Origin: Stappia sp. WLB 29 | GTDB lineage: Bacteria; Pseudomonadota; Alphaproteobacteria; Rhizobiales; Stappiaceae | Direction of reading: 5' to 3' | Assembly: GCF_023507705.1 (NCBI RefSeq) | Contig: NZ_JALBGD010000009.1 | Coordinates: forward strand, 192,919-246,736 | DNA length: 53,818 nt | Shown: piece after piece, positions 1 to 53,818 of the stretch | Layout of the letters: each line of letters opens with the position of its first letter | How positions within the stretch are numbered: position 1 is the first letter of the stretch | Made by a program: the position numbers and the translations under genes | Notes under the pieces: model-generated | The model's database searches: none | What the model was told of the DNA's origin: nothing | What the model saw: only the letters and a program-made list of their open reading frames with translations

Positions 1-1
1 C

Positions 2-1102
2 TCACGTGCTAAAGCGGCCGGGATCGAGCGCGGCGACGACCGCCGGGGCAAGCGCGGGCGTGCGGCCGAGGATCAAGTCCGCCGCCAGCCGCGACAGGGC
101 CGGCGAGGTCTGGATGCCGTAGCCGCCCTGCCCCGCGAGCCAGAGAAAGCCCTCCGCCCGGTCAGAGAAACCGGCGACCGGCGTGCGGTCGGGCGCGAAG
201 GACCTGAGGCCCGCCCAGCTGCGCTCGACCCGCGTCACCGAGACGGTCGTCGCCTTCTCGAACCGGTCGAGCCCTTCGGCCAGCACCATGTCGTCCGGCC
301 AGGCATCCTGCGGCTCCAGCGGATCCTCGTCGGCCGGCGAGACCAGGAGCTTGCCGGCCTCCGGCTTGGCGTACCAGGCTTCCGAGGCGCTGACCACCGC
401 CGGCCAGGAGGCGACGTCCATGCCCTCCGGGGCGGGCAGGATCGCCGCCGAGCGCCGGTAGGGCTGGATGCCGAGCGGCGACAGGCCGGCAAGTGCGGCA
501 ATGGTGTCGGCCCAGGCCCCGGCGGCATTGACCAGCACCGGCGCCTCGTAGGTTTCGCCCCCCGCCTCGACCCGCCAGACATCGCCCTTGCGCGAAATCG
601 CCGAGACGCGCGCGGAGGTCGTGAGCCGGCTGCCGGCATGGCGGGCGGTGCGCAGATAGGCCTGCAACAACCGGTCGACGTCGATATCGGCGGCACCCGC
701 CTCATGGGCGGCGGCCACATGGTCATCCGAGAGGATCGGAAAGAGTCGCCGCGCCTCCGCGACGGGGATTTCCTCAAGGCCGTCGGCACCATCCAGATAG
801 GCGGCGAAACGCTCCATCTCGTCCGCCTTGGCGACGACCAACTCGCCGCGCGGGCTGAGGAATCCGGTCTCGGCAAAGCCGCCGCCGCCGGCCAGAACCT
901 CGACCGAGGCGCCGTTCAACGCCCGCAAGGTGGCATTACCGTAGTTGCGGATAAAGATCGCCGCCGAGCGACCCGTGGCATGGCGGCCGGGCGCATCTTC
1001 CATCTCCAGAACCACGGTGGAGCGCTCCGCGCCCAGATGCGCGGCAAGGCCGATGCCGGCGATGCCGCCGCCGATGATCAGGCAATCGCAGGTGATGGGC
1101 AT
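2..1102 (-). CDS. FAD-dependent oxidoreductase, DAO superfamily
   Basis: A 366-residue flavoenzyme of the D-amino-acid-oxidase/glycine-oxidase superfamily, expected to oxidise an amine or amino acid using FAD in the cytoplasm; the substrate is not readable. The N-terminus carries the dinucleotide-binding motif IIGGGIAGIG, followed by a GRSAAIF segment near the flavin and a C-terminal GQGGYGIQTSPALS segment typical of the family. I chose the ATG at 1102 because AAGGAG lies 7 nt upstream and the Rossmann motif then begins within ten residues; a longer frame to 1180 adds 26 residues without family character. It is the last gene of a minus-strand run after lysR and yeiH; its stop lies at the very edge of the window but is complete. 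Confidence 0.85.
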   Translation of the reverse strand: MPITCDCLIIGGGIAGIGLAAHLGAERSTVVLEMEDAPGRHATGRSAAIFIRNYGNATLRALNGASVEVLAGGGGFAETGFLSPRGELVVAKADEMERFAAYLDGADGLEEIPVAEARRLFPILSDDHVAAAHEAGAADIDVDRLLQAYLRTARHAGSRLTTSARVSAISRKGDVWRVEAGGETYEAPVLVNAAGAWADTIAALAGLSPLGIQPYRRSAAILPAPEGMDVASWPAVVSASEAWYAKPEAGKLLVSPADEDPLEPQDAWPDDMVLAEGLDRFEKATTVSVTRVERSWAGLRSFAPDRTPVAGFSDRAEGFLWLAGQGGYGIQTSPALSRLAADLILGRTPALAPAVVAALDPGRFST

Positions 1103-1176
1103 GGCGCAGCTCCTTGGGCAAGATTCGGCCATGATACTGACATGCAAGGACAATTCCGGGAAAGGCCTGCCGCGCC

Positions 1177-2070
1177 TCACGTTGCGGCGACAGGGACTTC
1201 CAGCGTTTCGAGGAAGGCGCGCGCGGCCGGGGAGAGGTGCCGGGCGCGGTGACGCAGCACGAAGAACGGGCGCGGCGGCAGGCTGAGCTCCAGCGCCGAA
1301 AGCTGGCCCGAGCGGACGGCGCCTTCCGCGACCAGGGAGGACAGAACGGCCGCGCCGGCCCCCGCTTCGACGGCGCCGCGCAGCGCCTCGTTCGAGGGCA
1401 ACTCCATCGAGATCCGCAGGTCGGCGGGCGCAAGGCCGAAGCTTTTCGCCAGCCGCTCCAGCATCAGGCCTGTGCCGGAGCCGGCCTCGCGGGCAACGAA
1501 GGTCAGCATCTTCAGCGCATCGGCATTGACGATGCCGCGCCGGGCGACGGGATGGTCGCGCGGCAGCACCAGCACCATGCGATCATGACCCACCTCCACC
1601 GGCGACAGGTCGGGGTCGGCCACCGGCCCCTCTACCAGGCCGAGATCGGCCTCGCCCTCGCGGGTCCAGGCGGCGACCTGCTCGCTGTTGCCGATGGCAA
1701 GCGCGACGCCGAGGTGCGGATGGACTGCGCGGAACGCCTTCAGCCGGGCCGGCAGCCAGTAGTTTCCGACCGTCTGGCTGGCGGCAAGGCGGACGCTGCC
1801 GCGCCGCAGGCCGGCAAGATCGGCCAGCACCTCGCCGGCGGCCTCGGCGCGGGCGAGGACGGCGCGCGCCTCGCCCAGGAACACCCGGCCCGCCTCGGTC
1901 AGGCGGATGTTGCGGCCGACCCGGTCGAACAGGCGCACGTCGTGACGCGCCTCCAGCGCGGCGATGGCCGCACTGATCGTCGACTGGGTGAGGTTGAGGG
2001 CCTCGGCCGCGCGGGTGACGTGCTCGCGCTCGGCCGCCGCCACGAAGATCCGCAACTGTTCCAGCGTCAT
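1177..2070 (-). CDS. LysR-family transcriptional regulator
   Basis: A 297-residue LysR regulator: an N-terminal winged helix-turn-helix (roughly residues 1-60, with AAEALNLTQSTISAAIAALE as the HTH region) and a C-terminal periplasmic-binding-like effector domain. It starts 19 nt after the yeiH stop, so the two are probably co-transcribed, and regulators in this position usually control the neighbouring exporter gene. A TCGA-N5-TCGA repeat upstream of yeiH fits the T-N11-A pattern bound by this family. Effector unknown; sulfur or CO2-fixation type LysR proteins are the closest guess. Confidence 0.9.
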   Translation of the reverse strand: MTLEQLRIFVAAAEREHVTRAAEALNLTQSTISAAIAALEARHDVRLFDRVGRNIRLTEAGRVFLGEARAVLARAEAAGEVLADLAGLRRGSVRLAASQTVGNYWLPARLKAFRAVHPHLGVALAIGNSEQVAAWTREGEADLGLVEGPVADPDLSPVEVGHDRMVLVLPRDHPVARRGIVNADALKMLTFVAREAGSGTGLMLERLAKSFGLAPADLRISMELPSNEALRGAVEAGAGAAVLSSLVAEGAVRSGQLSALELSLPPRPFFVLRHRARHLSPAARAFLETLEVPVAAT

Positions 2071-2089
2071 CGCGCCCTGCCCGAAGTGG

Positions 2090-3136
2090 TCACATCCAGA
2101 CGGTCACCATTAGCAGGGAGAGCGCGGCGATGAACAGGGCGGCGATGGCGGCAAGCAGCAAGGGGCGGATGCCGCGGGCGCGGATTTCGCGCAGATCGGT
2201 GGACAGGCCGAGGCCGGCGAGCGCCATGGTCATCAGGAAGGTCGTCGCCTCGCCCGCACCGGTGCGCGCGGCCTCGGGCAGCTCCATGCTGCTTGCAACC
2301 AGCACCATGGCCAGGAAGCCGAAGACGAACCACGGCACGGGAAGGCGCGCGGCAACGCCCTCGCCCGTGCTGTCGTTTGCCCGGCCGCGGCGGCACCAGG
2401 CGGCCAGAACCAGCACCATCGGCGCGAGCAGCAGGACGCGCGACAGTTTGGCGACCATCGCCGCCTCGCCCGCTTCCGCCGAGTGTCGGAAGCCGGCGCC
2501 CGCCACCTGCGCCACCTCGTGCACCGAGGCGCCGACGAAGAGGCCGTAGCCGGCCGCATCCAGCCCGGCGAGCGGCGGCACAAAAGGCATCGACACCATG
2601 GCGAGCGTGCCGAACAGGGTGACGCAGGCGACCGCATAAGCCGTGTCGCCCGCCCCGGCCCCGGTCACTGAGCGGGTGGCGGCAACGGCCGAGGCGCCGC
2701 AGATCGAGGTGCCGGCGGCGACCAGCCGGGCAAGATCGGGCGCAACGCCGAGCAGCCGGCCGGCCCACAGGGTGAGCGCGAAGGTGGCGACAAGCGCGGT
2801 GGTGGTGACAGCCAGCCCGCCGAACCCCAGCGACAAGAGGTCGGCCAGCGTCAGTTGCAGGCCGAGCAGCACGACGGCAGCGCGCAGCAGCGTCCCGGCC
2901 GACAGGCGCACGCCCGGCACGACGCCTTCCGGCAGCGGCGTCGCCGCGCGGATAACCAGCCCGAGCGCCATCGCCAGCGCCATCGGCCCCAGAAGGTCGA
3001 GACCGGGGACAAGCCGCAGCCCCTTGCCGCCGAGCGCAAGCAGGACGCACAGCAGGACGCCGGGCAAAACGAGACCGAAATTTGCGATGGATTTTGCAAA
3101 TTTCGTCTCAATATTCGAGAATCCGGCGAAACTCAT
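2090..3136 (-). CDS. YeiH-family putative sulfate exporter
   Basis: A 348-residue polytopic inner-membrane protein of the YeiH/UPF0324 family (PF03601), annotated as putative sulfate exporters; the transport activity is weakly established. It has about ten hydrophobic segments, beginning with LVLPGVLLCVLLALGG, and conserved GTSICGASAVAA and SVHEVAQVAGAG stretches characteristic of the family. The ATG at 3136 has GGAGG 6-7 nt upstream. A strong inverted repeat lies inside the first 23 codons. It heads a run with lysR and the FAD oxidoreductase. Confidence 0.88.
   Translation of the reverse strand: MSFAGFSNIETKFAKSIANFGLVLPGVLLCVLLALGGKGLRLVPGLDLLGPMALAMALGLVIRAATPLPEGVVPGVRLSAGTLLRAAVVLLGLQLTLADLLSLGFGGLAVTTTALVATFALTLWAGRLLGVAPDLARLVAAGTSICGASAVAATRSVTGAGAGDTAYAVACVTLFGTLAMVSMPFVPPLAGLDAAGYGLFVGASVHEVAQVAGAGFRHSAEAGEAAMVAKLSRVLLLAPMVLVLAAWCRRGRANDSTGEGVAARLPVPWFVFGFLAMVLVASSMELPEAARTGAGEATTFLMTMALAGLGLSTDLREIRARGIRPLLLAAIAALFIAALSLLMVTVWM
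3071..3109 (-). repeat. Inverted repeat in the 5' coding part of the exporter gene
   Basis: Arms GAGACCGAAATTTGC (3071-3085) and GCAAATTTCGTCTC (3096-3109) are complementary over 14 bp apart from one bulged C, with a 10-nt spacer. In the exporter mRNA this forms a stable hairpin at codons 10-23. It could be a protein-binding site or a translational control element; the repeat itself is directly visible. Confidence 0.7.
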
Positions 3137-3212
3137 ACCTTGCCTCCTGCAACTTCCACGCAGGATGGCAGCGAAGTTTCATTCGCACAAACTGATTGTT
3201 TTCGTGATTATG

Positions 3213-3227
3213 ATCGAGAAAGTCGAT
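3213..3227. promoter_or_regulatory. Candidate LysR-type operator upstream of the exporter gene
   Basis: ATCGA-GAAAG-TCGAT is a perfect 5-5-5 inverted repeat that includes a T-N11-A core, the usual LysR recognition form. It lies about 77 nt upstream of the exporter start in the most AT-rich part of the intergenic region. Assignment to the adjacent LysR protein is inference. Confidence 0.35.
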
Positions 3228-3357
3228 TGATCTGCGGAGCCGGGAAGACGCGGCCGCGCTCACCGCCCGTTCGATGGAGTTATCCCCGCATCGCCCGCCG
3301 CGTCCGGAGGGCGTTATCCCGGCCGGCCGGGAGCGCGGAAGGGACTGCGCGCCCTAC

Positions 3358-3460
3358 CGCTGCTCTGGCAACCAAAGGCCCCGGATCTCGCGATGCTCGT
3401 TCGGGGTGACGGCCGAGGGGATGCGGGGGCTCGCGACACCCACGGGCTGTCGTCCCGGCC
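3358..3460. repeat. Dispersed intergenic repeat, copy A
   Basis: Shares with 9224-9335 a CCGC(T/C)GCTCTGG box, the identical 16-mer CGGGGTGACGGCCGAG (3402-3417), then ACACCCAC and a TC(G/A)TCCCGG box in the same order and at nearly the same spacing. The arrangement indicates a common element rather than chance GC similarity. Function unknown. Confidence 0.6.
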
Positions 3461-3533
3461 GCGCGTCAGCGCAGAGCCGACCCAGAGACAACCTCAGCAG
3501 GTGCGAGGCGGAGCCCCGCCCAGCCGGCAGCCG

Positions 3534-4520
3534 TCACATCACCGGCAGGATGCGCGGCGAGGTCGACTGGCCGGTCTTGGCCGAGGCGGTCTCGAAGGCG
3601 AGGATCGCGCCGGCGAGATCTTCCAGCGCCGCGCCGACCGACTTGAACAGCGTGATGTCGTCGGCCTGACGCAGGACCGCATGGGTGCCGCGGGTAAGAT
3701 CGAACAGGTCGGCCTCGATACCGTCCTCGGCGAGCGCTCCGGAGGCCAGCGCCTGGACGATGTCGCCCGCCTCCTTCGTCGCACCCTCGCGGGTGTCGAC
3801 GAAGACCCGGGCCCGCGCCACCGCCTCGTCGTCGCTCTCGCGCATGGTCGGCTTGAACGCGCCGACGAGATCGAGATGGCTGCCCGGCTTCAGCCAGGCG
3901 CCCTGGACCAGCGGCGCCTCGGACAAGGTGGCGCAGCTGACGATGTCGGCATCGCGCACGGCCTCCTCCAGGTTGCTCGCCGGCTGGGCGAGAATGTCGA
4001 GCTCCCCGGCGATCTCTTCGGCAACCGTCTGCGCCTTCTCGGGATCGCGGCCCCAGACCGAGATCCGCGACAGCGGCCGCACCGCCATATGGGCGGCGGC
4101 AAGGTTTCGCGACAGGCGGCCGGTTCCGACCACCAGCAGATGGCGGGCATCCTCGCGCGCCAGATAGTCGGCGGCCAGCGCGGAGGCCGCCGCCGTGCGC
4201 CGGGCGGTCAGCTCGCCGCCGTCGATCATCGCCACCATCTCGCCGGTGCGGGCATCGTTGAGCAGGTAGCTGGCCATCACCGCCGGCAGGCCGCGCGCGC
4301 CGTTGCCCGGCACCACCGTCGCCAGCTTGGTGCCGAGATAGCGCCCCGGCACCCAGGCCGGCATCAGAAGCAGCGTGCCGTCCGCCTCGCCCGGCACCCG
4401 GAAATCATGGTGATGGCGCACCGGGCTTTCGCAGCCGTCGCGGAACATCGTCCGCAGCGCCTCGATCAGCGGCCGCCATTCGAGAGCGGCGCGGGTGGCA
4501 TCCGGATCGAGATGCAGCAT
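3534..4520 (-). CDS. Ornithine cyclodeaminase family protein
   Basis: A 328-residue NAD(P)-binding enzyme of the ornithine cyclodeaminase/mu-crystallin family. Members deaminate ornithine to proline or reduce cyclic imines such as pyrroline- or piperideine-2-carboxylate; the exact substrate here is open. Visible features are the GGELTARRTAAASALAADYL segment and the Rossmann motif VVGTGRLSRNLAAAH. The third glycine of the usual GxGxxA/G motif is replaced (GTGRLS). ATG at 4520 has GGAGG 6 nt upstream; a longer frame to 4745 runs through the ssb terminator and was rejected. Confidence 0.85.
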   Translation of the reverse strand: MLHLDPDATRAALEWRPLIEALRTMFRDGCESPVRHHHDFRVPGEADGTLLLMPAWVPGRYLGTKLATVVPGNGARGLPAVMASYLLNDARTGEMVAMIDGGELTARRTAAASALAADYLAREDARHLLVVGTGRLSRNLAAAHMAVRPLSRISVWGRDPEKAQTVAEEIAGELDILAQPASNLEEAVRDADIVSCATLSEAPLVQGAWLKPGSHLDLVGAFKPTMRESDDEAVARARVFVDTREGATKEAGDIVQALASGALAEDGIEADLFDLTRGTHAVLRQADDITLFKSVGAALEDLAGAILAFETASAKTGQSTSPRILPVM

Positions 4521-4706
4521 GGGAGCCTCCGTGAGGGACCGGGAAGGATACGGGCGGACCGGAACGTCCGCCGGCTGGGCCAGCATGGTTGCACGCCAAA
4601 CCCGGCAGCGCCAAGGCAGGATCGCCGCAACGGGGCAGCCCAAAGCAGGGAGCGAGACGGAAGACCGGCCCGCGCGCCGCCGATGAGACCGGCGCACCTG
4701 GCGAAG

Positions 4707-4742
4707 AAAAAATGCCGCCCCGAAACACAGGCCGGGGCGGCA
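4707..4742 (-). terminator. Intrinsic terminator of ssb
   Basis: A perfect 10-bp stem (TGCCGCCCCG 4713-4722 with CGGGGCGGCA 4733-4742), 10-nt loop, followed on the minus strand by six T residues (A6 at 4707-4712). It lies 54 nt after the ssb stop and separates ssb from the downstream cyclodeaminase gene. Confidence 0.9.
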
Positions 4743-4795
4743 CATGTCAGGTCTCGCCGGAACTCGGCCCGGATGCGGCCCGGATCAACGCTCGC

Positions 4796-5344
4796 TCAGA
4801 ACGGGATCTCGTCGTCCATGTCCGAGCCGCCGCCGAAGCCGCCGCCCGAACCGCCGGAGCCGCCCGAACCACCGCCGTAGCCGCCACCGCCCGAGCCGCC
4901 GCCATAGCCACCGCCGCCGGAGCCGCCTTCATAGCCGCCCCCCGAGCCGCCGCCTTCGACAAAGCGGCCGCCGCCGCCACCGCCGCCCTCGCCGCGACCG
5001 TCGAGCATGGTCAGCGTCGAGTTGAAGCCCTGCAGCACGACTTCCGTGGAATAGCGCTCCTGGCCCGACTGGTCCTGCCACTTGCGGGTCTGCAGCTGGC
5101 CCTCGACATAGACCTTGGAGCCCTTGCGCAGGTAGTTCTCGGCGACCTTGGCGAGGCCCTCGTTGAAGATCACCACGCGGTGCCACTCGGTGCGCTCCTT
5201 GCGCTCGCCCGAGCTGCGGTCGCGCCAGGTCTCCGAGGTGGCGATGCGCAAGTTGACCACCGGGCGCCCGTCCTGCATCCGGCGGACCTCCGGATCGGCT
5301 CCCAGATTGCCCACCAGGATCACCTTGTTGACGCTTCCCGACAT
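4796..5344 (-). CDS. ssb: Single-stranded DNA-binding protein
   Basis: A 182-residue SSB that coats single-stranded DNA in replication, repair and recombination. Residues 1-110 form the OB fold ([21 protein letters not shown], then [22 protein letters not shown]). This is followed by a long glycine-rich linker built from GGGYGGGSG-type units and the acidic tip MDDEIPF that recruits partner proteins. The ATG at 5344 is preceded by AAGGAG at 6 nt spacing. It is divergent from uvrA with an SOS box between them and ends in a clear terminator. Confidence 0.97.
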
Positions 5345-6071
5345 CGTCGTCTCCTTGCCTGCCGGACGTTGCCGGCCTGTTCCTGAGCCGGCCGCTGTCC
5401 GGCCAGGCTCGTCGATATGATGCGGCCCGCCGGCACTGCGGCGGCCCCCGTTCGCTTCATGCGGCGCGCCGGCGGCACGCCTGAGCGTGCCCCGGGGGCC
5501 GGTGTTCATCCCGTGGACCTTAGCCCCGGGCAGGAGGCCGGCGAAAGGCCCGCGGCCGGCGAACTGTATTTTTGGGCGCCGAGCCCCCGCTTTTCCACAC
5601 GCTTTGTCGCCAAGGCGCCAGACGCCGACATATGATGCGGGCACATGACGCAGGCGGATGGAGCAGGACGCCCCTTGCCCGGCGCGCGCACCCGCACCAC
5701 ATGCCGACAGTCTTGCGCGACAGTATATGTTCCTGATATGTTCACGCAATCGGATTCGGGATCGCCTGCGTAGATACCTTCGGAAAACGTCCCGCCCCAT
5801 CGGCGCCGGATGCGGAGCCGTTCGGACCTTCGGGAATCGCCCTGGCGGAATCGACGGATGCCGGTGCATGTCGTAGAAGGGCGGTGCCGTCGCCCGCTCC
5901 GGACCCCATACCGGCCGTGCCGGCCGCGCTTCACCCCCGGACCGCCGGGGCGCTTGTCATTCCCGGCCAGGGCCGGGCCGTTTCACTTCAGCTGCCGCTG
6001 GCCCGCGCCCTCCCGCGCGGAGGCTGCAGCCCTTCCAGACGCCGCAAGGCCGTCATCCGGGAACCGCACGC
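5345..6071. other. Long ssb-uvrA intergenic region
   Basis: 727 nt without a convincing gene. It contains the SOS box (5729-5743) and GC-rich palindromic stretches (about 5410-5500 and 5900-6000) that resemble the dispersed intergenic repeats elsewhere in the window. Both leaders are unusually long: about 385 nt to ssb and 330 nt to uvrA. Confidence 0.6.
5729..5743. promoter_or_regulatory. LexA (SOS) box, GTTC-N7-GTTC
   Basis: GTTC-CTGATAT-GTTC matches exactly the direct-repeat SOS box of Alphaproteobacteria. Its place between divergent ssb and uvrA parallels the arrangement known in rhizobia, where one LexA site serves both directions. Surrounding sequence is AT-rich, as expected for a promoter. 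Confidence 0.85.
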
Positions 6072-9032
<2,961 letters not shown>

Positions 9033-9441
9033 GCGCGCCTCCCTGGTGGGACGCGGACGGCGGGCGTGCGGCGGGCATGCTCTTGCCGGCGGTCATGAAC
9101 CCGCAGCGCGGGCGGGCCGTCCGCGGCCGATGGCTGGATGCCGGATCGCGGATCGAGCGATGGCGCTGCCGCGCCCCGCGGTTCGGCATGACGGGAGCGG
9201 GAGGCCGGGTTTCGGCGTGCCGCCGCCGCTCTGGCTGCCAACAGGTCCCGGCGCGCGCTTGCGCTTGGCCGGGGTGACGGCCGAGAGGATGTGAGGCCGT
9301 GCGACTACGACACCCACAGGACATCATCCCGGGCAAGGCGAAGCTGCGACCCCGGATCCATTGGCACCCTCGGCAGGTGTGAGACTGACAGGCCACTCGT
9401 CGCATCCATCAGGCATGGCGACGGCGCCTCAGCCGACCTTG
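9033..9441. other. Intergenic region with dispersed repeat
   Basis: 409 nt after uvrA without a convincing gene or a T-tailed terminator. It is GC-rich and partly palindromic, and contains repeat copy B (about 9224-9335). Confidence 0.55.
9224..9335. repeat. Dispersed intergenic repeat, copy B
   Basis: Second copy of the element described at 3358-3460, sharing the 16-mer CGGGGTGACGGCCGAG (9270-9285) and flanking boxes in the same order. A nearby segment (9325-9380) carries the TCATCCCGG...CCCCGGATCCATTGG pattern often seen in intergenic repeats of this order. Confidence 0.6.
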
Positions 9442-9678
9442 CTATTTGTAGCCGTCGCTTTTCAGCTTCTTCATCCACTTTTCGAAATTCGCAGCGCCCC
9501 CGGCTCCAAGCCGCTTCTGAGGACCCGACTTGAAGAAGGAAATACGCTCGGCGATGAAGCAGCCGGCATTCGAGCAGTTCAAGGTATAGGATTTCCCATC
9601 CTTCTTCAGGACGGCGTTACCCGCCATGGCAGTGGCGGGAAGGACCAACAGAAAGAACACAAAAAGCAATCGTCTCAT
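9442..9678 (-). CDS. Small secreted protein, unknown function
   Basis: A 78-residue product with a classical signal peptide (MRRLLFVFFLLVLPATAMA, cleavage likely before GNAV), leaving a mature protein of about 60 residues that is basic and has two cysteines in NCSNAGC, possibly a disulfide. No family recognised. The ATG at 9678 has GGGGAA upstream; an ATG 11 codons earlier would spoil the signal peptide. Base composition here is lower in GC than the neighbours, suggesting recent acquisition or weak selection. Confidence 0.65.
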   Translation of the reverse strand: MRRLLFVFFLLVLPATAMAGNAVLKKDGKSYTLNCSNAGCFIAERISFFKSGPQKRLGAGGAANFEKWMKKLKSDGYK

Positions 9679-9739
9679 CGAATTCCCCAATATCTCAAGA
9701 ATAAAAGGCATTTAATCAAAAGACGCCTTCTCGCGGGTG

Positions 9740-10477
9740 TCAAGAAAATTGCTCCTGCTTACTGCCCTCTCCGAGATCCGCGAGTCGCAGCCGGCCCGCC
9801 TGCAGGAACACCGCCCGGTCGAACAGCGAGAGGTCGAGCGGATTGGGCAGGCGCAGGTCGGCAAGGTCCGGCAAGGGTTTCAGCACCGGATCAAAGGTGC
9901 GGTCGACCTGCGAGACGAAGACGAGCACCGCGCCGGAACGCCGGGCGAAGGCGGAGAGTTCCGCGACCTGCGTGCCGAGGTCCGGCGTGTCGCGCCGCTG
10001 GTCGAGGATCTGCAGATAATCGACGACAACGAGCGTGCCGGGCGCGCAGCCCTGCAGCCGCCCGGTGATGCGGGCCGCGCAGATCCCGTCGGAGCAATCG
10101 AATGCGAGGAGATCCTTGAGCTGCCCCCGCGCACCGAGCCGCTCAAGCCGCGCCTCGACCTCGCACTCCACATATTCCAGCGTGAACACGGCGGCCCGGT
10201 TGCCGGCCTTCATCGCCTCGATGGCGAGCTCCAGCGCCAGCAGCGTCTTGCCCTGTCCGGGCCGGGCGGCGACGAGGATCATCTCGCCGGGGCGAAGGCG
10301 GGGATAGATCAGGGCGGCGGGCGAGCGCTCGGCAGCACGCTGGGCCAGGAGGCTCCAACGGGCATGGCCCTCGCGGGCGGCGATGCGGTCGAGCGCGGCG
10401 GCAAGGGGAATGCCCGCCTCGCGGGAGAGCAGGCGAGCCTCGCGCTTGAGGCGGTAAAGGGGTGCGGAAAGCTGCAT
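9740..10477 (-). CDS. Stand-alone DnaB-like RecA-fold ATPase
   Basis: A 245-residue protein resembling only the C-terminal RecA-like motor of replicative DnaB helicase. It has Walker A ARPGQGKTLLALELA near residue 70, a Walker B-like stretch TLVVVDYLQIL and a sensor-like VLVFVSQVDR. The DnaG-interacting N-terminal domain of DnaB (full length about 450-500 residues) is absent, and the first 60 residues are a short helical region. Short proteins of this kind are usually annotated as DNA helicase in Alphaproteobacteria. ATG at 10477 has GGAGG 6-7 nt upstream. Role unknown; a replication, repair or phage-derived function is possible. Confidence 0.75.
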   Translation of the reverse strand: MQLSAPLYRLKREARLLSREAGIPLAAALDRIAAREGHARWSLLAQRAAERSPAALIYPRLRPGEMILVAARPGQGKTLLALELAIEAMKAGNRAAVFTLEYVECEVEARLERLGARGQLKDLLAFDCSDGICAARITGRLQGCAPGTLVVVDYLQILDQRRDTPDLGTQVAELSAFARRSGAVLVFVSQVDRTFDPVLKPLPDLADLRLPNPLDLSLFDRAVFLQAGRLRLADLGEGSKQEQFS

Positions 10478-10855
10478 GCCGGAGACCTCCGTCTGCGGGC
10501 GATGAGCGCAATCCCTCCTCATGCGGCGCCCGAACGGGTGGTCCGGTGATGCGAAAGGCCCGGCATGGCACATGCTTTCCCGGAGCGGAGGGGGGAGGCG
10601 CGGGCAGCACCCGACTCGCAGCCTAGCCCATCCGCCGCCGCGCAGGGAAGCGCCGCGGCGGCCGGAAGGTGTGAAACCCCGGCGCACGGGCGGGGACGAT
10701 GCGGGCGCGACGCCCGCTGTTCACCCAGTTCGACGCAGCACGGGGCAAATTGCGAGAACCCCTTTGCCGCGAGGGCACGCATCGCCTAAGTATGGGAAAC
10801 GAGACCGGGCCCGGCGGGGCCCGATTCCGTCTTCATGAAGGAGCAGATCTTGCAC
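10478..10855. other. Divergent intergenic region
   Basis: 378 nt between the DnaB-like gene and the ClpP paralog. It presumably holds both promoters, though none stands out. A 7-bp hairpin (CGGGCCC 10806-10812 with GGGCCCG 10817-10823) lies just upstream of the ClpP ribosome-binding site. No gene seen. Confidence 0.5.
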
Positions 10856-11473
10856 ATGACCATCAAGCCGAACGATGTGCCGAGCCGCCTCGACGACGAG
10901 GACGACGACGAGAAGACCAAGACGCCGCCTTCGATCCAGGTCGACAAGCATCTGTTCGACGCCCGCACGGTGCTGATCACCGGCCCGATCAATCAGGAAC
11001 TGGCGCGCGACGTCTGCGCCCGGCTGCTGGCGATGGCGCAGGTTTCCAACGACCCGATCACCGTGATCGTGTCCTCGCCCGGCGGCCACGTCGAATCCGG
11101 CGACATGATCCACGACACCATCAAGTTCATCGGCCCGGAAGTGCGCATCCTCGGCATGGGCTGGGTGGCGAGCGCCGGCGCGCTGATCTACATCTCGGTG
11201 CCCAAGGAGCGCCGTTATTGCACGCCGAACACCCGCTTCCTGCTGCACCAACCGTCCGGCGGCGCCGGCGGCCAGGCCTCCGACATCGAGATCCAGGCGC
11301 GCGAGATCCTCAAGATGCGCGACCGCCTGAACAAGCTCTTCGCGGCGGCGACCGGCCAGCCGATGGAGCGGATCGAGAAGGACACCGACCGCGACTACTG
11401 GATGGGCCCGGACGAGGCCATGAGCTACGGCCTGGTCGGCAAGGTCGCGGCCTCGGTCAGCGATCTCGACTGA
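10856..11473 (+). CDS. ClpP-family serine protease, paralog
   Basis: A 205-residue ATP-dependent Clp protease proteolytic-subunit homolog. The Ser-His-Asp triad is intact: Ser106 in WVASAGA, His131 in FLLHQPSGG and Asp176 in IEKDTDRD. The N-terminus has an acidic run (LDDEDDDEK) not found in canonical ClpP. No clpX or clpA lies beside it, so it is probably an auxiliary subunit. The start is uncertain: AAGGAG at 10838-10843 sits 12 nt before this ATG, 6 nt before an in-frame TTG at 10850, and after an ATG at 10835. Confidence 0.85.
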
Positions 11474-11479
11474 CGACCC

Positions 11480-11513
11480 ACCGGCGCCCCCTTGCAAGAG
11501 AGGCGGCGCCGGT
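11480..11513 (+). terminator. Candidate hairpin terminator after the ClpP paralog
   Basis: A 9-bp stem (ACCGGCGCC 11480-11488 with GGCGCCGGT 11505-11513) lies 7 nt after the stop codon. There is no T-run after it, so termination could be weak or the hairpin may only protect the 3' end. Confidence 0.4.
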
Positions 11514-11634
11514 ACGACATTCCGGCCCGGCCGGCGGCTGCCCCTCTCCTCGAGAGGGCGCGGACGTCCGCCGGGCCGTTTTCGTTTGCGGGGCCCCTCC
11601 CCGCCCTACGCGACATCCGAACAGGAGCAGTGCC

Positions 11635-12465
11635 ATGAACCAACATCTCACCCTCGGCGGCATCGACATTCCCGTGCTGGGGCTCGGGACCTGGCCGCTG
11701 AAGGACGAGCCGTGCCGCGACATGGTCCGCGCCGCGCTGGAAAGCGGCTGGGACCATGTCGACACGGCGGCGATGTATGCCAACGAGAAGGCGGTGGGCG
11801 CGGGCCTGCGCGCCTCGGGCCGCGCCCGCGACAGCTATCACGTGACGACCAAGGTCTGGCACGACAGCCTCGACCCGGAAAAGCTGATCCGCTCCTGCGA
11901 GGACAGCCTCGACCGGCTGGGGCTCGACCATGTCGACCTGTTCCTGATCCACTGGCCCAACCCACGCGTGCCGCTGAAGGAGCAGATCGAGGCGCTGCTG
12001 GAGCTGCGCCAGCGCGGCTGGACGCGCGCCATCGGCGTTTCCAACTTCACCGCCGCGATGGTGCGCGAGGCGCAGGACCTCGCCAAGGGACAGCTGGTCG
12101 CAAACCAGGTGGAGTATCACCCCTTCCTGTCGCAGAAGCGGGTGCGCGAGGCGCTGGAGGCCGCCGGCATGGCGCTGATCGCCTATTCGCCCATCGCCAA
12201 GGGCCGCGTCATCGGCAACGAGACGATCCGGGACATCGGCAAGCGCCACGGCAAGAGCGAGGTGCAGGTCACGCTGCGCTGGCTGCTGCAGCAGGAGAAC
12301 ACCATCGCCATCCCCAAGACCGGCACGCCCTCGAGGCTGGCGGAGAACGCCGCCGTCTTCGACTTCGAGCTGGACGAGGCCGAGATGGCGGCGATCTCCA
12401 CGCTCGGCAGCGCGGGCGGGCGCGGCATCGACCCGGACTGGGCGCCCGACTGGGACGAGGAATAG
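11635..12465 (+). CDS. Aldo/keto reductase
   Basis: A 276-residue NADPH-dependent (beta/alpha)8-barrel reductase, most similar to the 2,5-diketo-gluconate reductase type (DkgA/B). The catalytic tetrad is complete: Asp43, Tyr48, Lys73 and His106 (LIHWP). The GVSNF motif and a C-terminal IPKTGTPSRLAENAAVFDF cofactor-binding segment are also present. ATG at 11635 has AGGAG at 8 nt. It sits alone between hairpins, so is probably monocistronic; the physiological substrate is unknown. Confidence 0.93.
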   Translation: MNQHLTLGGIDIPVLGLGTWPLKDEPCRDMVRAALESGWDHVDTAAMYANEKAVGAGLRASGRARDSYHVTTKVWHDSLDPEKLIRSCEDSLDRLGLDHVDLFLIHWPNPRVPLKEQIEALLELRQRGWTRAIGVSNFTAAMVREAQDLAKGQLVANQVEYHPFLSQKRVREALEAAGMALIAYSPIAKGRVIGNETIRDIGKRHGKSEVQVTLRWLLQQENTIAIPKTGTPSRLAENAAVFDFELDEAEMAAISTLGSAGGRGIDPDWAPDWDEE

Positions 12466-12502
12466 GCCCGCCGCCCTGGGCGGACGGCCCCGACAAGCAT
12501 CG

Positions 12503-12532
12503 GCCTGCCATCGCTTTGCCGCGATGGCAGGC
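12503..12532. other. Strong hairpin between aldo/keto reductase and next gene
   Basis: An 11-bp perfect stem (GCCTGCCATCG 12503-12513, CGATGGCAGGC 12522-12532) with an 8-nt loop, lacking a T-tract on either exit side except AAAAG. It may act as a 3' stabiliser or a leader structure for the gene starting at 12601. Confidence 0.45.
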
Positions 12533-12600
12533 AAAAGTGAGCGTGGGAGCGCCCCGGCGGCACGCGAAGGCCGGGCGCGACAACAGGGGGGAGACCCGGC

Positions 12601-12951
12601 ATGCGCATCGAACGTTTGAATAAAGCAGGAACCGGGCTGGCCGTGGCAGCCCTTTCCGCCCTGATGCTGATGACGCTCGCCCCGCCGCCGGTCGCCGCGC
12701 AGCAGCGACCGGACCTCAGGCGCATGAGCTGCAACCAGGCGCAGAACCTCGTCGCACGCCGCGGCGCGGTGGTCATGACCACCGGCCAACACACCTATGA
12801 GCGCTTCGTCGCCGGTCCGCGCTGGTGCGACCACTGGGAAACGGTGCGCCCGGCGCAGGTGCGCACCCGCGACACCGGCCGCTGCATCGTCGGCTATATC
12901 TGCGAGACGCCGCTGTTCTCGCCCTGGGAGCGGCGCGGCGGCTGGCGCTGA
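12601..12951 (+). CDS. Conserved secreted four-cysteine protein
   Basis: A 116-residue exported protein: signal peptide up to about VAAQ (residue 34), then a mature domain with four cysteines (in MSCNQAQ, RWCDHW, GRCIVG and YICETP) likely forming two disulfides. The stretch RRGAVVMTTGQHTYERFV looks like a small periplasmic family widespread but uncharacterised in Hyphomicrobiales (from memory). GGGGGAG precedes the start. Its stop codon abuts the stop of the convergent WYL regulator (TGA|TCA), with no terminator between. Confidence 0.75.
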   Translation: MRIERLNKAGTGLAVAALSALMLMTLAPPPVAAQQRPDLRRMSCNQAQNLVARRGAVVMTTGQHTYERFVAGPRWCDHWETVRPAQVRTRDTGRCIVGYICETPLFSPWERRGGWR

Positions 12952-13629
12952 TCACAAGCTCGCAAGATAGTCCTCGAAACGCCGCCCGCGCTCGCTCGGG
13001 GCCCGCTCGTCCGTCTCCTCCACGGCCGTAATGCGGTCGAGGCGGAAGTTGCGGAAGTCGTCGCGTGCCTCGCACCACCCGGTCAGCAGCCAGACCTCGT
13101 CGAAGGCCGTGAGCCCGAGCGGGCGGACCCGCCTGCGGCTTTCCCGCCCGGCAAGATCCCTGTAATCGAGCAGCACGATCCGCTGCCGGCGAATGGCCCG
13201 GCGCAGCCCCGGCAACCAACGTTTGGCGGTCTGCGCCTGCGGACGCTCGCGCGCGACGGCACGCAGCGGCAGGCGAAGGGTCGTCTCGCCCCCCGCCTCG
13301 CCCGCGGCCGCGCCGATCTTGCCCGCGACACGCAGTGCCGCCTCGCGCAAGGGCGCATCGCCGCGCGCGCCCACCAGCCGCATGCCGAGCGCGATCGCCT
13401 CCAGTTCCTCCTCGTCGAAGCGCAGCGGCGGCAGGAAGTACCCCCGCTCCATCTGATAACCGAGCCCTGCCTCGCCGCGCACCGGCGCGCCCATCGCCTG
13501 CAGAGTGGCCATGTCCCGGTAGATCGTGCGGGGCGACACCTCTAGCGCGCTGGCAAGCTCCTCGGCCGAAACGGGACCGCCGGCGCTGCGCAGCCGGTCG
13601 AGCAGGGAGAACAGACGAAAGACCTTCAT
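12952..13629 (-). CDS. YafY-type HTH/WYL transcriptional regulator
   Basis: A 225-residue regulator with an N-terminal winged helix (LASALEVSPRTIYRDMATLQ) and a C-terminal WYL domain, which senses an unidentified ligand. I prefer the ATG at 13629, with AGGA 8 nt upstream, over ATGs at 13635 and 13650. It is divergent from the gene at 13719 with a CTGACA-N5-TGTCAG repeat between, so it probably controls that gene and itself. Confidence 0.88.
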   Translation of the reverse strand: MKVFRLFSLLDRLRSAGGPVSAEELASALEVSPRTIYRDMATLQAMGAPVRGEAGLGYQMERGYFLPPLRFDEEELEAIALGMRLVGARGDAPLREAALRVAGKIGAAAGEAGGETTLRLPLRAVARERPQAQTAKRWLPGLRRAIRRQRIVLLDYRDLAGRESRRRVRPLGLTAFDEVWLLTGWCEARDDFRNFRLDRITAVEETDERAPSERGRRFEDYLASL

Positions 13630-13652
13630 GGCCATAGTCCTAGCGCACACCC

Positions 13653-13669
13653 CTGACAGAAGGTGTCAG
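13653..13669. promoter_or_regulatory. Candidate operator of the WYL regulator
   Basis: Perfect inverted repeat CTGACA-GAAGG-TGTCAG in the 89-nt divergent gap between the WYL regulator and the gene at 13719. Position and symmetry fit an operator; the binding protein is inferred. Confidence 0.55.
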
Positions 13670-13718
13670 CAGCCACGGCGTATCTCCCGCAGTGCATCAC
13701 GCAGCATAGGAGCATCGC

Positions 13719-14315
13719 ATGCAAGGTCATTGCCTCGAAGTCGTCGCCTACCGGGTGGAAGATCCGGATCGCGCCGACCATGAACGCAGGCTCGCACTCG
13801 ACAAGATCCGCTCGTTCCCCGGCTTCCTCGCCTGGACGCAGCTGACGGGAACCGGCGAGGCGGCCCAGCGCGTCGATCTCGTCGCCTGGAAGAGCGAAGA
13901 GGCGGCGCTCTCGGCCGCACGCGAGGTCGGAGAAGGAGCAGACTTCGCCGGCTTCCGCGCCACGATCGGCAGCGTCGCCAGCATGGGCCACTACGCGGCG
14001 AGCCAGCCGGCGCCCCTCGGCCTCCTTTCCGGGGACGGGATGGAGATCGGCCGCTTCCGCCTGAAGGCGGGCGTGGCGGAAGCCGACATGCGCGCGGCCC
14101 ATGCACGGATGGTGGAGCGCCACCTCTCGCGCCAGCCGGGCTGGCTGGGCCAGCGGCTGGTCCGGCTCGAAAGCGGCACGTTCCTCGATATCGCCATTGC
14201 CGACAGCCGGGCGCGGGCCGTTGCCATCTGCAACAGCTGGCAGGGCAACGCGGACTGCGACGCCTTCCTCGCCCTGATCGAGCCGGAAAACATGGAATTC
14301 GGCGAATTGGTGTGA
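13719..14315 (+). CDS. Two-domain ferredoxin-like barrel protein (ABM-like)
   Basis: A 198-residue cytoplasmic protein with two halves (about 1-95 and 105-198), each reading like a dimeric alpha/beta-barrel (antibiotic biosynthesis monooxygenase-like) domain: VVAYRV...FPGFLAWTQL...DLVAWKSEEAALSA, then IGRFRLKAGV...QPGWLGQRLV...IAIADSRARAVAI. AGGAG precedes the ATG. Genes of this kind are commonly paired with YafY regulators, but enzymatic activity is not established. Confidence 0.7.
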   Translation: MQGHCLEVVAYRVEDPDRADHERRLALDKIRSFPGFLAWTQLTGTGEAAQRVDLVAWKSEEAALSAAREVGEGADFAGFRATIGSVASMGHYAASQPAPLGLLSGDGMEIGRFRLKAGVAEADMRAAHARMVERHLSRQPGWLGQRLVRLESGTFLDIAIADSRARAVAICNSWQGNADCDAFLALIEPENMEFGELV

Positions 14316-14341
14316 TCCGAACGCAAGGCAAGCTCGGCACG

Positions 14342-14373
14342 ACGGCGCATTCCCCGCAGGAATGCGCCGTTTT
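14342..14373 (+). terminator. Intrinsic terminator
   Basis: Perfect 12-bp stem ACGGCGCATTCC / GGAATGCGCCGT (14342-14353, 14359-14370) with a 5-nt loop followed by TTTT. It ends the barrel-protein gene and isolates the downstream ATP-grasp cluster. Confidence 0.88.
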
Positions 14374-14395
14374 CGCAAGTCCGAAACCTCTTGAT

Positions 14396-14423
14396 TTGAC
14401 GTGTCCCCTAGGCGCGTTAAGCT
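14396..14423 (+). promoter_or_regulatory. Candidate promoter of the ATP-grasp/Anbu cluster
   Basis: TTGACG (14396-14401), 16-nt spacer, TAAGCT (14418-14423), just after the preceding terminator. The -35 match is good and the -10 is poor. The leader to the first gene would be about 190 nt. Confidence 0.35.
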
Positions 14424-14609
14424 TGTTGCCGCAAGGTCCAGTCCCGGTCGGCCTGCCTGCCGGGAATGCAGATGGAGGTGTTTGCTGGCGCAATTTCGGA
14501 CTTGGAAGGCGCCGTTCCGGTTTGCGAACATGGGCCCTGTCGGCGGAGCGCCAGACCGCTTCGCCTTCAAGAACAAGACGACGTTGCGGACGAGGGGTTA
14601 GAGACACGC

Positions 14610-16031
14610 ATGGGGGAGAGCACGATTTTCAACGAGATGCTGACCGCCGACGGCAAGCCCCGCGCGCCCTACAGGCGGCTCGCCGAATGGTTCGACACCC
14701 TGTCCCCGGCGGAGATGCGCAAGAAATCGCGCGAGGCAGAGACGATCTTCCGCCGCCTCGGCATCACCTTCGCCGTCTACGGCACGTCAGAGGCCACCGA
14801 ACGGCTGATCCCCTTCGACATCGTCCCGCGCGTGCTCTCGGCGTCCGAGTGGCGGCGCCTGTCGGCCGGCATCGACCAGCGGGTGCGGGCGCTCAACGCC
14901 TTCCTCTACGACATCTACCATCGCCAGGAGATCGTGCGGGCCGGCCGCGTGCCGGCGGAGCTGATCCTGCAGAACGAAGCCTTCCTGCCGGAGATGATCG
15001 GCTTCACCCCGGCGCGCCGGGTCTATGCCCATATTATAGGCACCGACCTCGTGCGCGTCGGCGAGGACGACTTCTACGTGCTGGAGGACAACACCCGCAC
15101 CCCGTCCGGCGTCTCCTACATGCTGGAGAACCGGGAGACGATGATGCGGATGTTCCCGGAGCTGTTCCAGCAGAACCGGGTGGCGCCGATCGAGCACTAT
15201 CCGGACATGCTGCGCGAGACGCTGGAAAGCGTCGCGCCGGAGAACTGCGACGGCGATCCGACGGTCTGCATCCTGACGCCGGGCATCTACAACTCCGCCT
15301 ATTTCGAGCATGCCTTCCTCGCCGACACGATGGGCGTGGAGCTGTGCGAGGCCCGCGACCTCTATGTGGAGGACGGCAAGGTGTGGATGCGCACCACCCA
15401 GTCGCCGCAGCGGGTCCATGTGATCTACCGGCGCATCGACGATGCCTTCCTCGATCCGCTGACCTTCCGTCCCGACAGCATGCTCGGCGTGCCCGGCCTG
15501 TTCGACGCCTACCGGGCGGGCAACGTGACGATCTGCAACGCACCGGGCACGGGCATTGCGGACGACAAGGCGATCTATGCCTATGTGCCGGACATCATCG
15601 AGTTCTACACCGGCCAGAAACCGATCCTGAAGAACGTACCGACCTGGAACTGCGCCAAGCCGGACGACCTCGCCTATGTGCTCGACCGCCTGCCGGAGCT
15701 GGTGGTGAAGGAGGTGCACGGCTCGGGCGGCTACGGCATGCTGATCGGTCCGACCGCCTCCAAGCGCGAGATCGCCGAGTTCTCCAAGCGGCTGAACGCC
15801 AACCCCGCCAACTACATCGCCCAGCCGACCCTGGCGCTGTCGGCCTGCCCGACCCACGTGCAATCGGGGCTGGCGCCCCGCCATGTCGACTTGAGGCCCT
15901 ATGTGCTGGTCGGAGACAAGGTGCGCATCACGCCCGGCGGCCTGACCCGCGTGGCGCTGAAGAAAGGCTCCCTGGTGGTGAATTCCAGCCAGGGCGGCGG
16001 CACCAAGGACACCTGGGTTCTGGAGGACTGA
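14610..16031 (+). CDS. Circularly permuted ATP-grasp type 2 protein
   Basis: A 473-residue member of the circularly permuted ATP-grasp family (DUF404/DUF407), predicted amidoligases that join an amino group to a carboxylate using ATP. Conserved features include DDFYVLEDNTRTPSGVSYML, KEVHGSGGYGMLIGP (nucleotide-binding loop) and the C-terminal HVDLRPYVLVGD...PGGLTRVAL...SSQGGGTKDTWVL. I start at ATG 14610; the open frame continues to 14466 but that part has no family character. It is followed 6 nt later by the alpha-E gene, a fixed partnership across proteobacteria. Confidence 0.92.
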   Translation: MGESTIFNEMLTADGKPRAPYRRLAEWFDTLSPAEMRKKSREAETIFRRLGITFAVYGTSEATERLIPFDIVPRVLSASEWRRLSAGIDQRVRALNAFLYDIYHRQEIVRAGRVPAELILQNEAFLPEMIGFTPARRVYAHIIGTDLVRVGEDDFYVLEDNTRTPSGVSYMLENRETMMRMFPELFQQNRVAPIEHYPDMLRETLESVAPENCDGDPTVCILTPGIYNSAYFEHAFLADTMGVELCEARDLYVEDGKVWMRTTQSPQRVHVIYRRIDDAFLDPLTFRPDSMLGVPGLFDAYRAGNVTICNAPGTGIADDKAIYAYVPDIIEFYTGQKPILKNVPTWNCAKPDDLAYVLDRLPELVVKEVHGSGGYGMLIGPTASKREIAEFSKRLNANPANYIAQPTLALSACPTHVQSGLAPRHVDLRPYVLVGDKVRITPGGLTRVALKKGSLVVNSSQGGGTKDTWVLED

Positions 16032-16037
16032 CGAACC

Positions 16038-16985
16038 ATGCTCGGCCGTACCGCCGCATCCCTGTTCTGGACCTCGCGCTACAACGAGCGGGCGGAGAAC
16101 ATGGCCCGCCTGCTGGAGGTGGGATATCGCATCGCCATGACGCCGCGCCTGGGCCAGGACGCCGCCGACGACTGGCGCTCGACGCTGGTCAGCGCCGGCT
16201 GCGACCAGGCCTTCTTCAAGAAGCACGACGAGCTGACCAAGCGCTCCGTCGTCGCGCACATGCTGTTCGACCCGGACAACCCCTCCTCCGTGCGCTCCTG
16301 CATCGAGGCGGCCCGCAACAACGCGCGCTCGGTGCGCACCGCCATCACCGGCGAGATGTGGGAAAGCCTGAACACGACCTATATCGACTTCATGGAAGTG
16401 CGCCCGCAGCACATGACCGACGACAAGCTGCCGGGCTTCCTGACCTGGATCAAGCAGCGCTCCATGCTGTTCCGCGGCGCGATGCTCGGCACATTGATGC
16501 GCGACGAGGGCTACCACTTCTCGCAGTTCGGCTGCTTCATCGAGCGCGCCGACAACACCTCGCGCATCCTCGACGTGAAATACTGGATTCTGCTGCCGGA
16601 CAACGAGGTGGTCGGCGGCGAACTGGACCGCTACCAGTGGTCGACGATCCTGCGCTCGGTCTCGGCCCATCGCAGCTATCGCCACGCCTATCGCGATGCC
16701 CAGATCCGTCCGTTCAACATCGCCGAGTTCCTGATCCTGCGGAAGGAGATGCCGCGCTCGCTGGCCTATTGCTACGACTGGATCTCCGAAAGCATGGACT
16801 CGCTGACCGCCCGCTACGGCGAGCAGCCGATGAGCTACGACATGGCCAAGCGCACCTACCAGCTGCTGGACGGGACGACGATGCAGCAGGTTTTCCAGAG
16901 CGGCCTGCACGAGTTCCTGGGGGACATGATCGCCAGAAACAACGGGCTGGGCGCGCAGCTCGCAGCGGACTATCACTTCGCCTGA
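16038..16985 (+). CDS. Alpha-E domain-containing protein (DUF403)
   Basis: A 315-residue all-helical protein of the alpha-E (DUF403) family, found almost always beside a permuted ATP-grasp protein. Typical features are the N-terminal LGRTAASLFWTSRYNERAENMARLLE and the central FSQFGCFIERADNTSRILDVKYW. Biochemical role unknown; it is thought to act with the ATP-grasp partner in a peptide-type ligation. Starts 6 nt after the previous stop with GGAGG inside the end of that gene. Confidence 0.92.
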   Translation: MLGRTAASLFWTSRYNERAENMARLLEVGYRIAMTPRLGQDAADDWRSTLVSAGCDQAFFKKHDELTKRSVVAHMLFDPDNPSSVRSCIEAARNNARSVRTAITGEMWESLNTTYIDFMEVRPQHMTDDKLPGFLTWIKQRSMLFRGAMLGTLMRDEGYHFSQFGCFIERADNTSRILDVKYWILLPDNEVVGGELDRYQWSTILRSVSAHRSYRHAYRDAQIRPFNIAEFLILRKEMPRSLAYCYDWISESMDSLTARYGEQPMSYDMAKRTYQLLDGTTMQQVFQSGLHEFLGDMIARNNGLGAQLAADYHFA

Positions 16986-17064
16986 GACGAGACGAAACGA
17001 GCAGAACGACAAGACGCCGGCGGCCGAACGCAAAGCCGGCCGCAGACGAGGAAGCCGGAGAGAC

Positions 17065-17886
17065 ATGCGCCTCAGCGTCAAACATGTGACCCGCTATCGG
17101 TACGACCGCCCGCTGGCCCACATGGTCCAGCAGCTGCGCCTGACGCCACCCACCCTGGCCGGGCAGAAAGTCGTGTCCTGGACCATCGACGTGCCGGGCT
17201 ACGACCGGGCCGGGCACTACATCGATGCCTTCGGCAATCCGGTCGCCATCGTCAGCCACCGCGAGACGATGAGCGAGTTGACCATCACTGTAGAGGGCGT
17301 GGTCGAGACGCAGGACCGGGCGGGCGTCGTGGGCCTGCCCCCGAGCCCGACGCCCGACAACGTGTTCCTCCGCTACACCCCGCTGACCAAAGCCAACCCG
17401 GCGATCCGCCGGCTCGGCGCTCTGGCCGAACGCGGCGAGGCGGACGCGGTCTCCGGTTTCCACGACCTGATGCAGGCGATCCGCGACAAGGTCGCCTACC
17501 GCACCGGCGTCACCGAGGTGCATACCGCGGCCGTCGATGCGTTGAATGCCGGCGAGGGCGTATGCCAGGACCATGCGCATATCTTCATCGCCGCAGCCCG
17601 TTCCATCGGCGTGCCGGCGCGCTATATATCGGGCTACATGCTGCTGGACGACGGACAGGGGTCGGAGGCGCATCACGCCTGGGCCGAGGTCCTGCTGCCG
17701 CAGCTCGGCTGGGTCGGCTTCGACATATCGAACGGCATGTGCCCGACCGACCGCTACATCCGCCTCACCTGCGGCCTCGACTCGCGCTCCGCCGCGCCGA
17801 TCCGCGGTATCCGCACGGGCGGGTCCGGCGAGAACATGGATGTGGAGGTGGCGGTTTCACAGGAATCGCAGCAAGCTCAGCAATAG
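17065..17886 (+). CDS. Transglutaminase-like cysteine protease family protein
   Basis: A 273-residue protein with an N-terminal beta-sandwich (bacterial transglutaminase-like N domain, about 1-85) and a papain-fold transglutaminase-like core. The catalytic triad is visible: Cys167 (GVCQDHAH), His204 (HHAWAEV) and Asp220 (FDISN). It may cleave or form isopeptide bonds, and no signal peptide is present, so it acts in the cytoplasm. Located 79 nt after the alpha-E gene and 121 nt before Anbu on the same strand; GGAG lies 4 nt before the ATG. Confidence 0.92.
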   Translation: MRLSVKHVTRYRYDRPLAHMVQQLRLTPPTLAGQKVVSWTIDVPGYDRAGHYIDAFGNPVAIVSHRETMSELTITVEGVVETQDRAGVVGLPPSPTPDNVFLRYTPLTKANPAIRRLGALAERGEADAVSGFHDLMQAIRDKVAYRTGVTEVHTAAVDALNAGEGVCQDHAHIFIAAARSIGVPARYISGYMLLDDGQGSEAHHAWAEVLLPQLGWVGFDISNGMCPTDRYIRLTCGLDSRSAAPIRGIRTGGSGENMDVEVAVSQESQQAQQ

Positions 17887-18007
17887 GACCGTTGCCGGTA
17901 CGGCAGCGAACCTGTCAAATCCCCAGGAGCCGGCGCGACGCGCGAATCGTCGCCGCGCGCGATCCGGCCGGGCGTCCGCCCTCCCCGTTTTCGGAGATTG
18001 TCTGCTC

Positions 18008-18739
18008 ATGACCTATTGTGTCGGTCTGAAGCTCGATCGCGGCATCGTGATGGCCGCCGATACGCGCACCAATGCCGGGCTCGACAATGTCGCCACCTTC
18101 AAGAAGCTGCATGTGTGGGAAAAGCCGGGCGACCGGGTGATCTGCATGATGGCGGCCGGCAACCTCGCCGTCACCCAGTCGGTGGTGAGCCTCTTGAGCG
18201 AGCGGCTGAAGGGCGAGGAACCGGGCCGTCCGACGCTGCATACCGTGGACACCATGTTCCAGGCCGCGCGGCTGGTGGGCAGCGCGGTGCGCGACGTGCG
18301 CGCCATCGACGGCGAGGCGCTTGCCGCAAACTCCGAGAGCTTCAGCGTCACCTTCCTGCTGGGCGGCCAGATCAGGGGCGAGGCGCCGCGCCTCTTCCAG
18401 ATCTATTCGGCCGGCAACTTCATCGAGGCCTCCGCCGATACGCCCTTCCTGCAGATCGGCGAGCACAAATACGGCAAGCCGATCCTCGACCGGGTGACGC
18501 AGGCGGACATGCGCCTCGGCCAGGCGGCGAAGCTGGTGCTGCTGTCGTTCAACTCGACCCTGCGCTCGAACCTGTCGGTCGGCATGCCCATCGACATGCT
18601 GCTCTACAACACCGACAGCTTCTCCGCCCATCGCCAGACCCGCATCCGCGAGGACGACCCCTATTTCGCGGACCTCTCCCGCATGTGGTCGGAAAAGCTG
18701 CGCGACGCGGTCGCCGAGATTCCCGACTTCGAGATCTGA
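18008..18739 (+). CDS. Anbu, proteasome-like peptidase
   Basis: A 243-residue Anbu (ancestral beta subunit) homolog, an Ntn-hydrolase related to HslV and 20S beta subunits. After removal of Met1 the new N-terminal Thr would be the nucleophile, with Asp17 (AADTRTNAG) and Lys32 (TFKKLH) in mature numbering as the supporting residues. Anbu forms open helical rings and its cellular substrate is not settled. No unfoldase ATPase lies nearby. Its stop is only 6 nt from the stop of the convergent ABC ATPase gene, with no terminator between. Confidence 0.93.
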   Translation: MTYCVGLKLDRGIVMAADTRTNAGLDNVATFKKLHVWEKPGDRVICMMAAGNLAVTQSVVSLLSERLKGEEPGRPTLHTVDTMFQAARLVGSAVRDVRAIDGEALAANSESFSVTFLLGGQIRGEAPRLFQIYSAGNFIEASADTPFLQIGEHKYGKPILDRVTQADMRLGQAAKLVLLSFNSTLRSNLSVGMPIDMLLYNTDSFSAHRQTRIREDDPYFADLSRMWSEKLRDAVAEIPDFEI

Positions 18740-18745
18740 CGCCCC

Positions 18746-19429
18746 TCACCCCTCGAGGATGCGGCCGTCCTCCATCCGCACGATGCGGTCGGCAAGGTCG
18801 AGGATGCGGTTGTCGTGGGTGACCATCAGCGTGGTGGTGCCGCGCTCGCGGCCGAGCCGGCGTAGCATCTCGACGACGGCAAGGCCGCTGTCGCGGTCGA
18901 GCGCGGCCGTCGGCTCGTCGGCCAGCACCACCGGCGGATTGCCGACCAGCGCCCGGGCGACGGCGACACGCTGCTTCTGCCCGCCGGAGAGATTGCCCGG
19001 CAGGTAGTCCACCCGCTCCGACAGGCCGACGAGGCCGAGCACATGGCGCGCCGCCGCTCGCCCGTCGCCGGTGACGCGGTCCCCGTGGACGGCGAGCCCC
19101 ATATGGACGTTCTGCAGGGCCGTCAGGCTTTCGTGCAGATTGTGCGCCTGGAAGATGAAGCCGAGCTGCCGCCGGCACGCGACGAGCTCCGCCTCGCTGG
19201 CGCCATTCAGCTCGCGGCCGAGCAGCTCCACCGAGCCGGCCTCGACCTGCCGCAGGCAGCCGATCAGGGTGAGCAGCGTCGTCTTGCCGGAGCCGGATGC
19301 GCCCATCAGCACCACCAGCTCGCCGCGCCGGACTTCCAGATCGACGTCGAACAGCACCTGCTTGCGCGCCTCGCCGCTGCCGAACCAGTGACTGAGCCCA
19401 CGCACGGCGATGGCAAGCGCGTCGCCCAT
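18746..19429 (-). CDS. ABC exporter ATP-binding subunit, DevA family
   Basis: A 227-residue MacB/LolD-type ATPase: Walker A GASGSGKTT, Q-loop FIFQAHNLHESLTALQN, signature LSGGQKQR, Walker B VVLADEPTAALD and switch VTHD. It powers the permease encoded immediately upstream (2-nt gap). Together with permease and fusion protein it matches the DevBCA class, which in cyanobacteria exports glycolipids; the cargo here is unknown. The last gene of the operon. Confidence 0.92.
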   Translation of the reverse strand: MGDALAIAVRGLSHWFGSGEARKQVLFDVDLEVRRGELVVLMGASGSGKTTLLTLIGCLRQVEAGSVELLGRELNGASEAELVACRRQLGFIFQAHNLHESLTALQNVHMGLAVHGDRVTGDGRAAARHVLGLVGLSERVDYLPGNLSGGQKQRVAVARALVGNPPVVLADEPTAALDRDSGLAVVEMLRRLGRERGTTTLMVTHDNRILDLADRIVRMEDGRILEG

Positions 19430-19431
19430 GA

Positions 19432-20619
19432 TCAGAACAGCTCCGCCGGATTGGCCCGTGCCAGCCGCCGCGTGGCGATGGCACCCGACAGCGCGCACAT
19501 GGCGAGCGTGCCGAGAAAGACGAAGACCGGCCGCCCGGCGGGCATGAAGATCGGCAGGCCGGTGCCGGCGGCGACCGCCGCATAAAGGCCGAGCGCCACG
19601 AGCACCCCCGGCACGAAGCCGAACAGGGCGAGGATGAAGGCCTCCTCGAAGACGATGCCGAGGAAGAAGCGCTGCGGATAACCCATCGCCTTGAAGGTCG
19701 CGTATTCGCGGATGTGGTCGGCAACGTCGGTCGAAAGCACCTGGTAGACGATGATGACGCCGACGAGGACGCCGATGACGACGCCGAAGCCGAAGACGAC
19801 GCCGACGGGCTTTTGCGTAGTCTGGAAGCGCTGGTCGCGGGCCGCCGCCTCGTCCAGCGTCCACACCGCGCTGTCGGAGGCCGGCAGCGCCGCGCGCAGG
19901 CGCGCCAGCACGGTCGCCCGGTCGGCACCCGGCGCAAGGCGCACCAGCACATAGTTCGGTGCGCCCGGCAGGCGGGCCGGGAACAGGCGCAGGAAAGTCT
20001 GGTCGGAGACGACGAGATAGCCGTCGGCGGAAAAGCCGCCGCCGATCTCGAACGTGCCCGTCACCGCGATCTCGCGCCCGCGCGTCTCGAAGCGATAGGG
20101 TGTGCCTGCTTCCACGGCGGCGAACAGGCCGGCGGGCACGTTGCGGGTCAGGCTGTCGATCAGCGCGGTGTCGGGCAGCGTCAGGCTCTCGACCTGGCGG
20201 GCAAGGGGGGCATCCCGGAAGGGCGCGCCGGTCGGATCGACGCCGAACAGGTCCATCGTGCGGATGGTCCCGTCCGGCTGCTTCCAGTCGATGCGGCCGT
20301 AGTAGAAACCGGTTGCCGAGGCGACGCCCTCCACGGCGAGCGCCTGGTAGAGCCGGTTGCGCGGCAGCGGACTGCCGTCGAACAGGGTGTTGGCATCGGA
20401 GGCTGAGACGAGGATGTCGCCGTTCAGCACCGTGTAGGGAAGGCGGATGCTCTCCACCAGCGCGCCGAGAAAGCCGAGCTGCATGAAGATCAGCACGTTG
20501 GCGAAGGCGACCCCGGAGAGCGCGGCGGCCAGGCGTCCCTTGTTGTGAACGAGCTGCAGCCAGCCGATGGGCAGCCGGCCGAGAAGCGCGGTAAGCATGG
20601 GGGTGAGCGGGCCCGTCAC
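19432..20619 (-). CDS. ABC exporter permease, DevC family
   Basis: A 395-residue inner-membrane protein with four membrane segments: one near residues 30-50 (GVAFANVLIFMQLGFLGALVES), then three after about residue 270 (GVVFGFGVVIGVLVGVIIVYQV and onward). A large periplasmic MacB-like domain lies between. YATFKAMGYP is the conserved FtsX-like coupling motif. The start is GTG at 20619, overlapping the stop of the fusion-protein gene in GTGA, implying translational coupling. Confidence 0.92.
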   Translation of the reverse strand: MTGPLTPMLTALLGRLPIGWLQLVHNKGRLAAALSGVAFANVLIFMQLGFLGALVESIRLPYTVLNGDILVSASDANTLFDGSPLPRNRLYQALAVEGVASATGFYYGRIDWKQPDGTIRTMDLFGVDPTGAPFRDAPLARQVESLTLPDTALIDSLTRNVPAGLFAAVEAGTPYRFETRGREIAVTGTFEIGGGFSADGYLVVSDQTFLRLFPARLPGAPNYVLVRLAPGADRATVLARLRAALPASDSAVWTLDEAAARDQRFQTTQKPVGVVFGFGVVIGVLVGVIIVYQVLSTDVADHIREYATFKAMGYPQRFFLGIVFEEAFILALFGFVPGVLVALGLYAAVAAGTGLPIFMPAGRPVFVFLGTLAMCALSGAIATRRLARANPAELF

Positions 20620-21863
20620 GCGCCCTCTCCCGTGCTGATGCGGGCGGTGACCTGCAGGTTGGTGAAGCGGCGCACGCGGGCAATGTCCGCCGGGTCGATG
20701 GCGACATAGACCTTGATCACGCGCGCATCGGTGCGCGCGGCCGGGTCCGCGCCCGTCGCGGTCTGGCGGCCGACATCCCAGCCGATCCGCTCTACCGTGC
20801 CCGCAATCGTGCCCTCGAAAGCCTCTCCGGCAATCTCGACGGGAGCGCCGGTCTCCACCGCGCCGATCCGCGACTGGTAGACCTCGACCTCCGCCATCAT
20901 CCTGTCGATGTCGCCCATGTCGAGAATGCCGCGCTCGCCCGGCCGCTCGCCAGGCCGCACATGGATGTCGAGCACGACGCCACCGGCCGGCGCCGGCACC
21001 ATGGAGCGCGCAAGATCGGCCTGCGCCAGGGCAAGGGCGGCCCGCGCGGCATCGAGATTGCGCAAGGCAACGGCGATATCCGCCTGGGCATCCGGCACAT
21101 CGGCGGTGTAGCGGCCGAGGGTCGCCCGCGCGCTTTCCACCTCGCGCTCCGCCGCCTCGGACCGGGCGAGCGCATCGTCATGGGTGGCGCGGGTGACATG
21201 GCCGCGGGCGAGCAGCTCCTGCGAGCGCTCCAGCTCGCGCCGGGCCGTGGCGGCGGCAACCTCCGCCCGCTCCAGCGCTGCGCGCGATTCCGCCCGGCTG
21301 GCCTCGACAAAGACCCGCTGGCGGGCCAGCTCGGCCTCGCGCAGGCGTACCGTCGCCTCCGCCGAGGCGAGTGCGGCCAGAAGCTGCAGCCGGTTGTCGA
21401 GCTCGGCCAGCGGCTGCCCCGCCTCGACACGCTCTCCCTCCGCAACCAGCAGCCGCGCGACGCGGGCATCGCCGGCGCCGAAGGGCGGCGCGACGGTGAC
21501 GACGAACCCGTCGGGCAGCAGGCGGCCGAGGCCGAAGACGGCGGTCGCCTGCTGCCCCGCTGCCGCAGGCGGCGGGCCGCCCGCCGTCCCCTCATCGGCG
21601 GCCAGCCAGGGGAGAACGCCACGCGCCTGAAGCGCGGCACCGGCGGCGAGGCCGGCGCCGACCAGCACGAGACCGAGCGCGAGGCTACGCAGGCGGCGAA
21701 GGATCGTCCATAGTCGCGGACGGCCCGAACCGGGCCGCGGCGACTCGCGCCGCACGACCGCAAGCGGCAGCGGGGCCGCCTCCCCGCGGGATACAGCGGG
21801 GTGCGAAGGCTCGGCTCTGGCGCCCGCTTTGGCGCCCGCGGCGGGGTTTGGGGTTGAGGACAT
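20616..21863 (-). CDS. Membrane fusion protein, HlyD/DevB family
   Basis: A 415-residue periplasmic adaptor: a cytoplasmic Pro/Ala-rich N-terminus, one membrane anchor (SLALGLVLVGAGLAAGAAL, about residues 61-80), a biotinyl-lipoyl-like part (VARLLVAEGERVEAGQPLAELD), a long Ala/Glu/Arg-rich coiled coil (about 160-270) and a beta-barrel region. It links the DevC/DevA pump to an outer-membrane channel, probably TolC encoded elsewhere. The start lies 9 nt from a 28-bp palindrome, so it is probably repressed by the divergent TetR protein. Confidence 0.92.
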   Translation of the reverse strand: MSSTPNPAAGAKAGARAEPSHPAVSRGEAAPLPLAVVRRESPRPGSGRPRLWTILRRLRSLALGLVLVGAGLAAGAALQARGVLPWLAADEGTAGGPPPAAAGQQATAVFGLGRLLPDGFVVTVAPPFGAGDARVARLLVAEGERVEAGQPLAELDNRLQLLAALASAEATVRLREAELARQRVFVEASRAESRAALERAEVAAATARRELERSQELLARGHVTRATHDDALARSEAAEREVESARATLGRYTADVPDAQADIAVALRNLDAARAALALAQADLARSMVPAPAGGVVLDIHVRPGERPGERGILDMGDIDRMMAEVEVYQSRIGAVETGAPVEIAGEAFEGTIAGTVERIGWDVGRQTATGADPAARTDARVIKVYVAIDPADIARVRRFTNLQVTARISTGEGA

Positions 21864-21872
21864 GACACGATC

Positions 21873-21900
21873 CTGTTAATGACCAGGAAGTCATTAACAG
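21873..21900. promoter_or_regulatory. TetR operator, perfect palindrome
   Basis: CTGTTAATGAC and GTCATTAACAG are perfectly complementary 11-nt arms around a 6-nt spacer, in the 61-nt gap between the exporter operon and the divergent tetR gene. The palindrome would overlap both promoters, so it probably controls both directions. Confidence 0.85.
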
Positions 21901-21924
21901 GGCACGACAGGAAGTGCAAGGACG

Positions 21925-22581
21925 ATGACGGAAAGCGATTCCGCTGCGGAAAGCCCGCGCCCGCGGCGCCGGCGCAAGGAGGCCCGGCCCGGCGAGATCA
22001 TCGATGCGGGGCTGCAGGAATTCGCCGAGAACGGCTTCGCGGCGACGCGGCTGGAAGACGTCGCCAAACGCGCGGGCGTCGTGAAAGGCACGATCTATCG
22101 CTATTTCTCCAGCAAGGAGGAACTGTTCGAGGCGGCACTCTCCTCGCGCATCACCCCCTTCTTCGACGATGTGGCAGGCCTCGTTGCCGCCTATCCCGGC
22201 TCGTCGGAGGACCTGGTGCGCACCGCCCTGCCCCGCATCTACAAGGCGCTGTTCGAGGACGGGCTGCACGTGTTGATGCGCATCATCATCACGGAAGGCG
22301 GGCGCTTTCCCGCGATTGCCGAGCAGTACCACCGCCGCGTCATCAGCCGCGGCCAAGAGGTGCTCACCGCTCTCGTGCGCCGGGGTGTGGAGAGCGGCGA
22401 GTTCCGTCGCAGCGCGCTGACCGAGTTGCCGATCGTGATCGTCGCACCGGCGGTGATGACCATCGTCTGGAAGATGACCTTCGACCGGTTCGAGCCCATC
22501 GAGGCCCGGCGTTTCCTCGCCGCCCATGTCGACATGGTGCTGGAGGGGCTGCTGGCGCGCGACGACAAGACGGAGAAATAG
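21925..22581 (+). CDS. TetR/AcrR-family transcriptional regulator
   Basis: A 218-residue repressor with the N-terminal TetR HTH (IIDAGLQEFAENGFAATRLEDVAKRAGVVKGTIYRYFSSKEELF) and an all-helical ligand domain. Divergent from the DevBCA-type exporter with a perfect palindromic operator between, so it probably represses the exporter and itself until an effector binds. The effector may be an exported lipid or toxic compound; this is inference. Confidence 0.93.
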   Translation: MTESDSAAESPRPRRRRKEARPGEIIDAGLQEFAENGFAATRLEDVAKRAGVVKGTIYRYFSSKEELFEAALSSRITPFFDDVAGLVAAYPGSSEDLVRTALPRIYKALFEDGLHVLMRIIITEGGRFPAIAEQYHRRVISRGQEVLTALVRRGVESGEFRRSALTELPIVIVAPAVMTIVWKMTFDRFEPIEARRFLAAHVDMVLEGLLARDDKTEK

Positions 22582-22593
22582 CCGGAAGCTGCT

Positions 22594-23532
22594 TCAGGCG
22601 GGAACGGGCCGCGGCCCGCCCGGTACAAGCCCCGCAGCGTTTCCGCTTGCCGTCTGCTTCTCCTCGATGATCACGACGGGCAGTTCCTGCGCTGTTCGCG
22701 CCACGTGGTACATGATCGGTGCGTGGTCGACATAGTCCCAGAATTGATACCCGGGATAGGGGTTCTCCGCGAGGCACTGTGCGAGGCCGCCGTTGCGCCA
22801 GGCATAGTCGAGCACCGCCTCGTGCCGCCCCTCATATCGGCCGAACTCGTCGCGGCCGCGCGTCACATGAGTGGGAGCGACGTTGGGCGGAACCTGGCTC
22901 CACTCGATGTCGGTCATGTAGCTCTTCTCCTGCGGCGGAACCTTCTCGAAAGGAACGTTCATGTCGCCGATGAGCAGCCCCGGCCGGCGTTGCTGGTCAA
23001 TAAAAACAGCCGCCTCGAAAATCTCCTTCATCGCCTGCTTATAGGCTGCGTTGCTGCTGTAGGACGCCTTGGCATGGATGGCCCCGATTGTTGCGACGCC
23101 CGTCGGCAGGATCAGCGTCGGACGGGTATGATCCCTCTCCCAATACCAGGAGACCTTGTCGTCGAGCCCCTCCAGGCCCTGCACCTTCTCGTTCCACAGA
23201 AAACCGAAGTTGCAGACGCTCTTGGTGCCGCCCCTAGTCTCCGACCAGCGAAAGCCCGCCCGAAAAAACGGCTTCGGGAAACCGACCACATTGAGGCGGG
23301 TGGCAAGGTAGTTCATGAACCGGTCCCCCGCCCCCGACCCGTCGACCACTTCCGCCAGGACGAGAACGTCGACATGATGGCTGCGGTACCAGTTCACGAT
23401 TGTCTCGACCACGAACTCCGTGCTCGCGCTCATGACAAACCCGAAGGGCACATCCGGATTGGCTGTGATCTGGTAGTGTTTCTCGATGTTCCAGAACCCG
23501 ACGGTGAGAAAATCCTTGCCGCGTTTCAGCAT
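22594..23532 (-). CDS. Endonuclease/exonuclease/phosphatase-fold protein
   Basis: A 312-residue protein of the EEP superfamily (DNase I, exonuclease III, sphingomyelinase, CdtB). Expected active-site residues are visible: Asn15 (FWNIEKH), Glu61 (VLAEVVD), a His in GAIHAKAS, Asp/Asn in IGDMNVPF, and the C-terminal Asp-His pair in DHAPIMYHV. There is no signal peptide, so whether it acts on nucleic acid, lipid or phosphoester cannot be told. It is convergent with tetR (12-nt gap) and divergent from the beta-rich protein at 23726, with which it may form a module. Confidence 0.8.
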   Translation of the reverse strand: MLKRGKDFLTVGFWNIEKHYQITANPDVPFGFVMSASTEFVVETIVNWYRSHHVDVLVLAEVVDGSGAGDRFMNYLATRLNVVGFPKPFFRAGFRWSETRGGTKSVCNFGFLWNEKVQGLEGLDDKVSWYWERDHTRPTLILPTGVATIGAIHAKASYSSNAAYKQAMKEIFEAAVFIDQQRRPGLLIGDMNVPFEKVPPQEKSYMTDIEWSQVPPNVAPTHVTRGRDEFGRYEGRHEAVLDYAWRNGGLAQCLAENPYPGYQFWDYVDHAPIMYHVARTAQELPVVIIEEKQTASGNAAGLVPGGPRPVPA

Positions 23533-23725
23533 CCGCCCCTCACTTCACAACGCATAATGAAAAAATGGCTGAACGAACCGTGCGGAACCTCCGGTCGCAT
23601 GTCAGGTCATCGTAGCCAGACACCCCCAAAGATAGCAATGATCGATTTTACAATTTTTAGTATTGAACGGAGGCTCCCGCCTTGGTAGCGTTGCGGCATC
23701 TTTCCGCCAGAAGGTGCATATTCCG

Positions 23726-24613
23726 ATGAAAGATATTTATGCCAAGGCATTGAAAGGTCAGCTTTATGCGACCGAGACCGAGACCACCGCAACCGTTCAG
23801 GTCTACAACAACCTGCCCGTGAAGATTGCGGTCTACAACTCAACCAACACCGGGATGCGCCAGCTTCTGGGCCATGTCGAGCCGGGCTCCAACGCCCCTG
23901 TGACCGGGACGGACGGCGACTATCTGGTGATCGCCTCGGCGATGAGCGGCAGCTTCATCAGCGCCTACGCCCTGAACACCACCGAGACCAGCTACACCGT
24001 CGACAATTCGGTCCTGACCGCGCCGAACGACATCGGCTCGATCCCGGAACCGACCGCCAACGTGCTGGTGCCGGTCAACTCGCCGCTGGTGATGGTCGCG
24101 ATTTCGACCGTCTCGCCGGACGGATCGACCACCAACTACATCACCCGCGAGCAGTTCTGGAACCTGCAGGGCGACAGCTACAGCCTGGCCGTCGGCGAGA
24201 GCCGGACCGTCAGCTACACCATCGTCTCGGGCCGCCAGACCACCTCCTCCACCCAGGACACGGTGGGCGCCAGCATCGGCGTCGACGCGCATGCGGGCTG
24301 GGGACCGATCTCGGCCGGCATCTCGGCCAGCCTCAACGCGGAGTCCACCACCTTCCAGCAGGTCACGGTCAACGAGCAGACCACCTCCTACATGTCGGAC
24401 ACGGTGACCAATTCCGGCGACGACGACGTGGCGGTGCTGCGCTGGCAGATGACGGACGTGATCACGATCTTCTCGCCGAGCTATCAGCCGCTCGCCTCGA
24501 TCGTCAGCGGACTGAACCCGATCATCGTCAAGAGCTACAATATCTCCGATCTCATCACCCCCGAGGCTCCCTCGGATGTCATGATGCGCAAGATTCCGGT
24601 CGCCATGGGCTGA
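23726..24613 (+). CDS. Beta-rich protein, possible pore-forming toxin
   Basis: A 295-residue protein without cysteines or signal peptide. The N-terminal part (about 1-100) is a beta-rich domain (TVQVYNNLPVKIAVYN...). Residues about 157-223 are Ser/Thr-rich with alternating polar/apolar residues, from GESRTVSYTIVSG through GASIGVDAHAGWGP to TTSYMSDTVTN. This resembles the membrane-inserting region of aerolysin/ETX-MTX2 beta-pore formers, but I recognise no family with certainty. The ATG at 23726 has GAAGG 11 nt upstream; a TTG at 23663 is possible but less likely. Followed after 72 nt by another Ser/Thr-rich protein. Confidence 0.65.
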   Translation: MKDIYAKALKGQLYATETETTATVQVYNNLPVKIAVYNSTNTGMRQLLGHVEPGSNAPVTGTDGDYLVIASAMSGSFISAYALNTTETSYTVDNSVLTAPNDIGSIPEPTANVLVPVNSPLVMVAISTVSPDGSTTNYITREQFWNLQGDSYSLAVGESRTVSYTIVSGRQTTSSTQDTVGASIGVDAHAGWGPISAGISASLNAESTTFQQVTVNEQTTSYMSDTVTNSGDDDVAVLRWQMTDVITIFSPSYQPLASIVSGLNPIIVKSYNISDLITPEAPSDVMMRKIPVAMG

Positions 24614-24685
24614 CCCGCTCCCGGCAGGCCGCGGCTCCCTGGAGCCTGCGGCCCTCCCCCACCTTCTCACGCAAGGATTGAAACC

Positions 24686-25081
24686 ATGAGCTGTTGCGAT
24701 GCCAGCCTCGTAAAGATCGTCAATAATTCCGGCACCGACTTCACGGTCACTGCCTCGGACGGCGTCGTGGGCAACCTGCACGACTTCGCCAACGGCACCA
24801 ACATTCCCGACCAGGGCAGTTCGAGCGGCGGCGCCTATTCCAGCGGCGGCACGGACGGCAACTGCTCCGGCTATGTGACCATCACCACCGCCAACGGCAG
24901 CTATTCGCTCACGCTGAACTATGCCTTCACCGCAGCGAACAACCGCGGCTCCTGCCCCTGCACGGCGAGCGCCCAGGATACAGTGACGGCCGCGAACTAT
25001 GTCGCGACCGCCGTGGCGACGACCGGCTCCAGCGACGGCACGGCCAGCACCGTGTGGACCATCACCACCCAGCTCACCTGA
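24686..25081 (+). CDS. Small beta-sandwich protein, unknown
   Basis: A 131-residue acidic, Thr/Ser/Gly/Asn-rich protein with five cysteines (CC at 3-4, one in DGNCSGY, two in GSCPC) and no signal peptide. Strand-like segments (ASLVKIVNNSGTDFTVTA, GYVTITTANGSYSLTLNYAF) suggest one beta-sandwich domain, loosely like aegerolysins or actinoporins. The match is weak and the function is open. AAGGA precedes the ATG, and a strong terminator follows. Probably co-transcribed with the preceding beta-rich gene. Confidence 0.65.
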   Translation: MSCCDASLVKIVNNSGTDFTVTASDGVVGNLHDFANGTNIPDQGSSSGGAYSSGGTDGNCSGYVTITTANGSYSLTLNYAFTAANNRGSCPCTASAQDTVTAANYVATAVATTGSSDGTASTVWTITTQLT

Positions 25082-25110
25082 CCTCCCGCGACACAGCGCC
25101 CAAATGCAAG

Positions 25111-25149
25111 AAGGCCCGCCGGATCGCTCCGGCGGGCCTTTCGGTTTCC
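25111..25149 (+). terminator. Intrinsic terminator between convergent genes
   Basis: Perfect 13-bp stem AAGGCCCGCCGGA / TCCGGCGGGCCTT with loop TCGC, followed by TTTCGGTTT. It ends the beta-rich gene pair and may also block transcription from the convergent ATP12 operon. Confidence 0.92.
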
Positions 25150-25168
25150 TGCGGTCGCATGCGGCCGG

Positions 25169-25963
25169 TCAGCCGATGTCGCGGCCCGCGCAGGTGTCCA
25201 GGATCAATGCCGCCGCATCGAAATCCCGGCGACGCGAGGCCCGCAGCGCCGCAGCTTCCGGATCCTGGCCCCACTGCTCGATGTTCCAGTCCTCGTCGAC
25301 GAAGGCGGCGCCCCAGGCCTCGTCGGCCGACAGCCGCCCCTCCATCAGCGCCAGCGCCAGCAGCGCCGAGCCGCTCAGGGTCGTCGCCACATGCAGCGCC
25401 GCAAGCGGCAGGGGCGCAAGCGGCAACAGCGCCTGCCGGATGCGGGCGAGCAGCGCCGCGTCCTGGCGCACCGGCATGATGCCCTCGGCCAGCACGAACC
25501 GCCCGCCGAACCGCGCTTCCGCCCAGGAGAGCACCGGCCCCCAGGTGACGTTCTGCCGCTCGACCAGTTCCTGCGGACTGTCCGCCCGGTAGAACAGCAG
25601 ATCGTTGCCGGCATAGGCGGTGATATCGTCGGCGACCTCCCCCGCGCGCGCCGGCACCGCGTCGATCGCCGCATTGGCGATACGGGTGAGCGGCATGGTC
25701 GCCGGATCGATCTCCTTGCCCTGCGCCGCCCATTCGGCGGCGATGCGGACGACAATCTCTTCCTCGGCGAGCGCGAGAAGATTGCGCCCCGTCGTCTTGA
25801 CCGGCCGGCCATCGAGCTGGACCGCATGCAGCCCGTCGTCCTGCCGCGCGATCCCCGCCTCCTTGTAGAAGCGCTTGGGCAACTCGCGGCGGGACAGGGC
25901 CCTGGCGCGCTCGACCGGATCGATGGTGCTGCCGGCCTCGATATCGCTCAACAGGTCGCGCAT
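25169..25963 (-). CDS. ATP12-family F1-ATPase assembly chaperone
   Basis: A 264-residue alphaproteobacterial homolog of mitochondrial Atp12p, which chaperones the F1 alpha subunit during ATP synthase assembly. Recognisable segments are LPKRFYKEAGI near the N-terminus, DGRPVKTTGRN, EWAAQGKEIDPATMPLTRIANAAID, YAGNDLLFYRA and GSALLALAL. The start overlaps the stop of the HAD gene by one base (TGATG), so it is translated from the same message. Confidence 0.92.
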   Translation of the reverse strand: MRDLLSDIEAGSTIDPVERARALSRRELPKRFYKEAGIARQDDGLHAVQLDGRPVKTTGRNLLALAEEEIVVRIAAEWAAQGKEIDPATMPLTRIANAAIDAVPARAGEVADDITAYAGNDLLFYRADSPQELVERQNVTWGPVLSWAEARFGGRFVLAEGIMPVRQDAALLARIRQALLPLAPLPLAALHVATTLSGSALLALALMEGRLSADEAWGAAFVDEDWNIEQWGQDPEAAALRASRRRDFDAAALILDTCAGRDIG

Positions 25964-26646
25964 CACGCAAGCTCCCTTTGTTCCATGTCGCTCCAGCCGA
26001 GCAGGGTGCCCAGCGCCGGCACGAGCTCGTCGAAGCGGTCGAGAATGCGGACCGCACCGGCCGCCTCCAGCCGCGTGCGCGGATGATAGCCCCAGCCGAC
26101 GCCGAGCCCGGCAACGCCGGCAGCGCGCGCCATCTCCATGTCGAAGCCGGTATCGCCGATCATCACGGTGCGGGACGGCTCCGCCCCGGTCTCCGCCATC
26201 GCCTGCAGGATCATCCCCGGATGCGGCTTGGACGGGGCCGTGTCGGCGGTCTGGATGGTGACGAAACGCCCTTCCAGCCCGTGGCTTTGCTGCATGTGGC
26301 GGACACCGCGCATGGCCTTGCCGGTGGCGATGCCGAGCAGCACGTCGTCGCGGGCCGACAGCGCGTCGAGCGCCTCGCGCGCGCCGGGATAGAGCGGGTC
26401 GTGATCGAGCCCGGCGAGCCGGCGCGCCACCTTGGACTGGCGATAGGCCTCCGCCATCGCCGGCACCAGATGATGGTGCTCGGGCGCGGCCAGCCGCGCG
26501 AAGGCGACCTCCAGCGACAGGCCGACGATGGACAGGCCCGCCTCGCGCGACGGCGGCGCGAGACCGACGGCCTCGAACCCGACGGCAAGCCCGTGCAGGA
26601 TGGTCTCCTGGCTGTCGACCAGCGTGCCGTCGCAATCGAAGATCAC
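25963..26646 (-). CDS. HAD-family hydrolase, phosphoglycolate-phosphatase-like
   Basis: A HAD phosphatase of about 227-230 residues. It has the nucleophile motif FDCDGTLVDSQ, motif II in IATGKAM and motif III/IV in KPHPGMI...GDTGFDMEMA. The coordinates use GTG at 26646, but GGAGG (26664-26668) is 18 bases away from it and 8 bases from an in-frame CTG at 26655, which would give the usual family start (M)YLVIFDCDG. The second gene of the pseudouridine synthase-HAD-ATP12 operon; substrate unknown. Confidence 0.88.
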   Translation of the reverse strand: MIFDCDGTLVDSQETILHGLAVGFEAVGLAPPSREAGLSIVGLSLEVAFARLAAPEHHHLVPAMAEAYRQSKVARRLAGLDHDPLYPGAREALDALSARDDVLLGIATGKAMRGVRHMQQSHGLEGRFVTIQTADTAPSKPHPGMILQAMAETGAEPSRTVMIGDTGFDMEMARAAGVAGLGVGWGYHPRTRLEAAGAVRILDRFDELVPALGTLLGWSDMEQRELA

Positions 26647-26658
26647 CAGGTACAGGGC

Positions 26659-27669
26659 CTATTCCTCCGGATCGTTGGTCTCGGGATCGTACTGGGCGGC
26701 ATCGAAGCCGAGCAGGTTCCAGCTCTGCTGCATGTGCGGCGGCAGCGGCGCCGAGACGTCGATGGTACCGCGGCCCGAGGGGTGCGGAATGACGATGCGG
26801 CGGGCATGCAGATGCAGCTTGTTCTGGATGCCGCCGGGAAATTCCCAGTTCTCGATGTTGAAGTACTTCGGATCGCCGACGATGGGATGATGGATATGGG
26901 CGGTGTGGGCACGCAGTTGGTGCGTGCGCCCAGTGATCGGCCGCAGCGACACCCAGGAGACCTTCGGCCCGGCATTTTCCACCACCGAATAGAGCGAGAC
27001 GGAATGCTGCGCCTCGTCCTCGCCGTGGCGGGCAACGCGCATGCGCTCCTCGCCCTCATCGCGCGCCAGATAGGTGGAGACCCGGCCCTGGCGCGGCTTC
27101 GGCACGCCGGCGACCAGCGCCCAGTAGATCTTGCGGGTCTGGCGGGCGCGGAAGGACTTGGCCATCTCGGACGCCGCCTTGCGCGTCTTGGCCAGCAGGA
27201 GGATGCCGGAGGTCTCGCGGTCGAGCCGGTGGACGAGACGCGGCTTTTCGCCCTTTGCGTCGCGGAAGGCCTCGAGCATGCCGTCGAGATGGCGCGTCAG
27301 GCCGGAGCCGCCCTGCACGGCAAGGCCGGCCGGCTTGTTCAGCACCATGACCTCGCGGTCCTCGTAGAGGACCATCGCCTCGACCGCCTCGCGGTCGCCG
27401 GCCACCAGCTTGCGCGGCTTCGGCTTGGCGTTGGCGCTGTCCTTCGCCGCCACATGGGCATCGACGGTGAGCGGCGGGATGCGCACCACCTGGCCGGTGC
27501 CGACGCGGGTGGAGGTTTCCGCGCGCTTGCCGTCGACGCGCACCTGGCCGGTGCGCAGCAGCTTCTGCAGGTGGCCGTGGCCGAGGCCCGGATAATGGGT
27601 CTTGAACCAGCGGTCGAGCCGCATGCCGGCCTCGTCCGAGGTGACGGTCTTCTGTTCGATACCGGACAT
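26659..27669 (-). CDS. RluA-family 23S rRNA pseudouridine synthase
   Basis: A 336-residue pseudouridine synthase, most like RluC, with an N-terminal S4 RNA-binding domain (MRLDRWFKTHYPGLGHGHLQKLLRTGQVRV) and a catalytic domain holding the active-site Asp in HRLDRETSG. C-terminal LRPITGRTHQLRAH is also conserved. I start at ATG 27669; an upstream ATG at 27714 adds residues lacking family character. First gene of an operon with the HAD and ATP12 genes. Confidence 0.92.
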   Translation of the reverse strand: MSGIEQKTVTSDEAGMRLDRWFKTHYPGLGHGHLQKLLRTGQVRVDGKRAETSTRVGTGQVVRIPPLTVDAHVAAKDSANAKPKPRKLVAGDREAVEAMVLYEDREVMVLNKPAGLAVQGGSGLTRHLDGMLEAFRDAKGEKPRLVHRLDRETSGILLLAKTRKAASEMAKSFRARQTRKIYWALVAGVPKPRQGRVSTYLARDEGEERMRVARHGEDEAQHSVSLYSVVENAGPKVSWVSLRPITGRTHQLRAHTAHIHHPIVGDPKYFNIENWEFPGGIQNKLHLHARRIVIPHPSGRGTIDVSAPLPPHMQQSWNLLGFDAAQYDPETNDPEE

Positions 27670-27794
27670 GATGCTTCCCGTTGCAGGAAAGGACCCGCGC
27701 GCCATCCGCAGCAATGGCCCTGCCCCTTTTCAAGCGCCCTACCTAATCCCGACGCCGTCCGAGGGCAAGCAAAGCATGGTGCCGGCGCAGCGCT

Positions 27795-28397
27795 TCAACA
27801 CACGACCTGGCGCCGAAGCAACCCCTCGGCCATCGCCTGGAACGCCTCGACCGCCCGCGGCAGGGCCGCGCGCGGGTCCTCGCTCGCCGCAACCCAGAGC
27901 GCGGCAGTGAGCGCCGCCCCGCTCAGCAGGCGTGCGGCGGCATCCACATCGACCGGCTTCATGATGCCGGCCTCGACGAGCCGGGCGATCGCCTGGCGCG
28001 TGGCCTGCAGGCAGGCATTCTGGCTCGGCCATTGCGAGGGATCGCCGAGAAAGGCCGGCCCGTCGAGGAGCACGATGCGCTGCACCTCCGGCTCCAGCGC
28101 CATCTCGATATAGGCGGCCCCTTCCGCAAGCAGCCCCTGCCACACGTCGCCGGACCCCGCCCCGACCGCCTTGGCCCGGGCGGCCATCTCGCCGTCGACC
28201 TGGGCGACGACGGCCGCTAGGAGCCCCTTCTTGTCGCCGAAATTGTGATAGAGCGCGCCGCGCGTCAGACCGGCCTCCGCCGTCAGCTCGTCCATCGAGG
28301 CAGCCGCAAAGCCTTTCTCGGCAAAGGCCTTGCGCGCCGCCGCGATCAGCTTGGCGCGGTTTTCCTCCATCGATTCCGCCCGTCGTCTTGCCGCCAT
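27795..28397 (-). CDS. TetR-family transcriptional regulator
   Basis: A 200-residue repressor with N-terminal HTH (KLIAAARKAFAEKGFAAASMDELTAEAGLTRGALYHNFGDKKGLL) and a C-terminal effector domain of the type pairing with small detoxification genes. ATG at 28397 has AAAGGAG 8 nt upstream; the frame extending to 28466 overlaps the operators. Three tandem palindromes separate it from the divergent ridA-like gene. Confidence 0.92.
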   Translation of the reverse strand: MAARRRAESMEENRAKLIAAARKAFAEKGFAAASMDELTAEAGLTRGALYHNFGDKKGLLAAVVAQVDGEMAARAKAVGAGSGDVWQGLLAEGAAYIEMALEPEVQRIVLLDGPAFLGDPSQWPSQNACLQATRQAIARLVEAGIMKPVDVDAAARLLSGAALTAALWVAASEDPRAALPRAVEAFQAMAEGLLRRQVVC

Positions 28398-28415
28398 CGC
28401 CCGCGCTCCTTTCAA

Positions 28416-28430
28416 CATACGAAATGTATG
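28416..28430. promoter_or_regulatory. TetR operator 1
   Basis: CATACGAAATGTATG, an imperfect palindrome of the form CATACG-N3-(C/T)GTATG, 19 nt upstream of the tetR start. First of three similar boxes. Confidence 0.75.
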
Positions 28431-28438
28431 CCAGTTGA

Positions 28439-28453
28439 CATACGCACCGTATG
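28439..28453. promoter_or_regulatory. TetR operator 2
   Basis: CATACGCACCGTATG, the most symmetric of the three boxes, 23 bp from box 1 (start to start), roughly two helical turns. Confidence 0.75.
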
Positions 28454-28463
28454 CGACAATATA

Positions 28464-28478
28464 CATACGAGACGTATA
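28464..28478. promoter_or_regulatory. TetR operator 3
   Basis: CATACGAGACGTATA, 25 bp from box 2. Lies nearest the ridA-like gene, about 69 nt upstream of its start. Confidence 0.7.
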
Positions 28479-28546
28479 TCAAATTTCCACCCCTGGGTAA
28501 GCCCCGCAGGGGCGGCCCCTTACGCGCCAGCACGAAGGCTGCAGCC

Positions 28547-28945
28547 ATGACCAGACCCGAACCCGTCTTCCCCGAAAACCGCCATGCCCTCTACGAAGAG
28601 CACGGCTATTCCGCCGCCATCCGCTCCGGCGACCTGCTCTTCGTCTCCGGACAGGTGGGCAGCCGCGAGGACGGCTCGCCCGAGCCGGACTTCGCCGCGC
28701 AGGTGCGCCGGGCCTTCGCCAATCTGAAGGCGACCCTTGCCGCCGCCGGCTGCAGCTTTGCCGACCTGGTGGACGTGACCACGTTCCACACCGACCCGGA
28801 AACCCAGTTCGCGACGATCATGGAGGTGAAGAACGAGATCTTCCCGAAGGCGCCCTATCCGAACTGGACGGCGGTCGGCGTCACCTGGCTCGCCGGCTTC
28901 GATTTCGAGATCAAGGTGATCGCGCGCATTCCCGAGAAAAACTGA
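28547..28945 (+). CDS. RidA-family protein
   Basis: A 132-residue RidA/YjgF/Rid-family protein, related to enamine/imine deaminases that clear reactive 2-aminoacrylate-type intermediates. Segments RSGDLLFVSGQVGSREDG, NLKATLAAAGCSFADLVDVTTFH and PYPNWTAVGVTWLAG are typical. The catalytic Arg that usually lies near residue 105 (as in the P-x-R-S motif) is not obvious here: the corresponding motif reads PNWTAVG. It may therefore be a non-archetypal Rid member. Divergent from tetR and probably repressed by it. Confidence 0.9.
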   Translation: MTRPEPVFPENRHALYEEHGYSAAIRSGDLLFVSGQVGSREDGSPEPDFAAQVRRAFANLKATLAAAGCSFADLVDVTTFHTDPETQFATIMEVKNEIFPKAPYPNWTAVGVTWLAGFDFEIKVIARIPEKN

Positions 28946-28964
28946 CGCCGGGAAAAGCGCCCGT

Positions 28965-29930
28965 TCAGCAATCGTAGCCGTCGTGGCGGACGATGCTGAC
29001 GCCGGGAAATGCCGCGATCGTCGCCTCCGCGGCGGCGATCGCGGCGGACCCTTGCGCCGACCGGACATTCCAGCGGCCGATCTCCAGCGCGCCATAGCCT
29101 CCCCCCTTGGCCGGCAGCATCTCGATGCGCGTGACGGAGACAGGCTCGTCCAGCGGAAAGACAACTGTGTCCCACAGCGTGGAGGCGCACCACACGCGCA
29201 CCGATGCCGGCCGCCAGATGGCGAAATGCGACGGGGTGAGCCGTTCGGCAATCTCCCCCGGCGTTTCCAGCAGATCGGGTGCGTGCAGACAGAGCAACCG
29301 GCGCCGGCGCTGTCGCCCCTCCTCCGTCTCGAGCCCGCCCGCGGCACGGCCATGGGCAGGATACGCCGGCCAGTCGAGCGGATGGATCTCGATCTCCGCC
29401 GGGTCCGCCGCGCTGGCCGCCAGTTGCCCGGCCCGCGCGTGCCACTCGGCAAGATAGGGCGCGGCGGCCCGCTCCTCGCTCCAGGACAGCCAGAGCGTGC
29501 CGATGGAAAGCCCATGGGCGACCTGGCGCGGCGCACCGAAGATCGAAACGCTGGCGCGAAAGTCGCCAGTCGGCCATCTGGCATGAAGGACGACGCCGTC
29601 CTGCGGACGCTGCCCTTCGGCAATCGCGCGACGGACGCAATGGTCGGGCGGGCCGAAGAGATCGCTCACGGCTCCGATCCAGTCGTCGGGTCGAAACCCG
29701 CCGACATCGGCCAGCGCGTATTCCACCGCGAGAACCGGGCGGTCCGCCGCCGGCGCCGACAGGCGGGCTGAAACCGCGGGCAAGCCAAGGCCGAGCCCGC
29801 TGCGCAGGACGATATCCCCACTTGCCGAATGCGCCGCAGGAACGCCGAGCAGCCGACACGCCTCGTCCAGCGTAACGCCCCAGGCGATCACCCGATCGTC
29901 GATGCGGAATCCGGTCTCGATATCCAGCAT
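28965..29930 (-). CDS. Conserved protein of unknown function
   Basis: A 321-residue soluble protein that I do not recognise. The N-terminal half contains GFRIDDRVIAWGVTLDEACRLLG and SARLSAPAADRPVLAVEYALADVG; the C-terminal half contains AHGLSIGTLWLSWSEERAAAPYLAEWH and a tryptophan-rich stretch (FAIWRPASVRVWCASTLWDTVVFPL). AAGGGG precedes the ATG at 29930. It follows crcB by 17 nt, so it is the last gene of the mgtE-VOC-crcB run. No signal peptide or membrane segments. Confidence 0.7.
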   Translation of the reverse strand: MLDIETGFRIDDRVIAWGVTLDEACRLLGVPAAHSASGDIVLRSGLGLGLPAVSARLSAPAADRPVLAVEYALADVGGFRPDDWIGAVSDLFGPPDHCVRRAIAEGQRPQDGVVLHARWPTGDFRASVSIFGAPRQVAHGLSIGTLWLSWSEERAAAPYLAEWHARAGQLAASAADPAEIEIHPLDWPAYPAHGRAAGGLETEEGRQRRRRLLCLHAPDLLETPGEIAERLTPSHFAIWRPASVRVWCASTLWDTVVFPLDEPVSVTRIEMLPAKGGGYGALEIGRWNVRSAQGSAAIAAAEATIAAFPGVSIVRHDGYDC

Positions 29931-29947
29931 TGCCCGCGCCCCTTGGT

Positions 29948-30334
29948 TCACGCGGCCGTCAGGCTGCGCATCACAAAAAGCCCGACGACGAGAGCGGCAA
30001 TCGAGGCCGCGACCGACGCAGCGGCATAGACGAGCGCCGCCGTCGCCTCGCCGCGTTCCCACAAGGTGACGGCATCGAGCGAGAAGGCGGAGAATGTCGT
30101 GAAGCCGCCGAGAAAGCCGGTCGCCAGGAACAGGCGCAGGCCCGAGCCCACCCCTTCCGGGCGGGAGGCGAGCCACCCCACCAGCAGCCCCATCGCCAGC
30201 GAGCCGAGCACGTTGACCGTAAGCGTGCCGGCGGGAAAGCCGGGGCCGAAGGTCCTGAGCGCAGCGAGATTGACGAGATGGCGGCCGGCTGCTCCCAGCC
30301 CGCCGCCCAGCGCCACCAGTAGGAGGTGAAACAT
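29948..30334 (-). CDS. crcB: CrcB-type fluoride exporter
   Basis: A 128-residue four-helix Fluc/CrcB protein that expels fluoride as a dual-topology dimer. Motifs GGGLGAAGRHLVN, GTLTVNVLGSLAMG and GFLGGFTTFSAFSLD match the family. It starts 2 nt after the stop of the VOC gene. A fluoride riboswitch directly upstream is therefore excluded; any control must act at the mgtE or VOC promoter. Confidence 0.94.
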   Translation of the reverse strand: MFHLLLVALGGGLGAAGRHLVNLAALRTFGPGFPAGTLTVNVLGSLAMGLLVGWLASRPEGVGSGLRLFLATGFLGGFTTFSAFSLDAVTLWERGEATAALVYAAASVAASIAALVVGLFVMRSLTAA

Positions 30335-30336
30335 CG

Positions 30337-30765
30337 TTACCCCATGAAGTTCGCCCAGAGCGGCGGGGCGGCGAACTCCACCACATTGCCGTCCGGATCG
30401 TCGACATAAAGGCTGGTGCCGCCGGCCGGCCAGGTCACCTCGCTGCGAAGGGTGACGCCGCAGGCGGCAAGATGCGCCCGCCACGGATCCAACTGGTCGG
30501 CCGCAATGCGGAAGGCGAAATGGCCCGGCCCCTCGCTGTGGTGGCCGGGAATGACGCCGCCGTCGGTCACCGTATCCTCGATGGTCTGCCCGCGCGCGAA
30601 GACCAGCAGCGTCTCTCCGGGACCCGTGTCGTAGGCGTAGAGGCGGTCGGTCTCCAGCATGCGCTCCAGCCCGACGACGCCCGCATAGAAGGCGTGCGCC
30701 TTGGCGAGATCGTCGACATAGACGGCGGTTTCCAGAATGCCCTGAAGCGGCGGCGGTGTCGGCAT
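30337..30765 (-). CDS. VOC-family (glyoxalase-like) protein
   Basis: A 142-residue vicinal-oxygen-chelate domain protein: ILETAVYVDDLAKAHAFYAGVVGL at the N-terminus, HFAFRI in the middle and SLYVDDPDGNVVEF at the C-terminus supply likely metal ligands. Could be a glyoxalase, dioxygenase or resistance protein; the substrate is unknown. Located 38 nt after mgtE and immediately before crcB. Confidence 0.88.
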   Translation of the reverse strand: MPTPPPLQGILETAVYVDDLAKAHAFYAGVVGLERMLETDRLYAYDTGPGETLLVFARGQTIEDTVTDGGVIPGHHSEGPGHFAFRIAADQLDPWRAHLAACGVTLRSEVTWPAGGTSLYVDDPDGNVVEFAAPPLWANFMG

Positions 30766-30803
30766 GACGATTCCCTTTCAGTCGTATTCCGCCGCTCATT
30801 ACC

Positions 30804-32216
30804 TCAAAGCGGCAGGCCGAACCAGAGAGCCGCGATGCCGAGGAAGGCGAAGAAGCCGATGACGTCGGTGACGGTGGTGACGAAAACGCTGGAGGCGATG
30901 GCCGGATCGACGCCCGCCTTTTCCAGCGCCACCGGAATCAGCAGGCCGGCAACGCCGGCGAAGAACAGGTTGATGATGATGGCCATGGCGATGACCACGC
31001 CGAGGCCCGGATTGCCGGACCACAGGGTCGCACCGGTGCCCAGCAGGACGGCGAGCGTCATGCCGTTGAGGAATGCCACCAGAACCTCGCGCCGCAGGAC
31101 GCGCAGCATGTTGCGCGCCGTCAGCTCGCGGGTCGCCAGCGCGCGCACGGCGACGGTCATGGTCTGGGTCGCCGCGTTGCCGCCCATCGAGGCGACGATC
31201 GGCATCAGAACCGCCAGGGCCACCATCGCGGCAATCGGGGCCTCGAACAGGGAGATGACCGTCGCGGCAAGGCCGGCGGTGCACAGGTTGACCAGCAGCC
31301 AGGTGAGGCGCGAGCGCGCCGTCACCAGCACGGTGTCGGAGATCTCCTCGTCGCCAAGGCCCGCAAGGCCGCGAAGATCCTCCTCCGCCTCTTCCTGGAT
31401 GACGTCGACGATGTCGTCGATCATCAGCATGCCGACCAGCCGGCCGGCCTCGTCGACGGCCGCAGCGGAGACGAGATTGTAGCGCTCGAAGGCGCGGGCC
31501 ACGTCCTCCCGGTCGTCGGTCGCGCGGAAGGTCTGCGGGTCCTCCGTCATAATCTCGGAGATCTTCGTCGCCCGCTTGGTGCGCAGGATCTTGTCCAGCG
31601 GCACCGAGCCGATCAGGCGGAACCCGGGATCGACCACGAAGATCTCGTGGAACGTGTCCGGCAGGTCCTCCGTCTCGCGCATGTGGTCGATGGTCTGGCC
31701 CACGCTCCAGAACGGCGGCACGGCGATGAAGTCCGTCTGCATCAGACGGCCGGCCGATTCCTCCGGATAATCGAGGGAGCGCTGCAGCTGGATGCGGTCG
31801 GAATAGGGCAGCTGGTCGAGAATCGCCGCCTGTCCCTCGGCGTCGAGGTCTTCCAGAATGTAGACCGCGTCGTCCGAATCGAGCTCGCCGATGCCTTCGG
31901 CAAGCGTGTCGGAGGGCAGGTTCTCAAGAATGCTGAGACGAACGGCCTCGTCCAACTCGGTCAAGGTGGCGTAGTCGAACTCGTCGCCCAGCAGCCGCAC
32001 CAGCGGCACGCGCGCGTCCTCGGGCAGGGCTTCGATGAGGTCGGCAACGTCCGCTTCGTGCAGATCGCCGGCAAGACCGATCAAGGCAGCCGCGTCTTCC
32101 GCAGCGATCCCCGCCTCGACGAGCGCGAGGAAGTCGGCGCTGATGCGTCCTTCGTCGTCACGCACTGCCGGAATCTCGAAGGTCGCGGGAATGTCGGTGT
32201 GGTCGGCCTCGGTCAC
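30804..32216 (-). CDS. mgtE: Magnesium transporter MgtE
   Basis: A 470-residue MgtE: cytoplasmic MgtE_N superhelical domain (about 1-140), two CBS domains (about 145-270) and five membrane segments holding the conserved pore region ALAVLMPIVASMGGNAATQTMTVAVRAL. It admits Mg2+ and closes when cytoplasmic Mg2+ is high. The start is GTG at 32216, with GAGGGGGC upstream; there is no nearby in-frame ATG. No magnesium riboswitch was recognised upstream. Confidence 0.93.
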   Translation of the reverse strand: MTEADHTDIPATFEIPAVRDDEGRISADFLALVEAGIAAEDAAALIGLAGDLHEADVADLIEALPEDARVPLVRLLGDEFDYATLTELDEAVRLSILENLPSDTLAEGIGELDSDDAVYILEDLDAEGQAAILDQLPYSDRIQLQRSLDYPEESAGRLMQTDFIAVPPFWSVGQTIDHMRETEDLPDTFHEIFVVDPGFRLIGSVPLDKILRTKRATKISEIMTEDPQTFRATDDREDVARAFERYNLVSAAAVDEAGRLVGMLMIDDIVDVIQEEAEEDLRGLAGLGDEEISDTVLVTARSRLTWLLVNLCTAGLAATVISLFEAPIAAMVALAVLMPIVASMGGNAATQTMTVAVRALATRELTARNMLRVLRREVLVAFLNGMTLAVLLGTGATLWSGNPGLGVVIAMAIIINLFFAGVAGLLIPVALEKAGVDPAIASSVFVTTVTDVIGFFAFLGIAALWFGLPL

Positions 32217-32425
32217 GCAAGTGCCCCCTCTCGCCCTGCCGCAAGGTTGTCCGCCCCGCGACAGAATGAAACCCCTCGCCTTCCCTGCGGGAAAACGTCC
32301 GAAAGCAGTCCTAACATGGGAAACGCGACAATGCCGTGCCGCGCCAGATGATTTCGCAGTTGCACACGGCGAAAATCGGGCAGGATCCACGCTCTTGAAG
32401 GTTTTTCGTCGACTTGCGCGAGGCA

Positions 32426-32453
32426 CAAAAAAACCCGGCAAATCTGCCGGGTT
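32426..32453 (-). terminator. Intrinsic terminator of tRNA-Leu
   Basis: 9-bp stem AACCCGGCA / TGCCGGGTT with loop AATC, followed on the minus strand by seven T residues. Immediately downstream of the tRNA; a TTTTTT run on the plus side makes it bidirectional. Confidence 0.9.
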
Positions 32454-32459
32454 CTTTTT

Positions 32460-32546
32460 TGGTGCGGTCGAGAAGACTCGAACTTCCACGGGTTTTACCC
32501 CACAGCGACCTCAACGCTGCGCGTCTACCAATTCCGCCACGACCGC
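32460..32546 (-). tRNA. tRNA-Leu (anticodon GAG)
   Basis: 87-nt class II tRNA including an encoded CCA. Acceptor arms GCGGTCG and CGACCGC pair over 7 bp; the anticodon stem-loop AGCG-TTGAGGT-CGCT gives anticodon GAG (CTC at 32510-32512 on the plus strand). T-arm GTTCGAGTC and a long variable arm typical of Leu tRNAs are present. No integrase or flanking direct repeat suggests use as an attachment site. Confidence 0.96.
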
Positions 32547-32672
32547 TTGTCGTTTCCGCTGCGCGCCATCGGCGCTGCGGAGCCCTCGTCTAGCAAATAG
32601 GTTTTTCCCGCGCAAGCGCTTTGCGTCAGGATATTCACAAGGGGAAAGATGCATGTCGCCGCAAGGGCAAAA

Positions 32673-32939
32673 TCACAGTGCCCCGCTCAGGCGCGCCGGC
32701 CGCGCCTCGGGCGGGCGCATCAGAACTTCGGTGACCGAAACGCCGACCCGCTCGCCCTGCAGGACGACCTGCCCACGAGCGATGGGAATGTTGTTGGCGA
32801 GAATCTGGACGTCGTCCTCCTCGCGCGACATCAGTTCGATCACCGCGCCGCGGCCCATGCGCAGCAGCTGGTGAATCGGCATCTCCGCCTTGCCGAGCAC
32901 GACCGAGATCTCGATGGAAATATTATCGAAAGTACCCAT
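32673..32939 (-). CDS. FliN/SpoA-domain flagellar switch-like protein
   Basis: An 88-residue protein consisting of one SpoA (FliM/FliN C-terminal) domain: ISIEISVVLGKAEMPIHQLLRMGRGAVIEL, then VQILANNIPIARGQVVLQGERVGVSVTEVL. In the motor, FliN forms the lower C-ring. It is far from any flagellar gene in this window, and it lacks the N-terminal extension of canonical FliN, so it may be an orphan FliN or a type III secretion-like component. Divergent from lipB. Confidence 0.85.
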   Translation of the reverse strand: MGTFDNISIEISVVLGKAEMPIHQLLRMGRGAVIELMSREEDDVQILANNIPIARGQVVLQGERVGVSVTEVLMRPPEARPARLSGAL

Positions 32940-33064
32940 ATGACCACCGGACCGATGTCGCTTGGCAATGCCGTCGGCTTCATTCTATACGGGCCGGGCC
33001 GATGCCGCCCCGTCCGCCGACCTTGGCGGGCGTCTGGTTAACAAACTCCTAACGGACTTGCAAA

Positions 33065-33775
33065 ATGACAGAGCGTGCGGAACTGGCCGGCTCCTTCTTC
33101 CCCAGCGTCGGCTCGCCACCCGTCGAATGGGCAGTGAGCGACGCGCCGGTCGCCTACGACGTCGCGCTGGAAGAGATGGAGCGGCGCGTCGCAGGGATCG
33201 CCGAGGGCACGATGCCCGAGCGGGTCTGGCTGCTGGAGCATCCCGCGCTCTACACCGCCGGCACCAGCGCCAAAGACCAGGACCTGATCGCGCCGGACCG
33301 CTTTCCCGTGCACAAGACCGGGCGCGGCGGCCAGTTCACCTATCACGGGCCCGGACAGCGGGTCGCCTATGTGATGCTCGACCTCAAGCGCCGCCGGCCG
33401 GACGTGCGCGCCTTCGTCGCGGCGATGGAGGACTGGGTGATCGGCACCTTGTGGGAGCACCATGTGCGCGGCGAACGGCGCGAGGACCGGGTGGGCGTGT
33501 GGGTGCGCCGCCCGGACAAAGGCGCAACCCGGGAGGACAAGATCGCCGCCATCGGCATCCGCATGCGCAAATGGGTCAGCTTTCACGGGCTGTCGCTGAA
33601 CGTGGAGCCGAACCTGGAGCACTTCTCCGGCATCGTGCCCTGCGGCGTGACCGAGCACGGCGTGACGAGCCTCGTCGATCTCGGCCTGCCGGTGACGCTG
33701 GACGATGTCGACCTCGTCCTGCGGCGCTGCTTCGAGGAACGGTTCGGCCCAACGGTCTCCGCTCCCCCTTTCTGA
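33065..33775 (+). CDS. lipB: Octanoyl-[acyl-carrier-protein]:protein N-octanoyltransferase
   Basis: A 236-residue LipB, which moves octanoate from ACP to lipoyl domains in lipoate biosynthesis. Family motifs: [26 protein letters not shown], the catalytic Lys159 in DKIAAIGIR and Cys193 in GIVPCGV. The ribosome-binding site is weak (upstream sequence GGACTTGCAAA). lipA is not in the window. Confidence 0.95.
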
Positions 33776-33924
33776 GCCGCCTCCCCCTTGCAAGAAACAC
33801 GGCACGACGGAACTGCACCCCGCCATGCCGCTTTGGGTGATTGCGATTGCCGCCCGGCTGGCCTACCCATGCCGGCAACCATGAAGGTGGCCTGCACCGG
33901 TCGCCACAAGACAGCGAGCCCCCT

Positions 33925-34293
33925 ATGGACGCCATCCACCTCCAGGACCTTGCCTTCTACGCATTTCACGGCGTGCACGAGGAGGAGGCGCGACTCGGCC
34001 AGCGCTTCGTCGTCGACCTGACCTGCCGGCTGGACCTGACCGCCCCGTCCTTGAGCGACCGCTACGAGGAGACGGTGTGCTACGCCACCTTGACCAGGAC
34101 CATCGAGAAGGTGGTGACCGGGGCCAGGTACAAGCTGATCGAGCGGCTGGCCGGCGCCATTGCCGATGCGGTGCTGAAAGCCGAGGGTCGGATCCAGGGC
34201 GTGACCGTGCGCGTGCACAAGCCGGGCGCGCCGCTGCCCATCGCCGCGGGCCGCGTCAGCGTCGAGATCACGCGGACGCGGGCTCCGAGCTGA
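33925..34293 (+). CDS. folB: Dihydroneopterin aldolase
   Basis: A 122-residue FolB, which converts dihydroneopterin to 6-hydroxymethyl-dihydropterin in folate biosynthesis. Features: YAFHGVHEEEARLGQRFVVDL, where the first Glu after GVH is the substrate-binding acid, and VRVHKPGAPLP with the conserved Lys near residue 100. No folK or folP lies beside it. The last 26 bp overlap antisense with the end of the patatin gene. Confidence 0.92.
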   Translation: MDAIHLQDLAFYAFHGVHEEEARLGQRFVVDLTCRLDLTAPSLSDRYEETVCYATLTRTIEKVVTGARYKLIERLAGAIADAVLKAEGRIQGVTVRVHKPGAPLPIAAGRVSVEITRTRAPS

Positions 34294-36751
34294 TGTCCTC
34301 GTCCGCCGGCGGCGGCGCATCGGCCGCTTCAGCGGCAAGCATGCGCTCCACCTCGGCAAGCAGGTCCGGCACCAAGCGGGGATCGGCGACGAGGCGACCG
34401 TCCTCCTCCCGCAGGATCGCCAGGAACGCCTCGCGCCGGATGGCCGCGAGCGCCTTCGGATCGACGCTCGCAATCGGCGCGGCGGCGCGCACCGCCATGG
34501 TCATCAGCCGGTCGGCCGCAGAAAGCCGTCCCCACAGATAGTCGTGCTCGCGCCAGCGGCGGTTGAAGAAGGCGCCGAAGGCATTGAGGTTGTTGCCCTT
34601 CAGCTTGACGCCGTCGGGCCGCAGCGCATGCGGGTCCAGGGGGCTGATCCGGTCGATCAGGATCTCGTTGTATTCCGAGCTCGCCAGCCGGCGCAGCACC
34701 GGCAGCGTGACGAGATCGTAGAAGGCGAAGCCGATATAGGCCGCGACCAGCGGCAGGCGCAGCGGCGGCGGCAGGTAGCTGTAGGCCATCACCGAGAAGG
34801 CATCGTCGCAAAGCCGGTCGAGATCGGCGAGCCCCATGAGGGTCGCCAACTGATCCAGCACCTCGCCGATGGTCTCGACATCGTCCGGCGCGCAGGCGGC
34901 GAGCCGTGCCGCCGCATCGGCCGTCTCCGCACCGTAGAAACTCACCGACCAGCGCTGCCCGAGATGGTCGACCTGCTCGTACAGCGTGCTCTTGAGCTCG
35001 TCCATTTCCGCCGGACGCAGCTCCAGTTCGGCGCCGGCCGCACGGTAGAGCCGGTTGAGCCGGCGGATCACGAACCGCAGCCGGCGGATGCGGTAGTCGA
35101 CATCGAGCCCGCGCAGGAAGCGGATGATCGGCTGCGGCGTCGGCCCCTCCACCCCGCCATGGCCGGAGGCGGCGTCGGCATGCTGACGCGCCAACCAGGC
35201 CTCGATCCGCATTTCGCAGTCGCGCGGGGCCGTCACCGTGCCGCCCAGGGTTCCCGCCCGGGCCGTGGCGAGCTGGGCCAGGAGATCCGCCACGCGCGTC
35301 ACCACGCCGGACAGCTTCAGCCGCTGATAACCGTGATAGGCATAACCGGCAGAGGCATGGGCGCGCTGGTTGGCCAGCATCCGGCAGCGGGTGAGCTCGG
35401 GAACCGTCATCGGCCGGTCGAGGTCGGCGCGCAGGATCGACGCCACTTCGCTTTCCACGACCGGCTCGGCCGCGGTGATCACTTCCGTCACCTGACGGAC
35501 GTCGCGATTGTACTCCTCCACCTGCTCCAGCGCGTCGCCGATGGGCTCGTTGCGCGGGATATGGGCAAGCGATGCGAGAATGACGCGGAAGAAGCCGGGC
35601 AAATTACCCTCTCCCGCGCCAGGCGCTCCCTCCTCGCCATGGCCGTTGCCGGGAACCGGCGCCTCGTCCTTGCGGCCGAGGACATTGGCCATCGGGTCGA
35701 CATAGACGATCCGCCGCACGACCTCGCGCGCTGCCGGCCGACCGGCGATCGCCTCGATCACCGGCTGGAAAGGCTTGTTCATGACGACGCTGCCATCGAC
35801 CAGAATGCGGGCCTCGGGAGGCGTCCCGCTGCGCCCGAAGGCGCGGTGCAGGAAGATGCCGCGCAGCGGCCAGCTCTCGCCGCGCGCCTCAAGCACCCGG
35901 TCCATTTCGCCCACCGTCATCGGCGGAAAGGCGCCGGGAAAGGCGGAGGTCGCCCGCGCCGAAAAGATCAGATCGGGAATGCGCGTATCGGTGAAGTCGG
36001 AGACGATGTCGCCATTGCCCCGGCTGCTGGCGGAATAGCGCAGGATCAGCCGGTGCTCGGTCTCCTCCACCTCCACCGGATCGTCGATGGCAAAGCGGCG
36101 GCGGGCGCCGTGGAAGTCGGTGACGGTGACGAAGAGGTCCAGCGACTGGCCCTGCGGGATGAGCGAGTGGGGCGCACCGGGCGCATCGTCGGCCCGCATC
36201 CCCTTGGCCGCATCCAGCATCCAGCCGACATAGCGCTCGCCGGAAAAGGGAGGGGTGAACCAGCGCGCCTGCATGAACTGGCGCAGCTTGGTGCGGGTTT
36301 CCGGGTCGCCGAGCTCGGACTTCAGCGCCATGCCGACCAGCCGGTCGAGCACCGGGGCGATGGAGCCCTTGAGATAGCGGCTGAGGCCGACCGGCTCGTT
36401 TGACAGCCGGGTGACATCGGCGTTTTCAAGCCAGAGGTCGCGGTGGCCGTCGAGAGTGAGATTATGCGCCAGCGCCCGCGCCAGCATGACGCCGTTGACG
36501 CCGCCGGCGGAGGCACCCGCAATCACGTCGACGACGACCCGCAGGTCCAGCGCAGGCGCGAACATCTCCAGGAACCGCTGATAGACCTCGGTGCTGCTCT
36601 CGTCCCGCGCGGATGCCCCGGCCCCGTTCGCCTCCAGGCGCCGCGACGCCCGCACCAGGTTCAGGAATTCCCGCGTGATGCCATGCATGTAGACGGCAAG
36701 GGAAACCCCTCCGTAAAGCACCAGCGCCAAACGCAACTCGATCTGTTTCAT
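34268..36751 (-). CDS. Patatin-like phospholipase, long form
   Basis: An 827-residue patatin-like protein. The N-terminal domain has the oxyanion stretch LVLYGGVSLAVYMHG, nucleophile elbow GASAGG and the catalytic-dyad Asp in DGSVVMNKPF. The C-terminal half (about 450-827) is a long helical extension of the DUF3376 type. Expected to be a lipid acyl hydrolase; cytoplasmic or peripheral membrane, since no signal peptide is seen. Start at ATG 36751 (AGGA upstream); an open frame continues to 36802 without family character. Confidence 0.9.
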   Translation of the reverse strand: MKQIELRLALVLYGGVSLAVYMHGITREFLNLVRASRRLEANGAGASARDESSTEVYQRFLEMFAPALDLRVVVDVIAGASAGGVNGVMLARALAHNLTLDGHRDLWLENADVTRLSNEPVGLSRYLKGSIAPVLDRLVGMALKSELGDPETRTKLRQFMQARWFTPPFSGERYVGWMLDAAKGMRADDAPGAPHSLIPQGQSLDLFVTVTDFHGARRRFAIDDPVEVEETEHRLILRYSASSRGNGDIVSDFTDTRIPDLIFSARATSAFPGAFPPMTVGEMDRVLEARGESWPLRGIFLHRAFGRSGTPPEARILVDGSVVMNKPFQPVIEAIAGRPAAREVVRRIVYVDPMANVLGRKDEAPVPGNGHGEEGAPGAGEGNLPGFFRVILASLAHIPRNEPIGDALEQVEEYNRDVRQVTEVITAAEPVVESEVASILRADLDRPMTVPELTRCRMLANQRAHASAGYAYHGYQRLKLSGVVTRVADLLAQLATARAGTLGGTVTAPRDCEMRIEAWLARQHADAASGHGGVEGPTPQPIIRFLRGLDVDYRIRRLRFVIRRLNRLYRAAGAELELRPAEMDELKSTLYEQVDHLGQRWSVSFYGAETADAAARLAACAPDDVETIGEVLDQLATLMGLADLDRLCDDAFSVMAYSYLPPPLRLPLVAAYIGFAFYDLVTLPVLRRLASSEYNEILIDRISPLDPHALRPDGVKLKGNNLNAFGAFFNRRWREHDYLWGRLSAADRLMTMAVRAAAPIASVDPKALAAIRREAFLAILREEDGRLVADPRLVPDLLAEVERMLAAEAADAPPPADEDISSEPASA

Positions 36752-36820
36752 GGATCCTACCGGAACAGGACGCCGCCGCCATGGTCCGCCTGTTCGCCGC
36801 AAAGCGCAATGGGCAAGCGG

Positions 36821-38134
36821 TCAGGAGCGCCCGCCGCGCTCCCGCCGAAGCTTGTCCCAATAGTCGAGGCGCTTGCGCAGCTCGCGCTCGAAGCCCCGCT
36901 CGGGCGGGTCGTAGAAGCGCTGGCGGCCCATCGCCTCGGGAAAGTAGTCCTGCCCCGAAAAGCCGTCCGGCTGATCGTGGTCATAGGCGTAGCCCTCGCC
37001 GTAGCCTTCCGACTTCATCAGCTTGGTGGGCGCGTTGAGGATGTGCTTGGGCGGGGCCAGCGAGCCGTGCTGCTTGGCCGCGCGCATCGCCGCCTTGTAG
37101 GCGACATAGGCGCCGTTCGACTTCGGCGCCGTCGCCAGATAGACGACCGACTGCGCCAGCGCCAGCTCGCCCTCGGGCGAGCCGAGCATCTGGTAGGCAT
37201 CGCGCGCCGCATTGGCCTGGACCAGCGCGTTGGGGTCGGCAAGGCCGATGTCCTCGACCGCCATGCGGATCAGCCGCCGGGCGAGGAACAACGGATCCTC
37301 GCCGCCGTCCAGCATGCGGCAAAACCAGTAGAGCGCGGCATCCGGGTCCGACCCGCGCACAGACTTGTGCAGAGCGGAAATGAGATTGTAGTGGCCGTCG
37401 CGCGACTTGTCGTAGACCGGCGCGCGGCGCTGAACGAGCTCCTGCAGCCGTTCGGCATCGAAGGTCTCCCCGCCCCGCGCGGCACGCCAAACGTCTTCGG
37501 CCAGCGTCAGCGCGGCGCGCCCGTCGCCATCGGCCATGCGCAGGAGCGCGGCGCGCGCGCCCTCGTCGAGCGGCAGCGGCCGCCCCTCCTCCGCCTCGGC
37601 GCGGGCGAGAAGCCGCTCCAGCGCCTCGCTGTCGAGCGTGCGGAAGGTCAGCACATGCGCCCGCGACAGCAGCGCGGCATTGAGCTCGAAGCTCGGGTTC
37701 TCGGTGGTGGCGCCGACCAGCGTCACCGTGCCGTCCTCCATCACTGGGAGAAAGCTGTCCTGCTGGGCCCGGTTGAAGCGGTGGATCTCGTCGACGAAGA
37801 GCAGCGTCGCCTTGCCGGTGAGGCGCGAGGCACGCGCCGCCTCGAACACCTTCTTCAACTCGGCAACGCCGCTGAAGATCGCCGAGATCTGCTCGAAGCG
37901 CAGGTCCGTCGCATCCGCCAGCAGGCGCGCCACCGTCGTCTTGCCGGTGCCCGGCGGCCCCCAGAACACCAGCGAGCCGAGCGAGCCGGTCTCCAGCATG
38001 CGGGTCAGCACGCCGTCGGGGCCGAGCAGGTGATCCTGCCCGACCACGTCGGAAAGCTGCGCCGGGCGCAGCCGGTCGGCGAGCGGCCGGCGGGTCTGCG
38101 CCCCGAGCCCTGCGGACTGGAAGAGATCGCTCAT
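36821..38134 (-). CDS. rarA: Replication-associated recombination protein RarA (MgsA)
   Basis: A 437-residue AAA+ ATPase acting at stalled replication forks. Motifs: PLADRLRPAQLSDVVGQDHLL at the start, Walker A GPPGTGKTT, Walker B FVDEIHRFNRAQQD, sensor 1 GATTENPSFELNAALLSRA, and the C-terminal HSVRGSDPDA-like stretch in LHKSVRGSDPDAALYW. Lies 25 nt downstream of the Do protease gene on the same strand. Confidence 0.95.
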   Translation of the reverse strand: MSDLFQSAGLGAQTRRPLADRLRPAQLSDVVGQDHLLGPDGVLTRMLETGSLGSLVFWGPPGTGKTTVARLLADATDLRFEQISAIFSGVAELKKVFEAARASRLTGKATLLFVDEIHRFNRAQQDSFLPVMEDGTVTLVGATTENPSFELNAALLSRAHVLTFRTLDSEALERLLARAEAEEGRPLPLDEGARAALLRMADGDGRAALTLAEDVWRAARGGETFDAERLQELVQRRAPVYDKSRDGHYNLISALHKSVRGSDPDAALYWFCRMLDGGEDPLFLARRLIRMAVEDIGLADPNALVQANAARDAYQMLGSPEGELALAQSVVYLATAPKSNGAYVAYKAAMRAAKQHGSLAPPKHILNAPTKLMKSEGYGEGYAYDHDQPDGFSGQDYFPEAMGRQRFYDPPERGFERELRKRLDYWDKLRRERGGRS

Positions 38135-38159
38135 CGGAAGATGCCCTGTTCCTGCCGCC

Positions 38160-39596
38160 TCAACCCCTCAGCGCTATCCTGAGCACTCGGCCGCCGCGCC
38201 GGATCTCCAGCCGCCAGACGCCCGGATCGCTGCCGGCGATGCGCTGCAGCGTGCGGGTGGTGTCGACCTCGCGGCCGTTGATGGTCTGGACCACGTCCCC
38301 GACCTGCAGCCCGACGCGGGCGGCCGGCGAGCCGGGCTCGATCCTGGTGATGACGACGCCCGTGTCGAAACCGTCGAGACGCAGTTCCTCGGCAACGGCC
38401 GGCGACAGGTTCATCACCGTCGTGCCGGCGAAGGGCGAGTAATCGGAGATCTCGCGTGCATCGCGCGGGACGGTTTCGGGCGCCGCCTCCAGCGCCACCT
38501 CCAGCTTCACCTCGCCGCGCGGCCGTACGACCGTCAATATGGTTGTGGAACCGAGCGTGCGGGTGGCGAAGCGATAGCCGAAGCTGTCCGGATCCGTCAC
38601 TTCAATATCGCCGACATGGGTGATCAGGTCGCCGACCTTGAGCCCGGCGCGCTCTGCCGGACTGCCGGCACCGACCACGGTCACCAGAACGCCGCTGGGG
38701 CGGTCGAGGCCGAGCGCCTCGGCGATCTCGGCGCTGACGGTCTGCAGGCTGGCACCGAGCCAGGGCCGGCGCACGCGGCCGTCGTTCTCCGCCGCGTCGA
38801 CGACAAAATGCACCATATTGGACGGAATGGCGAAGCCGATGCCGTTGGACCCGCCGGAGCGAGAGAAGATCGCCGTGTTGATGCCGACCAGCCGGCCTTC
38901 CATGTCGACCAGCGCGCCGCCGGAATTGCCCGGATTGATGGCCGCGTCCGTCTGGATGAAGAACTGGTAGTCGGAAACGCCCACCCTGGTGCGGGCCAGC
39001 GCCGAGATGATCCCTTGCGTGACCGTCTGGCCGACGCCGAAGGGATTGCCGATGGCCAGCACGATATCGCCGACAGCGAGTGTGTCGGAATCGGCGAACT
39101 CGATATGCGGGAAGGTCTCGGACGCATCCCTCACCCGCAGGATGGCGAGATCCGTGCGCTCGTCCTTCAGCACGATCTCGGCATCGAACTCGCGCCGGTC
39201 GGCCAGCGCCACCCGCACCGCGTCCGCTTCCGCGATCACGTGGTTGTTGGTGACGATGATGCCGTCGGCCGACACGATGACGCCGGAGCCGAGCGAGGAC
39301 TGTACACGCTCGCGCGGGCGCCCCATGTCCTGGCCCGGCCCGCCGAAGAAGCGGCGGAAGAACGGATCGTCGAAGAAGGGCGAGACCGGGCGGCTCTGCA
39401 CCGTGCGGCTGGCATAGACGTTGACGACCGCCGGCGCGGCCTGCTGCACCACTGGCGCGAAGGACAGGCGGAGCTCGGCCGCATCGCGCGGCGCTGTCCG
39501 CTCCTGGGCACCGGGCACGCCGGCGCCGGCGAACGTAATGAGAAGGACGGTGGCAAGCGCGAGCGAAGCGCGGCCTGCGAGGGTGTAGACGGACAT
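38160..39596 (-). CDS. Do-family (DegQ/DegP-like) serine endoprotease
   Basis: A 478-residue periplasmic protease/chaperone with a signal peptide (about residues 1-30), a trypsin-like domain with the triad His119 (TNNHVI), Asp149 (ERTDLAIL) and Ser225 (GNSGGAL), and two PDZ domains (about 280-375 and 385-478). Degrades misfolded envelope proteins. The ATG at 39596 has GAGG 9 nt upstream; a start at 39647 would add 17 basic residues to the signal peptide. Confidence 0.93.
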   Translation of the reverse strand: MSVYTLAGRASLALATVLLITFAGAGVPGAQERTAPRDAAELRLSFAPVVQQAAPAVVNVYASRTVQSRPVSPFFDDPFFRRFFGGPGQDMGRPRERVQSSLGSGVIVSADGIIVTNNHVIAEADAVRVALADRREFDAEIVLKDERTDLAILRVRDASETFPHIEFADSDTLAVGDIVLAIGNPFGVGQTVTQGIISALARTRVGVSDYQFFIQTDAAINPGNSGGALVDMEGRLVGINTAIFSRSGGSNGIGFAIPSNMVHFVVDAAENDGRVRRPWLGASLQTVSAEIAEALGLDRPSGVLVTVVGAGSPAERAGLKVGDLITHVGDIEVTDPDSFGYRFATRTLGSTTILTVVRPRGEVKLEVALEAAPETVPRDAREISDYSPFAGTTVMNLSPAVAEELRLDGFDTGVVITRIEPGSPAARVGLQVGDVVQTINGREVDTTRTLQRIAGSDPGVWRLEIRRGGRVLRIALRG

Positions 39597-39680
39597 CCCT
39601 GGAAACCTCACCGATTTGCGGCGCCGGGCATGGCCGGAACGACTCATGCCCCGCCTTTGGACAGTCGAGCCAAACCTAAC

Positions 39681-39707
39681 AAAAAAGGCGACCCGAAGGC
39701 CGCCTTT
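39681..39707 (-). terminator. Intrinsic terminator of the ribosomal supercluster
   Basis: Stem AAAGGCG (39684-39690) with CGCCTTT (39701-39707), extendable by two further pairs across a mismatch, followed on the minus strand by a T6 run and TGTTAGG. It lies 38-64 nt after the rplQ stop and ends the rpsJ-rplQ unit. Confidence 0.88.
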
Positions 39708-39744
39708 CCGTGTGCGAATGCGAATGCGAGGTTCGCCCGCAAGA

Positions 39745-40170
39745 TCAAGCCGCAGCTTCGGCGCCCTCGGCAGCCTCGTTGCGCGCCCGGTCGACCGCGC
39801 CCTTGGCGTCGACGTCGCGATCGACGAACTCGATCACGGCCATCGGGGCATTGTCGCCGTAGCGGAACCCGGCCTTGAGAACACGGGTGTAGCCGCCGTT
39901 GCGGCCCTTGTAGCGCTCGGCAAGCGTGTCGAACAGCTTGCGAACGAGGGCAACGTCGCGGATCTGCGCGATCGCCTGACGGCGGGCATGCAGGTCACCA
40001 CGCTTGCCGAGGGTGACGAGCTTTTCCACGATCGGCCGCAGTTCCTTGGCCTTCGGGAGGGTCGTCACGATCTGCTCATGCTCAATCAGCGAAGCGGACA
40101 TGTTGGCAAACATCGCCTTGCGATGGCTGGATGTCCGGTTGAGCTTGCGGCCGCGATTGCCGTGGCGCAT
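39745..40170 (-). CDS. rplQ: 50S ribosomal protein L17
   Basis: A 141-residue L17, starting [20 protein letters not shown], which is diagnostic. Last gene of the alpha operon, directly after rpoA as in most bacteria. The Ala/Glu-rich tail (AAEGAEAAA) is common in this group. Confidence 0.98.
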
Positions 40171-40248
40171 GGCTCTCTCCTTTTTGTCTGGCGGTCACGT
40201 CTCTTGCGTGCCGCCGCCTGTCCCTTGGAAGACCGCGCTTTCGCGCGA

Positions 40249-41271
40249 TCAGTACTGATGATCCTCGTAACGCTTGGCGAGCTCGTCGATGTTCTCCGGC
40301 GGCCAGTTGGCCACTTCCATGCCGAGATGGAGCCCCATCTGGGCGAGAACTTCCTTGATCTCGTTGAGCGACTTGCGGCCGAAGTTCGGGGTGCGCAGCA
40401 TCTCCGCCTCGGTCTTCTGAATGAGATCGCCAATATACACGATATTGTCGTTCTTCAGACAGTTGGCCGAACGCACCGACAGCTCCAGCTCGTCGACCTT
40501 CTTCAGAAGCGCCGGGTTGAACGCGAGTTCGGGGACGGTGTCCTCCTTCACTTCGCGACGCGGCTCTTCGAAGTTGACGAAGATCGAAAGCTGGTCCTGC
40601 AGGATGCGCGCCGCGAATGCGACGGAATCTTCCGGAGAAACCGAACCGTCGGTCTCCACGTTCAGGGTCAGCTTGTCGTAGTCGAGAACCTGGCCTTCAC
40701 GGGTGTTCTCGACCTTGTAGGAGACCTTCTTGACCGGGGAGTAGAGGCTGTCGACCGGGATGAGCCCGATCGGAGCATCTTCCGGACGGTTGCGCTCCGC
40801 CGGCACGTAGCCCTTGCCGGTGTCGACCGTGAACTCCATGCGGATCTCCGCGCCCTCGTCGAGGGTGCAAAGGACGAGATCGGGGTTGAGAACCTCGATG
40901 TCGCCGACCGTCTGGATGTCGCCGGCCGTCACCACGCCCGGACCCTGCTTGCGCACGACCATGCGCTTGGGGCCCTCGCCCTGCATGCGCAGCGCGATTT
41001 CCTTGATGTTCAGGACGATGTCGGTGACATCTTCCCGCACGCCCGGAATGGACGAGAACTCGTGCAGGACGCCGTCGATCTGCACCGCCGTCACTGCCGC
41101 GCCCTGGAGCGAAGACAGAAGCACGCGGCGCAGGGCATTGCCCAGCGTCAGACCGAAGCCACGCTCAAGCGGCTCGGCGACGACCGTGCCGACGACACGC
41201 GGGTCGTGGCCGGGCTTCACCTCGAGCTTGTTCGGCTTGATCAGTTCCTGCCAGTTTTTGTGAATGCTCAA
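40249..41271 (-). CDS. rpoA: DNA-directed RNA polymerase subunit alpha
   Basis: A 340-residue alpha subunit: N-terminal assembly domain ([26 protein letters not shown]) and C-terminal domain ([24 protein letters not shown]...[14 protein letters not shown]) that contacts UP elements and activators. Ends [18 protein letters not shown], typical of Alphaproteobacteria. Confidence 0.98.
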
Positions 41272-41350
41272 TTCTTATCCTCCGGCTGTCCCGCCGGTCT
41301 CGAGGACCGGCCATGCTGTGCCATGGGAATGAACGATATGCGGCTGAGCG

Positions 41351-41740
41351 TCAGACGCGGCGGCGCTTGCGCGGACGGCACCCGTTGTGCGGGATCGGCG
41401 TCACGTCGCGGATCGAGGTCACCATGAAGCCGGCGGCCTGCAGGGCGCGCAAAGCGGACTCACGGCCCGACCCGGGACCGCGAACCTCGACCTCGAGGGT
41501 GCGCATGCCGTGCTCGGCCGCCTTGCGGGCAGCGTCCTCGGCCGCGACCTGGGCGGCATACGGGGTCGACTTGCGCGAGCCCTTGAAGCCCATCGCACCG
41601 GCAGACGACCAGGAGATCGTGTTGCCCTGTGCGTCGGTGATGGTGATCATCGTGTTGTTGAACGTGGAGTTCACATGCGCCACGCCGGAGGAAATATTCT
41701 TTCGCTCGCGGCGGCGGACGCGCGTGGTGTCTTTAGCCAT
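41351..41740 (-). CDS. rpsK: 30S ribosomal protein S11
   Basis: A 129-residue S11 with [19 protein letters not shown] and C-terminal [18 protein letters not shown], both diagnostic. Located between rpsM and rpoA in the alpha operon. Confidence 0.98.
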
Positions 41741-41811
41741 GTCTTTGTCCTTTGGTCGATCTCGTCACCGCCGTAAGTCGGCGGCTCCACCGGGCCTGAT
41801 TGCCAGTGAGA

Positions 41812-42180
41812 TTACTTCTTCTTGCCGGCAATCGGCTTCGCCGGACCCTTGCGGGTGCGGGCGTTCGTATGGGTACGCTGGCCGCGCACCGGAAGACCGC
41901 GACGATGGCGCAGGCCGCGATAGCAGCCAAGGTCCATCAGACGCTTGATGTTCATGGCCGTCTCACGACGCAGATCGCCCTCGACCATATAGTCGCGGTC
42001 GATGGTCTCGCGGATCGCGAGCACTTCGGCGTCGGACAGCTCGTTGACGCGGCGCTCGGGCGCAATGTTCACCTTCTCGATGATTTCCTGCGCGAACTTC
42101 GAGCCAATGCCGTGAATGTACTGAAGCGCGATGACGACGCGCTTGTTGGTCGGGATATTTACACCTGCGATACGGGCCAC
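41812..42180 (-). CDS. rpsM: 30S ribosomal protein S13
   Basis: A 122-residue S13. The start is GTG at 42180, giving the family N-terminus (M)[14 protein letters not shown], with GGAG 6 nt upstream; an ATG four codons earlier (42192) lacks spacing to any ribosome-binding site. The C-terminus ends [23 protein letters not shown]. First gene of the alpha operon after adk, with a 158-nt gap that may hold an internal promoter. Confidence 0.97.
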
Positions 42181-42338
42181 TGCCGTCTCCATGTCAATGG
42201 CGCGACCTCGGGGTGAGGACCGCGCCGGGTTGTCCCCGCGTCCGGTGGAGCCCGGCCCCTGCGGAGGAAAGCGCAAACGCACCCGTGCCGCGCGTTTCAC
42301 GCGGTCCGGATGCAGGCGTTTTGCTGGAGCCGCGAGCC

Positions 42339-42935
42339 TTAGCCCGCAGCCGCCACCGCGTCAAGCGCGGAATCGATCTGTGCCGAGACGGTGTCGATCG
42401 GCTTCATGCCGTCGATGCCGACCAGCTGTCCGCGGCGGCGATAGTAGGGAGCCACCACCGCGGTGTCGCGGTTATAGGCCTCGAGCCGCTGCTTGAAGAC
42501 CTCCGGATCGTCGTCCTTGCGGACCGGCTGCCCAGCGGCCTTGGCATCGGCGGCGCGCTTCATGATGCGGTCGACGAGGATCGATTGATCGACCTCCAGT
42601 TCCAGCACCATATCGAGCTTCAGCCCCTTGCCGGCCAGCATGTGGTCGAGCGCCTCGGCCTGGGCGACGGTGCGCGGAAAGCCGTCGAGGATGAACCCCT
42701 TCTGGGCGTCCGCTTCCTCGATCCGGTCGGCGACGATGCCGATGACGATCTCGTCGGACACGAGGCCGCCGGCATCCATCACCGCCTTGGCCTGCAGGCC
42801 GACCGGCGTGCCGGCCGCAACGGCGGCGCGCAGCATGTCACCGGTGGAAAGCTGCGGAATTCCGTACTTCTCGACCAGCCGAGCGGCCTGCGTTCCCTTG
42901 CCGGCGCCCGGCGGTCCGAGAAAAATCAACCTCAT
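42339..42935 (-). CDS. adk: Adenylate kinase
   Basis: A 198-residue short-type adenylate kinase: P-loop [42 protein letters not shown]. The long zinc-binding lid of larger forms is missing; instead a short lid around [24 protein letters not shown] is present, as usual in this group. It overlaps the secY stop in ATGA. Confidence 0.97.
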
Positions 42936-44266
42936 CTGCGCTTCCCCCTGAGTTTCGCCTTCTTGACAAGGCCTTCGTACTGATGCGCGAGCAGATGGCC
43001 CTGGATCTGGGAAACCGTATCCATGGTCACGCTGACGATGATCAGCAGCGAGGTGCCTCCGAAGTAGAACGGAACGCCGGTCGCGGAAATGAGGAATTCG
43101 GGTAATAGACAGACCAGGACGATGTAGATGGCACCGACCACCGTGATCCGGGTCAGCACATAATCGATATACTGCGCGGTGCGCTCGCCCGGACGGAAGC
43201 CCGGAATGAAGCCGCCGTGCTTCTTCAGGTTGTCGGCCGTATCGGACGGGTTGAACACGATCGCCGTGTAGAAGAAGCAGAAGAACACGATGAGCGCCGC
43301 GTAGAGCAGCATGTAGAGCGGCTGGCCGTGGCCGAGCAGCGCGGTGACCGTGGTCAGCCAACTGCTCTCGTCGCCGGTCGTGCCGAGGCCGGACAGCGTC
43401 GCCGGAACCAGCAGCAGCGAAGAGGCGAAGATCGGCGGAATGACGCCGGCGGTGTTGAGCTTCAGCGGCAGGAACGAGGTGTTGCCCTCGAACATGCGGT
43501 TGCCGACATTGCGCTTGGGATACTGGATCAGGAGCCGGCGCTGCGCGCGCTCCATGAACACGATCAGCGCAATCACCACGATCGACAGCAGAATGATGCC
43601 GATGATGATCGGGGTGGCCAGCGCACCCTGGCGGCCGAGCTCAAGCGTCGAGGCGACGGCCGAGGGCAGACCGGCGACGATGCCGGCGAAGATGATCAGC
43701 GAGATGCCGTTGCCGATGCCGCGGGCGGTGATCTGCTCGCCCAGCCACATCAGGAACATGGTGCCGCCGACCAGCGTGATCACCGCGGAAATGCGGAAGA
43801 ACCAGCCCGGATCGACCACCACATTGGCGGCGCTCTCGAGGCCGATGGCGATGCCGTAGGCCTGGAAGGTCGCCAGCACCACCGTACCGTAGCGGGTGTA
43901 CTGGTTGATGACCTTGCGCCCCTGCTCGCCTTCCTTCTTCAGCTGCTCCAGCGAGGGAACCACCGAGGTCAGCAGCTGGATGATGATCGAGGCGGAGATG
44001 TAGGGCATGATTCCCAGCGCCAGGATCGCCATGCGCTCCACGGCACCGCCGGAAAACATGTTGAACAGCCCGACAATGCCCTGCTGCGCCTGGCCGAAGG
44101 CCTGGGCGAAGGCCTCCGGATTGATTCCGGGCAGCGGCACGTAAGTGCCGAACCGATACACAAGAAGCGCACCCAGTGTGAACCAGATACGCTTCTTCAA
44201 TTCCTCGGCTTTGGCGAAAGCTGAAAAATTCAGATTAGCCGCTAGCTGTTCGGCAGCAGATGCCAT
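42932..44266 (-). CDS. secY: Protein translocase subunit SecY
   Basis: A 444-residue SecY with ten membrane segments, the central channel of the Sec translocon. N-terminal [24 protein letters not shown] and C-terminal [25 protein letters not shown] are typical. Lies between rplO and adk. Confidence 0.98.
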
Positions 44267-44315
44267 TCCGGGCTCCGGTCAATTCTCGAGCAATCTGACG
44301 TGGGAAAACCCAGGC

Positions 44316-44786
44316 TTATTCAGCCTGGGCTCCGATAATCGTGACCTTGCCGCCGGCCTTCTCGACCGCGGCAAGCGCGTTCTTGGAGGCGCCGGAGACC
44401 TCGAAGGTCACTCCCGCCTTCAGCTCACCGTCGGAGAGCAGGCGGACGCCGTCCTTAACGCGGCGGATGACGCCGGCGGCCTTGAGGGCCTCGGCGGTCA
44501 CCGTCTGGGAAGCGTCGAGCTTGCCAGCATCGATCGCGGTCTGAACGCGGCCAAGCGAGACGGCGTTGAAGGACTTGGCGAAGATGTTGGTGAAGCCGCG
44601 CTTCGGCAGGCGACGATGCAGCGGCATCTGGCCGCCCTCGAAGCCCTTGATCGCGACACCCGAGCGGGACTTCTGACCCTTGACGCCACGGCCGCCGGTC
44701 TTGCCCTTGCCCGAACCAATGCCACGGCCGACGCGCATGCGCTCCTTGGTGGCACCCGGATTGTCCCGGAGTTCATTCAGTTTCAT
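44316..44786 (-). CDS. rplO: 50S ribosomal protein L15
   Basis: A 156-residue L15 with [41 protein letters not shown]-type N-terminus (Gly/Lys-rich) and conserved [17 protein letters not shown]. Follows rpmD in the spc operon. Confidence 0.98.
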
Positions 44787-44806
44787 CGTATGTCTCCCCG
44801 CATCCG

Positions 44807-44998
44807 TTACGCGTCTTCGACGACGCGAACGAGATGCTGAACCTTCCGGATCATGCCACGCACTTCCGGGGTATCCTTCAGCGTCGAGCGGCGGTGCATC
44901 TTGTTCAGACCGAGACCGACGAGCGTTGCCCGCTGGTCCTTCGGGCGCCGGATCGGGCTACCCACCTGCTCGACCGTGACGGTCTTTTCGTTCGCCAT
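44807..44998 (-). CDS. rpmD: 50S ribosomal protein L30
   Basis: A 63-residue L30: [23 protein letters not shown], then [24 protein letters not shown]. Normal length and position between rpsE and rplO. Confidence 0.97.
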
Positions 44999-45040
44999 GG
45001 AACCAAGCCTTTCTCAAGCTGGGGTCGGCAACTGCCGGGT

Positions 45041-45613
45041 TCAAGCCTCGGCGGCCGGCACGCTGTCGTCGATGTCGCGGCGACGCGACTGGATCTGCGA
45101 AACCTTGAGGCCGCGGCGGGCAGCAACCGAGCGCGGGCTGTCCTCCTGCTTGAGAGCCTCGAAGGTGGCGCGCACCATGTTGTAGGGGTTCGCCGAACCG
45201 AGCGACTTCGCCACCACGTCCTGGACGCCGAGCGTCTCGAACACGGCGCGCATCGGGCCGCCGGCGATGATGCCGGTACCGGCCGGAGCCGCACGCAGCA
45301 CGACCTTGCCGGCGCCGTGGCGGCCGTTGACGTCGTGATGCAGGGTACGACCCTCGCGCAGAGCGACGCGGATCATCGAGCGCTTGGCAGCCTCGGTGGC
45401 CTTGCGGATCGCCTCCGGCACCTCACGTGCCTTGCCGTGACCGAAGCCGACGCGGCCCTTCTGGTCGCCGACCACGACGAGTGCGGCAAAGCCGAAGCGA
45501 CGTCCGCCCTTCACAACCTTGGCGACGCGATTGATGTGCACGAGCTTGTCGACAAACTCGCTGTCGCGCTCGGCGCGATCGCCACCGCGCTCCCGTGTAT
45601 CCTGTCTCGCCAT
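45041..45613 (-). CDS. rpsE: 30S ribosomal protein S5
   Basis: A 190-residue S5 with [29 protein letters not shown] and [20 protein letters not shown]; binds near the decoding centre. Gly-rich loop residues are intact. Between rplR and rpmD. Confidence 0.98.
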
Positions 45614-45653
45614 AATATTCGCTTCCGTTTGTCTGTGAGCGTCTTGACGACGA

Positions 45654-46016
45654 TCAGAATTCCAGTCCGCCCTCGCGCGCGGCGTCGGCCAGAGCCTTCA
45701 CGCGCCCGTGGTACATGTAGCCGCCACGGTCGAACACGACCTTGGTGACACCAGCAGCCTTGGCGCGCTCTGCGATGAGCTTGCCGACCTCGGCCGCGGC
45801 CGAGATGTTGCCGCCGGTCTTCAGCGTGCCACGAAGATCCTTCTCGATCGTCGAGGCGGACACCAGGGTGCAACCCTGCGCATCGTCGATGATCTGAGCA
45901 TAGATCTGCTTGGACGAACGGTGCACCGACAGACGCGGACGGCCGTTCAGAACCTTCTTGATCGAACGACGGACGCGGTCGCGGCGGCGTTCGAAGCCAT
46001 TGTTTGTCTTCGCCAT
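45654..46016 (-). CDS. rplR: 50S ribosomal protein L18
   Basis: A 120-residue L18, binding 5S r[23 protein letters not shown] and [25 protein letters not shown]. Located between rplF and rpsE. Confidence 0.98.
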
Positions 46017-46027
46017 GATCCGGTCCG

Positions 46028-46561
46028 TTACTTCTTCTTGCCTTCCTTACGGACGATGAACTCGCCCGCATAGCGGATGCCCTTGCCCTTGTAGGGCTCC
46101 GGCGGCCGGTACTTGCGGATTTCCGCAGCAACCTGGCCGACGCGCTGCTTGTCGATGCCGGTGATGACGATTTCCGTCGGCTTCGGGCAAGCGGCCTCGA
46201 TGCCCTCGGGCATCGCATAGACCACGTCATGGGAAAAACCGAGCGCGAGCTGCAGGTTCTTGCCCTGCACCTGTGCGCGATAACCGACGCCGGTGATCTC
46301 GAGCTTCTTCTCGAAGCCCTTGCTGACGCCCGTCACCAGGTTCTCGACCATCGTGCGGGACATGCCCCACATGGCGCGGGCAGGCTTGCTGTCCTCGCGC
46401 ATCGCGATCGAAATCCCATCGTCGTTCATTTCGGCCAGAACGAGGTTGTTGAGCTCGAAGGACAGCTGTCCCTTCGGGCCCTTGACCTCAACCATCTGAC
46501 CGTTGATCGTTGCCGTTACCCCGCTCGGCACGGGGACTGGCTTCTTGCCAATTCGAGACAT
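46028..46561 (-). CDS. rplF: 50S ribosomal protein L6
   Basis: A 177-residue L6 starting [19 protein letters not shown], with two L6 domains and the C-terminal [25 protein letters not shown]. Confidence 0.98.
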
Positions 46562-46604
46562 ATGACCAACCTGTCCAGTTCAATTGCCTGGCGGGGCTGC
46601 CGCA

Positions 46605-47003
46605 TCAGAAGATGCGGCAGAGAACCTCGCCACCCACGTTCTGCTCACGGGCATCGTGATCCGCCATCACGCCACGCGGCGTGGACAGAATCGAGACACC
46701 CAGACCATTTGCGACACGCGGGATATTCTTCACCGAAGAATACACCCGCCGACCCGGCTTCGAGACACGCTCGATCGAGCGGATCACCGGTTCGCCGTCG
46801 AAATACTTCAGCTCGATCTCGAGCTCGGACTTGCCGCCCTCGTACTCGACCATCGAATAGCCGCGGATATACCCTTCCGCGACCAAAACGTCGAGCACAT
46901 GTTCGCGCAGCTTCGATGCCGGCGTCGAGACCTTGCTCTTGCGCCGCATCTGGGCATTGCGGATCCGGGTGAGCATATCGCCCAAGGGATCAGAAATCGC
47001 CAT
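46605..47003 (-). CDS. rpsH: 30S ribosomal protein S8
   Basis: A 132-residue S8: [21 protein letters not shown] at the start and [26 protein letters not shown] at the end. In enterics S8 binds the spc mRNA at rplE; whether this occurs here is not known. Confidence 0.98.
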
Positions 47004-47015
47004 CGGACCGTCTCC

Positions 47016-47321
47016 TTACCAGCTCGACTTCACGAGGCCCGGGACCAAACCCTTGGAGCCCAGCTCGCGAAGCGCAACGCGCGACATCTTCAGCTTGCGG
47101 TAGTAGCCGCGCGGACGACCGGTGACTTCGCACCGGTTGCGCACGCGAATCTCCGCGGAGTTGCGCGGCAGCTTGGCAAGCTTGAGGCGCGCTGCGTAAC
47201 GCTCCTCGAGCGAAAGGCCTTCGTCCTTCGCCGCAGCCTTCAGTTCCGCACGCTTCTCGGCGTACTTCTTAACGAGCCGCTCGCGCCGCTTGTTCTTCTC
47301 GATCGCGCTCTTCTTCGCCAT
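47016..47321 (-). CDS. rpsN: 30S ribosomal protein S14 (zinc-independent)
   Basis: A 101-residue long-form S14 without the four-cysteine zinc ribbon; C-terminal [20 protein letters not shown] and LPGLVKSSW-like ending. The long form is standard in Proteobacteria. Confidence 0.98.
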
Positions 47322-47344
47322 CGTCTGTCCTCGTTCTTTCCCGT

Positions 47345-47902
47345 TTACTTACGGAACGGGAAGTTGAACGCGCGCAGAAGCTCGCGCGCCTCGTCATCAT
47401 TGTCCGCGGACGTGCACACGATCACGTCAAGGCCCCAGATCTGGTCGACCTTGTCGTAATTGATTTCCGGGAACACGATGTGCTCTTTGATGCCCATGGC
47501 ATAGTTGCCACGTCCGTCGAAGCTCTTCGCGTTCAGGCCGCGGAAGTCACGAACGCGCGGCAGCGCGATGGTGATCAGGCGGTCCAGGAACTCGTACATG
47601 CGCTCGCCACGCAGCGTGACCTTGGCACCGAGCGGCATGCCCTCGCGCACCTTGAAGGTGGCGATGGACGTGCGAGCGCGGGTGATCACCGGCTTCTGAC
47701 CGGCGATCATCGCCAGGTCGTCGGCGGCGATCTTCGCCTTCTTGCTGTCCGCGACTGCTTCGCCGACGCCCATGTTGAGAACGATCTTCTCTAGCGACGG
47801 GATCTGCATCGGGTTCTTGTAGTTGAACTTCTCCTGCAGCGCCGGACGGATCTTTTCCAGATATTCCGTCTTCAGCCGCGGAGCGGTCTTGGTCTCAGCC
47901 AT
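47345..47902 (-). CDS. rplE: 50S ribosomal protein L5
   Basis: A 185-residue L5, a 5S rRNA binder: [20 protein letters not shown] and [26 protein letters not shown]. The start overlaps the end of rplX by 8 nt. Confidence 0.98.
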
Positions 47903-48212
47903 CGATCAGATCCCCCGAACGCTTGGCCACGCGCACCTTGGTGCCGTCTTCCTTGATCTGGAACCCGACGCGCGTCGGCTTGCCATCCTTGGGGTCGGCA
48001 AGCGCCAGATTCGACACGTGAACCGGCAGCTCCTTCGAAACGATGCCGCCTTCCGACTGGGCGGTCTGGCGCTGGTGGCGACGAACCACATTCACGCCAC
48101 GCACCACAGCCTTGTTCTCGTCCGGCAGCATGCGGACGATTTCACCGGTCTTGCCCTTGTCACGACCGGTAAGCACGACGACTGTGTCGCCCTTCTTGAT
48201 CTTGGCGGCCAT
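47895..48212 (-). CDS. rplX: 50S ribosomal protein L24
   Basis: A 105-residue L24 with a KOW motif ([22 protein letters not shown]). It overlaps rplE (8 nt) and rplN (1 nt, TAATG), consistent with coupled translation. Confidence 0.98.
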
Positions 48213-48580
48213 TACAAAACCTCCGGCGCGAGCGAGATCACCTTCATGTGGTTCTTCGCACGCAGTTCACGCGGAACCGGGCCGAAGATACGGGTCCCGA
48301 TCGGTTCCTTGTTGTTGTTGACCAGCACGGCCGCATTGCGGTCGAACCGGATCACGGAGCCGTCGGGCCGGCGGATATCCTTCGCCGTGCGCACAACGAC
48401 CGCTTTCATCACGTCGCCCTTCTTGACGCGGCCGCGCGGATTGGCCTCCTTGACGCTGACGACGATGATGTCGCCGACGCTGGCATATTTCCGCTTCGAG
48501 CCGCCGAGCACCTTGATGCACATGACACGACGGGCGCCGGAATTGTCCGCCACGTCGAGGTTTGTTTGCATCTGAATCAT
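48212..48580 (-). CDS. rplN: 50S ribosomal protein L14
   Basis: A 122-residue L14 starting [27 protein letters not shown], diagnostic; the C-terminus matches with [10 protein letters not shown]. Confidence 0.98.
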
Positions 48581-48636
48581 GACTGGCCGCCTTATTCTTC
48601 TTTCGCCGCGCCCGTCACCGGGCGCCGGAAATCACG

Positions 48637-48879
48637 TCAGTCCGCAGTCGAACCTTCGACAACGGTCCAGGTTTTGGTCTTCGAGATCGGCGCGCATTCC
48701 TGGATGAGGACGGTGTCCCCGACCTTGTGCGCGTTGGTCTCGTCATGCGCCCGATACTTCTTCGAGCGACGAACGGTCTTCTTGTAGAGCGGATGCGTGA
48801 AGCGACGCTCCACACGAACCGTCACCGTCTTTTCGTTGGCGTCGCTGACAACGACACCCTGCAGAACGCGTTTCGGCAT
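48637..48879 (-). CDS. rpsQ: 30S ribosomal protein S17
   Basis: An 80-residue S17, [21 protein letters not shown] onward, with the [22 protein letters not shown] core. The ATG at 48879 has AAGGAG upstream; the longer frame to 48981 overlaps rpmC and was rejected. Confidence 0.97.
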
Positions 48880-48889
48880 TTCGATCTCC

Positions 48890-49090
48890 TTACGCGCTTG
48901 TCGCCACGCGCTTCTCGCGCATGATCGTCTGGATGCGGGCGATGTCGCGGCGCACCTGGCGGACCCGCGCCGTGTTCTCAAGCTGGCCGGTAGCCCGCTG
49001 GAAGCGCAGATTGAACTGCTCCTTCTTCAGGCTCTCGAGCTCCGTTCCCAGCTCGTCCATGGTCTTTGCCCGAACGTCTGTCGCCTTCAT
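48890..49090 (-). CDS. rpmC: 50S ribosomal protein L29
   Basis: A 66-residue L29, two helices: [26 protein letters not shown] and [22 protein letters not shown] at 49090, where the family N-terminus MKATDVRAK begins; frame to 49144 rejected. Confidence 0.97.
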
Positions 49091-49113
49091 GGCACTAGTC
49101 TCCTGGTCGCGCC

Positions 49114-49527
49114 TCAGTCGGCGATACGCTGGACGAAGCGGCACTTGATCGGCAGCTTGGCTGCCGCAAGGCGCATCGCCTCACGTGCCGTATCTTCCGG
49201 CACGCCGTCGATTTCGAACATGATCCGACCGGGCTTGACCTTGCAGGCCCAATAGTCCGGCGAACCCTTACCCTTACCCATGCGGACCTCGGTCGGCTTC
49301 GACGAAACCGGCACGTCCGGGAAGATCCTGATCCAAACACGACCCGCACGCTTCATGTGACGGGTCATGGCACGACGGGCCGCCTCGATCTGGCGCGCGG
49401 TCACCCGCTCCGGCTCGACGGCCTTCAGGCCGAAGGCGCCGAAGTTGAGATCCGTACCGCCCTTGGCGGTGCCGTGGATCCGGCCCTTGTGCTGCTTGCG
49501 GAACTTCGTTCGCTTCGGTTGCAGCAT
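49114..49527 (-). CDS. rplP: 50S ribosomal protein L16
   Basis: A 137-residue L16, [19 protein letters not shown] onward, with [20 protein letters not shown] and [18 protein letters not shown]. Confidence 0.98.
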
Positions 49528-49571
49528 CTCTTCTCTCGCTCTTTGCTTCTGTCCAAGACCGACCGGCGCCG

Positions 49572-50294
49572 TTAGGCGGCGCGGCCGCGCTCGCGCTCGC
49601 GGCGTCCGCCGCCCTGGTTCGTTCCGTCGCCCTCAACCGCACGGCGCTCCGAGGCCATCGGATCGTGCTCAAGGATTTCGCCCTTGAAGATCCAGACCTT
49701 GACGCCGCACGTGCCGTAGGCGGTGTGCGCCGTGGACACGCCATAGTCGATGTCGGCGCGCAGCGTGTGCAGCGGCACGCGGCCTTCGCGGTACCATTCG
49801 GTACGAGCGATCTCCGCGCCACCCAGACGGCCGCCGCAGTTGATGCGGATGCCCTGGGCGCCCATGCGCATCGCCGACTGGACGGCGCGCTTCATGGCGC
49901 GGCGGAACGCCACGCGGCGCTCGAGCTGCTGCGAGATCGAGTCGGCGACCAGCTGGGCGTCGATTTCCGGCTTGCGCACTTCAACGATGTTGATGTGCAC
50001 GTCCGACGAGGTCATGTCCGAGAGAGCCTTGCGCAGCTTCTCGATGTCCGCGCCCTTCTTGCCGATGATCACGCCAGGACGACCGGAATGAACCGTGACG
50101 CGGCACTTGCGGTGCGGACGCTCGACGACGACCTTGGAAACGGCCGCCTGCTTCAGGGCCTTGAGGATGTACTCGCGGATGCGGAAATCCTCGTGCAGCA
50201 GCTTGCCATACTCGCCCTTGTCCGCATACCAGCGCGAATCCCAGGTGCGGTTGATGCCAAGACGCAGACCGATCGGGTTAACTTTGTGTCCCAT
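49572..50294 (-). CDS. rpsC: 30S ribosomal protein S3
   Basis: A 240-residue S3 with [20 protein letters not shown], a KH domain ([20 protein letters not shown]) and an Arg/Gly-rich tail. Overlaps rplV by one base. Confidence 0.98.
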
Positions 50295-50674
50295 CAGGCA
50301 GTCTCCTCGACTTCGCGGACGACGATGGTCAGGTTCGAAAACGGCTTCTCGATCCGACCCACACGGCCACGAGCACGCGCCTGGAACCGCTTGATCACGA
50401 ACGCCTTGCCCACGTGGGCTTCGGCCACGACAAGGCTGTCGACGTCGAGATCGTGGTTGTTCTCGGCATTGGCGATCGCCGACATCAACGCCTTCTTGAC
50501 GTCGTCGGAGATCCGCTTGCGCGAGAAGGTGAGGTCGGCGAGCGCCTTCTCGACCTTCTTGCCGCGGATCGTTGCCGCGACGAGGTTGAGCTTGCGCGGG
50601 GAGACCCGCAGCATCCGGGCGACCGACTTCGCCTCGTTATCGGCGAGCGCGCGCCCGCCCTTCGGCTTGCCCAT
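50294..50674 (-). CDS. rplV: 50S ribosomal protein L22
   Basis: A 126-residue L22, lining the exit tunnel: [25 protein letters not shown] and [20 protein letters not shown]. Confidence 0.98.
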
Positions 50675-50676
50675 CG

Positions 50677-50955
50677 TTACTTCCTCTTCGCCTTCTTGTC
50701 AGCGCCGTGGCCGTAATAGGTCCGGGTCGGCGAGAACTCGCCGAACTTGTGACCGATCATGTCCTCGGACACCAGAACCGGAACGTGCTTCTGACCATTG
50801 TAGACGCCGAAGGTGAGACCCACGAACTGCGGCAGGATGGTCGAGCGCCGGCTCCACATCTTGATGACTTCGTTGCGACCCGAGGCGCGGACCTTTTCTG
50901 CCTTCTTCAGCAGAAAGCCGTCGACGAACGGGCCTTTCCAAACAGAACGTGCCAT
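50677..50955 (-). CDS. rpsS: 30S ribosomal protein S19
   Basis: A 92-residue S19: [19 protein letters not shown], then [24 protein letters not shown] and [20 protein letters not shown]. Confidence 0.98.
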
Positions 50956-50967
50956 TCCAGGCCCCTC

Positions 50968-51801
50968 TTACTTCTTGCGCGCGTGGCGGCTGCGGACGAT
51001 GAACTTGTCCGTGGCCTTGTTGCGACGCGTGCGCTTGCCCTTGGTCGGCTTGCCCCACGGGGTGACCGGATGACGGCCGCCCGAGGTGCGACCCTCGCCA
51101 CCACCGTGCGGGTGGTCGACCGGGTTCATCGCGACACCGCGAACATGCGGGCGACGACCCATCCAGCGCGACCGACCGGCCTTGCCGAGGTTGATGTTGC
51201 CATGGTCCTGATTGGACACGGCGCCGATCGAGGCCATGCAGGTGCCGAGGATGCGGCGCTGCTCGCCAGACTGCAGGCGGACCGTGGTGTAACCCTGGTC
51301 ACGGCCGACGATCTGGGCATACGCACCGGCGGAACGGGCCACCTGGCCGCCCTTGCCCGGCTTCAGCTCGACATTGTGCACGATCGTGCCGACCGGGATC
51401 GAGGCCAGCGGCATCGCATTGCCCGGCTTCACGTCGACGAGCTTGCCCGACACGACCTTGTCGCCGACGGCCAGGCGCTGCGGCGCCAGGATGTAGGCGA
51501 GCTCACCGTCCTCATACTTGATGAGGGCGATGAAGGCGGTCCGGTTCGGATCGTACTCGATCCGTTCGACAGTCGCGAAAATGTCGGCCTTGGTCCGCTT
51601 GAAGTCGATCAGACGATAACGGCGCTTGTGGCCGCCGCCGCGGTTCGGCGACGTCGTGCGGCCCATGTTGTTGCGGCCGCCCGTTTTGGACAGGCCTTCC
51701 GTCAGCGTCTTGACCGGCTTGCCCTTGTACAGGGACGAGCGGTCGACCATCACCAGCTGGCGACGACCGGGCGACGTCGGATTAAAGGTCTTGAGTGCCA
51801 T
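50968..51801 (-). CDS. rplB: 50S ribosomal protein L2
   Basis: A 277-residue L2 starting [17 protein letters not shown], with peptidyl-transferase-near [19 protein letters not shown] containing the conserved His. ATG at 51801; the frame to 51858 overlaps rplW and was rejected. Confidence 0.98.
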
Positions 51802-51817
51802 CTTTCCTTCTCCGCCC

Positions 51818-52111
51818 TCAGAGTCCGGTGGTGACGTCGATGGACTGGCCATCGGCAAGCGTCACGACCGCCTTCTTGACGTCGGACTGCTGGCCGAGAC
51901 GACCGCGGAAGCGCTTCGCCTTGCCCTTGCGGACCAGGGTGTTCACTGCCGTGACCTTGACGCCGAACAGCGCCTCGACTGCCGCCTTGATCTCGGGCTT
52001 GGTCGCCGTCGGCGAGACGTTGAACACGACCTTGTTCTGCTCCGAAGCGAAGGTCGCCTTCTCGGTAATCACCGGGGAAACGACCGTGTCGTAGTGCTTC
52101 AGGTTGGTCAT
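51818..52111 (-). CDS. rplW: 50S ribosomal protein L23
   Basis: A 97-residue L23: [14 protein letters not shown] and [30 protein letters not shown]; docking site for SRP and trigger factor. Overlaps rplD in ATGA. Confidence 0.98.
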
Positions 52112-52728
52112 TTGAACCGCTCCTCGAGAGCCGTCACCGCCGACTTGGTCAGCACCAGCTTCTCACGACGCAGGATGTCATAGACATTCAGGCCTTCGAC
52201 GGGCAGCAGGTCGATCGCCGGGATGTTGCGCGAGGCGAGGCGGAAGTTCGCATCGATCTCGCTGCCGTCCACGACGAGCGCATTGCTCAGGCCCAGGTTC
52301 GCCAGACGCGCGGCCAGAGCCTTGGTCTTGGCCTCCTCGGCGCTCGCCACGTCGACGATGATCAGACCGTCGGCCTTGAACTTCGCCGAAAGGGCGTGAC
52401 GCAGGCCGAGGGCGCGAACCTTCTTCGGCAGGTCGTGAGCGTGGCTGCGCACGACCGGGCCATGCGCCTTGCCGCCGCCGCGGAACTGCGGGGCCTTCTT
52501 GTTGCCGTGACGTGCACCGCCGGAGCCCTTCTGGCGGACGAACTTCTTCGTCGAGCCGGAGACTTCCGAGCGCTGCTGGGCCTTGTGAGTACCGGCCTGG
52601 CGCTTGGCGAGCTGCCAACGCACGACGCGGTGGATCAGGTCGGTGCGCGGATCGAGACCGAAGATCTCGTCCGACACCGTGATCGAACCGGCGGCGGCCC
52701 CGTCCAGGGTCTTCACCTCAAGTTCCAT
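52108..52728 (-). CDS. rplD: 50S ribosomal protein L4
   Basis: A 206-residue L4 with the exit-tunnel loop around [32 protein letters not shown]-type sequence (Gly-rich). The ATG at 52728 overlaps the rplC stop by one base, with GGAG 8 nt upstream; a GTG one codon earlier is the alternative. Confidence 0.98.
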
Positions 52729-53438
52729 CACTCGCTCTCCTTCTCGACCGCAGCCTCGGCCGCGGAAGCACGGAACGCGCCCGGCATCGGCACGCCATCC
52801 GGCAGGGCCTTCTTGACGGCGTCGCGAACCACGATCCAGCCACCCTTCGATCCCGGGACAGCGCCCTGGATCATGATCAGGCCGCGCTCCGGATCGGTGC
52901 GGACGATCTTCAGGTTCTGCGTGGTCACCTGCTCGGCGCCCATGTGACCGGCCATCTTCTTACCCTTGAAGACTTTGCCCGGATCCTGGCACTGACCGAT
53001 CGAACCATGCGAACGGTGCGAGATCGACACGCCGTGAGAGGCGCGCAGACCACCGAAGTTGTGACGCTTCATGGCACCGGCGAAGCCCTTGCCGATCGAG
53101 GTGCCCGTGACGTCCACGAACTGGCCCTCGACGAAATGGTCGGCCGTGATCTCCGCACCCACCTCGATCACGTTCTCCGAGGAGACGCGGAACTCGGCGA
53201 GCTTGCGCTTCGGCTCGACGCTGGCAACCGCGAAATGTCCGCGCATGGCCTTCGACGTATTCTTCACCTTGGCCAGACCGGCGCCGACCTGCAGCGCGAC
53301 ATAGCCATTCTTCTCTTCCGTCCGGTGGGCAACAACCTGACAGTTTTCGAGCTTCAGCACCGTCACCGGCACATGCTCGCCCGCATCGTTATAGATGCGC
53401 GTCATACCCACCTTCTGTGCGATCACTCCAGAACGCAT
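52728..53438 (-). CDS. rplC: 50S ribosomal protein L3
   Basis: A 236-residue L3, [28 protein letters not shown] onward, with [20 protein letters not shown] and [22 protein letters not shown], the conserved methylated-Gln region. An acidic C-terminal tail ([10 protein letters not shown]) is lineage-specific. Confidence 0.98.
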
Positions 53439-53461
53439 CGGCGTGTCCCCTTGTGAGCGCC

Positions 53462-53770
53462 TTACAGCTTGATCTCGACGTCGACACCGGCCGCAAGGTC
53501 GAGCTTCATGAGCGCGTCCACGGTCTGCGGCGTCGGATCAACGATGTCGAGGAGGCGCTTGTGAGTGCGCATCTCGAACTGATCACGGCTTTTCTTGTCG
53601 ATATGCGGACCACGAAGCACGGTGTACTTCTCGATCCGCGTGGGCAGCGGCACGGGGCCGCGCACTTGTGCACCGGTCCGTTTCGCCGTGTTGACGATCT
53701 CACGGGTCGACGCATCGAGAACCCGATGGTCGAACGCCTTGAGACGGATCCGAATGTTCTGACCGTTCAT
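53462..53770 (-). CDS. rpsJ: 30S ribosomal protein S10
   Basis: A 102-residue S10, [26 protein letters not shown], with [31 protein letters not shown]. First gene of the S10 operon within the window; upstream sequence (probably tuf) lies beyond the end. Preceded by a hairpin at 53792-53816. Confidence 0.98.
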
Positions 53771-53791
53771 CTCTCAATCCCCGAGCGGGAC

Positions 53792-53816
53792 GGCGGAACG
53801 GATCACCCGTTCCGCC
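53792..53816. other. Hairpin upstream of rpsJ
   Basis: Perfect 10-bp stem GGCGGAACGG / CCGTTCCGCC with loop ATCAC, 22 nt upstream of the rpsJ start, no T-run on the minus side. May be the terminator or attenuator of the upstream gene, or an S10 leader element; the window ends here. Confidence 0.5.
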
Positions 53817-53818
53817 AT

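Follow-up and report, generated by a model that had tools for sequence, protein, structure and literature searches.

The window (the whole stretch of 53,818 nucleotides analysed, from Stappia sp. WLB 29) contains an ordinary, complete copy of the published four-gene Anbu operon, with genes for an ATP-grasp, an alpha-E protein, a transglutaminase-like protein and Anbu in that order on one strand (Table 1). The operon was described by Valas and Bourne in 2008 and by Iyer et al. in 2009 (as cited in PMC6376114 and PMC5666114), and the idea that such clusters carry out synthesis and cleavage is not new, having been proposed earlier. What we add here is the distribution of the operon, the sigma54 promoter matches of its relatives, the internal duplication of alpha-E, a paralogous cluster in which ATP-grasp and alpha-E are fused, and a search that found no fifth conserved gene. 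We tentatively read the Anbu operon, with a little less than even confidence, as an ATP-dependent module that makes and cleaves amide bonds, often for nitrogen stress.

The operon in Stappia and its four proteins

The first-pass annotation had assigned four genes on one strand to these families, and Pfam and PDB sequence matches confirmed the assignments. The genes are separated by 6, 79 and 121 nt, in operon order, and the Stappia sp. WLB 29 genome encodes one copy each of ATP-grasp, alpha-E, a Bact_transglu_N protein and Anbu. Compared with the Anbu operons of Y. bercovieri and P. putida (PP_2685 to PP_2688), the window agrees in all four families and in their order, its Anbu matches five solved Anbu sequences (E 1.8e-96 to 2e-68), and its copy differs in nothing essential. 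The earlier view of a complete set, together with the synthesis-and-cleavage idea, was upheld in outline.

Table 1. The Anbu operon and its upstream elements in the window
Feature	Position	Strand	Details
GC-rich hairpin	14341–14371	+	13 pairs, -25 kcal/mol, z -4.74
Leader element YTGRCGCWWWTTCGGACTTGR	14485–14505	+	alignment with Stappia relatives
ATP-grasp	14610–16031	+	473 aa; PF14403 E 1.9e-169, PF04174
Alpha-E	16038–16985	+	315 aa; PF04168 E 2.6e-92
Transglutaminase-like	17065–17886	+	273 aa; PF08379 and PF01841
Anbu	18008–18739	+	243 aa; PF00227; PDB Anbu 5nyj E 1.8e-96

Anbu is a proteasome-like N-terminal nucleophile protein with conserved Thr2, Asp18 and Lys33. Thr2 becomes Thr1 once Met is removed, and Thr1, Asp17 and Lys32/33 (numbering of PMC6376114) are all present. 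Thr was found in 93 of 94 relatives (the other has Ser), and Asp and Lys in all 94. The transglutaminase-like protein, a putative cysteine amidase or peptidase, has the conserved catalytic positions Cys167, His204 and Asp220; in 70 relatives scoring above 200 bits, His and Asp were invariant and Cys was present in 68, with two lacking it. The intact N-terminal Thr and full set of catalytic residues reported at first pass were borne out by these conserved positions, whose catalytic role would follow from the families to which the two proteins belong. Solved structures exist both for Anbu, already published (PMC5666114, PMC6376114), and for a close relative of the ATP-grasp.

The ATP-grasp is a circularly permuted ligase, matching PF14403, PF04174 and, over residues 6–473, the sequence of PDB 3n6x (E 2.4e-200), and its catalytic positions were kept across 80 relatives. 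The ATP-grasp of another species releases phosphate from ATP (PMC6376114). Alpha-E, judged by a half-to-half profile match, is an internal tandem duplication with homologous halves, and the motif ERA(E/D)NxxR occurs once in each half (residues 17–24 and 169–176). A sequence search of the PDB found no solved relative of alpha-E; a weak match of the alpha-E profile to cullin-4B (E 0.0036), covering profile positions 185–293 only, was treated as a helical chance match. The predicted structure of alpha-E, built with 13 close sequences, had a mean pLDDT of 47.4 and a pTM of 0.35, and because of this low confidence no inference was taken from it. The viral contigs scanned held no alpha-E relative.

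The chemistry, the class of substrate and the order of steps we infer as follows. The ATP-grasp, with alpha-E, would turn a carboxylate into an acyl phosphate for coupling to an amine or amino acid. The resulting amide bond would be hydrolysed or transferred by the transglutaminase-like enzyme and, in genomes that have it, by Anbu.

Upstream, the GC-rich hairpin stands between the operon and a 198-aa gene (13719–14315), and it probably terminates the upstream transcription unit. Its tail has only four T, which is why a consensus terminator scan requiring five missed it; the hairpin behind the strong upstream terminator of the first-pass annotation is present. The convergent downstream neighbour noted earlier is an ABC gene, whose end at 18746 indeed lies 6 nt from the stop codon of Anbu. 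The exact core of the leader element (CGCN3TTCGGACTTG) was found in 7 of 12 fetched relatives and in the window's own genome, where the element is the sole site within two mismatches and a genome scan gave one further site at three. No sigma70-type promoter was found in 13900–19000 and no Rfam family in 13600–19000 at gathering score, and the 121-nt gap preceding Anbu showed no convincing RNA structure (z -1.98).

Distribution of Anbu and its partners

Anbu was present in 161 of the 397 Pseudomonadota genomes sampled, and 158 of these 161 also had alpha-E of either type (Fisher p 6e-48, in a test that ignores relatedness and counts both alpha-E types). Alpha-E of either type occurred without Anbu in 74 of 232 genomes. 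Because Anbu is rarely without alpha-E, while alpha-E is often without Anbu, Anbu appears to be an add-on. The transglutaminase is not counted as a core member; it adjoined ATP-grasp and alpha-E at only two of five loci fetched without Anbu.

The neighbourhood was kept at all 12 loci fetched from Stappia and related bacteria, and of 94 Anbu loci, chosen at about one per genus, 65 had the full gene order. The annotation, which had staked its proposal on a neighbourhood conserved across related genomes, passed on this point. That the four genes form an obligatory unit was unsupported: besides the genomes with alpha-E and no Anbu, 18 of the 94 loci had Anbu alone within the fetched stretch, and in one genus (3 genomes) a catalytically intact Anbu occurs with none of its partners.

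A paralogous cluster consists of a large transglutaminase (~1,110 aa), a fused ATP-grasp/alpha-E and a transglutaminase (~295 aa). It has the same three enzyme families as the Anbu operon, but differs in carrying ATP-grasp and alpha-E in one chain, in its additional large transglutaminase and in having no Anbu of its own. The fusion suggests that ATP-grasp and alpha-E act jointly. This cluster is absent from the window's genome, where there is only one alpha-E and one ATP-grasp.

Promoter matches and possible nitrogen control

With a sigma54 matrix and an NtrC pattern entered by hand, a sigma54 promoter match was found upstream of 24 of 83 ATP-grasp genes, spanning 15 families, compared to 1 of 83 on the opposite strand and 7 of 345 neighbour genes (Fisher p 3e-13 versus neighbour genes). 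NtrC-like palindromes that matched at 8 or more of 10 bases were present in 15 of the 24 sigma54-bearing regions compared to 52 of 345 neighbour genes. The remaining 59 ATP-grasp upstream regions fell below the sigma54 threshold. For seven genera with the site, all 16 congeners kept one, and none of four congeners of a genus without it had one. For the large transglutaminase of the paralogous cluster, a sigma54 match in 2 of 10 was too few to judge. The Stappia operon, in contrast to the 24 regions, had no sigma54 match in 400 nt upstream, and its best NtrC match was 7/10; the genome does encode sigma54.

Judging from these relatives, a shortage of nitrogen may turn the operon on in some of them. 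In many Pseudomonadota a sigma54-type promoter at the synthetase end, probably with NtrC, would serve this response, and the window's lineage would be under a different control. Published induction by nitrogen starvation agrees with the sigma54 matches. P. putida PP_2685 to PP_2688 are induced by nitrogen limitation (PMC8050072, PMC7801951, PMC3325844), with NtrB/NtrC named by the authors as putative regulator (PMC7801951), and B. cenocepacia relatives with the large transglutaminase need NtrC and sigma54 (PMC5491218). However, in a P. putida rpoN mutant under nitrogen limitation, PP_2686 to PP_2688 still rose 14- to 20-fold (PMC7801951, Table 2), which is evidence against simple sigma54 dependence in that species. 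These data weaken the sigma54 reading; they make the amide-making and amide-cleaving module, and a parallel with the Pup-proteasome system considered below, somewhat less likely, and somewhat more likely an Anbu that works independently of the other three genes, as a mere passenger in their operon.

Such independence is consistent with the solitary Anbu loci and the orphan-Anbu genus, with the absence of sigma54 enrichment before Anbu genes lacking, in the 700 nt upstream, a core gene on their own strand (1 of 26), and with wild-type P. putida, in which PP_2685 (Anbu) rose 1.12-fold and its partners 11- to 15-fold (PMC7801951, Table 2). Yet a second data set (PMC8050072) has PP_2685 up by 4.44 log2 units, and both the near-constant company of alpha-E and the loci with the full gene order speak against independence. 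We consider it quite improbable.

Neighbouring genes, related systems and possible substrates

Comparing all ORFs of 70 aa or more with one another across 100 loci gave no fifth conserved gene; the largest non-core clusters spanned 14, 13 and 10 loci and lay at varying distances (computed for nine clusters). Representatives of 20 neighbour clusters (indices 3–21 and 24, each spanning at least 4 and at most 14 loci) were scanned. They matched an ABC ATPase, a short-chain dehydrogenase, BacA, a response regulator, MutS, two hydrolases, a methyltransferase, HPPK, an enoyl-CoA hydratase, an extensin-like protein, a histidine kinase, Usg, a glycosyl hydrolase, an inositol phosphatase, a 2-hydroxyacid dehydrogenase, a TonB receptor and a DEAD helicase, and two had no match. 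The most common short ORF (20–75 aa) lying no more than 1.5 kb from the core genes occurred at 8 of 100 loci and, where checked, was antisense to mutS.

These results bear on a pathway of protein tagging or turnover, in which proteins would receive an amino acid or a short peptide from ATP-grasp/alpha-E, the transglutaminase would edit this tag, and Anbu would digest or untag the conjugates. The kinship of Anbu with the proteasome and the nitrogen-stress-type promoters of many relatives fit such a pathway, and there are precedents in RimK, an ATP-grasp ligase able to modify a protein (according to the available part of PMC12239564), and in the Pup-proteasome system, which aids nitrogen-limited growth of M. 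smegmatis (according to that of PMC8223512). It fits less well with the lack of an AAA+ unfoldase among the 20 representatives from beside the operon, with the lack of a widely common short ORF near the core genes, or with the frequent occurrence of alpha-E without Anbu. Moreover, Anbu of other species assembles as an open ring (PMC5666114, PMC6376114) and cut none of three proteasome substrates (PMC6376114). We regard protein tagging as rather unlikely.

The Anbu operon might also correspond, in proteobacteria, to the Pup-proteasome system. It would then be a pathway for nitrogen stress, under sigma54/NtrC in many lineages, whose ligase, formed by ATP-grasp and the duplicated alpha-E, would conjugate an amino acid or peptide to targets, whose transglutaminase and Anbu would act as erasers, and whose Anbu would have been added to an older core and stand alone in one genus. 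The Pup-proteasome ligase belongs to a different family than the ATP-grasp of the Anbu operon, and an unfoldase beside the peptidase, as in the Pup-proteasome system, is absent from the neighbour clusters examined here. The likeness to the actinobacterial system lies in ATP-dependent amide ligation, a proteasome relative and a link to nitrogen limitation (as far as the available part of PMC8223512 describes it). We hold this reading to be unlikely. The Rim/Rlo systems similarly pair an ATP-grasp ligase with a peptidase, in Rlo with a transglutaminase-fold protein, but they differ from the Anbu operon in that the peptidase is of the retropepsin type and the transglutaminase is an inactive membrane protein, and the available part of their description names no alpha-E (PMC12239564).

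In a further scheme, modelled on glutamylated-amine pathways, the operon would scavenge amines: the ligase would store amine nitrogen in an amide with glutamate or with a peptide containing Glu, from which the hydrolases would later free either the nitrogen or the carrier. The label of 3n6x, the PDB relative, is putative glutathionylspermidine synthase, the genes are co-induced with nitrate genes and genes for urea transport (PMC8050072, PMC7801951), and in marine metagenomes the operon's domains cluster with those of urea metabolism (PMC3597751). However, the ATP-grasp had no match to the glutathionylspermidine synthase family of Pfam, reporting only PF14403 and PF04174 at an E cut-off of 0.001, and no amine transporter or amine oxidase was found among the scanned representatives. 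We give amine scavenging little credence. For the amide-making and amide-cleaving module that we prefer, the substrate would most likely be a small peptide or amine, not a folded protein.

About two in five of the sampled Pseudomonadota genomes carry Anbu, a bacterial cousin of the proteasome. The sigma54-type promoter that 15 families have at the synthetase end suggests nitrogen stress as a condition under which to search for the product of the operon, and a single-copy genome such as that of the window avoids the paralogous cluster, which could mask a knock-out phenotype.

Anatomy of the operon and its leader

The four genes lie on one strand, as the first-pass annotation had described, and their coordinates and Pfam and PDB matches agree with that description. 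When compared with the PDB by sequence, the window Anbu matched five solved Anbu sequences (best 5nyj, E 1.8e-96), the ATP-grasp protein matched 3n6x over residues 6-473 (E 2.4e-200), and the transglutaminase-like protein matched 3isr (E 3.4e-12); alpha-E had no PDB match at E ≤1. The four-gene set is an Anbu operon and represents, in typical form, a family that is known but unsolved. Reading it as a peptide-tagging or peptide-synthesis-and-cleavage system was correct in outline and is already in print as a hypothesis; the peptide-synthesis proposal reportedly comes from Iyer et al. 2009.

Features of the Anbu operon and its upstream region (window positions)
Feature	Position	Strand	Pfam match	Context
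198-aa protein	13719-14315	+	none	directly 5' of the operon; strong hairpin after it
Leader element, 21 nt	14485-14505			between hairpin and start codon; common to Stappia relatives
ATP-grasp gene	14610-16031	+	CP_ATPgrasp_2, E 1.9e-169	
Alpha-E gene	16038-16985	+	Alpha-E, E 2.6e-92	
Transglutaminase-like gene	17065-17886	+	Bact_transglu_N + Transglut_core	
Anbu gene	18008-18739	+	Proteasome, E 1e-10	

The gene 3' of Anbu is convergent and 6 nt away, again as annotated. The hairpin upstream, which had been called a strong terminator, is real (z -4.74), but its T tail is short and it is not among the terminators found by the consensus scan.

The exact core of the leader element was found in 7 of 12 fetched relatives, and in the leader alignment its distance to the start codon varies among Stappia relatives. 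A genome scan found it at this sole place with ≤2 mismatches, and at one more with three. Part of the element, TTTCGGACTTG (14493-14503), has an inverted copy, CAAGTCCGAAA, at 14376-14386, ~110 nt upstream and right behind the hairpin. As a relaxed pattern search gave two window matches versus about one in shuffles, and as the upstream copy is missing from some aligned relatives, it may be due to chance. Also right behind the hairpin, a TTGACG...GTTAAG pair (14396-14421) may be the promoter; its spacing is short, and by eye several aligned Stappia leaders seem to keep it.

Distribution, gene order and the fused paralogue

The neighbourhood is conserved in related genomes: the four genes occurred in order at 12/12 Stappia-type loci, which were found via alpha-E in named genomes (ten Stappia, one Hongsoonwoonella and one MAG labelled Rhodobacteraceae). 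Among 397 evenly drawn Pseudomonadota genomes (at least 90% completeness requested), alpha-E was present in 232 and Anbu in 161. Both occurred in 158, Anbu only in 3, alpha-E only in 74 and neither in 162, where the 158 and 74 are counts of either alpha-E type, because the search mixes operon and fused types. Alpha-E relatives were also present on 105 PLSDB plasmid records, 63 of them from Sinorhizobium, and therefore the module is also found on large replicons.

We then compared 94 Anbu loci, about one per genus among the matches listed (all but the lowest-scoring), with a few genera represented more than once; L018 was left out, being on the same contig as L012. The full gene order was found at 65, with a gap of >1 kb before Anbu in two of these; Anbu was alone in the fetched stretch at 18, and 11 had other arrangements. 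Five further loci were fetched around alpha-E genes and showed no Anbu over the fetched length; in two of them the transglutaminase gene is a direct neighbour. Comparison of the operon loci and neighbouring gene clusters revealed no fifth conserved gene, and no widely shared short ORF was found near the operon loci.

The three Anbu-only genomes (L102, L103, L109) belong to one genus and are also without ATP-grasp and Bact_transglu_N proteins, and in their Anbu the Thr, Asp and Lys are all intact. The Anbu at L040:7060 has Ser for Thr as its putative N-terminal nucleophile, the sole exception in the 94. In two transglutaminases, L054:7886 and L113:7874, the catalytic Cys is replaced (by Pro and Ser), with His and Asp kept.

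A PF14403 search of 14 chosen genomes found second copies with long frames. The 11 paralogous regions fetched encode a fused ATP-grasp/alpha-E chain of ~800-900 aa and a transglutaminase of ~295-345 aa, and 10 of them a large transglutaminase of ~1,110-1,190 aa (not seen in L136). Such a fused chain suggests that ATP-grasp works with alpha-E as a single enzyme. In L138, L139 and L140 the paralogous cluster lies at most a few kb from an operon-type ATP-grasp/alpha-E pair. L047 and L090 lack the transglutaminase, Anbu coming right after alpha-E; in both genomes the paralogous cluster, with its transglutaminases, is present elsewhere (L136, L140). A search with a single fused protein at a strict limit of E 1e-120 matched 80/299 genomes, the window genome not among them.

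Sigma54 matches at the synthetase end

Regions of ≤400 nt upstream of ATP-grasp were scanned with a hand-typed sigma54 matrix at the 99% level of shuffled sequence. The 83 regions comprised the window, its relatives L003 and L011 as the only other Stappia-type loci, and 80 sampled loci, of which some lack Anbu. Matches above threshold occurred in 24/83, from 15 families, versus 1/83 on the opposite strand. At the same threshold, matches were found before 7/345 neighbour genes (other, conserved), 1/81 alpha-E genes, 2/69 Anbu genes inside the operon and 1/26 Anbu genes without a core gene just upstream. ATP-grasp differed from neighbour genes with Fisher p 3e-13, relatedness being ignored in this as in all sigma54 tests. 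The neighbour control is imperfect because gene starts were set mechanically (first start codon after a stop), which leaves the opposite-strand control unaffected. Among 20 congeners fetched, the site was present in 16/16 from seven site-bearing genera (nine from a single genus) and in 0/4 from a genus without it. NtrC-like palindromes (matching ≥8 of the 10 fixed bases) occurred in 15/24 site-bearing regions, 18/57 others and 52/345 controls, with ~20% expected from shuffles. The window operon has neither a sigma54 match nor an NtrC-like palindrome upstream; sigma54 is encoded in its genome.

We take COG3484 to be Anbu. The accessible parts of the published work give the following picture. 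A survey of sigma54 regulons in alpha-, beta- and gammaproteobacteria includes COG3484 ('proteasome-type protease'; PMC12316311), and Anbu, whose assembly is an open ring, is induced in nitrogen-limited P. putida (PMC5666114). In that species, PP_2685 (Anbu) and its operon partner PP_2688 rose by 4.44 and 3.99 log2 units on nitrate versus ammonium (PMC8050072), and PP2685 to PP2687 were up in PMC3325844. Under nitrogen limitation, PP_2686 to PP_2688 were up 11- to 15-fold in the wild type, with PP_2685 up only 1.12-fold; in an rpoN mutant the three partners were still up 14-, 16- and 20-fold, as were urea-transport genes (PMC7801951). Induction in P. putida is therefore not simply sigma54-dependent. 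The B. cenocepacia genes I35_5080-83 (DUF404/407, DUF403, transglutaminase, large transglutaminase) are NtrC- and sigma54-dependent (PMC5491218), and in marine metagenomes DUF403/404/407 cluster with urea-metabolism domains (PMC3597751). A Caulobacter NtrC paper, in its accessible text, mentions 'transglutaminase' solely for another gene, hvyA (PMC10274813). Thus, the sigma54 link of the Anbu operon is not itself new. In the accessible literature we found no report of a match recurring across families at the synthetase end, nor of its lack before isolated Anbu genes or in the Stappia lineage.

Alpha-E duplication and the predicted chemistry

Alpha-E, judged by its sequence, is a duplication. 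In an alignment of 40 of 82 available sequences, split after residue 139, the two halves matched by profile comparison with a probability of 99.5% (E 2e-21, 139 columns). Rerun with default options, the comparison gave 99.2% (E 6e-20); a reversed half scored <1%, as did six shuffled halves. Both halves contain ERA(E/D)NxxR. No published statement of this duplication was found in the accessible literature, which consists of papers other than the original family description.

The anatomy, conservation, co-occurrence and promoter matches in relatives are shown by the analysis; we infer the reaction, its substrate and the order of steps as follows. ATP-grasp and alpha-E would form an amide, which the transglutaminase-like enzyme and Anbu would be able to hydrolyse. 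With somewhat less than even confidence, we favour a small peptide or amine amide as substrate over bulk protein degradation, because alpha-E persists without Anbu, the neighbouring gene clusters examined contain no unfoldase, and Anbu cut none of the proteasome substrates tried (PMC6376114).

For this family, the most useful additions in our view are that many relatives have sigma54-type promoters at the synthetase end, that alpha-E is duplicated, that one genus has an orphan Anbu and that the window genome offers a single-copy background.
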